Shown here one piece after another: positions 1 through 46,530 of a DNA stretch of 46,530 bases. A program made the position numbers and the translations under genes. The stretch comes from Planctomycetaceae bacterium (GTDB taxonomy: Bacteria > Planctomycetota > Planctomycetia > Planctomycetales > Planctomycetaceae), in assembly GCA_016795145.1 (NCBI GenBank), contig JAEUII010000100.1, forward strand, positions 1 to 46,530. Reading direction: 5' to 3'. Under the pieces are notes generated by a model. It ran no database searches. It had not been told where the DNA came from and saw nothing but the letters and a program-made list of their open reading frames with translations. The first letter of the stretch is position 1. Every line of letters begins with the position of its first letter.

Positions 1-216
1 GCCTTGAAACACTTACCGCATCTGTACGACGGGACTTTGAAAAGACTGCCGGAAGTTTCAACGTGGCGGGCCTCGACCGTCCGCATCGAGTGTCTGCAGG
101 GGGCCCGGGAGGTTGCAATCGAACTGGATGGTGAAACGCCCGGCCTTCTGCCGGCGACTTTCCGAATCCATCCTGGTGCCGTACGGATGGTTGTTCCCAG
201 CGGATTACCTGAGTGA
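1..216 (+). CDS. C-terminal end of a diacylglycerol kinase-like lipid kinase (partial)
   Basis: The window opens inside this gene; the frame is open from base 1 and ends with TGA at 214-216, giving the last 71 residues. The end has the pattern seen at the C-terminus of the DagK/YegS/LCB5 lipid kinase family: a GTL-x-x-LP segment, a short linker, then strands reading ELDGETPGLLPATFRI and a final V-R-M-V-V-P. In that family this C-terminal beta-sandwich packs against the ATP-binding N-terminal domain, which lies outside the window. The natural role would be phosphorylation of a lipid such as diacylglycerol. The TTG at base 4 is an internal Leu codon, not a start. The assignment rests on the short tail only. 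The gene converges with rpmA, and the two are separated by a hairpin at 272-297. Confidence 0.6.
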   Translation, partial: ALKHLPHLYDGTLKRLPEVSTWRASTVRIECLQGAREVAIELDGETPGLLPATFRIHPGAVRMVVPSGLPE

Positions 217-265
217 CCTTCGGGATGAGCTTCGCCTGCGTCTGGACAAACAAACGCCTGGACAA

Positions 266-297
266 ACAAAAAAGTCCACGGTCGAAACCGTGGACTT
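266..297 (-). terminator. Rho-independent terminator of rpmA
   Basis: A perfect 11-bp inverted repeat has arms at 272-282 and 287-297 with a 4-base CGAA/TTCG loop. Read on the minus strand it is followed at once by a run of T (complement of the A-run at 268-273). It lies 29 bases past the rpmA stop. On the plus strand there is no T-run after the stem, so it mainly serves rpmA, though it may also block read-through from the kinase gene. Confidence 0.85.
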
Positions 298-325
298 CAA
301 TATGGATCCGTTTGAACCGAGAGCC

Positions 326-580
326 TTAGTTGGCTTCGACCGGAACAATGTTGATGCGTCGGCCGGCCTGATCAAAGGTCACCGTTCCATCAACCAGAGC
401 GTACAGCGTGTAGTCGCTGCCCATACCAACGTTGCGGCCAGGGTGCCACTTTGTGCCACACTGACGAGCCAGAATGTTGCCTGCCACGACAGCTTCACCA
501 CCGAATCGCTTGATCCCTCGGCGCTTTGCCTGAGAATCGCGACCGTTACGGCTGGAACCCTGTCCCTTCTTATGAGCCAT
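326..580 (-). CDS. rpmA: 50S ribosomal protein bL27
   Basis: An 84-residue protein beginning [16 protein letters not shown], the invariant start of bL27, followed by the family core with [20 protein letters not shown]. bL27 sits at the base of the central protuberance of the large subunit, and its N-terminal tail reaches the peptidyl transferase centre. The frame extends 15 codons further upstream, but the family alignment and the GGAG 10 bases before ATG 580 fix this start. In most bacteria rpmA follows rplU (bL21) in an operon; here no rplU lies upstream, and the next gene on this strand is an unrelated secreted protein that ends 295 bases away. The gene therefore looks monocistronic, with its own leader hairpin (599-622) and terminator (266-297). 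Confidence 0.97.
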
Positions 581-598
581 GACACCTGCTCCAGAACT

Positions 599-629
599 TT
601 GTCGCAACTTTAACTGCGACAACATCTTA
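599..629 (-). promoter_or_regulatory. Leader hairpin and possible -10 box upstream of rpmA
   Basis: An 8-bp inverted repeat TTGTCGCA/TGCGACAA has arms at 599-606 and 615-622 with an 8-base loop, 19 bases upstream of the rpmA start. Just upstream of it on the minus strand is TAAGAT (complement of 624-629), which resembles a -10 box; I see no convincing -35. If that box is used, the hairpin would lie at the 5' end of the rpmA transcript. It could be an operator or an mRNA structure for autoregulation; the sequence does not decide which. The rest of 630-875 holds nothing I can recognise. Confidence 0.4.
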
Positions 630-875
630 TGTGAACTACGCTGCCGGAACAGCGTCGGGCAACCAGCCCGAGAAAGTCAAAAATCACGCAAAAAGCGTTT
701 TTTGGGGAACCGCGAAGTCTGACGGTTTGCAGGGAATTTTCAAGAGTCTTCTGAGATCTCTCACAGAATTCTCTGCGTCATCGCCAAATCTGCTGCGGCG
801 TTTCGGCGATTTTTCCCCACCAGAGAGGCCACTGGACGCCCTGATTGGTTCGCCAACGACGACCTAACGCTCTGG

Positions 876-1925
876 CTATCGGTTTTCGGCATCTCCAGCG
901 TCTGAGCTTCGGAGATTTCTGAGGACTGTGTCGGCCCCCGGAACATCGACCTGCACTTTGCGGGGCACGTAGATCCATGTCGGGTAACGCACTCGCACTT
1001 TGCCGTCGCCGTCCGGGTCCGCATTGGCAACCAGGTCCGGCTGAATCTGCAGGTCCGAAATGTTGACTGTTCCGTCATCAATGAACCGGAATTCCATTTC
1101 GTCCTGCAGGAACTGGTCACCAGGGCGAGCAAATCGCTGCACAATCACCTTTTCCTGGAGCTGATTGCTGCCATCTTCCGCACGAATCATGCGGTAGGCA
1201 TTCGTGAATCCAGACATTTGGACGGAGAAAAAGTCAGCCGAATCGTCAACATTTCGCCAGACAGCAACTCCGTAAAGGGCCTTTCCCAACACGTCCGGAT
1301 CGCTGGATGCAACCGGTTCTTCGACTTCCTTCACCGCCTCGATGCTGTTCAGAAGTTTCTTTCCATCAGCTTTGCGGCCCAATTCTCGCTCGAACACAGC
1401 ATTCTGGATGGCAATGCTGATTTCGTCCTGCCATTCATGAACAATCGAACCGTCTTTGTTTTCTGCTCGCAAAATGAACCGTGGCATCTGGAGCGGCTTT
1501 GATGATTCTGGATCCAGCACGTTGGATGGATCGTTGTCCGGATCCACGAGCTTCCGTTCCAGCTCCGCCTTCTCCGCGCCGGCCAGTTCGGTGTAGTCGC
1601 GTCGAATCACTCGATAAACCATGTAGCGAACGATTTCGCTCTTCTTTTCCCCGGAGTCATCCGTCCAGGTCAGCTTCATCAGTCTCAATGGCTTGAACTG
1701 AACTTCGGAGATCCAGAGAGACGGGTAACCTGGCCCGAGCAACGGCTCCGTCAACGCTCGTGCTTTCCGCGTTCCCAACATTTCGTCGACCGACATGGAG
1801 ATCGAGCTGGTTCGGGCAAACCCCTCGTTCAGAGGAGCGCGGACGACCTGAGCCTGCAGGGAATTTGCCAGAGTGATGACCCCGACGATCGCCGCAAGTT
1901 GAATTCTTCCACGAAGTTGAGACAT
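876..1925 (-). CDS. Secreted protein of unknown function
   Basis: A 349-residue protein. I do not recognise the family. The start ATG 1925 is preceded by AAGGTGGA at good spacing; a TTG five codons upstream (1940) is the alternative. Residues 1-26 form a signal peptide: a basic start (SQLRGR), a hydrophobic stretch and a Ala-Gln-Ala type end. The mature part is soluble and acidic, with no Cys-rich or repeat region and no enzyme motif I can identify. Segments such as RYMVYRVIRRD, ALYGVAVWRNVDDSADFFSV and the final YPTWIYVPRKVQVD suggest an all-beta protein. A calcium-loop-like DPDGDGKVRVR lies near residue 315. It is probably exported and lineage-specific. It has no operon partner: rpmA lies 295 bases downstream and the esterase terminator lies upstream. 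Confidence 0.75.
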   Translation of the reverse strand: MSQLRGRIQLAAIVGVITLANSLQAQVVRAPLNEGFARTSSISMSVDEMLGTRKARALTEPLLGPGYPSLWISEVQFKPLRLMKLTWTDDSGEKKSEIVRYMVYRVIRRDYTELAGAEKAELERKLVDPDNDPSNVLDPESSKPLQMPRFILRAENKDGSIVHEWQDEISIAIQNAVFERELGRKADGKKLLNSIEAVKEVEEPVASSDPDVLGKALYGVAVWRNVDDSADFFSVQMSGFTNAYRMIRAEDGSNQLQEKVIVQRFARPGDQFLQDEMEFRFIDDGTVNISDLQIQPDLVANADPDGDGKVRVRYPTWIYVPRKVQVDVPGADTVLRNLRSSDAGDAENR

Positions 1926-2280
1926 CGAGTCCACCTTCAATGAAACCTCAAATACTACACAACGCCTCCTCGATCCTTCCAGGAACAGAAGGATGAACGG
2001 CGTAAGTCATTGGTCAGAAACAATTTGTGTCAAACCCAGCTGCCGAACGCCGCGCAGGACGGAGGCGCAGGGTCTGTGCGTCACACTTTGCTTGTTATCG
2101 GCGGGCATGTACACCAGTTTTTCGCCGCATCCGCCGATTTGTCCCAAATCGTGGCGGGATAACGGACTAGATCCGGCGTCCGCCTTATATGCCTCCCTGT
2201 TCGCCAGGCAATAAAAAAAACGACATTCGCCGCAGGGGCGAATGTCGTTTGAATCATTGCTGGTCAGGTGGTGACTCTGA
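1926..2280. other. Intergenic region without a gene
   Basis: 355 bases between the start of the secreted protein (1925) and the esterase stop (2281), both on the minus strand. The only element I can support is the esterase terminator at 2211-2250. Short reading frames here have no ribosome-binding site or recognisable product. The promoter of the 876-1925 gene presumably lies here, but I cannot place it. Confidence 0.5.
2211..2250 (-). terminator. Rho-independent terminator of the sialate O-acetylesterase gene
   Basis: A perfect 14-bp inverted repeat has arms at 2218-2231 and 2237-2250 and a 5-base loop. On the minus strand it runs straight into a stretch of eight T (complement of 2213-2220). 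It starts about 30 bases beyond the esterase stop codon. This is a textbook intrinsic terminator. Confidence 0.9.
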
Positions 2281-3786
2281 CTACTTGTTGTTGATGGTCA
2301 CACCTGGCCAATCGTCGGTGCGGAATGGAGTCAGTGGCAGGCCAGCGACTGAGAACATATTGCACACTGGGTTGTTGGACCAGGCGTAGCGAACAGAAGC
2401 AGGTTCTGCGACCTTCGCACTGGAAACTTCGATCTTGCCGTCCGGCAGGACCTTTGCGTCGGCCCAAACGAACTTTTTGTCTTCGCCCGCGATTGCAAAG
2501 CCAACCGGGTTAGCCACATCGAACGGACGCCATCCGCCATCCACATGGTCGAACGTCAACACGATCTTGTTGCCCTGCTTCTCCATGCTCTTGTACTGAG
2601 GACTGTGGAATGGCACCTTCACGCCATACTCATTGGCCAGCGCCCAGCGAGCAAGTCGACGGCCGACGTCCACCTTGTTCTTTGGATGGATGTCCTTGCC
2701 TTCGCCGATGTCGATAATGACGGCTTCACCTGTGTGCGCGAGCTTTGACATTGTCATCGTCTGAGCTTCACGGAGCTCTGCCCAGTCGCTTTCTCCTGGC
2801 TCAGCAACTTCCGCCTGAAAGTCTGCGAGCTGAACCCAGTAGAATGGAAAGTCGCCCTGACCCCATTCTTCACGCCAGTTGGAAATCATGAATGGGAACA
2901 GGTCTCGATACTGATACGCGCGGCTCGCGTTGCTTTCGCCCTGATACCAAATGGCTCCTCGAATGGTGTATCCAAGATGGGACTTCAGTACGCCGTTGTA
3001 GATGTTTGATGGACGAGAGTTGCCGCCCATCTGTCGTTTCAGATTCTCAAGCTGCTTCTTCTGATCGTCAGAGAGATCTGTCTTCCCGGACAGTTCGGCG
3101 AACTGCTTCTCCATGCCTTCCCAGCGATCGATCAGCGGCTTGTACTTTTCATCAGCAGACAGCTTGCTTCGATTGATCCAGGCTTCACACGCGGAGCCAC
3201 CCCAGGCGTTGTTGATCATCCCGACGGGAACGTCCAGAGTCTGGTGGAGCTGACGAGCAAAGAAGTAACCCACGGCAGAAAAGCCACCGACGGTTTCCGG
3301 AGTACAGACCTGCCACTGACGTTCTGGATGAGTCAGGATGGGTTCCTGAGTTCCGACCTGTGGAAAGTTGATCATGCGGAGTTTTGGGAACTTCGCTGTC
3401 AGCTTTTCCAGATCCGGATCGTTGGAGGCATTGACGCTCCACTGCATGTTTGACTGGCCGGAGCAGACCCAGACTTCTCCAACAAGAACGTCGTTGAACG
3501 TTTTTGTTTCATCGGCCTTCACCGTCAATGTGAGCGGTGTGCCATCGGCCGTCATTTCCGGCAGACTGACGACGAACTTTCCATCAGCGTCAGCCGTTCC
3601 TGAGGCAGACTTGCCGCCCAGTTCCACGGTGACTGCCTGTCCAGGCTTCGTCCAGCCCCAGACCTTGATGGGCATCTTCTGTTGAACAACCATGTGGTCG
3701 CCGAATACGTTCGGCATTTTGAGTTCTGCCTGAGCTGTCGAAGCGGTGAGCAGGAGAGCGATCGTAAGAAACGCACGAGTTTTCAC
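2281..3786 (-). CDS. Secreted sialate O-acetylesterase (SGNH hydrolase)
   Basis: A 501-residue protein from GTG 3786. This start has GGAGG 8 bases upstream and gives a clean signal peptide (VKTRAFLTIALLLTASTAQA, cut after residue 20); the in-frame ATG 3801 lies on the far side of that GGAGG and lacks its own site. Visible motifs are GQSNMQW with nucleophile Ser about residue 112 (block I), a WYQGESN block, and DIHP with the catalytic Asp-x-x-His type end near residue 385. This is the plan of family sialate O-acetylesterases, which remove acetyl groups from sialic acids or plant and algal sugars in the periplasm or outside the cell. In planctomycetes such enzymes are usually part of polysaccharide scavenging. 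The gene stands alone with its own terminator and is divergent from hflX. Confidence 0.88.
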   Translation of the reverse strand: MKTRAFLTIALLLTASTAQAELKMPNVFGDHMVVQQKMPIKVWGWTKPGQAVTVELGGKSASGTADADGKFVVSLPEMTADGTPLTLTVKADETKTFNDVLVGEVWVCSGQSNMQWSVNASNDPDLEKLTAKFPKLRMINFPQVGTQEPILTHPERQWQVCTPETVGGFSAVGYFFARQLHQTLDVPVGMINNAWGGSACEAWINRSKLSADEKYKPLIDRWEGMEKQFAELSGKTDLSDDQKKQLENLKRQMGGNSRPSNIYNGVLKSHLGYTIRGAIWYQGESNASRAYQYRDLFPFMISNWREEWGQGDFPFYWVQLADFQAEVAEPGESDWAELREAQTMTMSKLAHTGEAVIIDIGEGKDIHPKNKVDVGRRLARWALANEYGVKVPFHSPQYKSMEKQGNKIVLTFDHVDGGWRPFDVANPVGFAIAGEDKKFVWADAKVLPDGKIEVSSAKVAEPASVRYAWSNNPVCNMFSVAGLPLTPFRTDDWPGVTINNK

Positions 3787-3944
3787 AGGTGGGGCCTCCA
3801 TAGAGGAAGAGGGGAGGGAAACAAACTTCACAGTTCGAATTAGAGCATTCATGGAACCAATTTGCATCCGACTGTGTTTTCGAGAGCTTTTTCCTATCAT
3901 GGCCGAACTGATGAGGCATCGAAGGTGTCTCAGTCGAACGAATC

Positions 3945-5288
3945 ATGATTTCAGGAACGGCAGCGAGGACAGGAATCTTGGGTGATCCAAAGCGTGAAAC
4001 GCTGAAAGTTGGCAGCCAGCGAGCGATTCTGGTCGGAGTGTTTCATCCCGATGATGGCTTTGCCCGCACGAACGCACTCGACGAGCTGAAGGGCCTTGTG
4101 AAGACGGCTGGTGTCGATGTCGTCGGTGAACTGGTGCAGTTCCGGGAAGCGCCGACTCCCAATGCGTGCGTGGGGTCTGGAAAGCTTGAAGAGCTGAAGG
4201 AGCTCGCCGAGGCCACGGAAGCTCAGCTCATCATTTTCGACAACAACCTGACTCCGTCGCAGGGACGCACGCTTGAAACAGAACTCAAGCTGCCGATCGT
4301 CGACCGCAGCGAAGTGATTCTCGATATCTTCGCGACTCACGCGAGGACTCATGAAGCGATGTTGCAGGTCGAGCTGGCTCAGCTGATGTACTTTCGAACT
4401 CGCCTGAAGCGCATGTGGACTCACCTGGAACGAGTGGGTGGCGGCGGCACAGGCGGTCTTGGGGCTGGTCGTGGTCCTGGTGAAAAGCAGCTGGAAACTG
4501 ACCGACGTCTGATCGACAAGCGAATTTCCGAACTGAAGTCCCGCCTGCGTGATGTGGAAGATCGTCGAGCCCGAACGGTTTCCCTTCGCCGTGAGAATCC
4601 CACAGTGTCGCTGGTTGGCTATACGAATGCCGGCAAGAGCACACTGATGAGAACCTTGACCGGTGCCGATGTTCTGGTGGAAGACAAACTGTTTGCAACA
4701 CTCGATACCAGAACACGACGCTGGAGGCTTCTGGGCTTCGGTGATGTCCTTTTGAGTGACACGGTTGGGTTCGTTCGCAACCTGCCTCACCACCTGGTCG
4801 CATCATTCCGCTCAACGCTGGAGGAAGCTCGGCATGCTGATCTGCTTCTGCATGTTGTGGATGCGAGCAATCCGGAAGTCGAACGACAGATTCAAACCGT
4901 CTATGAAGTGCTGAAAGAGATTGGTGTCGAAACGAACAACGTTGTTCTGGTTCTGAACAAGGTGGATCGGATCGAAGATCAGTCCGTCATCGATATTCTT
5001 CGCCGACGCTACGATGATACCGTGACCATCAGTGCAGCCGACGGGACCGGGATCGACCGTCTTGGGGCCGTCGTTTCCGAGCGACTGTCCGGTGGCTATG
5101 TCGATGCGGAGATTGAAACGGGCGTGGGCAACGGACGGCTGTTCGCATGGCTGACTCAGCATGCTCAGGAGAAGAGCCGCACCTACGTGGATGATGCGGC
5201 GGCACGCGTTTGTATTTCGTGTCGACTTCCAAAAGGCGCGGTGGGAAGCATTCCATCAGACGATACAGTTGTCAGAATTCAGGCATAG
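3945..5288 (+). CDS. hflX: GTPase HflX
   Basis: A 447-residue protein with the HflX layout. An N-terminal glycine-containing HflX domain (about 25-130) is followed by a helical linker with the family stretch GGGGTGGLGAGRGPGEKQLE (about 165-184), then a TrmE-Era-type G domain: G1 GYTNAGKST at 225-233, G3 DTVGF at 272-276, G4 NKVD near 340 and G5 SAADG near 366. HflX binds the 50S subunit and splits stalled ribosomes, notably under heat stress. The start ATG 3945 has no strong ribosome-binding site, and a later in-frame start is possible. The gene is first of a plus-strand set: the metal ATPase follows after 55 bases. Confidence 0.95.
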   Translation: MISGTAARTGILGDPKRETLKVGSQRAILVGVFHPDDGFARTNALDELKGLVKTAGVDVVGELVQFREAPTPNACVGSGKLEELKELAEATEAQLIIFDNNLTPSQGRTLETELKLPIVDRSEVILDIFATHARTHEAMLQVELAQLMYFRTRLKRMWTHLERVGGGGTGGLGAGRGPGEKQLETDRRLIDKRISELKSRLRDVEDRRARTVSLRRENPTVSLVGYTNAGKSTLMRTLTGADVLVEDKLFATLDTRTRRWRLLGFGDVLLSDTVGFVRNLPHHLVASFRSTLEEARHADLLLHVVDASNPEVERQIQTVYEVLKEIGVETNNVVLVLNKVDRIEDQSVIDILRRRYDDTVTISAADGTGIDRLGAVVSERLSGGYVDAEIETGVGNGRLFAWLTQHAQEKSRTYVDDAAARVCISCRLPKGAVGSIPSDDTVVRIQA

Positions 5289-5343
5289 TCGCGGTTCGCT
5301 CCGCCGAACCCCGCGCCTGTGCAACAAACCATGCTGACGACTG

Positions 5344-7296
5344 ATGACAATGAGTGAAGAAGAACCGAAACAAAAAGCCAGCCCGCCAGTCGCGGCAGCA
5401 ATCGCAACGGCCATGTGCGTGGTCCTTGGGATTGCCGTCGCGATTCTGCATTTTCAGGGCTACACGGCTCAGAATCGACTGTTCCTGATCGTCAGCCTGC
5501 TGGCGTACATTGCCGGCGGGGCCATTCCGTCGAAGAATGCGGTCGCGTCACTGAAAGAGCTGGAGCTGAATGTTGACCTTTTGATGATCCTTGCCGCCAT
5601 CGGTGCAGCGATCATTGGTGACTGGCTGGAAGGCGTCGTGCTGCTCTTCCTGTTTTCGCTGAGCGGGACGCTGGAAGCCTTCGCGATGTACCGAACGACG
5701 CGTTCCATCGAAGCGTTGATCCAGTTGCGCCCCGGCGAAGCGACACTGGTTCTTCCAGCGGGTGAGCAGCGTGTTGCCGTTGATTCCCTGACTCCTGGAA
5801 GTCTGATTCGAGTTCGTCCCGGTGAACGCTACCCCGTCGACGGAGTTATTGAGGAAGGTGATACATGGGCCGATGAATCAACGCTCACCGGCGAAAGTGA
5901 GCCCATCGCAAAGACCGTCGGCGCTCAGGTATTCGCCGGTACGATGAATGGGAATGGAAGCGTACTGGTTCGCATGACAAAAGCCGTCGCCGACACAACG
6001 CTGCAGCGCATCGTCCATATGGTCCAGGAGGCTCAGGCCCAGAAGACACCGACGCAGCGTTTTGTCGAATCCTGGCAGCAGCCCTATGTGCTCGGTGTCC
6101 TAAGCACGGCAACGCTCGTGTTCTTTGGCACACGATGGCTTCATCACGATTCGTGGCGAGACGCGTTCTACCACGCGATGGTTCTGCTGGTTGCCGCTTC
6201 GCCTTGCGCAGTGGTTGTTGGTTCACCTGCTGTTCTGCTGTCTGCCATCGCACGGGCAGGACGTCAGGGCGTGTTATTCAAGGGCGGTGTCCACCTGGAA
6301 AATCTTGGCACTGTCGACACGATCGCGTTCGACAAGACCGGAACAGTCACGATGGGGCGTCCCTCTGTGACAGAAGTCTGGTGTCCGCCGACCACAGATC
6401 TGAATCATCTGCTTAGTCTTGCTGGTGCCGTCGAACATCGCAGCGAACATCCGCTGCGTGTTCCGGTGCTGGCGGAAATTGATCGACGCGGCATTCGATG
6501 TTCCGATGGCACGCTGCTCGACTTTCATTCTCACACGGGACTTGGCGTTCACGCGCGTGTTCAGGATGTGTGGATCGGTGTCGGGCGAGAAGGCCTGTTC
6601 GAAACGCACGACATGACGCTGCCGCAGGATTTGATCGACAACGCAAAGCGAATGCGACAGTCCGGTCAAACCGCCCTGTTACTTCTGACCGATCGAGAAG
6701 GACTGTACGGAGTGATCGGAGTCGCGGATCAGATTCGGCCTGAAGCTCCGGCCGCCATGGCGGCTCTGACGCAACTGGGCATTCGCCGAAAAGTGATTCT
6801 GACGGGTGACCATGAAAACGTGGCCCGCAATGTCGCCAGCAAACTGGGCGCGGACGATGTTCGCGCGGGGCTATTGCCGGACCAGAAAGTGGTCGAACTC
6901 AGTCGACTGGCCGCCGACGGAACCGTGGCCATGATTGGTGACGGCGTGAACGACGCGCCGGCTTTGGCGGCGGCCACTGTGGGAATCGCGATGGGCGGAG
7001 CCGGGACCGATGTGGCTCTGGAAGTCGCTGACGTCGTACTGATGCGTGACGATCTTCGTGCGCTTCCTCTGGCGGTCTGGATCAGTCGCCGGGCACGCCG
7101 ACGAGTTCAGCAGAACATGGTCTTTGCGTTCTCGATGATCGCGGTCCTTGTAATTTCCACCTTCTTCAAGCTACCCCTCTGGATGGGTGTGATCGGCCAC
7201 GAAGGCAGTACCGTCCTTGTGGTTCTGAATGGACTTCGCATCCTGTGGGAACGTGTTCCCGAGCTGACTCGCCCTGCCATTTCGAAAGCTGCGTGA
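5344..7296 (+). CDS. P1B-4-type heavy-metal-transporting ATPase
   Basis: A 650-residue P-type ATPase. It shows the A-domain TGES loop (near 183), the transmembrane metal-site motif SPC at 286-288, the phosphorylated Asp330 in DKTGT, and the hinge GDGVNDAP starting at 532. The last membrane region carries HEGST at 619-623. The pairing of SPC with HEG(S/G)T defines the P1B-4 subgroup (CoaT, CtpD, PfeT), whose known substrates are Co2+, Fe2+ and in some cases Zn2+; export from the cytoplasm is the expected direction. There is no N-terminal heavy-metal-binding domain, as is usual in this subgroup. Its stop codon overlaps the start of the following hydrolase by one base, so the two are co-translated. 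Substrate choice among Co, Fe and Zn cannot be read from the sequence. Confidence 0.9.
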   Translation: MTMSEEEPKQKASPPVAAAIATAMCVVLGIAVAILHFQGYTAQNRLFLIVSLLAYIAGGAIPSKNAVASLKELELNVDLLMILAAIGAAIIGDWLEGVVLLFLFSLSGTLEAFAMYRTTRSIEALIQLRPGEATLVLPAGEQRVAVDSLTPGSLIRVRPGERYPVDGVIEEGDTWADESTLTGESEPIAKTVGAQVFAGTMNGNGSVLVRMTKAVADTTLQRIVHMVQEAQAQKTPTQRFVESWQQPYVLGVLSTATLVFFGTRWLHHDSWRDAFYHAMVLLVAASPCAVVVGSPAVLLSAIARAGRQGVLFKGGVHLENLGTVDTIAFDKTGTVTMGRPSVTEVWCPPTTDLNHLLSLAGAVEHRSEHPLRVPVLAEIDRRGIRCSDGTLLDFHSHTGLGVHARVQDVWIGVGREGLFETHDMTLPQDLIDNAKRMRQSGQTALLLLTDREGLYGVIGVADQIRPEAPAAMAALTQLGIRRKVILTGDHENVARNVASKLGADDVRAGLLPDQKVVELSRLAADGTVAMIGDGVNDAPALAAATVGIAMGGAGTDVALEVADVVLMRDDLRALPLAVWISRRARRRVQQNMVFAFSMIAVLVISTFFKLPLWMGVIGHEGSTVLVVLNGLRILWERVPELTRPAISKAA

Positions 7297-8144
7297 TGAT
7301 CAGGATCCTTCTGAATTCTTTGCTGCTGTTACCGCTTCTTTGTGGCCTTGCAGCAGCTCAGGACAGGACTGCTGCGAATTCTGCATCGACGTCAAAGCTG
7401 CTTCTGGACGTTTCGTATCGCGATGGCGAAGTGCTCGACGACTATGCTCGCAGCCGCTGCGTGATGGACATTTACCTTCCAGAAGGCGTCCAGGATTTTC
7501 CAACCGTCGTCTGGTTTCATGGCGGCGGTCTGACTCAGGGAACAAAGTCGATCCCTGCTGCCTTGAAGGGCCATGGCATTGCTGTCGTCGCCGCAGGCTA
7601 TCGCTTGAATCCTCAGGTGAAGGCCCCTGTGTACATTGAAGATGCGGCCGCCGCGATTGCATGGACGTTCAGGAACATCGCGAAGCACGGAGGTTCAGAT
7701 CAGAAGATCTTTGTCAGCGGACATTCCGCCGGAGGTTATCTGACACTGATGGCGGGACTGGATCAGAAGTGGCTGACAGCACAAAACGTCGATGCGAACC
7801 GAATTGCAGGCCTCATCCCTTTCAGCGGCCAGGTGATCACTCATTTCACCATCCGCGATGAACGAGGCACTCCGAAAACACAGCCTGTGATTGATGAGTA
7901 CGCTCCGCTGTTTCACGTTCGCAAGGACGCTCCTCCGATCCTGCTGATTTCAGGCGACCGCAACAAAGAACTGTTGGGGCGTTACGAAGAGAATGCCTAC
8001 CTGTGGCGCATGATGAAAGAGAACGGTCACATGGACACAGAGCTGTTTGAACTGCAGGGATTTGATCACGGTGGAATGGCCGAGCCAGCCTTTCCACTTC
8101 TCGTAAAGTTTGTGAAAGAGCGCAGCAAAAAAGCCCAGCCATAA
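7296..8144 (+). CDS. Secreted alpha/beta hydrolase (esterase-like)
   Basis: A 282-residue protein. The start is ATG 7296, which overlaps the ATPase stop in TGATG. Residues 1-22 form a signal peptide (MIRILLNSLLLLPLLCGLAAA). The oxyanion-hole motif WFHGGG lies near 70, the nucleophile elbow GHSAGG has Ser144, and a late FDHGG supplies the catalytic His near 260; an Asp in LLISGDRNKE near 225 is the likely acid. This matches the HSL/BD-FAE-like carboxylesterase group, with an unknown ester substrate in the periplasm. The tight link to a metal exporter does not suggest a clear joint function. The last codons lie inside a hairpin that forms the rpoD terminator on the other strand. Confidence 0.88.
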   Translation: MIRILLNSLLLLPLLCGLAAAQDRTAANSASTSKLLLDVSYRDGEVLDDYARSRCVMDIYLPEGVQDFPTVVWFHGGGLTQGTKSIPAALKGHGIAVVAAGYRLNPQVKAPVYIEDAAAAIAWTFRNIAKHGGSDQKIFVSGHSAGGYLTLMAGLDQKWLTAQNVDANRIAGLIPFSGQVITHFTIRDERGTPKTQPVIDEYAPLFHVRKDAPPILLISGDRNKELLGRYEENAYLWRMMKENGHMDTELFELQGFDHGGMAEPAFPLLVKFVKERSKKAQP

Positions 8145-8154
8145 GGCCGGGCTT
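8126..8154 (-). terminator. Rho-independent terminator of the dnaG-rpoD operon
   Basis: A 10-bp stem has arms at 8131-8140 and 8145-8154 and a 4-base loop that contains most of the hydrolase stop codon. As minus-strand RNA every position pairs, one as G-U, and a run of six T follows. As plus-strand RNA the same position is an A-C mismatch and no T-run follows. The structure is therefore built for minus-strand transcripts ending rpoD, 46 bases past its stop. Confidence 0.85.
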
Positions 8155-8199
8155 CTTCTGAGATTTTCAGTCCACAGCGGCATGAGTGCCGTGCGAATA

Positions 8200-9843
8200 T
8201 CAGTGACCTGCCACAGCCGCGATTCCTTCGAGGAATCCCTGGAGCTGTCGGCTTCGAACCGGATGCTGCAGCTTTCGCACAGCCTTCGCTTCGATCTGAC
8301 GAACTCGTTCGCGAGTCACTTTGAAGATGCGACCGACTTCTTCCAGAGTGTACGTGTAACCGTCACCCAGACCGTATCGCAGCTTGATGATTTCGCGTTC
8401 GCGGTAGGTCAACGTCTTTAGGACGGTGTCGATCTTGTCCTTCAGCATTTCTGACGCTGCGTTGCTGACAGGGCTGTCGTTGCCGCGGTCTTCGATGAAG
8501 TCACCGAAGGCACTGTCTTCGCCTTCGCCAATTGGCTTATCAAGGCTGATCGGCTGACGCGAAATCCGCATGACTCGACGTGCTTCATCGAGAGGCACGC
8601 CGGCCGCTTCGGCCATTTCTTCGACCGTTGGTTCACGACCGATGTCCTGCAGAAGCACTCGAGCCGCAGCGCGAAGCTTGGTCATGGTTTCGATCATGTG
8701 AACCGGCACGCGAATCGTGCGAGCCTGATCGGCAATCGCGCGAGTAATCGCCTGGCGAATCCACCATGTGGCGTAGGTCGAGAACTTGTAGCCTCGTCGA
8801 TATTCGTACTTATCGACCGCTCGCATCAGTCCTGTGTTCCCTTCCTGGATCAGATCCAGGAACGTCAGGCCACGGTTGCGATACTTCTTTGCGATGGACA
8901 CAACCAGACGGAGGTTACCGCCCGACAGGTCACGCATCGCCTTGTCATATTCAATATGTCGCTGCAGGATGATGGCCATCTTTGCAGCCATGGAAGCGGG
9001 CGATTCCTGAGTCAGCAGAATCAGGTCGTCCAGTTCCTTCTGCAGGTGCTTTCGTTCGTCGACAGCCGAGGTCAGGTTTCGCAAATTGTCGATCTGTTCC
9101 TGCAACTCAGTCATGCGGTTGGAGATCTGTTCCAGACGCTTCATGCACGGCTGAAGGCGCTGAGTACGAAGGCTCAGTTCTTCCAGCAGCGTCACGCAGC
9201 GGCGGCGACGTTCTGCCATGCGATGAGACACTTCAGCGCGGGCTTCGGTCGTCAGATCTGTTGCACGAAGACGCGCGTAGTCTTCCTGGTCACGCTTTCG
9301 CATGTGTTCGATGGTGGCCAGATTGCAGGGCATACGACCCAGAATCTGTTCCTTCTCCAGGCTTTCCGTCATCGACACCTTGATCGTGCGGTCGAACGGC
9401 AGCTCGCCTCGATGAACCTTGACCAGTGTTTCATGGCAGTAGTTCAGAGCGAATTCGGTCGACAGCAAAGCACGGCGGAAACGGCGTCGAGTCACTTCGA
9501 TTTGCTTGGCGAGGAAGATTTCTTCTTCGCGGGTCAGCAGAGGAATCTCGCCCATCTGGCTCAGGTACACGCGGATCGGGTCTTCCGTTCCTCGTGAATC
9601 ATCATCCAGACGGATTTCCTGCTTGCGCTTTTTGCGAGCGGAGAGCGGAATCCCTTCTTCGTGCTGTTCCGGATCCGGAACGAGCTGGATATTCAGTTCT
9701 TCGAGATAGATGATCAGATTATCAAGATGCAGCGGATCGGTTGCTTCATCCGGAAGATACGAGTTCACCTGCGAAAACGTCAGGTGACCCTGCTTCATTC
9801 CGGTTTCAATCAGATTCCGCAGACCTTCATCAAGGCATTGCAT
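8200..9843 (-). CDS. rpoD: Primary RNA polymerase sigma factor (sigma-70, RpoD/SigA)
   Basis: A 547-residue sigma factor with full domain order. Region 1.1 is at the N-terminus ([15 protein letters not shown]), region 1.2 begins at [16 protein letters not shown], and a roughly 150-residue non-conserved helical stretch follows. Region 2 has [25 protein letters not shown] and the -10 contact helix [15 protein letters not shown]. Region 3 starts at RTIRVPVHM, and region 4 holds the -35 helix-turn-helix [20 protein letters not shown]. The start is ATG 9843 with GGAG 9 bases upstream; the GTG ten codons earlier lacks a site. Region 1.1 and the position directly after dnaG, as in the classic macromolecular-synthesis operon, mark it as the housekeeping sigma. 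It directs RNA polymerase to the general promoters of the cell. Confidence 0.96.
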
Positions 9844-9918
9844 GAGAGTTGCTCCGAAGGACTTCCGTGCCACCAGAAAATCACGAGGTGGGTGAAGTTG
9901 TGATTTACTGATGATGTC

Positions 9919-11817
9919 CTACTTCAGTGAAGAAGGATGACCCATTTGACTTTGACGAAAATTGTAAAGTCGGCGAAGCGCATCTCTGGTGTCGTCGTTT
10001 AATTCGCTCCCGGACTGTGCCGTCTGAGCAAGAAGTTGTTTCGACACAAGGTTCAGTCGTTTCTCTCGCCGTTCCAGAAGAGGTCCGAGGACCCTTTCCA
10101 GATGCGGTGGCATTCCACCTGTTGACTCCGGTCGGTTCGGCTGCTCCGACATGAGCCTTGCGATTCCCTTCTCCTCGGCGGAGTCCACCACTGCATTGAT
10201 CAGGCTCAGAAGTTCTGAGTCGGATTCTGCTGCAATGATGAGTCGGCCAAGTTCAGGAAGGTCTCCGTCTTCCTTCCACAGATCAATGCACAGTGCCAGC
10301 AGCCGCTGGTGCCGTGTGTTTTCAAAATCATCCGACCCAATTTTGTGTCGAATGACATCAATGGTTTCCGGGGTTGTCAGAATGATCTCCAGCAGCTCTC
10401 GTTCCGCCCGATCCAGAGCATTCTCCGGAGCGGCCTTCACGATCACCGGTTTTGACACCGCGTTACGCTGGAAGCTGACTGGTTTCTTTTGGTTCTTGTC
10501 TCGAAGTTCCATCAACTGCTGACGAGCGACTCGCTCATCCACCTGAACTCGCCAGCAAACGTTCCGAAGAATCAGGTCTTCACGAACACTGCCAGCCATT
10601 CCAGGAGCAGTTGCCAGAAATTCGACCATCTGGTTCAGCACCTGCTGACGACCCGCCACCGATGTGTTGCCGGATCGCTTCAGCACTGATTGCAACTTGT
10701 ATTCCCACGCCTCCGATGCAGTTTCCGTCAACTTGAGGAACTCATCTTTGGAGTGCTCCTCAAGGTAGTCCGCCGGATCCTTGCCTGACGGAACATTCAA
10801 GATTCGTAAATCAAGATCCTGTGCAATAAATTGGGATATTGAGCGTTCTGCGGCGCGTTGCCCTGCGTCATCAGAGTCGTAAACCAGGACCACTTTTTCC
10901 GCAAAACGCCTCAGAAATCGCACATGTTCTTCAGTCATCGCTGTTCCCAGCGTCGCCACCGCGTTGGTGACGCCCGCCTGGTGACAGGCAATGCAGTCCA
11001 TATATCCTTCCACAACGATTGCAGTCTTGCTGCGACGAATTGTGTCACGAGCCCGATCGAACGCATACATCATGCGACGTTTCTGAAAGATCGCGCTTTC
11101 CTGACTATTCCAATATTTCCCCCGGTCTTTGTCGTTGCGTCCGGGCAACACTCGTCCCCCAAACGCAACAATCCGTCCACGTTCGTCAAAGATCGGAAAC
11201 ACCAGACGATCCGCGAGATCGATTGCCGAGTACCCGAGACCGTTGTCGCGTTCCCGAATCAACCCAGCCGCAACCAGCTGAGCCGGTGTAAATCGTCCTC
11301 GAGCTTTCTCCAGAAACCACTGACGGTTTTCCGGATGATAGCCCAGCCGAAAGTTCCGAACCGTTTCCTCCGTTAACTTGCGCTTCTTGACATACTCCCG
11401 AGCATATGCCGACTGTTCACCAGTCCGCAGTGCTGTGTGCATCAGATTCGCAGCCCATTCCACTACAGCCAGAGTATCCGTCTTACTTGGGCCAGCCTGA
11501 TCGTTGCTGCGTGCTCGCTTTGGAATTTCCAGACGAGCACGTCGCGCGAGACTTTCTACTGCCTCCGGAAAAGTGACTTTCTCAGTTTCCATGACCCATC
11601 GAAAGCAGTCGCCACCAGCTTCACACACCCAGCAGCGATATGACTGTCGATCGGGGTACACAAAGAACGACGGGTTGTGGTCATCATGAAATGGACAGAG
11701 TCCAACGTACTGACGACCACCATGCTGCGGTTTCAGAGAGACGATCTCGGAAACCAGATCCACCAGGTTCGTGTTGGAACGAACCAATTCTTTGAAGTCA
11801 TCTCCTGGTCCCTGCAC
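9919..11817 (-). CDS. dnaG: DNA primase
   Basis: A 632-residue primase that makes RNA primers for replication. The N-terminal zinc ribbon has C41-x2-H44-x17-C62-x2-C65 (CPFH...CWVC). The catalytic core carries the TOPRIM motifs EGYMD and DSDDAG for metal binding. The C-terminal 150-200 residues are divergent and helical, where the DnaB-helicase interaction domain is expected. I chose GTG 11817 because AAAGGAG lies 7 bases upstream and the protein then starts just before the zinc ribbon; GTG 11820 is equally possible, and the open frame up to 11952 has no family match. The gene ends 75 bases before the rpoD start, so the two are an operon on the minus strand. Confidence 0.96.
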   Translation of the reverse strand: MQGPGDDFKELVRSNTNLVDLVSEIVSLKPQHGGRQYVGLCPFHDDHNPSFFVYPDRQSYRCWVCEAGGDCFRWVMETEKVTFPEAVESLARRARLEIPKRARSNDQAGPSKTDTLAVVEWAANLMHTALRTGEQSAYAREYVKKRKLTEETVRNFRLGYHPENRQWFLEKARGRFTPAQLVAAGLIRERDNGLGYSAIDLADRLVFPIFDERGRIVAFGGRVLPGRNDKDRGKYWNSQESAIFQKRRMMYAFDRARDTIRRSKTAIVVEGYMDCIACHQAGVTNAVATLGTAMTEEHVRFLRRFAEKVVLVYDSDDAGQRAAERSISQFIAQDLDLRILNVPSGKDPADYLEEHSKDEFLKLTETASEAWEYKLQSVLKRSGNTSVAGRQQVLNQMVEFLATAPGMAGSVREDLILRNVCWRVQVDERVARQQLMELRDKNQKKPVSFQRNAVSKPVIVKAAPENALDRAERELLEIILTTPETIDVIRHKIGSDDFENTRHQRLLALCIDLWKEDGDLPELGRLIIAAESDSELLSLINAVVDSAEEKGIARLMSEQPNRPESTGGMPPHLERVLGPLLERREKRLNLVSKQLLAQTAQSGSELNDDTRDALRRLYNFRQSQMGHPSSLK

Positions 11818-12591
11818 CACGATACTCCTTTGAGCGATCTGAAGATCCTGGTTCAGGGTTGAGGAAGAACGAACGTATGACTGAGGTCGCTGAACGACCG
11901 GTCCGAATTGTATGCCGCTGTCAGTCCGTTCCCAGTGTCCGCGCAGGAGCACAGGTGTTGGGAGTTATGGGCTGACCCCGGAGTATCTAAAAACAGCGGG
12001 AGACCTCTTCTGCTCAACCGCTGATGGGATTGGCTGGCGACGCCGGAGCTTGCTTCCGTTGGCCCCGTTTTGGCGTCGGGCAATTCTAACCGTCAACCGT
12101 TGCGGGTCAAGGACTTCGGGAAAATGCAAACCCGGAAACACGGGCCCCTGCAGGTTCAATCACGGCAACGTTTCAGGTCTTCGAAATTGGCGTTTTCCAA
12201 CCAGTGGTTTCAGCTTCGCGGATCGTCGTTTTGAAATCGACAGGCAGGCTTTTCGAAGCCGGTGCGCCAAACCAAATCTGCGGTCCGGACGCGAGCATTT
12301 CGCCCAAAGTCTTTGACAGATCGGGGAGTTTCGTCAAATCGATCAGTCAAAATGTTCGGTCTTTCGACACTGTTGCCAAGTCGAAGTTCACGATTCGCGA
12401 GAAAATTTCTGCAGTGTGAAGAAATCCGGGATCCGTGTGCGTCTACTTCCCGGACAGCGCGAGTTTGCACAGTGGGCGGACACACCTTTGGAGCAGATTT
12501 TTGGTCCTTTTGCGTGAGTCTCCTGAGCTGTTTTCTCTCGCCGCCCCGCCAACGCTCTCCATTCCTCCAAATTCCCGCCTCAGGCCAATCC
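11818..12591. other. Divergent intergenic region between dnaG and the ECF sigma gene
   Basis: 774 bases, the longest gene-free stretch in the window. Reading frames across it are rich in Arg, Ser and Pro, lack ribosome-binding sites and match nothing I know. The ECF frame stays open back to 12262, so part of 12262-12591 could be coding if translation starts earlier, but the extra sequence does not look like a sigma factor. The dnaG-rpoD and ECF promoters should both lie here; I cannot place them by eye. Confidence 0.5.
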
Positions 12592-13161
12592 TTGAAACCA
12601 CAACTCGAATCCATCTACCTCAGCCATCGACAGGCGTTGTTCAGCCTTGCCCTGTCGACAACCGGCTGCGCAGCGATGGCAGAAGATGCGGTCCATGAGG
12701 CATTTGTTCGATTGTGTCGTTTGTCCAGCTTTCCAGCCGCGCTGATGACTAAGGAATGTTCAAGTCAGAGTTCCGTTCAAAGTTCTGTCACCGAGGAGCC
12801 GTCGGACATCGCTCCTCAAATCGATCAGCTTGTTGCCTATGTCTTCGCAGCCGTTCGAAACGCGGCGATTGACGCAGGCCGTAAGCAACAGACTCAGAAG
12901 AAACTGGCCGAGTCCATTTTTCAAATGCGCGCTGCGAAGTCGACCGACGGGCTTCCGGAAAACAACGATCGCTCTGAAATGCTTCGCAAGGCTGTGGAAG
13001 CACTGGAACAACCGGCAAGGGAAGTCGTGATCCTGAAAGTTTACGGAGGACTTACGTTCGAACAAATCGGACAAGTCCTTGAGATCCCTGGAGCGACCGC
13101 AGCGACTCGTTATCGAAGAGCGTTGTCTCATTTGGAAGACGCACTGAGGAACAACCCATGA
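12592..13161 (+). CDS. ECF-type RNA polymerase sigma factor
   Basis: About 189 residues from TTG 12592, chosen because sigma-2 similarity begins right after it (LESIYLSHRQALFSLAL) and AGG lies 7 bases upstream; the start is uncertain. Region 2 shows AEDAVHEAFVRLCR and, after an unusual Ser/Gln-rich insert of about 35 residues, YVFAAVRNAAIDAGRKQ. Region 4 is clear: LEQPAREVVILKVYGGLTFEQIGQVL and a recognition helix GATAATRYRRAL. ECF sigmas are normally held by a partner anti-sigma until a signal arrives. The next gene starts inside this one's stop (ATGA at 13158-13161) and encodes a one-TM protein, the expected arrangement for a sigma/anti-sigma pair. The regulon is unknown; the downstream lipoprotein and CcsBA genes are candidates. 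Confidence 0.85.
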   Translation: MKPQLESIYLSHRQALFSLALSTTGCAAMAEDAVHEAFVRLCRLSSFPAALMTKECSSQSSVQSSVTEEPSDIAPQIDQLVAYVFAAVRNAAIDAGRKQQTQKKLAESIFQMRAAKSTDGLPENNDRSEMLRKAVEALEQPAREVVILKVYGGLTFEQIGQVLEIPGATAATRYRRALSHLEDALRNNP

Positions 13162-13781
13162 GTAGTGTCGACAGGAACGATCCAGGCATGTTGGAACTGA
13201 ACATGAGCGACATTGAACGCAGTCTTCGGGAATTGTCGCTGGCACCGGTCTCCGCCGAGCTGGATGCGCGAGTGCTTGGTGCGATTCGGGCGTCGTCAGG
13301 CTGTGGTTGCCATCAGGTCAATGGGTCGGCTGTCGTCCCTTCTGCCTGTGGAAACAGCGACTCGGCGGCGAGTGACTCGAAAGCAAATGAATCAATCCGT
13401 TCTTTTCGAAACAGCGGCGTGGTTTCCATCGGCTGGCTGGCCTGTGCCGTTTCATTGATCATCGGTGCAATCGCCGGCCGACTGTTCCTTCCAACGACAC
13501 TCCGTTCGCCAGCCCTGGAGATTGATGCCGCGAACGTTTTCACCACAGAGTTTCCGGGAGAAAGTGATCTGAGGACGAATAGCTCCGGTTCCGAGGTTTC
13601 CGCGTGGACCCTGGAGAGTGCCCTGAAAATGGGGTCAAAGATCGTCGAGTCTTCGCGATTTTCCCCTTCGGTTGGTGCTGTTGCCTGGGAGCAACAAACC
13701 GGAGAAATCTTTCGGGTTGGAACTCATCAGGCGGATCGTCGCTTCGCAATGTGCCGGGAATGCCATCGAGTTGGTGGCTGA
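13158..13781 (+). CDS. Single-TM putative anti-sigma protein with a C-terminal CxxCH motif
   Basis: A 207-residue protein translationally coupled to the ECF sigma gene by a 4-base overlap. Residues 1-45 are helical (ERSLRELSLAPVSAELDARVL), as in the short N-terminal part of planctomycete ECF partners; 46-86 are low-complexity with Cys49, Cys51 and Cys64. One membrane helix spans about 88-110. The C-terminal 95 residues are polar and end in C199-R-E-C202-H203, a perfect CxxCH, four residues before the end. CxxCH is the heme c attachment site when exported, but it can also bind zinc or form a redox disulfide. I infer an anti-sigma role from position only; the sequence shows no canonical HxxxCxxC zinc anti-sigma motif. 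The charge distribution does not settle topology. Confidence 0.7.
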   Translation: MSSVDRNDPGMLELNMSDIERSLRELSLAPVSAELDARVLGAIRASSGCGCHQVNGSAVVPSACGNSDSAASDSKANESIRSFRNSGVVSIGWLACAVSLIIGAIAGRLFLPTTLRSPALEIDAANVFTTEFPGESDLRTNSSGSEVSAWTLESALKMGSKIVESSRFSPSVGAVAWEQQTGEIFRVGTHQADRRFAMCRECHRVGG

Positions 13782-13942
13782 AACGAGAAGAACGAGCGAA
13801 CTCCGTGAAATTGCGGCCTTTCCTGCCTAGAATTTGCCAGACTGTGACTTTGCCCGGTTCGAGCTGACTTTGGCCATTGGCTGGTTTGCCGTACCGTGGA
13901 CCGTTGGTCTGTGCCTGTCCTGCCATTCAGAATCCCACCTCC

Positions 13943-14497
13943 ATGCAATTTGCTCGTATCAAAAGTCTCCTGTCGATCATCGCTCTGTGTTGGCTCGTCG
14001 GCTGTGCCGAGGATGCTGGCATTCGGGAGTATTCGGTGAAGGGAGATAACTCAAGGATCTTCACCTCGGACGTGCTTCGTTCTGAGTTTGGATCGATCCC
14101 ATTTCGCTGGGATGTCCCAAAGACGTGGAAGACCGCGCAGAACGATCAGTTCAGCAAGATGGCGTGGAGCGCAGGGCCGGACGATACACCTGCTCGAATC
14201 ACGATCAGCGATTTGCCCTCACAGGCCGGCATTGCTCCGCAGTTTGGTCGCTGGGCCGGACAAATCAATTTCTCCAGCAACGATCCAGCAGCACTGATGC
14301 AGCTGGTGCAGAATGTTTCTCTTGGCGACATGAACGGGCAGTGGATTGAACTGGTCGGCCCGTCGGAGACTATCCTGGGGATGATCGTTCCGCATAACGA
14401 CAGCTTATGGGTAGTGAAACTGCGAGCAGAAAAATCGGTTGCGGAAGAACTCAAGAAAGACTTTCGAGGTTTCTGTGAGTCATGGAAGTCGGGCTGA
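13943..14497 (+). CDS. Putative lipoprotein of unknown function
   Basis: A 184-residue protein from ATG 13943. Residues 1-21 are a lipoprotein signal (MQFARIKSLLSIIALCWLVGC) with LVGC as the lipobox and Cys21 as the lipid-bearing residue. The rest is soluble, with strand-like segments such as IPFRWDVPKTWKTAQND, MAWSAGPDDTPARITISDLP and GQWIELVGPSETILGMIVP. This resembles the fold of small periplasmic lipoproteins that planctomycetes encode next to cytochrome genes, but I cannot name a family. It lies 161 bases after the CxxCH protein and 119 bases before ccsBA, on the same strand, so it may belong to the same unit. It has no CxxCH of its own. Confidence 0.75.
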   Translation: MQFARIKSLLSIIALCWLVGCAEDAGIREYSVKGDNSRIFTSDVLRSEFGSIPFRWDVPKTWKTAQNDQFSKMAWSAGPDDTPARITISDLPSQAGIAPQFGRWAGQINFSSNDPAALMQLVQNVSLGDMNGQWIELVGPSETILGMIVPHNDSLWVVKLRAEKSVAEELKKDFRGFCESWKSG

Positions 14498-14616
14498 GAG
14501 GAATCGTGTGAGTTGATCGATGCGACTCACAAGGCTGCCCATTCATTCGTGCTACTTCCAGAATTGTGATGACTTAGTGTTCTCGCACTGCGAGCTTTGA
14601 ATAGAGGGAACGTGAC

Positions 14617-17600
14617 ATGTCGACAACGGCTGCACCTGGCGAATTTCGAGGCACAGGGAAGGACATTCTGGCAAGCTCGGATGCACTTGCTCTGAGAGTG
14701 ATTCAGGCACTGGCTTCACTGAAGCTGACGTGTGTCTTGTTTCTGCTGGCGATGGTCATCGTTTTTGTGGGCAGCCTCGCTCAAAGTCGTCGCGACGTCT
14801 GGCAGGTGATGGCGGAATATTTTCGATGCTACATTGCATGGATTGACCTGCAGGATTTGTTTCCACCGTCCATGTTCGGAAATTATGGAGCCGAGGTGGC
14901 GAAGGCCGCTGGTGTTTTGCGTTACATCCCGTTCCCCGGCGGCTGGACGATCGGCTGGCTGTTGCTCTCGAACCTGATCGCCGCTCATGCCTTGAAATTC
15001 AAAGTCCGAGCCACCGGAATGCGACTGGCTGCTGGTCTGGCATTCATAGTCGTGGGCCTGTTGATGATGTGGTTGATTGTGTACACGGGCAATCAGCAAA
15101 CCGGCGTGGAAGCGGCCAACTGGCTGCTTGACCCAACGGCCATTTGGTATCTGATGCAGTCGATTCTTGGCCTGGCCGGGATCTCCACGATTTTCGCCGG
15201 CTGCCTGAATAAGAAGAACGGAACAACAGCACGGGCTGTGATCATACTGGTAGGCACGGTGCTGACCGGCGTCTTTTTGTACTACGTCCTTGGTGGCGAA
15301 AAGACGCGGCTGAATCTGTCTTCCATGCGAATTCTCTGGCAGCTGCTGAAGGGCACTGCCTGCTCGATCGTCCTGTTGATTGGTTCCAACCTGTTGTTTG
15401 AAAAACGAGGTGGAATCGCGTTGCTGCACTTCGGCGTCGCGATGCTGATGATCAGCGAACTTCAGGTCGGTCTGGTTGCCAAAGAGAACATGGTCATGCT
15501 GACTGAAGGCGAGACGACTACGTTTGCTCGCGATGTCCGTGAACGTGAACTGGCCATCCTGTTTCGAAAGGAAAGTGGCGAAGAGGATTGGGTAACGATT
15601 TCGGAAAAGAAGCTGGTCGACGCGAGTAAGGCTGCGGGACCTGCATCAGACAAGGCGGAGACTTCATTCGCAAAACCTGGCGGTGAGGTGACTCCCGGGC
15701 AGATCATCAGCCTTGCCGACCTTCAGAGCCTTCAGCTTCCATTTGACCTTGCCGTCCGCTCTTTCGTTCGAAACAGCACACTGCGAGGAAAACAGCCTGG
15801 CGAAGAAGCGGAGCTGGCAAAGGGGCTGAGTTCCTTCGCGACGGTTGATGAAGTTCCGCCTGTGAATGGGATGGACAGTCAGCAGGATGAAAGCAGCGTT
15901 TTCGTGGACGTGATTGAACGAGCGTCCGGGAAGATTCTGGCATCCCTGCTGGTGTCGCAAAACGTCAGCGAAATGCAGGCACCCGGTCTGGCAGAGAAGG
16001 TCAGTGTCGCAGACAAAGACTATTACTTCTATCTCCGTTTTCAACGCAACTACAAGCCTTACGAAGTGAAGCTGATCGACGTCAGCCGCAAGAACTACGT
16101 TGGAACAGCAACACCTCGCGACTATCGATCAGAGATTGAGATTACCGAAGACGGCAGCACGGAAAAGTTCACCCTGTGGATGAACAATCCACTGAGGTAC
16201 AAGGGCGAGACTTTCTACCAGTCAGGCTATACGCCGCTGGAGAACGGCAAAGAAGCGACGACTCTTTCAGTCGTGCGTAACTCTGGCTGGATGCTTCCTT
16301 ACATCGCCTGCATGATCGTGAGCGTCGGTATGTTCGCTCAGTTTGGACAGACGCTGCTACGATTCCTGGACCGTTCGGATCGCAGAGTTCCAAAGGCTGC
16401 GACCGGTGATTCAGATGAAGATTCAGCGACACCCGCTGCGACGTTCCGCCCAGGTTTTGCACCGATTGCACCGAAAGAAATCGTGGAATCGCCGGAACCG
16501 AAGGCGGGTTGGATGGCTGCTTTCGGAATCCCGGCAATGGTGACGTTGATCTTCGTGGTCTACGTCGTGCGCGGCATGGCGCCGCCAAAGCCTGTCGAAA
16601 ACGCAATGAACCTCTATCGTTTTGCACAGTTGCCAATTGCCTGGAACGGACGTGCACAGCCAGTTGATTCACTCGCGCGAACTCAGCTGATGCTGATTTC
16701 ATCGAAATCGACGTTTGAAGCAGAACTGGAACCATGGCAGCTGAGCGATGACAAAGTCAGAGAAGCGATCATCAAGTCCGTTCAGGACGCCTGGCCGCAG
16801 GTGAATGTTGAGGAACTGAAATCTCTGAAGGGAACATACTCGGAATGGATTGCAAAGGTCATTGGTCTGACCGAAGCCGAGCCTGAAGCGGTTGAAGCGA
16901 GATTGCGTCCGCTGATGGTTCGCAAGGCACCAGCGGTCCACTGGCTTCTGGACGTGATGACTCGACCAGAGGTTGCGGCGCGACACCGAGTCCTGAAGAT
17001 TGAAGACGATAAGATTCTGTCTTTGCTGGGACTGCCGAAGCGGGGAGGTCTGACGTATTCGATTGCTGAAGTTCGCAAGAACCTTGACGACCTCGAGAAC
17101 ATCATGCGAAACGCCCTCGCAAAGAAGAACGCGAAGACTGAAGTTCTGGATGTGACTGAAGGTCGAGTGCTGACGCTGTTTGACAATCTGCGACGCATTA
17201 ACCAGCTGGCCGATGTGTTCGGGGTTCAGGAGACCGACAACGCTCTGGATTCCGCAATTACATCGTGGCGAATCCTGAGAGCACTCGGCAATGAGCCCGC
17301 TGTGATGGCCGTTCCGACGGGTTACGACGAAGACGAGCAGCGATCGTGGGAAACCTATGTCGCTGCCAGTGCGGTTTCCACAATGAACGAGCAGATGGCC
17401 GCTCAGGAAATCTCGAACTATGAACAGTTCGCCGAGTATCTGAAGAACAAGCGTCCGCTGGAGCTGGTTCAGCGCTCTGTGATCGGCAGTTACGGAATTC
17501 TGCTCAGCACTGCCAAGGAGACAGCTTCAGAAGGATCACCAGGTGAATCGGTTCGAAAGGCAGCAGAAGACGGGCTGAAGCGTGTGGATGATATTTACCT

Positions 17601-19038
17601 TCGAAACATCCTGACGATACTCGCCAAGGCTGACACGAAGAAGACACCGGAAGAAATTGCGAATGAGATTACGCTGGAGCAGGCACAGTCTGTTGCCGCT
17701 GAGCGAATTTCTTCCGACCTGTTTCAGGTGATCTCACTGCTGATGGAAGAGTCGCCGAATGACAAGCGGCTGACCCAGATCCGAAGTCGGCTTCAGGCAC
17801 TTGGCACGGAAGATTCACCTGCCTTGACAGCGGCTATGAACGAAGAGCTCGGACGCCTCGTGTGGGACGACCTGCAGGCTCGAGTTGGCCAGTTGATGCC
17901 CGGGGGAAAAGCCAATGCATCCTTCACCGCGTCAGCGAAATCCGTGACGGCGATTCTGGACGCGTGGAAGAAAGCCGACGTTGGCCTTTTCAATGAGTCT
18001 GTTACTGCGTATCAGACCGCCCTGAAAGAGAAGCCGCTTCCTCATGTGGATGCGAAGCGAGTTGCAGTCGAAGCATGGTTCAATTACTTCGAACCATTTT
18101 ACAAGACGGAGTTTATCTATCTGCCGATTCTCATTTTGACATTCGTCGGGTGGCTGCTGCCGCTGAATGGTTCTCTTCGAAAGACGTCGCTGTTCCTTCT
18201 GGTGTTTGGCCTTCTGCTCCATACGCTGGCGCTGGGATTGCGTATGTGGATTTCCGGCAGACCCCCAGTGACCAATCTCTATTCGTCGGCCATCTTCATC
18301 GGCTGGGCTGTCGTCATTATGGCGATGATTGTGGAACTGATCCTGAAGAATGGTATCGGCAATCTCGTTGGAGCAGCCTCAGGAGCAGGCACGCTGATGA
18401 TTGCTCATTATCTGGCTCGTGATGACGGTGATACGCTTGGAGTCATGCAGGCCGTGCTCGACACAGCCTTTTGGCTGGCGACTCACGTTGTTTGTATTAC
18501 TCTGGGATATGCGGCAACGTTCCTCGCCGGATTTCTGGGGCTGGGATACCTTGGACTCTGCGTGGCCGAGAAATTCACTGGCCCGCTCATCAACAAGTCC
18601 ACGAATACATCGATGCGAGTACTCACGGGACGAATGGTCTACGGCGTGCTCTGCTTTGCTCTGTTCTTCAGTCTTGTTGGTACCGTGCTTGGCGGTCTTT
18701 GGGCCGACGACTCATGGGGCCGATTCTGGGGATGGGACCCGAAAGAAAACGGCGCGATGCTGATCGTGATCTGGAACGCGGTGATCCTGCATGCTCGCTG
18801 GGACAAGATGGTTGCTGACTATGGTACCGCCGTCCTCGCCATGCTGGGCAACATCGTGACAGCATGGTCATGGTTTGGAGTCAATGAACTGGGCGCTGGA
18901 CTGCACGCGTACGGGTTCACCGAAGGACGCTTGTATGCTTTGTTCGTGTTCGTGGTGATCCAGGCGTGGGTGGTCGTTGGCTTTACCGTCTTTGCACGTT
19001 CACTGGCAAAGCCGGTTAACGCCTCCGCCGCCGGATAG
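14617..19038 (+). CDS. ccsBA: Fused cytochrome c synthetase CcsB-CcsA (System II)
   Basis: A 1473-residue membrane protein. The N-terminal ResB/CcsB part has membrane helices near 36-55, 110-130 and 136-157, a large extracytoplasmic region and a helix near 560. After a further helix near 633-655 comes about 500 mostly soluble, helical residues that open with LPIAWNGRAQPVDSLART, a segment also known in fused CcsBA proteins of other phyla. The C-terminal CcsA part has SGRPPVTNLYSS (about 1208), the heme-handling WWD-type motif WGRFWGWDPKENG (from about 1367) and GAGLHAYGF (about 1426). The protein would carry heme out of the cytoplasm and join it to CxxCH of apocytochromes. A PVC cytochrome follows after 98 bases and an ECF pair lies upstream. 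Confidence 0.92.
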   Translation: MSTTAAPGEFRGTGKDILASSDALALRVIQALASLKLTCVLFLLAMVIVFVGSLAQSRRDVWQVMAEYFRCYIAWIDLQDLFPPSMFGNYGAEVAKAAGVLRYIPFPGGWTIGWLLLSNLIAAHALKFKVRATGMRLAAGLAFIVVGLLMMWLIVYTGNQQTGVEAANWLLDPTAIWYLMQSILGLAGISTIFAGCLNKKNGTTARAVIILVGTVLTGVFLYYVLGGEKTRLNLSSMRILWQLLKGTACSIVLLIGSNLLFEKRGGIALLHFGVAMLMISELQVGLVAKENMVMLTEGETTTFARDVRERELAILFRKESGEEDWVTISEKKLVDASKAAGPASDKAETSFAKPGGEVTPGQIISLADLQSLQLPFDLAVRSFVRNSTLRGKQPGEEAELAKGLSSFATVDEVPPVNGMDSQQDESSVFVDVIERASGKILASLLVSQNVSEMQAPGLAEKVSVADKDYYFYLRFQRNYKPYEVKLIDVSRKNYVGTATPRDYRSEIEITEDGSTEKFTLWMNNPLRYKGETFYQSGYTPLENGKEATTLSVVRNSGWMLPYIACMIVSVGMFAQFGQTLLRFLDRSDRRVPKAATGDSDEDSATPAATFRPGFAPIAPKEIVESPEPKAGWMAAFGIPAMVTLIFVVYVVRGMAPPKPVENAMNLYRFAQLPIAWNGRAQPVDSLARTQLMLISSKSTFEAELEPWQLSDDKVREAIIKSVQDAWPQVNVEELKSLKGTYSEWIAKVIGLTEAEPEAVEARLRPLMVRKAPAVHWLLDVMTRPEVAARHRVLKIEDDKILSLLGLPKRGGLTYSIAEVRKNLDDLENIMRNALAKKNAKTEVLDVTEGRVLTLFDNLRRINQLADVFGVQETDNALDSAITSWRILRALGNEPAVMAVPTGYDEDEQRSWETYVAASAVSTMNEQMAAQEISNYEQFAEYLKNKRPLELVQRSVIGSYGILLSTAKETASEGSPGESVRKAAEDGLKRVDDIYLRNILTILAKADTKKTPEEIANEITLEQAQSVAAERISSDLFQVISLLMEESPNDKRLTQIRSRLQALGTEDSPALTAAMNEELGRLVWDDLQARVGQLMPGGKANASFTASAKSVTAILDAWKKADVGLFNESVTAYQTALKEKPLPHVDAKRVAVEAWFNYFEPFYKTEFIYLPILILTFVGWLLPLNGSLRKTSLFLLVFGLLLHTLALGLRMWISGRPPVTNLYSSAIFIGWAVVIMAMIVELILKNGIGNLVGAASGAGTLMIAHYLARDDGDTLGVMQAVLDTAFWLATHVVCITLGYAATFLAGFLGLGYLGLCVAEKFTGPLINKSTNTSMRVLTGRMVYGVLCFALFFSLVGTVLGGLWADDSWGRFWGWDPKENGAMLIVIWNAVILHARWDKMVADYGTAVLAMLGNIVTAWSWFGVNELGAGLHAYGFTEGRLYALFVFVVIQAWVVVGFTVFARSLAKPVNASAAG

Positions 19039-19136
19039 TCGAATTCTGTGACCTTCCCTGAAGCCTGGTCTTCCAATTCTCGCCGAGATAAACTCCTCGA
19101 TCGACATTGAAAAGTGTTTTGATCCAGGAGTTGGCG

Positions 19137-22100
19137 ATGGGCACATTCAGGCAGTGTTCTTGCGTTGCGTTTGTTTGCATCTTCTTCAACATTGCGACCG
19201 GAACATTCGCCGAAGATGTTGTGATCGGAGACCGCGTCCTGCATGTTGCTGACGGCTATGAGGTGAGTCTCGCCGTCCCTTCGTCGCTGGCAGAGCGCCC
19301 GATTGCCGTTGCACGCGATGAACAAGGTCGGCTGTATGTCACTGATTCAGGTGGCATGACCGAGCGAGCTGAAAAGCAGCTGGAAGAGAAGCCTCACCGC
19401 ATTCGCCGTTTGACTGATATCGACGGTGACGGGGTCTATGATCAATCCACACTGTTTGCCGACCGGATGATGTTCCCGGAAGGCTGCCTGTGGTTTCGCG
19501 GATCGCTGTATGTTGCCGCCCCTCCGGAGATATGGAAGCTGACAGACACAGATGACGACGGCGTTTGTGACAAGCGTGAAGTCTGGTTCAACGGAACGAC
19601 TCTGACAGGCTGTGGGAATGATCTTCACGGTCCATACGCAGGGCTCGACGGTCGGATCTACTGGTGCAAAGGGGCATTTGCAGAACAGAAACACGTCCTG
19701 TCGGATGGCGTTCCGCTGGTGACTCAGTCATCACACATTTTTCGTGCGAAGCCGGACGGCAGCCAGATGGAGAATGTTCTGACCGGTGGCATGGACAATC
19801 CGGTCAACGTGGCGTTTCTGAGGAACGGTGAGCGCTTTCTAAGCTGCACGTTCTTTCAGTTCCCCGAAGCCGGACGTCGTGACGGATTGATTCACGCAAT
19901 TTACGGCGGTGTCTACGGCAAGAAACACTCGTCCATCTATGCTCACCCCATGACGGGTGATGTCATGCCTGTGTTGAATCATCAGGGTGCCGCTGCACCG
20001 TGCGGTTTGATTGCCGGCAGTGACCAGCTGTTTGGAGGAGATCACGATCAACAGTTGTTTGCGTGCTACTTCAATCTGCATAAAGTCGTGCAACATCGGC
20101 TGATCCCGAATGGTCCTACGTATCGAACAGAAGATACGGATCTGTTGTCCTGTGATCATCCGGATTTTCATCCGACGGATGTCTTTGAAGATGCCGATGG
20201 AAGTCTGCTGGTTGTTGATACGGGCGGTTGGTACAAGGTCTGTTGTCCAACATCACAGCTCGCTAAGCCGGATGTACTTGGTGCTGTGTATCGAGTCCGC
20301 CGAAAAGGTCAGGCAACTGTCACGAACGGACTCGGCCAGGACATTGCGTGGAGGGACGCTGATGAAAAGACGCTGGTGGGACTTCTGGAAGATTCTCGCG
20401 TCTTCGTCCAGCGCCGTGCGGCTGATCTGCTTCGGCTCAAGGGACAAGCGGCGATTCCATTTCTGGCTGATACGCTGCTGGAGCACTCATCTGCGGATGT
20501 TCGCCTGCGAGCGGTTTGGGTACTTGCCGGCATTGATCATTCGGACGCTGGCCACGCAGCGGCATTGGCACTCGAAGATGCGGATGTTGATGTTCGTCAG
20601 GCTGCTGCTCATGCTGTCGGCCTGCATCGAGAGGCCAGGGCACTAGAACGCCTGATTGATGTGGCAAATGGACCGGAGGCTGGTCCGGCGCGAGCTGCGA
20701 TGGAGGCGATCGGACGGATTCGCAACGCCGATACTGTGTCACAGGTTTTTGAACTGCTTGCCAGATCAACAAATACTGAATTCGCTGCCGGAGGCGAACC
20801 ACTCGATGACGCCGCACGCATTATGGAGCATGCTGGAATCTATGCGTTGATTGAAACGGCCAGCGTGAAGGAGACACGAAAGGGCTTGCAGTCTGATTCA
20901 CCTGCGGTCCTGCGAGCAGCTCTGGTTGCGCTGGACCAGATGCGCGGCGGGGATCTCAAACCGGAAGACGTGATTTCTCAAATGTCTCACGCTGATCGCC
21001 GCGTGCGAGCCACTGCGGCGTGGATTGTGAACCATCATCCCGACTGGGGCGGTGCTCTCTCTCAGTATTTTGGCTCACGACTGGCCTCACTGAATTCACT
21101 GAACAAGGACGAGCAGACTCAGCTTCAGGAACTGCTTGGGAATCTGGCGACAGCACCCGAGATTCAGATGCTGCTCACATCCGGTCTGGCTGCGGACGCG
21201 AATGCCGACGTTCGCAGGTTTGTACTGAGAACTCTCTCGGCAACCGGTCTGTCGTCGACACCGACAGCATGGCTGGATGCACTTGCGAAGCTTGCCGCAA
21301 CAGAGGATGCCGAAGTGCTGTCTCTGGTGGTGAGCGCCGCCCGACACTTGCCTCAGCCAAAGGATGGTCATGCACAACTGCGTCAGGCTCTTGCAACGGT
21401 CGCTTCCAACGATGCGCTATCGCCCGAGTTGCGACTTTCCGCCATCGATGCCGCTGGGAATGGACTGAAGCTCGATGATAAGACGTTCGCACTGTTACGA
21501 CGAAATCTGAATCCTGAACTCCCCCTCGACCAGCGAAGCATCGCGGCGAATCGGCTTGCTGGTTCGGCTCTTTCGGAGGCTCAGGTCTTTACGCTTGTTG
21601 AATCACTTGGCGAAGTGGGCGCGATGGAACTTCCGAAGCTGCTGCCTGCTTTCGAACAGCATGCGTCAGAATCTCAGGGAGCAAGGCTGGTGGAAACGTT
21701 GAAGGCATCGCCTGGGTTTCGGGGACTTCGAGTGGATCTCATTCGGCCGTTGTTTGCAAAATATCCGGCGTCGGTTCAGTCGTCTTCGCAGGCTCTGGTT
21801 CGCATGCTGAACGCGAGCATCGAAGAACAAACGGCTCAGCTGGAGCAGTTGCTGAAGACCCTTCCCGATGGCGATGTGCGCCGAGGGCACGAGGTGTTCA
21901 TGAGTCGCAAAGCGGCCTGCAACACCTGTCACAAACTGGGATACGGCGGAGGACGGCTGGGGCCTGATCTGACGAATATCGGCAAGGCTCGTAATCGTCG
22001 AGACCTTCTTGAAGCCATTGTATTCCCCAGTGCCAGCATTGTTCGCGGGTATGAGCCGATCGCCGCCGAGCTGCAAGACGGACGCATTGTGGCGGGAATC

Positions 22101-22289
22101 ATCACGGGGGAAAATCAGTCCGAGATCGTCGTGTCTCAGGATGCCGTGAAGTCCGTCCACATCGCTCGAAGCGACGTCGTTCAGATACAGCCGTCGAATG
22201 TCTCGCCAATGCCCACTGGTTTGCTGACGTTACTGAGTGCTCAGGAAATTGCTGACCTCGTTGCGTTCCTGCAGAGTGATCAGCGATAG
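19137..22289 (+). CDS. PVC-type dehydrogenase/HEAT-repeat/cytochrome c protein, copy 1
   Basis: A 1050-residue secreted protein from ATG 19137 (AGGAG 6 bases upstream; an earlier in-frame start at 19107 lacks a site). The signal peptide covers about 1-25. The order of parts is a six-bladed beta-propeller of the PVC membrane-bound dehydrogenase type (about 30-390) with calcium-loop-like DIDGDGVYD and DTDDDGVCDKREV, HEAT-like helical repeats (about 420-880), and a C-terminal cytochrome c domain with C928-N-T-C931-H932 and GPDL after it; a later Met supplies the second heme ligand. Such proteins are typical of Planctomycetota and Verrucomicrobiota and are thought to oxidise sugars or related compounds outside the cytoplasm. 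The substrate is unknown. Position directly after ccsBA fits its need for heme attachment. Confidence 0.88.
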   Translation: MGTFRQCSCVAFVCIFFNIATGTFAEDVVIGDRVLHVADGYEVSLAVPSSLAERPIAVARDEQGRLYVTDSGGMTERAEKQLEEKPHRIRRLTDIDGDGVYDQSTLFADRMMFPEGCLWFRGSLYVAAPPEIWKLTDTDDDGVCDKREVWFNGTTLTGCGNDLHGPYAGLDGRIYWCKGAFAEQKHVLSDGVPLVTQSSHIFRAKPDGSQMENVLTGGMDNPVNVAFLRNGERFLSCTFFQFPEAGRRDGLIHAIYGGVYGKKHSSIYAHPMTGDVMPVLNHQGAAAPCGLIAGSDQLFGGDHDQQLFACYFNLHKVVQHRLIPNGPTYRTEDTDLLSCDHPDFHPTDVFEDADGSLLVVDTGGWYKVCCPTSQLAKPDVLGAVYRVRRKGQATVTNGLGQDIAWRDADEKTLVGLLEDSRVFVQRRAADLLRLKGQAAIPFLADTLLEHSSADVRLRAVWVLAGIDHSDAGHAAALALEDADVDVRQAAAHAVGLHREARALERLIDVANGPEAGPARAAMEAIGRIRNADTVSQVFELLARSTNTEFAAGGEPLDDAARIMEHAGIYALIETASVKETRKGLQSDSPAVLRAALVALDQMRGGDLKPEDVISQMSHADRRVRATAAWIVNHHPDWGGALSQYFGSRLASLNSLNKDEQTQLQELLGNLATAPEIQMLLTSGLAADANADVRRFVLRTLSATGLSSTPTAWLDALAKLAATEDAEVLSLVVSAARHLPQPKDGHAQLRQALATVASNDALSPELRLSAIDAAGNGLKLDDKTFALLRRNLNPELPLDQRSIAANRLAGSALSEAQVFTLVESLGEVGAMELPKLLPAFEQHASESQGARLVETLKASPGFRGLRVDLIRPLFAKYPASVQSSSQALVRMLNASIEEQTAQLEQLLKTLPDGDVRRGHEVFMSRKAACNTCHKLGYGGGRLGPDLTNIGKARNRRDLLEAIVFPSASIVRGYEPIAAELQDGRIVAGIITGENQSEIVVSQDAVKSVHIARSDVVQIQPSNVSPMPTGLLTLLSAQEIADLVAFLQSDQR

Positions 22290-22311
22290 ACGCCGGAGTT
22301 ACGCAGTATTC

Positions 22312-22383
22312 GTAGCGGCAGGGCGCGAGCCCTCCGGTGAGTCTGCGTCGTGAATTCACCGGACGGCTTGCGAGTTCCGCTAC
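22312..22383. repeat. Imperfect palindrome in a convergent gap (family A)
   Basis: Arms at 22312-22340 and 22356-22383 begin with GTAGCGG and end with CCGCTAC. They pair over most of their length with several mismatches and one bulge, with a 15-base loop. The element lies 22 bases past the PVC cytochrome stop and 36 bases past the lactonase stop on the other strand. It resembles dispersed palindromes of planctomycete intergenic regions. It may act as a bidirectional terminator or mRNA 3' stabiliser. Confidence 0.65.
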
Positions 22384-22419
22384 AAAATCCTTCACAGCGT
22401 TTTTTAATTCTCCGGTCGC

Positions 22420-23526
22420 TCAGGCTGATTCCACGCACGTGATGCACCACGAGACAGGGCCCGATTCCAGCGTATCAAATCTCGAGAGCTGCCCATTGGA
22501 CTCAATACGAAAGCAGGCGATCTTTCCGGTTGCTTCACCGGCCGCGTACAGGAAGCGATTGTCTCTACTGATCGCAAATGACCTCGGAACCGCTTCGGTT
22601 GGCGTGATGGAGATCAGCTCCAGCCGGCCCGTCGACTGATCAACAGCAAAGCCTGCGAGACTATTGTGTCCTCGGTTCGCGACATACAGAAACTTGCCGT
22701 CCGAAGTAAGAAGACACTCCGCCGTTGAGTTCTGCGTGGCATCGAATTCGGCCGGAACCGAACGGACAGACTGAACCAGACGAAGCTGTCCCGACTGCAG
22801 ATCACACTCGTAACATGACGCACCATCTTCAGTGCTGCTGCCGGCCTCATTGCTGCAATACGCCCATCGGTCGGAAGGGTGCAAGACGATGTGGCGAGGA
22901 TTCTTGCCGTCAGGGGCGACGACGAACGGAGGATCGAGGGGCGTCAGTTTTCCCGTCATTGCATTGAAACGAAACTGATCAATCCGGTTTGCCCCCGTGT
23001 GGCTGACTCGAACGTACGCGTTCTTCGAATCAATGCAAACACCATGCGCGTTCTGAGCAGTGTTCTTTGAATCCACGGGCGATGCGGAGAGTGTTCCGTC
23101 GTCCGCTACGGAATGCACGGTCACCTTGTTGCTGACATAATAAGGCGTCAGCAGGAACCGACCGGTTCGATCAAGAAGCAGATAGGCCGGATCGTCGCCG
23201 GCCGGCACGACGTTAATCAGTGTGAGTTTTCCTGAGCTTCGATCAATGCGATAGCTCGCCAGTTCGCTGGAACTGCGGAAAGAAACAAACAGGAATTTGC
23301 CGTCCGCGGAACCCAGCGTATTCGCGGGCTCTGCGGGACATTCTGTCACCGCGACGCGAGTCAGTTTTCCGGTTTCCCTATCCCTCCGCCATGTCACAAT
23401 CTGCCGTTTCTCCAGCAGGCTGACGAACACAAACGACACGCTGGCGTCGGTCGTCGAGGCCGCGTTTAGAGCCCGATGAGCCACCATGGTCCCAAAAAGG
23501 ATGCCTGTCGCCGTTCGCCTTTTCAT
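22420..23526 (-). CDS. Lactonase-family seven-bladed beta-propeller protein
   Basis: A 368-residue protein whose repeated strand pattern (DRETGKL, DRSSGKL, DDGTL, NAMTGKL, DLQSGQL, DQSTGRL, IESNGQL) marks seven propeller blades, as in the Pgl/YbhE family (3-carboxymuconate cyclase-like, PF10282 type). Pgl members hydrolyse 6-phosphogluconolactone, but many secreted relatives in planctomycetes have no shown activity. The N-terminus (MKRRTATGILFGTMVAHRAL) is a weak signal peptide, so export is likely but not sure; an exported protein would not be the cytosolic pentose-phosphate enzyme. The start ATG 23526 has GAGG 4 bases upstream. It converges with the PVC cytochrome across palindrome 22312-22383. 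Confidence 0.82.
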   Translation of the reverse strand: MKRRTATGILFGTMVAHRALNAASTTDASVSFVFVSLLEKRQIVTWRRDRETGKLTRVAVTECPAEPANTLGSADGKFLFVSFRSSSELASYRIDRSSGKLTLINVVPAGDDPAYLLLDRTGRFLLTPYYVSNKVTVHSVADDGTLSASPVDSKNTAQNAHGVCIDSKNAYVRVSHTGANRIDQFRFNAMTGKLTPLDPPFVVAPDGKNPRHIVLHPSDRWAYCSNEAGSSTEDGASCYECDLQSGQLRLVQSVRSVPAEFDATQNSTAECLLTSDGKFLYVANRGHNSLAGFAVDQSTGRLELISITPTEAVPRSFAISRDNRFLYAAGEATGKIACFRIESNGQLSRFDTLESGPVSWCITCVESA

Positions 23527-23854
23527 GATGCCTCATCTCTTCAGGTGCCATGCACCGATGCGTCAATATTCAGTAGAATGACTGGGTTTCCGAGACTGGA
23601 TGTGTATCAACTCTTCATCAGATTCGCCATGCGGTGGCGTTGTCGGGGATACCGGTTCGCATGTTCAGTGATGTCGGAGGATGGCAACGTTTCGGCATTC
23701 ACGTCACGAGCGGCCCGGTGTCTTTCGGCAACGGGCTGCGCCTCCGGAATTGGAGGCCTGGGGAATGGAACACACCCGTATCGTGTAGGGCTCATCGGAT
23801 TGAGTTGAGAAGAACCTAAATGGTCGGGAACGGGTGTTACCCTGGAGTCTGGTT
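23527..23854. other. Divergent intergenic region, nothing recognised
   Basis: 328 bases between the lactonase start (minus) and the Calx-beta gene start (plus). Short frames exist on both strands but none has a ribosome-binding site or a recognisable product. Promoters for both genes are expected here; none stands out. Confidence 0.45.
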
Positions 23855-26305
23855 ATGTGGAACCTCGTCGTGGGGATGTTCCAGAACAATCTGAGTCGAG
23901 CCGCTGTTGTTCGTCGTTGTCGACGCACGAACTGTCAGGCGGCCTGGGGCCTCACGGAGCGTCTTGAGTCGCGCTGGTTGCCGGCAACGCTGCCGAAATT
24001 GTCCGTTGCGGATGTTCGAGTCACCGAAGGGGACGCTGACTCAGTCATGGCCAATGTGGTTGTGTCGCTGAATCAGGCCTCCAGCGAAGTGGTCTCCTTT
24101 CGCCTGCAGACTCGCAACAGAACTGCTGCAGCAGGACTCGATTACACGGCTGTGAACGGAATCTATACGATTCCTGCAGGAAGCCTCTCCACGATCGTCC
24201 CGATCGCAGTGCGCGGTGACAGAACAGATGAGCTTGCGGAATCGTTTGACGTTCTGCTGTCGCTCCCGAAGAAAGCTACGATCGCACGATCGCAGGGACT
24301 TGTCACGATTGATGACAATGATGCTCCTCCAGAGATTTCGCTGAGCGACGTCCAGGTCACAGAAGGCGCTTTTGCATTTGTGAACGTCCAACTTTCTGCA
24401 GCATCGTCGTTGCCCGTGAGTTTTCGCTACAGCACTCAATCTGGATCGGCTGTCGCGGGCCAGGACTTTGTCAACGCGAGCTCGCTGTTTGCCATTCCAG
24501 CCGGCCTCACGTCCATGAAGATTCCGGTAGCAACCATCAATGATGTCATCGACGAACCAGCTGAAGATTTGAGGTTCATGATCTCCGGCGCCGTGAATGG
24601 GACGATTGTCGATGGCAGCGCTCAAGTCACTCTGACAGACAACGATGCGCCGCCGGTGCTTTCTGTTGCGTCGTCAACGATCAAGGAAGGACAAGCGACG
24701 GCGACAGTTGGAACAGCACGAGTGACGCTGAGCAGTGTTTCCGGATTTCCGGTCTCGTTTTCTCTGACCTACAACGATCGACTCGCAAAAACCGGCGTTG
24801 ATTACTCCCCGATCTCCAGCACACTGACCATCGCACCAGGTCAGAAGTTTGTTGACATTCCGGTCACGATCCTTGGTAATTCAATTGCTCAGCCCGACCG
24901 TGTTTTCACGATCGAGATTCGGGGCCCGCAGAATGCCACAATGTCCTCGTCATCGGGCATGTTGTCCGCCACTGTGACGATTGACGATGACGACACCACG
25001 GCACTCCCGCTGTTTTCAGCCACTGACCTCAAGTACCAGGGAGCTTTTCGTCTGCCTTCAGGCCCGAATGGATCATCGACCTTCGAGTTCAGTGGCAACT
25101 CGCTCGCATGGAACCCAGCGAATGGTTCCCTCTTTACCGGAGCGAATGTTGACTATGGGCTGCATCTGGCGGAATTTCAGGTCCCGACAAAACTGGGCAC
25201 AAGTTCCAATCCCGCGCTGCTGCCGGAGGCTCGTGTTCTGCAATCGTTTACAGACCTTGGCAGTCTGTTGACAAAAGATGCGGGAGGATTGTCACAAACT
25301 CCGGAACTGGATTACCTCAACCTGAACATCGGTGGTTTGCTGGTGACCCAGGGCGGGCTCACCGGCGGAATGTTCATGGGATACCGCGGTGAGAATCCGG
25401 AAGAGTCCACTCATACTCATTTCCGTACGACGACAACCAACCTGTCCGATTTAACCACCAGCACCTTTCACGGCCTTCTGGACATTCGGCCGGAAGGATC
25501 GGACTTTCGAGGTCGGCTATTGGGTGGCTACATGGCCGAAGTGCCGGCTCAGTGGCAGAATTGGATTGGGGCGGAGTTTGTCACTGGGGCCGCCGGGCTC
25601 AACCGCATTCAGTCTTCGTCGTCCGGACCTGCTCTGTTTGGTTTCGACGCCAACGCGCCGGAACACAGCATGGCTGATCCACTGGTCTACTATCCGTATG
25701 GCAACGCCCTGCAATGGGCCGATCCGGTTGGTAATCGACTCGCACCGGCGCAGCCTTTGTTTAATGGGACAGCAAAGGTGGAAGGAGTTGCGTTTGTTCC
25801 GGGAACACGTTCCGTCGTCTTTCTTGGATCAAACGGCCTGACTCCGATTGGCTACGGGATCGGCTCAGCGTTTCGCGACAACGCGCGAGTTTACAAAGGC
25901 TATCATGCTCAGAACGGCGTCTACAAATATCAGATCTGGGCTTACGACATCGACGATTTCGTTCGAGTGCGCAACGGATTGAAGGCACCTTGGGAATTGC
26001 GTCCGACGACAGTGATGAACTTCGACCTACCGACACCGGAACCCAGCAAATACCTTGGCGGAACGGCATTTGATCCAGCGACCGGCCGGCTGTTTGTGTC
26101 GCAGCGGTATGCAGGAGTCGACTACACGCCCGTGATTCACGTTTATCAGCTTGGCAAGCCCGTTTCGCCGGCACGTCAGTCGAGCGGAACACTGTCGTCG
26201 ATGGTGAAAACGTCCGCGAGTTCCGGCTCTGTTAGCTCAACAGTGCGACACGATGTGTTCAAGCACGACGATGAGTTCTTCGGGGCAGGCAGCGTACTAC
26301 TTTGA
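23855..26305 (+). CDS. Secreted Calx-beta repeat protein with LESR N-terminal motif
   Basis: An 816-residue protein from ATG 23855 (GGAG 7 bases upstream). The N-terminus is basic and then reads LESRWLPAT near residues 37-45, a variant of the LEPR-xLL motif that precedes exported, often giant, planctomycete proteins. Three Calx-beta domains follow (about 48-155, 160-265 and 268-385), each with the VTEG or IKEG start, the G-x-DY or G-x-DF core and a closing TIDDND/TLTDNDAP calcium-binding Asp cluster. The remaining 400 residues contain repeated strand motifs (FEFSGNSLAWNPANGSLF, GGTAFDPATGRLFVSQ) that suggest a beta-propeller. A role in surface adhesion or matrix is the family expectation. Its last nine bases are shared with the end of ybeY on the opposite strand. 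Confidence 0.85.
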   Translation: MWNLVVGMFQNNLSRAAVVRRCRRTNCQAAWGLTERLESRWLPATLPKLSVADVRVTEGDADSVMANVVVSLNQASSEVVSFRLQTRNRTAAAGLDYTAVNGIYTIPAGSLSTIVPIAVRGDRTDELAESFDVLLSLPKKATIARSQGLVTIDDNDAPPEISLSDVQVTEGAFAFVNVQLSAASSLPVSFRYSTQSGSAVAGQDFVNASSLFAIPAGLTSMKIPVATINDVIDEPAEDLRFMISGAVNGTIVDGSAQVTLTDNDAPPVLSVASSTIKEGQATATVGTARVTLSSVSGFPVSFSLTYNDRLAKTGVDYSPISSTLTIAPGQKFVDIPVTILGNSIAQPDRVFTIEIRGPQNATMSSSSGMLSATVTIDDDDTTALPLFSATDLKYQGAFRLPSGPNGSSTFEFSGNSLAWNPANGSLFTGANVDYGLHLAEFQVPTKLGTSSNPALLPEARVLQSFTDLGSLLTKDAGGLSQTPELDYLNLNIGGLLVTQGGLTGGMFMGYRGENPEESTHTHFRTTTTNLSDLTTSTFHGLLDIRPEGSDFRGRLLGGYMAEVPAQWQNWIGAEFVTGAAGLNRIQSSSSGPALFGFDANAPEHSMADPLVYYPYGNALQWADPVGNRLAPAQPLFNGTAKVEGVAFVPGTRSVVFLGSNGLTPIGYGIGSAFRDNARVYKGYHAQNGVYKYQIWAYDIDDFVRVRNGLKAPWELRPTTVMNFDLPTPEPSKYLGGTAFDPATGRLFVSQRYAGVDYTPVIHVYQLGKPVSPARQSSGTLSSMVKTSASSGSVSSTVRHDVFKHDDEFFGAGSVLL

Positions 26306-26941
26306 GGTGTCTTCAAGGTCATTGGCGGCGTATCGAGGCACCAGGCCCAGTGACTTCATCACTGCAACTTCTCGCTGACGCATGATCGTCTTTTCGTCAG
26401 TTGTGAGATCATCGTAACCACAAATGTGCAGGATCCCATGGACGACATACAGCGTCAGTTCGTCCATCGCGGTCCAGCCACCTTCACCAGCCATCTGATC
26501 TGCATACTCCGCACTGACGATCACTTCGCCTTCAATCTGACATCCTTCTGCACGGCTTGACGTGCCGAGTCCGGAAGTCGATGGCTCTTCCGAGTCTTCT
26601 TGTTCTTCATCAGCGTCGGTTGTCGCCCCAGAATCTGCTTCTTCAACCAGGTCGGACTCGAGGTCCTCATCCTCGAACCATTCATCTTCGGAATCATCCT
26701 CCAGCGGCAGATCGGCATCACTGGTGAACTCCAGCTGGAAGCTGATCACGTCGGTTGGATAATCGTGATTCAGGTGATCTCGATTGATCACGTGGATCGC
26801 CGGATTATCGACGACGGTTATGCTCAACACGGCACTCGCAACGTTCTCCGCTTGCAGAACCGCCATGGCCGCCTGACGAAGACGATCGATGTCGATATCG
26901 ACCTTCGTTTGCTGATTCAGAATATCGAGTTCAACGAACAT
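26297..26941 (-). CDS. ybeY: Endoribonuclease YbeY with acidic insert and altered zinc motif
   Basis: A 214-residue protein from ATG 26941. Family signs are ITVVDNPAIHVINRDHLN (39-58), YPTDVISF (61-68), EGEVIVS (137-143) and the metal motif H168-G-I-L-H172-I-C-G-Y-D-D178. YbeY is a metal-dependent single-strand RNase for 16S rRNA 3'-end maturation and ribosome quality control. Two features are odd. The third zinc ligand, His in HGxLHxxGYDH, is Asp178 here. And about 60 residues, mostly Asp, Glu and Ser, are inserted between YPTDVISF and EGEV (about 71-135). The open frame upstream to 27235 has no family match and overlaps the next gene's promoter. The usual neighbour phoH is absent. The stop overlaps the Calx-beta stop. 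Confidence 0.92.
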   Translation of the reverse strand: MFVELDILNQQTKVDIDIDRLRQAAMAVLQAENVASAVLSITVVDNPAIHVINRDHLNHDYPTDVISFQLEFTSDADLPLEDDSEDEWFEDEDLESDLVEEADSGATTDADEEQEDSEEPSTSGLGTSSRAEGCQIEGEVIVSAEYADQMAGEGGWTAMDELTLYVVHGILHICGYDDLTTDEKTIMRQREVAVMKSLGLVPRYAANDLEDTSK

Positions 26942-27122
26942 TCGGCACCTGTGCAGAACATGCGTGTTGCCGAGGGGCGACCCTCGCTGTGTTTGGAATG
27001 TCTCTTCAGACTTGCCTATAGTACGAAGTGTTGAATCCGTCATTACCGGCCGTGCGAGTTTCCCGCTTTTTCCGGGGCTTTCGCAGGTCTCCTGCCCTGA
27101 ATTCCTCCCACCGGAGTTTTCC

Positions 27123-30100
27123 ATGAAGGCCGTTTCGTCCTTCGTTGCTGCTGTTTGTGGATCGTTGATCCTGACGTCGGCGCTGCACGCACAATCTCCC
27201 AACGATGATCCCTTCGCGCTAGGGGTTCGCAACACAGAAGCTGTGTCTGCTGAAGATCAGGCAAAGACGTTCACTGTTCCGGATGGCTTTCGAGTACAGC
27301 TCGTTGCCAGTGAGCCAGAGATTGCCAAGCCGATGAACCTGGCATTTGACTCAAAGGGGCGCCTGTGGGTCAGCAGTTCTCTGGAGTATCCTTTTGCGGC
27401 CGCTGCTGATGTTGTCCCTCGCGACACGATCAAGATTCTCGAAGACACCAACGGCGATGCTCGCGCGGACAAAGTGACGACCTTTGCCGACAAGCTAAAT
27501 ATTCCCATCGGACTGCTTCCTTACGGTGACGGAGTCATCTGCTTTGCCATTCCGAACATCTGGTACCTGCGTGACACCGACGGCGACAACGTGTGCGACA
27601 AGCGTGAAGTCCTCTACGGTCCTTTCGATACGACTCGAGATACGCACGGGATGTGCAACGCGTTTCGCCGCGGCGACGATGGCTGGATCTATGCATGTCA
27701 CGGATTCAACAACCGCTCTGAAGTGGCGGGCAGGGATGGCCATAAGGTGACTCTGACTTCCGGCAACACGTTTCGATTCCGTCCCGATGGTTCTCGCATC
27801 GAACTGTACACACAGGGGCAGGTGAATCCGTTTGGAATGTCGATCGACCACTTCGGAGATATCTACACCGCAGACTGTCACACGAAACCAGTGACGCTGC
27901 TGTTGCCCGGTGGTTGTTACGACAGTTTCGGGCGACCTCATGATGGCCTTGGTTACGTTCCCAATGTGATGGAACACCTGCATGGTTCGACGGCCATCGC
28001 AGCTTTGGCACTGGGTTCTGACACCCTGTTTCCAAAGGAGTTTGCGGACAACACGTTCGATGGAAACGTGATGACATCCCGCGTCAATCGCAACGTTTTG
28101 CAGCGACGAGGATCCAGCGTCAAGGCGGTTGAACAGCCGGACCTGTTGAGCAGCTCAGACCCGTGGTTCCGTCCTGTGGATCTTGTCGTGGGACCGGACG
28201 GTGCGTTGTATGTGGCCGACTTTTACAACCGAATCATTGGTCATTACGAAGTCGACCTGAAGCATCCAGGGCGAGACCGATTTCGAGGCCGCATTTGGCG
28301 AGTCTCCTGGTCCGGAGCGACAGAAGTAAAGCCCGGCCCGGCGGGATATGGTCCGGACTTCAGCAAGATGACAACGGAACAGCTCGTGGAATCGCTTGCA
28401 TCCGCGCCGGGTCAGGGAAAGCACATCGCTCGAGATGTGCTGGCTGATCGCCACAAGGATGTGCCAACATCTTTCCTCAAGCAGCTCTTGACCAACAAGT
28501 CGCATGATGTCCGTGTGACGGCTCTGCGTCTGCTGGGTCAGCGTGGGGAACTGGGCTTGAAGGAAATCGCAGACGCGGCAAAGGACTCCGAAGAATTGGT
28601 TCGAGTGCATGCATTCCGAGCATTGCGTGAGACCATTATTCCAGACGCAGAACGTTCGAACACTTCGGTCCTTCTTTTAAACGGATTCAAAGATCCGTCA
28701 CCAATGGTGCGACGTGTAGCCGCGGCCGCAGCATCACGGCATGTTTCCGCTGACCTCGCCGCGCCGTTGTTGCGACTTCTGCATACGACGGAATTGGGTG
28801 ACGTGCATCTTCGTCATCAGGTGCGAATTGCTCTGCGTGACCACCTGCTGGATGACACCGTACTTCAGTCGCTGGCGAAGTCGTCCGCATTGACGATGGA
28901 CGCCGTGGCCATATCTGAAATCTGTCTGGCGGTGAAAACAAAGGCCGCCGCCGAATACGTTGCCTCTCACCTGGATGCACTCGGCAAGTCGCAGCCTCAG
29001 CGGCTTCCGGAGTATCTTCAGTTTGCGGCCGCCTATGTGACTCCGGAACTTGCCGGTCAGGTTGTTCAGGCGATTCGTCAGCAGTTTGCTGGTCGAACCA
29101 GTGAGCAAATTCAGCTGCTCAATTCCATGCGACAGGGATTTTCTCAGCGTAATCTAACGTTGCCGACATCCGTGAATGCCTGGGCCAGTGGCACTGTCCT
29201 GCAGCTGTTGCAGATGAAGTCGGCAGCGGATCTTGGTGCGTTGAATCGACCTCCTGGAATGAGCTGGAGCTATCTGCCTCATCCGCAATCTTCCGACCCA
29301 GCTTCCTGCTGGGGAACAACAACCAGCCGACAGTGTGCAGACGGGACAGCCGGAATGGTTCTCTACAGCAGCTTCGAGGCCGGTGAAAAGCGAACCGGGC
29401 TCTGGCGATCCGCAGCGTTTGCGTGTCCGGAATCACTGAGCTTCTTCGTGGCAGGACACGATGGTTTTCCTGATCAGCCACTGAAGAAGGCCAACTTTGT
29501 TCGCTTGCTGGATGCCGAAACCGGAGCGATCCTGCGAGAAGCATCTCCACCTCGCAACGATGTGGCTCAAAAGGTCGAGTGGAATCTGAATGACCTGAAG
29601 GGAAAGAAGGTCCAGGTAGAACTCGTCGACGGTGATACAGCCACTGCTTACGCGTGGATGGCCGTTGGACGATTTTCTCTTGAGGGGCTCAATCCGTCCG
29701 ATCAGCTCCAGCGCATGCGAGACGCTGCGTCGCTTGTGGCGGACTTCCGACTCACACAGTTCCAGCCTGCACTCATGACGATGATTCGGACCGAAGGAAT
29801 CTCACGCAACGATCAGGCACAGTTTGCAACGGCGGTTGCTCGACTTCGAGGCGACTCGATGGCCTCCGCGGTCGCCAATGTGTTGCGACTGGCAGCCGTG
29901 AATGATGCTCTTGCGGCGACAGTGATTGACATTGTCGAGAAGGGCGATGCGGCAGCGGTTGGCAAGACTCTGGAATCTGCTTTCCAACTGGCAACATCGA
30001 CGGAGCAACAGGTGCTTGCGGAACAGCTGGCTTCTGACGTGCGAGGTGCAGAAGAGCTGGCAAGGCTGATGGAGAATGGTAAAGCGTCCGCGAGGTTGCT

Positions 30101-30674
30101 GACACGTCCTTCCGTGCAGCAGAAGCTCCTGGCGATTTCCCCCGAACCACTCAAGCAGCGATTCCTCTCACTCGCCGAAAAACTACCGAGCGAGGACGGC
30201 GTGATTGAGCAACTGATTGCCGATCGCCTGAAGGCAGTGTCGAACGCACAGGGTGATGTCGCGGCTGGCAAGGAATTGTTTAAGAAGAACTGTCAGGTGT
30301 GTCATCAGATCGCTGGCGAAGGAAAGCAGGTGGGGCCGAACCTGGACGGCATCGCCAATCGAGGTCTGCAGCGCATGGTGGAAGATGTTCTGGCTCCGAA
30401 TCGCAACGTGGACGTCGCGTTTCGAACAACCACGATCGTCACAACCGAAGGCAAAGCGCTGAGTGGGTTGTTGAAGGAACTGGAAGGCGGCCGGTTCCTG
30501 CTAATCGACAGTCAGGCAAAAGAAACCACTTTGACCAGCGACGACATTGAAGAACGCAAACTGGCCACTTCGTCACCGATGCCCGCGAATTTTGGGGAAT
30601 CACTGACCGCTGATCAGTTTCGCGATCTGATGAGCTTCCTGCAGACTCAGAAAAACGTGGTTGTTCATCCGTAG
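27123..30674 (+). CDS. PVC-type dehydrogenase/HEAT-repeat/cytochrome c protein, copy 2
   Basis: A 1183-residue secreted protein from ATG 27123 (GGAG 6 bases upstream). Residues 1-23 are a signal peptide ending LHA-Q. The order is a PVC dehydrogenase beta-propeller (about 45-400) with DTDGDNVCDKREV and WFRPVDLVVGPDGALYVADFYN, HEAT-like repeats (about 430-700), a segment with few repeats that contains a jelly-roll-like WRSAAFACPESLSFFVAGHD (about 760-860), more helices, and a terminal cytochrome c domain with C1057-Q-V-C1060-H1061 and VGPNLDGI. It is longer than copy 1 by the extra middle domain and only distantly similar outside the propeller and cytochrome parts. Function would be extracytoplasmic oxidation with electrons passed to its own heme. 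It stands alone, divergent from ybeY. Confidence 0.88.
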   Translation: MKAVSSFVAAVCGSLILTSALHAQSPNDDPFALGVRNTEAVSAEDQAKTFTVPDGFRVQLVASEPEIAKPMNLAFDSKGRLWVSSSLEYPFAAAADVVPRDTIKILEDTNGDARADKVTTFADKLNIPIGLLPYGDGVICFAIPNIWYLRDTDGDNVCDKREVLYGPFDTTRDTHGMCNAFRRGDDGWIYACHGFNNRSEVAGRDGHKVTLTSGNTFRFRPDGSRIELYTQGQVNPFGMSIDHFGDIYTADCHTKPVTLLLPGGCYDSFGRPHDGLGYVPNVMEHLHGSTAIAALALGSDTLFPKEFADNTFDGNVMTSRVNRNVLQRRGSSVKAVEQPDLLSSSDPWFRPVDLVVGPDGALYVADFYNRIIGHYEVDLKHPGRDRFRGRIWRVSWSGATEVKPGPAGYGPDFSKMTTEQLVESLASAPGQGKHIARDVLADRHKDVPTSFLKQLLTNKSHDVRVTALRLLGQRGELGLKEIADAAKDSEELVRVHAFRALRETIIPDAERSNTSVLLLNGFKDPSPMVRRVAAAAASRHVSADLAAPLLRLLHTTELGDVHLRHQVRIALRDHLLDDTVLQSLAKSSALTMDAVAISEICLAVKTKAAAEYVASHLDALGKSQPQRLPEYLQFAAAYVTPELAGQVVQAIRQQFAGRTSEQIQLLNSMRQGFSQRNLTLPTSVNAWASGTVLQLLQMKSAADLGALNRPPGMSWSYLPHPQSSDPASCWGTTTSRQCADGTAGMVLYSSFEAGEKRTGLWRSAAFACPESLSFFVAGHDGFPDQPLKKANFVRLLDAETGAILREASPPRNDVAQKVEWNLNDLKGKKVQVELVDGDTATAYAWMAVGRFSLEGLNPSDQLQRMRDAASLVADFRLTQFQPALMTMIRTEGISRNDQAQFATAVARLRGDSMASAVANVLRLAAVNDALAATVIDIVEKGDAAAVGKTLESAFQLATSTEQQVLAEQLASDVRGAEELARLMENGKASARLLTRPSVQQKLLAISPEPLKQRFLSLAEKLPSEDGVIEQLIADRLKAVSNAQGDVAAGKELFKKNCQVCHQIAGEGKQVGPNLDGIANRGLQRMVEDVLAPNRNVDVAFRTTTIVTTEGKALSGLLKELEGGRFLLIDSQAKETTLTSDDIEERKLATSSPMPANFGESLTADQFRDLMSFLQTQKNVVVHP

Positions 30675-30776
30675 TTGTGGGGTTGCAAAAAACGCTCAGC
30701 AACCTTCTCAAATGGTCTCGTGCGGTTCCGGGCCAAAGGCCCTGCCATTTACTTAGTGGTTTGTCACATCAACAAC

Positions 30777-30810
30777 TTGGGTTTAGCCGTCATTTGGGTT
30801 TAGCCGTCAT
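30777..30810 (+). repeat. Tandem pair of 17-bp direct repeats
   Basis: Two identical, abutting 17-base copies (TTGGGTTTAGCCGTCAT) occupy 30777-30793 and 30794-30810. The second copy runs into the left arm of the long inverted repeat at 30806-30870, sharing its GTCAT. It may be a slippage or insertion scar at the edge of that element. Confidence 0.8.
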
Positions 30811-30870
30811 TCCCGCGCAGGCGGGAACCCAGAACGTTGAAGCCAGGGTTCCCGCCTGCGCGGGAATGAC
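30806..30870. repeat. Perfect 25-bp inverted repeat, REP-like (family B)
   Basis: Arms 30806-30830 and 30846-30870 are exact reverse complements (GTCATTCCCGCGCAGGCGGG at the left tip), with a 15-base loop. Each arm itself holds a smaller palindrome CCCGC-GCAG-GCGGG. This sequence style, GTCATTCCCGC...GCGGGAA, is a very common short dispersed repeat in beta- and gammaproteobacteria. It lies between the convergent ends of the PVC cytochrome and the pseudouridine synthase gene. Confidence 0.85.
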
Positions 30871-30958
30871 GAACCCAACCTCGTGGCTCTGACGGAGCTC
30901 TTGCCGGGCAGCTGACGCATCCCGCTCGCCAGCGGCACGCCGTGTTTTGAGGAAACGA

Positions 30959-32176
30959 TTACCGTCCCTTACCACGCGGCTTGCTGTGACTTCTCTTTGC
31001 ACCTGGACGATTCGATGCACCTTGACGGTTCGACGCCGCAGGACGGCCGGAGGCACCTGGTGCTGAGCCGGTCGTGCGTCCCTGCCGTGCTGCCCCACGG
31101 ACACCGCGAGCCGAAGGGGTTCCGCTGCTCTTGCGGTCGCTCACTGCTGCTGACTTGCGGTGTTTCTTTCCTCGAGTCTTTCCAGGGCGATAACCAAAAC
31201 CAGTCTTGCGCGGAGGCCCGGCCTGTTCGCCGGTTTCAAGGAAGTGCTTCAGCTCACGAACCTCAGTGGGATTCAGTTCGCGATGACGCCCGACGGGAAG
31301 TGTGCCAAGCCGGAGCGGTCCGAAGGCGATTCGTTCCAGAGCCAGCACCTTGTGCCCGACTCGCGCAAGAAGACGACGGATCTCGCGGTTCTTGCCTTCC
31401 TGCAGTTCGAGTTCCAGAATGGTGCTGCGACCCTGTCGACCGACGACCCGAATGCCTCGAAATTTGAAGAAGCCTTCTGAGAAGTACATGCCTTCGCGAA
31501 GCTGCTGCAAAGTTTCCAGCTGAGGCGTTCCAGCGACCTGACAACGATAACGACGAACGACTTCAAAGCGAGGATGAGCCAGTCGCTGTGCGAGGTCGCC
31601 GTCATTTGTGACCAGCAAAAGGCCTTCGGTGTTTTCGTCAAGGCGGCCTACCGTGAAGAGACGCTGATCCGCGACCGGTACCAGGTCAACCGCGCGAGTT
31701 CGTCCTTCCGGATCGCTGTTCGTACACAGCACGCCTTTGGGTTTGTTGAGCAGAAAATAGCGGGGCCGTGCGAGTCGAAGTCGCTCCGAGTCCAGGCGAA
31801 CATCACTGTCCTCTGTGGAAACCGATCGAGCCGGGTCAGTCACCACTTCGCCATCGACAGTGACTCGACCGTTGCGAATGTACTCCTCGCAGTTGCGGCG
31901 AGAATCCACGCCTGCCATCGCGAGAAACTTCTGAAGCCGGATCGTTGGGCCGGATTCATCCTCACCAGCAACTTCCGCGACAACCGGCGCGGCACCTCGA
32001 GCTTCCGGGACTCGCGGCCCAGTGGGGACTCGTGGTCCAGCCGGACGACGCTGCCGTGGCGGACCGGACGACGCGGGCCCACGACCCTTCGGACGGCTTT
32101 CAGACTTTCGAGGACCTTGCTGACCGGAACCGGATTTGCGTGGACGACGACTCGAACGATCAGATGGAGGAACCAT
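30959..32176 (-). CDS. RsuA/RluB-type ribosomal pseudouridine synthase
   Basis: A 405-residue protein. A basic, Pro/Arg/Ser-rich N-terminal extension (1-77) leads to an S4 RNA-binding domain (IRLQKFLAMAGVDSRRNCEEYI, about 79-125, split here into IRLQKFLAMAGVDSRR and NCEEYI). The catalytic domain has LLNKPKG (142-148), GRLDENTEGLLL with catalytic Asp180, and EGKNREIRRLL. The C-terminal 90 residues are again basic and low-complexity (repeats of GAS-NR, GK, RG). The core matches RsuA/RluB/RluE/RluF enzymes, which isomerise one uridine in 16S or 23S rRNA; RluB-like specificity is most likely, but the target cannot be fixed. The basic tails, common in planctomycete members, may add RNA affinity. 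The start has no strong ribosome-binding site. Confidence 0.92.
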   Translation of the reverse strand: MVPPSDRSSRRPRKSGSGQQGPRKSESRPKGRGPASSGPPRQRRPAGPRVPTGPRVPEARGAAPVVAEVAGEDESGPTIRLQKFLAMAGVDSRRNCEEYIRNGRVTVDGEVVTDPARSVSTEDSDVRLDSERLRLARPRYFLLNKPKGVLCTNSDPEGRTRAVDLVPVADQRLFTVGRLDENTEGLLLVTNDGDLAQRLAHPRFEVVRRYRCQVAGTPQLETLQQLREGMYFSEGFFKFRGIRVVGRQGRSTILELELQEGKNREIRRLLARVGHKVLALERIAFGPLRLGTLPVGRHRELNPTEVRELKHFLETGEQAGPPRKTGFGYRPGKTRGKKHRKSAAVSDRKSSGTPSARGVRGAARQGRTTGSAPGASGRPAASNRQGASNRPGAKRSHSKPRGKGR

Positions 32177-32391
32177 TTCGTATCACTCAAACTCAAAGGC
32201 ACAAACAACCCGCGCAGAACAATTTCGCAGGGGCGGCCAGTATACGCACGAATTCCACGCTTCGAGTCGTCGAATCTCCACATTCCAGCGAAACCACCAA
32301 CAATCCCTGACAATTTCCCACAAACCCCAATCACCTCTGAGCCTGAGGCGCTATCTGAAGGCCTCATCTTCAGTCCTCGCCAAAACCCGCG

Positions 32392-32874
32392 CTAAGTCAG
32401 CAGTGGTTGAATCTCCGCGCCTTCTGGAGGGTATCCAGCATCCCAGGGATACAAGCCAGACTTCAATGGCCACACACACTGGTACATCGGGAAGCCGGAA
32501 CCTCGATAGAGCCATTTGGCGTAACCGCAATATTCAGTGTAGTGAACAGGATCCACTGTTTTGAAGTAGTTGCCTGTGTTCGTGTAGTCTTCATTGAGGA
32601 CATCAGGCTTGATGGTCTTCCCAAGAGCAATCGTGCCGCCGATTTGATTGATGATGTAGCCCCCGACTTCCTGTTTCAGACCAAGAATGATGATCTCGGG
32701 GTGCTTGAGAGTATGGAACATTCCAACCGAAAACTGGTATGGCGTCGATCCATCATTAATGCAGATCACCGACCAGCCAACTCTCTCGATGTCTCCAAGC
32801 ACTGCTCGATCGTACTTGTCCTTGGGTGTAGGAAGTTGGGGACCCGGTTTGGACTTCTTGAACCAGTTGAACAT
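32392..32874 (-). CDS. DUF4262 domain protein
   Basis: A 160-residue protein. The core has the DUF4262 pattern: GWSVICINDGSTPYQFSVGM near 33-52, then a conserved HPEIIILGL (58-66), and a Trp/Tyr-rich C-terminal half (YTEYCGYAKWLYRGSGFPM) ending in CVWPLKSGLYPWD. The molecular function of the family is not known. It is predicted cytosolic: there is no signal, only a basic MFNWFKKSK start. The ribosome-binding site includes a run of eight G that ends 6 bases before ATG 32874. No operon partner is evident; the neighbours on either side are over 150 bases away. Confidence 0.8.
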   Translation of the reverse strand: MFNWFKKSKPGPQLPTPKDKYDRAVLGDIERVGWSVICINDGSTPYQFSVGMFHTLKHPEIIILGLKQEVGGYIINQIGGTIALGKTIKPDVLNEDYTNTGNYFKTVDPVHYTEYCGYAKWLYRGSGFPMYQCVWPLKSGLYPWDAGYPPEGAEIQPLLT

Positions 32875-32880
32875 TGCAAT

Positions 32881-32888
32881 CCCCCCCC
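32881..32888 (-). promoter_or_regulatory. G8 homopolymer at the Shine-Dalgarno position of the DUF4262 gene
   Basis: Eight consecutive C on the plus strand read as G8 on the minus strand and end 6 bases upstream of ATG 32874. The run stands where a Shine-Dalgarno should be, and no other site is visible. Runs of this length slip during replication, so translation strength could vary between cells. Confidence 0.55.
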
Positions 32889-33025
32889 GGAGCGAAAATG
32901 AATATGACCTGCGGCTGGTTCGTGCTCTTCACATGAACCCATAGGAATAACGAACAATCGGAGTTCCATCATAACTGGCCTGGGTGCACGAGCAAATTCA
33001 TGTGAGGGACTCGCCAGGTACCAGG

Positions 33026-33406
33026 CTAAACAACCACCGTTCGTCCGCCTTTGCCGGAGGAGATTCCGAAGACGATGTATTCCGCTGCCTCAGTACCGAC
33101 GTTGGTCATACGATGGATTTCGCGAGGATCGACGAGGACTGTGTCGCCGGGACCCATGCGTCGCGTTTCTCCGGAGATGTGCATTTCGACGGAACCAGAC
33201 AGCATTACGAAGACTTCCTGCATGTCTTCGTGGTAATGCGGCTGGAAGGACGAACCGGCGGGAAGGCTGGCCCAGTTGAGCATTTGAACGTGGCCGGCCT
33301 GGAACATGTCGCGTGTCGCGATGACTCGTTTGAGCACTCCAGGGTTCTGAGGATTTTCGTGCGAAGCGGGGACAAATCCGGAATCAGAAGCCGAAATCCA
33401 GTGCAT
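33026..33406 (-). CDS. Cupin-domain protein
   Basis: A 126-residue single cupin. Motif 1 reads HYHEDMQEVFVMLSGSVEM (57-75; metal ligands His57, His59 and Glu64) and motif 2 reads PGDTVLVDPREIHRM (85-99; His97), so all four usual metal ligands are present. Small cupins act as isomerases, dioxygenases or sugar/metabolite-binding regulators; the sequence does not decide. There is no signal peptide, so it is probably cytosolic. It lies alone on the minus strand, with the DUF4262 gene 151 bases downstream and a lipoprotein gene divergent on the other side. Confidence 0.88.
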   Translation of the reverse strand: MHWISASDSGFVPASHENPQNPGVLKRVIATRDMFQAGHVQMLNWASLPAGSSFQPHYHEDMQEVFVMLSGSVEMHISGETRRMGPGDTVLVDPREIHRMTNVGTEAAEYIVFGISSGKGGRTVVV

Positions 33407-33535
33407 TTTCGCGTTCCATTGGGAGGGTCAAACTGGTGTTGCGGCCCGGCAGGATTTGCTGGTAAGGTTCGAAAGTTCGGAGATTTTGCCGATTTTCGTA
33501 CTGAGTCGATTCGAGAAAAGCCGCAGACAAATTTC

Positions 33536-33898
33536 ATGATGCGCGGAGTTTCTACATTCTGTGTGCGACAGCAACTGAAGACGCATTCCTTTCGAATGCT
33601 GCTCGGTATGCTGACGTTGCTGAACGTAGGATGCCTCAACCCTCAGACGACTCGCTTTCCTTCCTGGTATGCGTGGTTTCCTGCTGCGGAAAATGAGGCA
33701 TACGAAGGTCAGTATCCGTTTTCCGACCCGGACATCGGGCCGTCAACGGATGCCAATCCGCGAGGATACGATCGTCCTCGTTCTACCGCCAGGAGGGCTG
33801 CCGAACAGCGTGTGTTCCAGGGAATTCCAGTCGGGCCGGAATCGGTCCCCGCCGGAGTTCCTCAGGGCGGCGCGAACAACAAGCGATCTGTCTTCTGA
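33536..33898 (+). CDS. Small planctomycete-type lipoprotein
   Basis: About 120 residues. Start choice is open: ATG 33536, ATG 33539 or ATG 33596 (which gives the shortest signal, MLLGMLTLLNVGC). Cys33 in the 33536 version would be the lipid-bearing residue, though Asn at -3 is unusual for a lipobox. The mature part has the run NPQTTRFPSWYAWFP, then YPFSDPDIGP and GYDRPRSTARRAAEQRV. It has no enzyme motif, and I cannot assign a function. Its stop is 16 bases before the GspF-like gene start, so the two are probably one operon. The frame is open to 32984, but that upstream part is antisense to the cupin gene and is not real coding sequence. Confidence 0.65.
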   Translation: MMRGVSTFCVRQQLKTHSFRMLLGMLTLLNVGCLNPQTTRFPSWYAWFPAAENEAYEGQYPFSDPDIGPSTDANPRGYDRPRSTARRAAEQRVFQGIPVGPESVPAGVPQGGANNKRSVF

Positions 33899-33914
33899 CA
33901 GGTCAGAGGCTGGA

Positions 33915-34964
33915 ATGTTTCGCAATCCGGATATCTCGTGGCCAGCCCTTTCAGCGTTCGCCCGATCGATGGCTCGAACACTCGAAGCGGGTGTCGACGT
34001 ACGCAAGGCCCTGCAGACGGCATCGCGACAGTCGTCCGACAGTCGTCTATCACCTGCCGTGGAGAATATCAGTCGAGCCATCCAGAACGGAAAGACACTG
34101 GCGGAAGCGATTAGTGCTCAGGGAGATCTGTTTCCCCCGTTGTTCCGCGATCTTGTGAACGTCGGCGAGCAGACTGGAAACGTGCCAGAAGTTTTCACGG
34201 CCCTTGCAAAGTACTACGAATCGCGCATTGCTCAGGTTCGTGAGTTTCGTTCGGCAGCAACGTGGCCAGTCATTCAGCTGGTCGCTGCCATCGGTATCAT
34301 CGGGCTTCTGATCTTCATCCTCGGTTTGCTGCCTCCCGGACCAGACGGCAAACCATTTAACGTGACCGGACTTGGGCTCTATGGAACGACGGGGGCGTTG
34401 ATCTGGATTGGCAGCTGGTTTGGAACCGCTGCGGCAGCGTTTTTCTGCTGGCGGTGGTTACGTAATAGTCTTGGCGGTCAGGCGTTCCTGGATCCTCTGT
34501 TGCTTAGCATTCCGGTGCTTGGTCACTGCATGAGTTCCTTCGCGACGAGCCGTTTCTCCTGGTGTTTCGCGCTGACTCAACAGGCTGGCATGTCGATCCG
34601 CCCGTCACTGGACTGCAGTCTGAAGGCCACCAGTAACGGCGCCTTCATCATGGCCGAACCTATTATCTGGCAGGAACTGGCTGAAGGCGAAACGCTCACT
34701 GATGCGCTGTCCGCATCGAAGCTCTTCACAACAGAATATCTTCAGATGGTGGCAACCGCGGAAGAGACCGGCACTGTCCCGGAACAGCTCGATCGACTCA
34801 GTCATATCTTTGAAGAAGATGCTCGTCGCAGCATGTCGAAACTGACATCGGTACTCTCCGCTGCCGTCTGGATGTTCACGGCGGGGATTGTCATCTTCTT
34901 CATCTTCCGCATCGCGATGATCTACGTTGGCATGTTGAACGATGCCGTGAAGCAGGTCGTGTAG
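33915..34964 (+). CDS. Type II secretion/type IV pilus inner-membrane protein (GspF/PilC family)
   Basis: A 349-residue protein from ATG 33915, with GAGG a few bases upstream. Two T2SSF repeats are present. The first, about 10-110, has SMARTLEAGVDVRKAL and LVNVGEQTGNVPEV. The second, about 210-320, has FALTQQAGMSIRPSL and MVATAEETGTVPEQL. Two membrane helices lie between them (about 113-133 and 150-175) and one at the end (about 318-340), the standard GspF topology. In its family it forms the inner-membrane platform that the assembly ATPase turns. No GspE, GspG or secretin gene is in the window; only the small lipoprotein precedes it. Planctomycetes often scatter such GspF copies, so its apparatus is unknown. 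Confidence 0.9.
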   Translation: MFRNPDISWPALSAFARSMARTLEAGVDVRKALQTASRQSSDSRLSPAVENISRAIQNGKTLAEAISAQGDLFPPLFRDLVNVGEQTGNVPEVFTALAKYYESRIAQVREFRSAATWPVIQLVAAIGIIGLLIFILGLLPPGPDGKPFNVTGLGLYGTTGALIWIGSWFGTAAAAFFCWRWLRNSLGGQAFLDPLLLSIPVLGHCMSSFATSRFSWCFALTQQAGMSIRPSLDCSLKATSNGAFIMAEPIIWQELAEGETLTDALSASKLFTTEYLQMVATAEETGTVPEQLDRLSHIFEEDARRSMSKLTSVLSAAVWMFTAGIVIFFIFRIAMIYVGMLNDAVKQVV

Positions 34965-34993
34965 AGTCGTTTCGCTGGCAGCGTGTTGAGTAT

Positions 34994-35073
34994 GTGAGCC
35001 GCAAAGCGCTAGCTGCGGGTGAGAGTCAGAAGAGCATTTGGAAAAGACCCGCGGCTAGCGCCCTGCGGCTCAC
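34994..35073. repeat. Imperfect palindrome in a convergent gap (family C)
   Basis: 27-base arms at 34994-35020 and 35047-35073 pair with 3 mismatches; each reads GTGAGCCGC...GCGCTAGC...GCGGGT outward, and the loop is 26 bases. The sequence style (GAGCCGC-x-GCGCTAGC) is that of dispersed planctomycete intergenic repeats. It lies 29 bases past the GspF-like stop and 15 bases past the nucleoside hydrolase stop, so it may end both transcripts. Confidence 0.7.
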
Positions 35074-35088
35074 TAATACAACAGCCTG

Positions 35089-36060
35089 TTACAGATCCGT
35101 TGCAATTGCGATGCGTCGGAGGCCGCGGCAGAAGTAATCGATGACAGCCGCTTCATCGATTTGAGTCACCACTTCTGCATTCGTCTGCCGGTGCTGGAAT
35201 CGGCGTCGATCAATCACCAACATGCCACTTGTGATCTCGCCCGCAGTCTCGACATCGGCCACCACATGAGACGTTTCAAACTTCGCTGCACCAGCGGCAA
35301 TGGCAAGTGCTGCGGCGGCGGGCAGAGCCACCTCTTCGCAGGGCATTTGCTGCCGACAGGCTCGCACCGCATACAACAGCAGGTTGTTTACGAACTCACC
35401 GATCGGTGTTGAAGGGATCAGTCCGGCGAGACGATCAATGTCGTCAAACGTCATGGCCGGGTTCTGGCTGACTTCCAGCGGAACAACGATCTTTCCAACC
35501 GGACTCTTCATCACAGCGCGGGCTGCCTGAGGATGACACCAGAAATTGAATTCCGACGTTGGTGAGGCATCGCCTGACGAATGCAGCGTCCCTCCAAGGC
35601 AGATCAGTCCATTCAGCAGAACCGGCAACTCAGGGTCCAGGTCGAAGGCCATGGCCACGTTCGTCAGCGGGCCAAATGAAATGATGCGCACTTCCTGAGG
35701 ATGTTCGCGAACCACATCGACGATCAGGCGAGCACTCTCGCGGCGATTGTGAAGATCCGGAACAAGCGGCTCCGTATCGCCAAGACCAAATCGGCCGTTC
35801 AGAGATTGCTGGTGTGGCATCCCCGGTGGAATCAGGTCTGCAGGATTCTCGGCCAGTTCGGACTGACCAATCCGAGGATGCCGGATCGGATCGACGAGTC
35901 CGACGAGGTAATGCAGGTTACGAGTTGCCTGAAGACCAGACACGCATCCGCCAGTGCCTGTCAAAGCCAGCACTTCGACAGCGGGATCGGCCATGGCCAC
36001 CAAAATCGCCAGTGCATCGCCAATTCCCGGATCCGCATCAATAATGATCTTCTGGACCAA
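35089..36060 (-). CDS. Inosine/uridine-preferring nucleoside hydrolase family protein
   Basis: A 323-residue protein from TTG 36060, with AGGGG 8 bases upstream. The N-terminal motif DADPGIGDA (8-16), SFGPLTNVA (128-136), GG-T-L-H and SEFNFW (169-174) place it in the nucleoside hydrolase family, whose members cleave the N-glycosidic bond of nucleosides for salvage. Compared with the classic enzymes, Asp8, Asp10, Asp15, Thr133 and the EFN motif are kept. But the Asp at 14 is Gly, the Asn at 39 is Cys, and the late metal-binding Asp (Asp242 in the Crithidia enzyme) appears as Leu246 in ALPAAAA. Activity on ribonucleosides is therefore in doubt. It is divergent from the NosR-like gene, with 105 bases between them. 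Confidence 0.85.
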   Translation of the reverse strand: MVQKIIIDADPGIGDALAILVAMADPAVEVLALTGTGGCVSGLQATRNLHYLVGLVDPIRHPRIGQSELAENPADLIPPGMPHQQSLNGRFGLGDTEPLVPDLHNRRESARLIVDVVREHPQEVRIISFGPLTNVAMAFDLDPELPVLLNGLICLGGTLHSSGDASPTSEFNFWCHPQAARAVMKSPVGKIVVPLEVSQNPAMTFDDIDRLAGLIPSTPIGEFVNNLLLYAVRACRQQMPCEEVALPAAAALAIAAGAAKFETSHVVADVETAGEITSGMLVIDRRRFQHRQTNAEVVTQIDEAAVIDYFCRGLRRIAIATDL

Positions 36061-36165
36061 GACGTCTGCCCCTGTTACTGTCGCATCAGATGACTGGTCA
36101 GAGTCGACCAGTCAGCGCTGCATCTTGCAGATGCTTCTGCCAGTACTTTGCTCAGTTCCATTCAC

Positions 36166-38007
36166 ATGGTCAACAGTCATTTTGCAACCAAACGGCGGAC
36201 GTGGCGAATTCGTGCCTTTCGCGTGTTCGTTTTCTGCTGCCTGCTGGGACTGGTGAATGTGCACCATTGGCGGTCGGTGCGAGACAACTCCGCACAGTCA
36301 GACTGGCGATCAATCCTTCCCGAGATTCAGCAGATTCATCCCGCCGTTGTTTCTTCCCAGCCGCAGTTCACGGTTTCGGAAAGTCCGACACCGGACACCG
36401 CAACTTTGCTGGATGCTGACGGCAACGCGATCGGAACAGCGCTGCTGACATCTCCTTCGGCGGATCATCTGATTGGATTCTCCGGGCCAACGAACCTTTT
36501 GCTGGTGTTTGACGCAAAGGACGCTCTGCTGGGTTCGTCGATCCTTGGCAGCGGTGATACACAGGAGCATGTCCAGCGTGTTGCCGACGACAAACAGTTC
36601 TTTCGGCAGCTTGTCGGACAAACACCGGAGCAGCTGGCTCGCATGAAGAATGTGGATAGCGTGACAGGAGCAACGCTGACAAGCCTCAGCATTCTCGAAG
36701 CGATCCGCCTGCGCTGCTTCAGGATTGATGCGGGAAATCCCGACAGATCATCCCTTCCCGCTGTGGCTTCGTTACGCTTCCCGGATCCGCCTCGACTTGA
36801 CGACGTGAAGAAACTGTATCCGCAGGCAGCGTCTTGCGAACGGCAGGCGGAAAGTGTTCATTCGTGGGTCGTCAAAGATTCACAGGAAATAACTCTTGGC
36901 TACTGCCTGCGTCTGTCACCAGCAGCAGATAATCAGGTTGGATTTCAGGGGCCAACTGACGCACTGGTGGCGTTTGATGCAGCGGACCAGGTCACTGGCA
37001 TTGCGATCGGCGTGAGTTTCGACAATGAGCCTTATGTCGGATACGTGAAAGACGATCGTGGTTTTAGAAAGCTCTGGAACGGCAAACGACTGGCAGACCT
37101 CGCGTCAGAAGATGCTTCGAAAGTCGAAGGCGTTTCCGGAGCGACGATGACCAGCCAGTCGGTGGCACAGGCCATTCAGATCACAGCTCAGGCCTTGCTG
37201 GATGAACGCAGGAAGCTGACGGAGCTGAGGGCAGGATCTGCTGATTTGACGTCGTCGAAACCATCTTCGCCATCTGATAATCGCGTGTCCGCGGATGGCA
37301 GCGAGCGACTCTCAACGACCCAGCGATTTCTTCGCGCGAGTCTGCAGTACCGGGCAATCTCCACCGGGCTGATTGTTCTGTGTGGAGTGATCCTGGGGCT
37401 GACACATTTGCGATCGCGGCGATGGCTTCGCCGTTTGTATCAGATCATTGTGATCATCTGGCTTGGCTGGATGAACGCCGACTTTCTTTCTCAGGCCCAG
37501 CTGGTTGGCTGGACTCAGTTTGGCATCCCATGGGAACGAGCAATGGGGCAGGTGTTGCTGACTCTGGCTGCCATCGCAGTACCGGTGTTTCGAGGCCAGA
37601 ATTTGTATTGCGCTCACATCTGTCCCCATGGAGCACTCCAGCAGGTCGTGAGGAATCGCCTGCCATGGCAACTTCGACTGCCTGTCGGGCTCACGCGCTG
37701 GATGAAGCTTGTTCCCGTGCTGCTGTTATTCATCGTTCTGGCCGGAGCGTTTGGACTGATCAGCGTGCGAGCCGTGGATCTGGAACCGTTTGACGCCTGG
37801 GTTTGGCGGATTGCCGGCAGTGCGGCCATAGCGATTGCGGTTATCGGATTGGTGGCGAGTTTGTTCGTGCCCATGGCTTACTGCCGCCACGGATGTCCAA
37901 CCGGCGCGCTTCTGGACTGGTTGTCCGTTCGGTCGGACCGATGGTCGCTGACCGATACTATAAGCTGCATTGTGTTGGGTCTCTGTGCGATTCTTGTGTT
38001 GTCTTAG
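36166..38007 (+). CDS. NosR-like membrane protein with two FMN-binding domains and two CX3CP motifs
   Basis: A 613-residue membrane protein from ATG 36166. An N-terminal helix (about 17-33) anchors an extracytoplasmic region that holds two tandem FMN-binding domains. Each ends in the flavinylation motif: SVTGAT with Thr170 and GVSGAT with Thr327, the residue ApbE-type transferases link to FMN by phosphoester. The membrane part (about 395-613) carries NosR/NapH-type Cys motifs C482-x3-C486-P and C573-x3-C577-P. NosR needs these for electron transfer to nitrous oxide reductase. Unlike NosR there is no C-terminal 4Fe-4S ferredoxin domain, and the FMN domain is doubled. The likely role is electron transfer across the membrane to an extracytoplasmic acceptor. 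No ApbE or nos gene is in the window. Confidence 0.85.
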   Translation: MVNSHFATKRRTWRIRAFRVFVFCCLLGLVNVHHWRSVRDNSAQSDWRSILPEIQQIHPAVVSSQPQFTVSESPTPDTATLLDADGNAIGTALLTSPSADHLIGFSGPTNLLLVFDAKDALLGSSILGSGDTQEHVQRVADDKQFFRQLVGQTPEQLARMKNVDSVTGATLTSLSILEAIRLRCFRIDAGNPDRSSLPAVASLRFPDPPRLDDVKKLYPQAASCERQAESVHSWVVKDSQEITLGYCLRLSPAADNQVGFQGPTDALVAFDAADQVTGIAIGVSFDNEPYVGYVKDDRGFRKLWNGKRLADLASEDASKVEGVSGATMTSQSVAQAIQITAQALLDERRKLTELRAGSADLTSSKPSSPSDNRVSADGSERLSTTQRFLRASLQYRAISTGLIVLCGVILGLTHLRSRRWLRRLYQIIVIIWLGWMNADFLSQAQLVGWTQFGIPWERAMGQVLLTLAAIAVPVFRGQNLYCAHICPHGALQQVVRNRLPWQLRLPVGLTRWMKLVPVLLLFIVLAGAFGLISVRAVDLEPFDAWVWRIAGSAAIAIAVIGLVASLFVPMAYCRHGCPTGALLDWLSVRSDRWSLTDTISCIVLGLCAILVLS

Positions 38008-38067
38008 CCTCATTTGCCGGGGCGTCGCGGTGAGCTTCCCTGAAGGCGAATTCGCGTTAATGCTGAG

Positions 38068-38096
38068 CCTCGCGTTTGCTGTTTAGCGAGGTTTTT
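38068..38096 (+). terminator. Probable terminator after the NosR-like gene
   Basis: A 6-bp GC-rich stem (CCTCGC/GCGAGG, arms 38068-38073 and 38086-38091) with a 12-base loop is followed by TTTTT at 38092-38096, 61 bases past the stop codon. The stem is short, so confidence is moderate. A separate perfect 10-base palindrome at 38046-38055 has no T-run. Confidence 0.6.
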
Positions 38097-38280
38097 GACT
38101 GATTGTTGGTCAGGAACACCGGCGATGGGTGACATTCGTATCTTATCGCGGTATTTTGCGGGGAACTCGGGACTGGCTGTGGTGCATCGAATTTGAGGCA
38201 TCCTGCAGTTTCCTATTTTCCAGGGCCAATTGCCGTCACGGTGCAGCCCGGTTCATTTTTTCAGTTCTCCGGAGGATCGA

Positions 38281-39018
38281 GTGTCGAATCCCGCATCTGC
38301 CCCAAAAGGGCCCAAAGTATCGCCCACCCGGACGATCGTCTCGCTGGTGCTGCTTGGCATCGTCGGTGTGCTCTGCGTCATTGAGCTTCGTGCTGGCCTT
38401 GGAAATTACCTGACCGGTCAAGCCTTCAAGAAGAATTCCGTTGAAGGCGGCTTCACAGATAAGTCTCTGGCACAGGTGGAGGAACTCGTTTCGTTCGGAC
38501 CTAAGAAGGAAGTCGTCGAAGACAGTGGCGAAATTGTGACCTATCGCTATCAGTGGTTCAGCCTGCTGAGAGGCTTGATTGGCGAACGCCCACCGGAAAT
38601 CTATGTAGTCGCTTCTGGAAAAGAGAACCCAAAGGCTCTGAGCTACTACGCTCTTGAGAAGGGTGAAGAACCACCATCAAACAAGCCAGAACCTCCTCCA
38701 GCCACATTCCCTGGCCAGGCTCCTCGCGCACCAGGTGGCGGTGGTGGCGGCGCTCCTCCGGCTCCAGGCGGTGGTGGCGGATTCGGTGGCATGCGACCAC
38801 CAGCAGACAATCCATCTCCAACGCCAGTGACTCGACCGCCAGCAGACGATTCAGAGCCTTCAAAGGACGCTCCAGCGGAAGGTGCTGCACCTGCCGCTCC
38901 AGCCGATGGCGCGGCTCCGCCAGCTGGTGCTCCAGCCGCTCCTGCTGAAGGTGCGGCGCCTGCCGAAGGCACTGCGGCCCCCGCGGATGCTCCAGCAACC
39001 GAAGCTCCAAAGCAGTAG
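38281..39018 (+). CDS. Membrane-anchored protein with Pro/Ala/Gly-rich tail, unknown function
   Basis: A 245-residue protein from GTG 38281, with a strong GGAGG 5 bases upstream; the frame above it lacks a start site. One membrane helix near 15-35 (TIVSLVLLGIVGVLCVIEL) leads to a compact domain of about 85 residues (to about 125) with VEELVSFGPKKEV, YRYQWFSLLRGL and PPEIYVVASG. From 130 on the protein is low-complexity: PPP, runs of GGGGG around 155-175, then APAEGAA/PADGAA-type repeats to the end. Such tails are frequent in planctomycete anchored proteins and may span the periplasm or wall. I cannot name a family. A strong terminator follows at 39071. Confidence 0.75.
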   Translation: MSNPASAPKGPKVSPTRTIVSLVLLGIVGVLCVIELRAGLGNYLTGQAFKKNSVEGGFTDKSLAQVEELVSFGPKKEVVEDSGEIVTYRYQWFSLLRGLIGERPPEIYVVASGKENPKALSYYALEKGEEPPSNKPEPPPATFPGQAPRAPGGGGGGAPPAPGGGGGFGGMRPPADNPSPTPVTRPPADDSEPSKDAPAEGAAPAAPADGAAPPAGAPAAPAEGAAPAEGTAAPADAPATEAPKQ

Positions 39019-39070
39019 TCACTCGGGATCAGAGATTCTTTTGATCGCTGATCGCCAGTTTGCCAAAACG

Positions 39071-39100
39071 AAACGGGAGTCCGCAAGGACTCCCGTTTTT
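39071..39100. terminator. Strong, probably bidirectional rho-independent terminator
   Basis: A perfect 12-bp stem has arms at 39071-39082 and 39087-39098, with a GCAA loop. On the plus strand the stem ends in TTTTT; on the minus strand it is followed by a T-rich stretch (complement of 39061-39070). It lies between the convergent 38281-39018 and 39123-40259 genes and probably serves both. Confidence 0.88.
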
Positions 39101-39122
39101 GTTTCCGATGTCAGGTCGCCGA

Positions 39123-40259
39123 TTACTTCTGTTCGGCGGACAGTACTTCCTGGGCAGCCTCCACAGTGTCGGCAGGATCGGCGAGGAATTCACGCATGTT
39201 TTCCTCGCTGGAGAACAGCCAGACTCGCTTTCGAAACACGGCAGCGAACTGCAGTTGTCCGTCAACATGCTGCTCTTCGTTTGCGATCGCCACTGCACAC
39301 TCACCGTCCAGCATTGGCCAGTACTTATTCGGATTGGCCTGGAAGGCGGACTTTTCTTCTTCTGACTGGAAGAAGAGAACTCGGTCGCGATAAGTCACTT
39401 GATGCTTTGAAGAGCCCGGTCGAATCTCATGCTCGTCCACAGCGGCGACCAGCGATGTTCCGCCAAATGCGGCGGATGTGTTCTGAGAATGCGACACGGC
39501 ACGAGCTTGAGGCTTGTTCTGAGAGGCCTGCAATGATTCGAAGAACCTGCCATCCTCTTCTCGAGTTGACTCTGACGCCGCTGCCTTGTCCGTGTTCTTT
39601 TGTTCCGGACCAGTAACCCGATTATTTCTGGTCGATTGGGTCGCCGGATTCCTCACTTCGACGGGACGGCTTGCCACCTGGACAGACTTCTTTCGAGATG
39701 GATCGGCCGTTTCATTTGCCGTCAGTCCATCAAAACCAGGATCACGATGAGTGGATGTTCGGTCCGTGACAGGTGGTTTTCGTGACTGAGTGGCTGCGGT
39801 GTTTGAAGCAGTTCCGTTCTGCACGACCGCCGGTGTCGCCGGGTGAGGAACCTTGTTGAGTTCTGTCAGCAGCGCATTGGCCGTCTGGAAGCCTTTGATG
39901 CGATGAATGATCTGCAGATCGGGAGACACGACCAGGATCGCCGGGAGACCTTCAATTTCGAGGTCCTTTACCAGGTCCTTGTGCTTATCCGCATCAACTC
40001 GGACAGCAACAAACTGCCGATTGATCTGAGCAGCAACGCGAGGATCGGTGAATGTCGACTTCTCCATACGCTGACAGTAGACACACCATGACGCGGTGAA
40101 CTCCATCAGCACTGGTTTGCCAGCCTGCGATGCTGCCTGAAGAGACTGCTCAATGTCGGTGGACCAGTGAATTTCATCACCCAGTGACACAGACGCAGAG
40201 GCAATAGTCAGTCCTAAAGTGGCTGACAGAAAGACCATGACACGAAGAGCAGTTCGCAT
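39123..40259 (-). CDS. Exported thioredoxin-like protein with YHS-like C-terminus
   Basis: A 378-residue protein from ATG 40259, chosen because a signal peptide (MRTALRVMVFLSATLGLTIA) starts there. A thioredoxin-fold domain (about 28-140) carries C59-V-Y-C62 and the cis-Pro stretch LEIEGLPAIL, as in DsbD-gamma/thioredoxin_7 proteins that reduce or isomerise periplasmic disulfides. A polar linker of about 140 residues follows. The end (about 285-370) contains two tandem segments with the YHS pattern: VTYRDRVLFFQSEEEKSAF and AAVFRKRVWLFSSEENMREF. YHS is a small domain found near metal-handling proteins. The pairing suggests thiol and metal handling outside the cytoplasm. It is divergent from the 40683 gene. 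Confidence 0.82.
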   Translation of the reverse strand: MRTALRVMVFLSATLGLTIASASVSLGDEIHWSTDIEQSLQAASQAGKPVLMEFTASWCVYCQRMEKSTFTDPRVAAQINRQFVAVRVDADKHKDLVKDLEIEGLPAILVVSPDLQIIHRIKGFQTANALLTELNKVPHPATPAVVQNGTASNTAATQSRKPPVTDRTSTHRDPGFDGLTANETADPSRKKSVQVASRPVEVRNPATQSTRNNRVTGPEQKNTDKAAASESTREEDGRFFESLQASQNKPQARAVSHSQNTSAAFGGTSLVAAVDEHEIRPGSSKHQVTYRDRVLFFQSEEEKSAFQANPNKYWPMLDGECAVAIANEEQHVDGQLQFAAVFRKRVWLFSSEENMREFLADPADTVEAAQEVLSAEQK

Positions 40260-40682
40260 GTCAAAACCTGTTCGAAAAGCAAACCCTGGAACGGCAGCAA
40301 CAGGTTTATCGGACCGCCCTCCCGGGCGACCTGCGCCGAATGTTTTCAAAACATGGCAGGAACGGAAAAATCAGAAGAACCGGACCTTGGCTAGTGCACG
40401 CAAGAACTGCCGATGGCGGGAATCGTACGCATTGTCTGCCGATTGAAGAGCCCTGACTGTCGCCTGAAGAATGTCTGGACTACTCTGAACCATTCAGAAT
40501 TCTTCTGCTGGCATTGACAGGTTGCTGGATCGTGCGGCTGGAAATCACAGAGGAACGTCCACAGGTTGATCTGTTTGAGGCTTCGCAACCCGAAACGTCA
40601 GTGAGGGACAAGAAGCACAAGTTGACCCAGAATCATCCCTTGCTGACGCAGCGGGTTGGGAATCATCAAAGGCGACATTCAC
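40260..40682. other. Divergent intergenic region, nothing recognised
   Basis: 423 bases between the starts of the thioredoxin-like gene (minus) and the C1-transfer-type gene (plus). The frames here are short and without ribosome-binding sites. I see no terminator-like hairpin or repeat. Both promoters should lie here but none is clear. Confidence 0.45.
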
Positions 40683-41771
40683 GTGCAGATACTTGGGCTC
40701 GATATCGGCGGAGCGAACATCAAGGCGGCCACGTTTGATGGAGTTTCGGAGTGCATTCCATTTGCGTTCTGGAAGAATCCTGATGGACTGGTCGAAGCCT
40801 TGCAGGGACTCACGGTTCTGAATGGACAACGACCTGCGTTGGTCGGTCTTACGATGACAGCGGAACTCGCGGACTGCTTCGAGACGCGTGCTCAGGGTGT
40901 GGAGTTTGTCATCCGAAAAGTCGTTGAGGTTTTCCCTGAGTGTCCTGTTCGCGTGTGGATGACATCAGGGGAATTCGCGGAGCCGGATGATGCCATTGAG
41001 TTGTGGACTCTAACGGCCGCGGCCAACTGGCATGCTCTTGCGACATGGGCTGGACGAGCCGTCCCGCAAGGGCCGGCCCTGCTTGTTGATATTGGTTCCA
41101 CGACGACGGATGTGATTCCGCTGGCCGATGGTCTGCCGTTGCCGGATGGCCTGAATGATCTTCAGAGACTTGCGAACAATGAACTCGTCTATTCCGGCGT
41201 GCGGCGAACTCCGGTCTGCGCGATCGTCCCCTGTGTTCCCCTGGAAGATACGACCATCGGCATCAAGGAAGTTCATGTGCCGCTCGCGGCCGAGCTGTTT
41301 GCAACGGCCGCTGACGTGCATGTGGTGAATGGTGATCTTGCAGAAAATTCGGAAGACTGTGACACGGCCGACAATCGTCCGCTGACTCGCCACTACAGCC
41401 TGAACCGACTGGCTCATCAGTTGTGCTGTGACAGTACAGATCTTTCGGAAACGCAGCTGGTCAGCATCGCAGCTTACATTGGTGAGCAGCAGTTGCAGCA
41501 GATTCAAACAGCGATCGAAAACCGACTGATGGCCGTTCGGAAGAAGTCCGAAGTGCCGAAGAACGAACCCGTCAGAATCCTGATCAGCGGTAGCGGAAGC
41601 TGGCTGGCGGAACGAGCATTTTCGCAGATGGACTCGGGCGGCATTCACTCCGTCTCTGATTTGTCGGCCATGTTCGTTCGAAATGTCAGCACCTGCGCGG
41701 CTGCGTTTGCGGTGGCACGACTGGTGAGTGAACGCTGCTCGGACGATCTGCTACCATGGAGTCAGCTCTAA
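40683..41771 (+). CDS. Hydantoinase/oxoprolinase-like protein of the H4MPT-linked C1-transfer type
   Basis: A 362-residue protein of the actin-like ATPase (ASKHA) fold. Phosphate loop 1 is GLDIGGANIKAATF (5-18), phosphate loop 2 is VDIGSTTTDVIPL near 138-150, and the late nucleotide site is ISGSGSWLAE near 300. This set with the middle NELVYSGVRRTPVCAIVP matches the family of uncharacterised proteins tied to tetrahydromethanopterin (H4MPT) C1 transfer, related to archaeal MfnF of methanofuran synthesis. Planctomycetes are among the bacteria with this pathway, where it is used in formaldehyde oxidation. No other H4MPT gene is in the window. GTG 40683 is my start; a TTG at 40656 is possible. 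The DUF1501 gene follows after 36 bases. Confidence 0.82.
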   Translation: MQILGLDIGGANIKAATFDGVSECIPFAFWKNPDGLVEALQGLTVLNGQRPALVGLTMTAELADCFETRAQGVEFVIRKVVEVFPECPVRVWMTSGEFAEPDDAIELWTLTAAANWHALATWAGRAVPQGPALLVDIGSTTTDVIPLADGLPLPDGLNDLQRLANNELVYSGVRRTPVCAIVPCVPLEDTTIGIKEVHVPLAAELFATAADVHVVNGDLAENSEDCDTADNRPLTRHYSLNRLAHQLCCDSTDLSETQLVSIAAYIGEQQLQQIQTAIENRLMAVRKKSEVPKNEPVRILISGSGSWLAERAFSQMDSGGIHSVSDLSAMFVRNVSTCAAAFAVARLVSERCSDDLLPWSQL

Positions 41772-41807
41772 CCGAAATTGACTCCCTGTTTTGATGCAGG
41801 AAGGACC

Positions 41808-43235
41808 ATGGCAATGAACCAGCATCCTTGTCGAAGCCAGTCGTGTGGCCATTCACGTCGCGGCATGATTCAGTCTGCTGTGGCGGGATCCATGCTGATG
41901 CCCGGATTGCTCAGCGAACTGCTGGCGGAAGATCGTCCTGCGGAAGATCCACTCGCCCCAAAAGCGTCGCATTTCCCGGGGAAGGCAAAGCAGGTCATCT
42001 TCCTGTTCATGACCGGTGGTGTCTCGCACGTTGATACGTTCGACCCGAAGCCACGACTGTCGCAGGATGTTGGGCGCGAGGTGAAGCTGGACCACCCGGA
42101 GATTCGCAACCGTCCCGGATATGAGCGCATCTTTCTGAAGAGTCCTCAATGGGCCTTTCGTCATCGCGGGGCATGCGGCACAGAAGTGAGTGACCTGTTT
42201 CCTCACATCGGCGGCTGCATGGACGACATCGCCCTGATCCGATCGATGCACACGGATCATTCGAATCACTACAACGCGACGCTCGGCATGCACACAGGCT
42301 CGTTCGCCTTTGCCCGGCCAAGCATTGGGGCGTGGGTGAGTTACGGACTGGGAACGGAGAATCGCAATCTCCCGTCGTTCATCACCATCGCGCCGGCTCA
42401 GACGTATGCCGGGACGCAGGTGTATGCGAGCGACTTTCTTCCCGGTGCGCATCAGGGGACGCTGGTTGTTCCGGGAACAGAACCTGTTGCGAATGTCACT
42501 CCGGCGTCGCCTCAGTCACAACAGCGCAAAGAACTGAACATCCTTGAGCGACGGAATCGAAGACACCTTGCAGCACGTTCCGCGGATCCTCAACTGGAGG
42601 CTCGCATTCGAACGTTTGAGACGGCCTTTGGAATGCAGACGGCTGTTCCGGAGGTGTTCGATCTGACGAAGGAATCCGAGTCAACGTTGAAGATGTATGG
42701 TTTGCAGCCTGGACAGACAACAGGCTTTGCGTGGCAGTGCCTGATGGCTCGGCGTCTTGTGGAACAGGGCGTTCGATTTGTCGAACTGATTGACACGGGT
42801 TCTTCGGGCAACTGGGATTCCCACGGCGACATGATGGACCATGCTCGACTGGCTCTGAATGTGGATCAGGCCATCGCGGGACTGCTTCAGGATCTGAAGG
42901 AACGAGGACTCTTCGAGGAGACTCTGGTCGTCTGGACCACTGAGTTCGGCCGAACACCTTTCAACAACAGCGCCGATGCCAAAGGACGCGAACATCATCC
43001 GTGGGCCTTTAGTTCGTGGATGGCCGGTGCCGGTGTGAAGGGCGGAATCGCGTGGGGTGCGACAGACGAATATGGCATGCGTGCTGAAGTCGATAAGGTC
43101 CATGTTCATGATTTCCACGCGACCATCCTGCACCTGATGGGGCTCAATCATGAGAAACTGACATGGAGGCACAGCGGACGCGATTATCGTCTGACCGATC
43201 TCTACGGAAACATCGTTCAGGGAATACTGTCCTGA
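41808..43235 (+). CDS. Tat-exported DUF1501 (sulfatase-like) protein
   Basis: A 475-residue protein from ATG 41808; AGGA lies 6 bases upstream, and a second ATG two codons later is possible. The N-terminus has a twin-arginine type signal (SRRGMIQSAVAGSML). The body shows the DUF1501 pattern: VIFLFMTGGVSHVDTFDPKP early, HSNHYNATLGMHTG, a middle YGLQPG, and late DSHGDMMDH, TTEFGRTPFN, EHHPWAFSSWMAG and HDFHATILHLMGL. The fold is alkaline phosphatase/sulfatase-like, with Asp and His residues placed to bind metal; the natural substrate is unknown. In planctomycetes DUF1501 genes often pair with DUF1549/DUF1553 cytochrome genes, but here the neighbours are the C1-type gene upstream and nadB 25 bases downstream. 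Confidence 0.92.
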   Translation: MAMNQHPCRSQSCGHSRRGMIQSAVAGSMLMPGLLSELLAEDRPAEDPLAPKASHFPGKAKQVIFLFMTGGVSHVDTFDPKPRLSQDVGREVKLDHPEIRNRPGYERIFLKSPQWAFRHRGACGTEVSDLFPHIGGCMDDIALIRSMHTDHSNHYNATLGMHTGSFAFARPSIGAWVSYGLGTENRNLPSFITIAPAQTYAGTQVYASDFLPGAHQGTLVVPGTEPVANVTPASPQSQQRKELNILERRNRRHLAARSADPQLEARIRTFETAFGMQTAVPEVFDLTKESESTLKMYGLQPGQTTGFAWQCLMARRLVEQGVRFVELIDTGSSGNWDSHGDMMDHARLALNVDQAIAGLLQDLKERGLFEETLVVWTTEFGRTPFNNSADAKGREHHPWAFSSWMAGAGVKGGIAWGATDEYGMRAEVDKVHVHDFHATILHLMGLNHEKLTWRHSGRDYRLTDLYGNIVQGILS

Positions 43236-43260
43236 AGTGGATTAGACAGGCAATTTTGTA

Positions 43261-44889
43261 ATGCAAGACAGACACCTGACCGTCGCTTCTCACCGCCGTT
43301 ATCTCGCGTCCTTCCATCCGAAGCGTGTGCCGCATCTCTTTACCGATGTCCTGGTGATCGGTGGCGGGATTGCAGGAATTCGCGCAGCTTTGGCGGTCGA
43401 TCCTCGACTGCGAACGGTCGTCGTAACGAAGGACACACTGCAGCATTCGAACAGCGCGTATGCTCAGGGCGGCATCGCCGGGGTTCTTGATCCGCTGGAT
43501 GATTTTGCGAATCATGTGGCCGACACGATGGCGGCCGGAAAAGGACTGTGTCACGACGACATTGTCGAGCTGGTGATTCGTGAAGCTCCGGCTCGCATCC
43601 GTGAACTCGTGACTTTCGGCGCGAACTTTGACCGAGTCGACGGAGAGCTGGCGCTGACTCTGGAAGGTGGTCACAGCCATCCACGCGTCGCTCACGCGCT
43701 CGGTGATGCGACGGGGCAGGAAGTCATGCGGGCCATGAATCGGCGGGCCGCGGAGCAGCCCAATATTGATCTCTGGCCTCAGACGTTCACTCTGGACCTG
43801 CTGACACAGGACAACGTCTGCCGCGGCGCATTGGTGTGGAATGCGAATCATGGCCGCACGTTTGTGTGGGCCAAGCAGACGATTCTTTGCACAGGCGGCG
43901 CGGGGGCGTTGTACCGTGAGACGACGAATCCTGCGATCGCAACAGCGGATGGTCATGCGACCGCCCTTCGAGCTGGCTGCGTGCTGCGTGACATGGAGTT
44001 TATGCAGTTCCATCCAACCGTGCTTTACATCGCCGGAAGTTCTCGCCATTTGATTACGGAAGCCGTTCGAGGCGAAGGCGCTCATCTGGTTGACTGCAAT
44101 GGACATCGCTTCATGCACGACTACAACCCGGCGGGCGAACTGGCTCCGCGCGATGTGGTCAGTCAGGCGATTACAGAGCAGATGGCCAGAACAGCTCACC
44201 CGTGTGTGTACCTCGACCTGTCGCCGATCGGTGCTGACAAAGTCCGCGCGAGGTTTCCGCACATCGGAAAAGTGTGCGCCGACTTTGGACTCGATCTGAC
44301 CAGAGACAGAGTTCCAGTGCGTCCGGGAGCGCACTACATGATCGGTGGTGTGACGACCGACGACGATGGCCGAACGTCACTGAACAATCTCTGGGCCGCC
44401 GGAGAAGTCACGTCCACAGGATTGCATGGGGCGAATCGACTGGCCAGCAACAGTCTTCTGGAAGGTGTTGTCTTCGGACTTCGCTGCGGCCAGAACGCTT
44501 CCGAGGCAGCTTTGTCGATGCCGGACATCTACGCCGCGCCGGACATTGAGTGGCATTCTGAGAGCGATGTTCAGAAGCCCAATGAGCAGCTGGACCTGAC
44601 CGACATTCGCAACTCCCTGCGCAGCCTGATGGGACGCAGCGTTGGCATTGTTCGCAATGAAGCTGATCTCAAGGCCGCATGTGCTCAGCTGGATTTCTGG
44701 GCCAACTATGTGTGTCGCCGGGAACTGTCAGAACCCGCGGGCTGGGAACTTCAGAACATGATGCTGGTCGCACGCGCCATGGCCTCCGCCGCGCTCGAAC
44801 GCCGCGAAAGCCGCGGGGTTCATGCCCGCAGTGATTATCCTGAAGCTCTGGAATCGCAAAGAAACCACATTTGCGTGACGACGAGGTAG
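43261..44889 (+). CDS. nadB: L-aspartate oxidase
   Basis: A 542-residue flavoenzyme that oxidises L-aspartate to iminoaspartate, the first step of de novo NAD synthesis. The FAD-binding GGGIAG lies at 34-39 after a strand (VLVIGGG); then come SNSAYAQGGIAG (about 64-75), EGGHSHPR, GQEVM, the active-site stretch MEFMQFHPT, EAVRGEGAHL, and the late GANRLASNSLLEGVVFG, all typical of the succinate dehydrogenase/fumarate reductase flavoprotein family in its NadB branch. The C-terminal helical domain is complete. No nadA or nadC is next to it. A weak AGG lies before ATG 43261, 25 bases after the DUF1501 stop, so co-transcription is likely. Confidence 0.95.
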   Translation: MQDRHLTVASHRRYLASFHPKRVPHLFTDVLVIGGGIAGIRAALAVDPRLRTVVVTKDTLQHSNSAYAQGGIAGVLDPLDDFANHVADTMAAGKGLCHDDIVELVIREAPARIRELVTFGANFDRVDGELALTLEGGHSHPRVAHALGDATGQEVMRAMNRRAAEQPNIDLWPQTFTLDLLTQDNVCRGALVWNANHGRTFVWAKQTILCTGGAGALYRETTNPAIATADGHATALRAGCVLRDMEFMQFHPTVLYIAGSSRHLITEAVRGEGAHLVDCNGHRFMHDYNPAGELAPRDVVSQAITEQMARTAHPCVYLDLSPIGADKVRARFPHIGKVCADFGLDLTRDRVPVRPGAHYMIGGVTTDDDGRTSLNNLWAAGEVTSTGLHGANRLASNSLLEGVVFGLRCGQNASEAALSMPDIYAAPDIEWHSESDVQKPNEQLDLTDIRNSLRSLMGRSVGIVRNEADLKAACAQLDFWANYVCRRELSEPAGWELQNMMLVARAMASAALERRESRGVHARSDYPEALESQRNHICVTTR

Positions 44890-44965
44890 CTCCGTTGAGC
44901 CTGGCCGATCTTCAACGAGGAAGAAGTCACACTTCAACAACTCACACGCGGTGGTCTGCCCGCAT

Positions 44966-45634
44966 TCAGTCCTGAGTGATCCACGGATCAGGTTCGAAGC
45001 GTGTGCCCAGAAAGTCGGCGTCGTCGGGGCTGTGGAGTTCGTACACTTCGATGCAGTACACGAACCCGTCGACGGCGAACGGAATGGCCTGGTCCTGCAG
45101 GTCGCGGCGAAGGTTCTGAAGGGCAACGCTTCCTGCCACTTCGACTCGACTGTCTGACTGGCGAACGGATCGAATCTCTTCGAAGTGCGACAGGCTGAAC
45201 ATGGACTCCAGCTGGTCGAACAGCGCTTTCTCCCGCGCACCACCGGGCTGGCTGGATGACGTGGCGGCGATGTCCGGAATTCCGGTCAGATTCCAATACG
45301 CGGATGAAGCTGAGTCCCAGATCGTGCGAGACTTCTCCAGCAGGTCCGTTCGAGCATCGTTTGGCTGGATCGACGCAGCATACTCCGCCAGCCACAGTTC
45401 TGCCGTGCTAACCACCAGAGCTTCGACCACCATTTCTTCCGTCGGATCTGCTGTCGGATCTGCCGGATTGTCGTGCAGGAGGTCACGAATCGCAGCTCCA
45501 CACGTCAGCACTTTCTCGCGAAGATCTTCAAACTCCGGAGCCATCAGATCGGACTCCAGAATGGCCTCGAGAAGTGCAGGCCAGTGCTGAAGTCGCTTCC
45601 GTATCGATTGGGAGGAATGTATCGATGTTGTCAT
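44966..45634 (-). CDS. Cytosolic protein of unknown function
   Basis: A 222-residue protein. I do not recognise the family. It has no signal peptide or membrane helix. The first two thirds are predicted helical and acidic (PEFEDLREKVLTCGAAIRDLL, TEEMVVEALVVSTAELWLAEY). The last third looks mixed alpha/beta with VDGFVYCIEVYELHSPDDAD and FEPDPWITQD at the end. No catalytic motif can be seen. Codon use and strand bias look like those of the neighbours, and its antisense frames are weaker, so it is probably real. It converges with nadB (76 bases apart). Confidence 0.65.
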   Translation of the reverse strand: MTTSIHSSQSIRKRLQHWPALLEAILESDLMAPEFEDLREKVLTCGAAIRDLLHDNPADPTADPTEEMVVEALVVSTAELWLAEYAASIQPNDARTDLLEKSRTIWDSASSAYWNLTGIPDIAATSSSQPGGAREKALFDQLESMFSLSHFEEIRSVRQSDSRVEVAGSVALQNLRRDLQDQAIPFAVDGFVYCIEVYELHSPDDADFLGTRFEPDPWITQD

Positions 45635-45798
45635 TGCCGAACCCAGCCGCAGTCACAGTGAGACGTATTCATCCGAGCATCAAAGCTGAGATCGGACGAG
45701 TTTCCTGACGGCGTTGATCCTCAAAACCGACGCCGCTCGAAAATACCTGCACTGACAGACCGTGCCCAGGGAAAATCCGGAAATGTTGCCTCCTTCAC

Positions 45799-46530
45799 CT
45801 ACGGGAGTTGCTGTTGCAGCCGCTTGATGTCGTTCGGAATGTCGGCAAACCGATCGTCCCATTTTGTGGTGACCAGTTTGTTCAGCGTTCCTCGAGCATC
45901 AATCTGGCTGCCGAAACGAATCTGTGCTTCGGCCAGCCGAACCAACAGTGTCGGGTCTTCTTTGCGAAGATCTGCGGCTCGCTGGCGATGGTACAGCGTC
46001 GCGGCCAGGTTGTTTTCTTCTTGCCGAATCTCCGCAAGGACCGACTGGTTGTCGGCTTCCTCCGGCGCAACTTCGACGATCGACGTCGCCGCTCGTTCTG
46101 CCTGGGCGTCGTCCTGAGTCTTCCAGCGTCGATAGAGTTCACGATACAACGCCGTGTCGCGTCGGCTGGCATCCGAATGATCCAGCAGCGCGTCGATCGC
46201 AGCCTGAGTCTTCAGCTGCTTGTCCAGACTGCTGACCAGCCAGGTCCATGCTTCTGAATCCTGTGGCTGGAGCTGCAGAGCAATTCGAAGCTGTGTCTCG
46301 GCATCTCCGGACTGTTCACGATCCAGCAACGCCTTTCCGAGTGCCCGGCGAAGGAACGAACTGTCATCTCCGTTCTCTGCCGCCTTGCGATCAAGCAACT
46401 GAATGATGGCCTTCAGGTCCGGTGCTGCACTCATCACGGACTGTAGCGTGCTCTGGATGGAACTACGATGGTTCTGGTCCTGACCACAGGTCGCCCATGC
46501 AATCGACAGAGCCTCCAGTGCTTCAGGAGT
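45799..46530 (-). CDS. TPR-repeat protein (C-terminal part, gene runs off the window)
   Basis: The frame is open from the right edge to a stop at 45799, giving about 243 residues of the C-terminus. I translated past the internal GTG 46437 and found no stop to base 46530; the extra residues (ALEALSIAWATCG, QDQNHRSSIQS) continue the helical pattern, so 46437 is unlikely to be the start. Tetratricopeptide-like repeats are visible: LGKALLDREQSGDAETQLR, LQLQPQDSEAWTWLVSSL, AELYRRW-type helices and VAPEEADNQSVLAEIRQEENN. TPR arrays mediate protein contacts. What the N-terminal part adds cannot be seen here. Confidence 0.75.
   Translation of the reverse strand, partial: TPEALEALSIAWATCGQDQNHRSSIQSTLQSVMSAAPDLKAIIQLLDRKAAENGDDSSFLRRALGKALLDREQSGDAETQLRIALQLQPQDSEAWTWLVSSLDKQLKTQAAIDALLDHSDASRRDTALYRELYRRWKTQDDAQAERAATSIVEVAPEEADNQSVLAEIRQEENNLAATLYHRQRAADLRKEDPTLLVRLAEAQIRFGSQIDARGTLNKLVTTKWDDRFADIPNDIKRLQQQLP

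Follow-up and report, generated by a model that had tools for sequence, protein, structure and literature searches.

A Putative Anti-Sigma Factor with a Candidate Heme c Site Encoded beside a Predicted Cytochrome c Synthase in Planctomycetaceae

Gene Content of the Locus

The window, by which we mean the whole stretch of 46,530 nucleotides that was analysed (contig JAEUII010000100.1 of the Planctomycetaceae bacterium assembly GCA_016795145.1), carries the features listed in Table 1. The ORF at the head of the operon encodes an ECF sigma factor, with scores above both Pfam cut-offs: Sigma70_r2 at 33.5 bits (cut-off 24) and Sigma70_r4_2 at 38.5 bits (cut-off 25.7). The start codon of this gene is uncertain, and the homologue alignments begin at TTG 12592. 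Between regions 2 and 4, its product contains about 28 inserted residues with no counterpart in the nine aligned homologues. The ATG of the second ORF shares four bases (ATGA) with the stop codon of the ECF gene, which confirms the 4-base overlap reported in the preliminary description; such coupling to the ECF gene is a trait of anti-sigma factor genes. The same overlap was found in 11 of the 12 relatives read, the exception being locus L108, in which the ECF frame is interrupted. At this locus, in genome G203, the ECF gene has an in-frame stop, and at locus L111 of G329 the ECF gene is shortened and the anti-sigma gene is frameshifted; these defects may reflect either decay or assembly error.

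Table 1: Predicted features of the operon and its neighbour genes (positions in the window).
Feature	Position	Strand	Basis
Predicted ECF-type promoter of the operon, TGAAGAA-N16-CGTCTA	12417..12445	+	Shared pattern in front of ECF genes
ECF sigma factor gene, TTG start inferred from homologues	12592..13161	+	Pfam; alignment A3
Putative anti-sigma factor gene with C-terminal H-x8-CxxCH	13158..13781	+	207 aa, ATG start
N-terminal part, residues 1-86, presumed cytoplasmic and sigma-binding	13158..13415	+	AlphaFold2 on A4; function inferred
Single predicted membrane helix, residues 88-110	13419..13487	+	Hydropathy; modelled helix 91-110
Candidate heme c site H190...C199-x2-C202-H203 and last residues	13725..13778	+	Four residues invariant, 21/21
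Sigma-70-like promoter GTGAAA-17-TAGAAT ahead of lipoprotein-like gene and ccsBA	13805..13833	+	1 found, 0.7 expected from shuffles
Lipoprotein-like gene ahead of ccsBA	13943..14497	+	LVGC lipobox-like start; homologues upstream of ccsBA
CcsBA, ResB-fused System II cytochrome c synthase	14617..19038	+	Pfam ResB and Cytochrom_C_asm over cut-off; 1473 residues

The protein encoded by the second ORF (13158-13781) ends in FAMCRECHRVGG, with the tail H190-x8-C199RECH203RVGG. The preliminary description had numbered C199, C202 and H203 correctly and placed them within the last nine residues, and it had missed H190, which proved to be invariant. It had also taken the product for a one-TM protein, in agreement with the hydropathy profile: a single hydrophobic segment exceeded the set threshold (residues 88-106 in the window protein), and one such segment was found in each of the 21 rows of alignment A4. 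The AlphaFold2 model built from A4 was poor overall (mean pLDDT 57), with helices at residues 9-25 and 33-46 of the N-terminal part and a local pLDDT of 70-89 for residues 11-50. When this model was compared to the PDB with Foldseek, one match at E 4.8 was returned and nothing useful was learned; a profile search of PDB sequences gave nothing at E <= 1.

No known anti-sigma domain was matched in Pfam or NCBIfam. A FecR domain of the FecR/HasS type was not found, the protein having no Pfam match of any kind at E <= 1, and the H-x3-C-x2-C of zinc anti-sigma (ZAS) domains is not a conserved feature ahead of the membrane helix, where the Cys and His columns vary. No cytochrome c family of Pfam or NCBIfam reached its curated cut-off with the window protein.

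Conservation of the C-Terminal Tail

At E <= 0.01 the list of protein matches had 11 entries, among them a sequence with 99% identity to the window protein. With the window protein itself counted, the close alignment has 12 rows and the wide alignment A4 has 21, the other sequences of A4 being 17-81% identical to that protein. The preliminary description had named close homologues without CxxCH as a refutation of its idea; none was found, the C, C and H of the motif being kept in 12/12 rows of the close alignment and in 21/21 rows of the wide one. Only nine columns of A4 are invariant: E20, L35, G103, G107, F185, H190, C199, C202 and H203. H190 lies nine residues ahead of C199, with eight intervening residues in every row. 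The tail (H190, C199, C202 and H203, all in 21/21 rows) has the combination seen in c-type cytochromes of CxxCH and a conserved candidate axial ligand.

A CxxCH by itself is weak evidence, as the window ORF 9919-11952, which we take to be primase-like, also has one; for the tail a chance occurrence was rejected, since the motif is invariant across A4. Elsewhere the window protein has five Cys/His positions, none of them conserved in A4, and C49, C51 or C64 as the sensor was rejected for lack of conservation. Conservation in the nearer rows is much higher over the final 33 residues than over the remainder of the protein, with 26/33 against 47/150 positions for L008 and 18/33 against 24/115 for L140.

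By genome searches the protein family was traced to three genera, all within a single taxonomic family: g1 (that of the window), g45 and g58. We call g45 the Fuerstiella genus, because G106 carries a protein named Fuerstiella marisgermanici, a planctomycete, and because a protein of G275 equals a database protein named Fuerstiella sp. At E <= 1e-17, matches were obtained in 14 of 397 genomes of the class and, in addition, in G012, which was absent from the matches listed there. The exact tail used as a DNA pattern, which is too strict, retrieved G000 (the genome of the window), G004 and G005 only among 297 class genomes, and no relatives came from scanning the genome contigs with P0001 or A1.

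In six genomes of the Fuerstiella genus the tail contains an extra CxxCH ahead of the invariant His (in P0014, CLQCH and then H-x8-CMWCH). Over the seven two-CxxCH rows the whole tail is hardly better kept than the remainder (10/28 against 30/120 in P0014, for example), the better-kept positions being only the four ligand positions and F185. Five sequences, P0002, P0007-P0009 and P0012, were left out of A4 as near-copies or a fragment, and the tail is present in all of them; the frameshifted gene of G329, also left out, and P0018, outside A4 as well, have both CxxCH. All six two-CxxCH proteins scanned gave sub-threshold matches to Pfam Cytochrome_C7, with E from 7.8e-5 to 0.013 and a best score of 22.9 bits where the cut-off is 24.8. 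This weak likeness and the second motif speak for heme c in the Fuerstiella genus, and by homology in the window protein, rather than for zinc or a thiol pair.

Two of 30 weak matches (E 2e-8 to 0.01) were followed up, and both belong to related pairs that lack the CxxCH tail. In G059 (genus g39) a related ECF gene with identical promoter spacing is followed by a gene for an anti-sigma-like protein without CxxCH, and in G404, from another family of the class, a more distant ECF gene is followed by one for an N-terminally similar protein, again without CxxCH. These two cases count against CxxCH as a universal property of such partners, and a CxxCH protein stays within the gene group. The gene next after the anti-sigma-like gene of G059 (L142, 5203-5967) encodes a PDZ protein with two C-terminal CxxCH, a recurrence of the heme c theme on a separate polypeptide, and the third gene in G404 (L154, G404:C135, around 40843-41082) a protein with a single CxxCH. 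No ECF gene of the group was present in the stretches read around G083 and G322, two weak matches from another of the genome searches.

Linkage of the Pair to ccsBA

The preliminary description was right about the CxxCH and had left out the neighbouring ccsBA gene. The product of 14617-19038 is read as CcsBA, on its sequence the predicted enzyme that joins heme to CxxCH. It combines ResB (32.8 bits, cut-off 24.6) and CcsA-type domains (Cytochrom_C_asm, 67.5 bits, cut-off 29.9) with the WWD-type motif WGRFWGWDP at residue 1367, as is characteristic of System II CcsBA proteins; the NCBIfam CcsB equivalog cut-off was not reached (129.6 versus 187.6 bits). In all 11 genomes searched, PF01578 was matched by two genes only, the long ccsBA and one short gene. 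The second PF01578 protein of the window's genome lies at G000:C258:9131-9721, in an open frame of 334 aa. Two large proteins encoded near ccsBA (19107-22289 and 26964-30674) have one CxxCH each towards the C-terminus and are plausible substrates of CcsBA.

The order ECF, anti-sigma, lipoprotein-like gene and ccsBA was found in six g1 genomes (G000, G001, G004, G005, G012 and G015, the ccsBA of the last running past the contig end) and in both g58 genomes found. In G106, G203, G275 and G329, all of the Fuerstiella genus, an opposite-strand gene that we label hydrolase-like is inserted between the anti-sigma and lipoprotein-like genes. The pair is unlinked in G317, where ccsBA is on another contig, and in G331, where the ccsBA, likewise on another contig, is more divergent, with 36% identity over the longer of its pieces. 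Of the 14 systems, among which we count G329 with its shortened ECF and frameshifted anti-sigma genes, 12 have the pair linked to ccsBA: in eight the linkage is direct, and in four the inserted gene intervenes. In two g1 genomes, G011 and G014, a remnant of the anti-sigma gene persists at the equivalent place; no ECF gene of the group was found in G011, as expected if both genes work together.

The pair is not a constant companion of the synthase. We found ccsBA in 75 of 99 genomes and sampled the stretches upstream of it from 40 of these, beyond those already analysed. Two of these stretches were under 1 kb and the others about 3-4.5 kb, so that a more distant ECF gene could escape; an ECF match was obtained in G106 only and an anti-sigma remnant in G014 only. 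In G022, which has a similar hydrolase-like gene, reading 6.5 kb more gave no ECF match. Since many genomes of the family have ccsBA without the pair, the pair is an optional addition to ccsBA. The lipoprotein-like gene precedes ccsBA in 37 of the 40 stretches, nearly all of them without the ECF pair, and its product is likely an unnamed partner of System II. Its LVGC start we take to be a lipobox; it had no NCBIfam match, and a longer ORF at the same place had no Pfam match.

Predicted Promoters of the Operon

An element of the form TGA[AG]-N19/20-CGT[GC]T was present within 230 bases of 13 of the 14 ECF genes examined, a count that is descriptive since the element was derived from the same sequences. 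The 14 genes include the related ECF gene of G059 and exclude that of G331, where the contig begins. The TGA-to-CGT spacing is 23 in 12 genes and 24 in G203, and no element was seen in G234; the Fuerstiella marisgermanici element reads TGAAGAA-N16-CGTGTT. When a strict version (TGAAKRA-N16-CGTSTA) was run over 16 genomes, 10 matches were obtained in 8 of them, against 17 for the reversed pattern used as a control in the same genomes (0 in G000), so the strict pattern is not enriched genome-wide. It occurs once, ahead of the ECF gene, in G000, G004, G005 and G015, three times in G012, with one of the three ahead of the ECF gene, and as single matches away from the ECF gene in G106, G203 and G007. 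The uniqueness of the strict promoter to the operon in four g1 genomes suggests that the sigma factor likely controls its own operon and perhaps little else; looser targets would be missed by this pattern.

Between the anti-sigma and lipoprotein-like genes lies a spacer of 161 bases, in which the folding of the RNA was unremarkable (z 0.51); a simple scan between 12300 and 14700 revealed no terminator-like site. Elements similar to the sigma-70-like promoter of Table 1 were found at the equivalent place in relatives, including G014 with its decayed anti-sigma gene. With a promoter of its own for ccsBA, and a similar one in G014, the sigma factor need not drive ccsBA. An ECF-type promoter ahead of the lipoprotein-like gene and ccsBA was not established, none of 21 stretches in which the pair is not adjacent or a gene is inserted having matched; at two loci of the Fuerstiella genus a CGTGTA-like element was seen by eye with no TGAA at the right distance.

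Interpretation and Alternatives

The preliminary description had proposed that the CxxCH might attach heme c, bind zinc or cycle as a thiol pair. Heme c emerges as the best supported of the three, owing to the invariant H190, the two-CxxCH version with its weak cytochrome c7 likeness and the linkage to CcsBA, and the other two are less so. Purified CcsBA is reported to attach heme in vitro to CXXCH peptides of 9, 11, 16 and 20 residues and to require both thiols and the histidine of the motif (PMC8112865). Given the acceptance of 9-mers, a substrate can be as short as the tail, and the conserved residues include those that attachment depends on. We consider the chances about even that the protein is a membrane-anchored anti-sigma factor with a heme c site, likely filled by CcsBA, and that heme attachment outside the cytoplasm sets whether the sigma factor is held or released. 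More tentatively, with a probability somewhat short of even, the heme c synthase of the cell could use the outer tail as a reporter substrate, covalent attachment itself being the signal and the pair a transcriptional feedback sensor of cytochrome c maturation; the version in the Fuerstiella genus would be diheme.

In the mechanism that we propose, the N-terminal part would bind the sigma factor in the cytoplasm and the tail would lie outside, where CcsBA would attach heme via C199 and C202, with H203 as the proximal iron ligand and H190 as a candidate distal one. With enough heme and CcsBA activity the tail would be filled and the anti-sigma factor stable; if heme supply or CcsBA ran short, the empty tail would make the anti-sigma factor unstable or open to proteolysis. 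The freed sigma factor would then transcribe its own operon and read on into the lipoprotein-like gene and ccsBA, which would be expressed anyway from its own promoter, the ECF sigma factor presumably adding to this by read-through. In the Fuerstiella genomes with the inserted gene any effect on ccsBA would need another route. That the empty tail releases the sigma factor is a guess; release by the filled tail is the alternative.

The main rival to a sensor of maturation also needs covalent heme. It takes the heme c of the tail (two in the Fuerstiella genus) as permanent and as sensing the redox state or a gas outside, CcsBA being a maturation enzyme only and the linkage an expression of that need. 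The fixed spacing of the invariant H190 is in keeping with six-coordinate heme, the two-CxxCH tails weakly resemble cytochrome c7, and ccsBA has a promoter-like element of its own. The linkage in 12 of 14 systems, however, points to CcsBA as target or input, and to our knowledge c-type proteins in general are unlinked to their synthase gene; we judge this rival rather unlikely.

The tail might otherwise be a zinc site or a reversible thiol pair acting as a redox sensor: two histidines together with a C-x2-C pair could coordinate zinc, and RsrA and ChrR exemplify anti-sigma factors of the thiol and zinc types. A thiol switch has no need of an invariant H203 or H190, however, and the Fuerstiella form has two CxxCH with a likeness to cytochrome c7. 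The linkage to a heme c synthase would also be left unexplained, and C, C and H are the very requirements of CcsBA (PMC8112865), all of which makes a tail without heme improbable. It is still less probable, to the point of being very doubtful, that the protein is no anti-sigma factor and instead a small membrane protein, either cytochrome-like or accessory to CcsBA, which owes its place in one operon with the ECF gene to history. No known anti-sigma domain was matched and the N-terminal part is short, but the overlap with the ECF gene recurs in 11 of 12 relatives, the CxxCH-less ECF partners of G059 and G404 have similar N-terminal parts, and both genes are missing in G011 apart from the remnant.

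Relation to Known Systems and Significance

Like other pairs of ECF and membrane anti-sigma factors, the pair has overlapping genes, one predicted membrane helix and an ECF-type promoter element ahead of the sigma gene; unlike them, it has an invariant H-x8-CxxCH at or close to the end of the outer part and matches no anti-sigma domain of Pfam or NCBIfam. With the zinc anti-sigma factors RsrA and ChrR it shares Cys and His residues as the candidate sensor. Their H-x3-C-x2-C sits in the cytoplasmic sigma-binding domain, whereas here H-x8-CxxCH follows the membrane helix and no Cys/His position ahead of it is conserved. Multiheme c-type cytochromes (cytochrome c7 / c3) also combine CxxCH with a separate invariant His, and Cytochrome_C7 was weakly matched, but here one or two motifs are carried by a membrane-anchored putative regulator and all matches are below the curated cut-off. 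A covalent heme in a signalling protein, predicted here, is found in the c-type heme chemoreceptors and PAS sensors of Desulfovibrio and Geobacter, which are chemotaxis or kinase-type sensors; we know of no c-type heme sensor tied to a sigma factor or to a synthase.

Anti-sigma factors that free their ECF sigma factor in response to heme are described in HasI/HasS and HxuI/HxuR (PMC12670364), where heme is sensed by a receptor (HasR, HxuA) acting on the anti-sigma factor; in the present case the anti-sigma factor itself would bear the heme c site and the neighbour is a predicted heme c synthase. In the open-licence PMC literature we found no anti-sigma factor that itself carries a heme c site, nor one that regulates ccsBA, nor any described bacterial regulator that notices a shortfall of cytochrome c maturation or of outside heme supply; the heme-responsive anti-sigma factors that we met there (PMC12670364, PMC11442138 and PMC8458880) are of the HasS/HxuR kind, in which the receptor senses heme.

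As CcsBA acts on nine-residue CxxCH peptides in vitro (PMC8112865), the idea is testable with a short peptide and purified enzyme. If it holds true, transcription would give a direct readout of heme attachment, the sensor being at the same time a CxxCH substrate, and the sigma/anti-sigma pair would be a genetic reporter of CcsBA activity.
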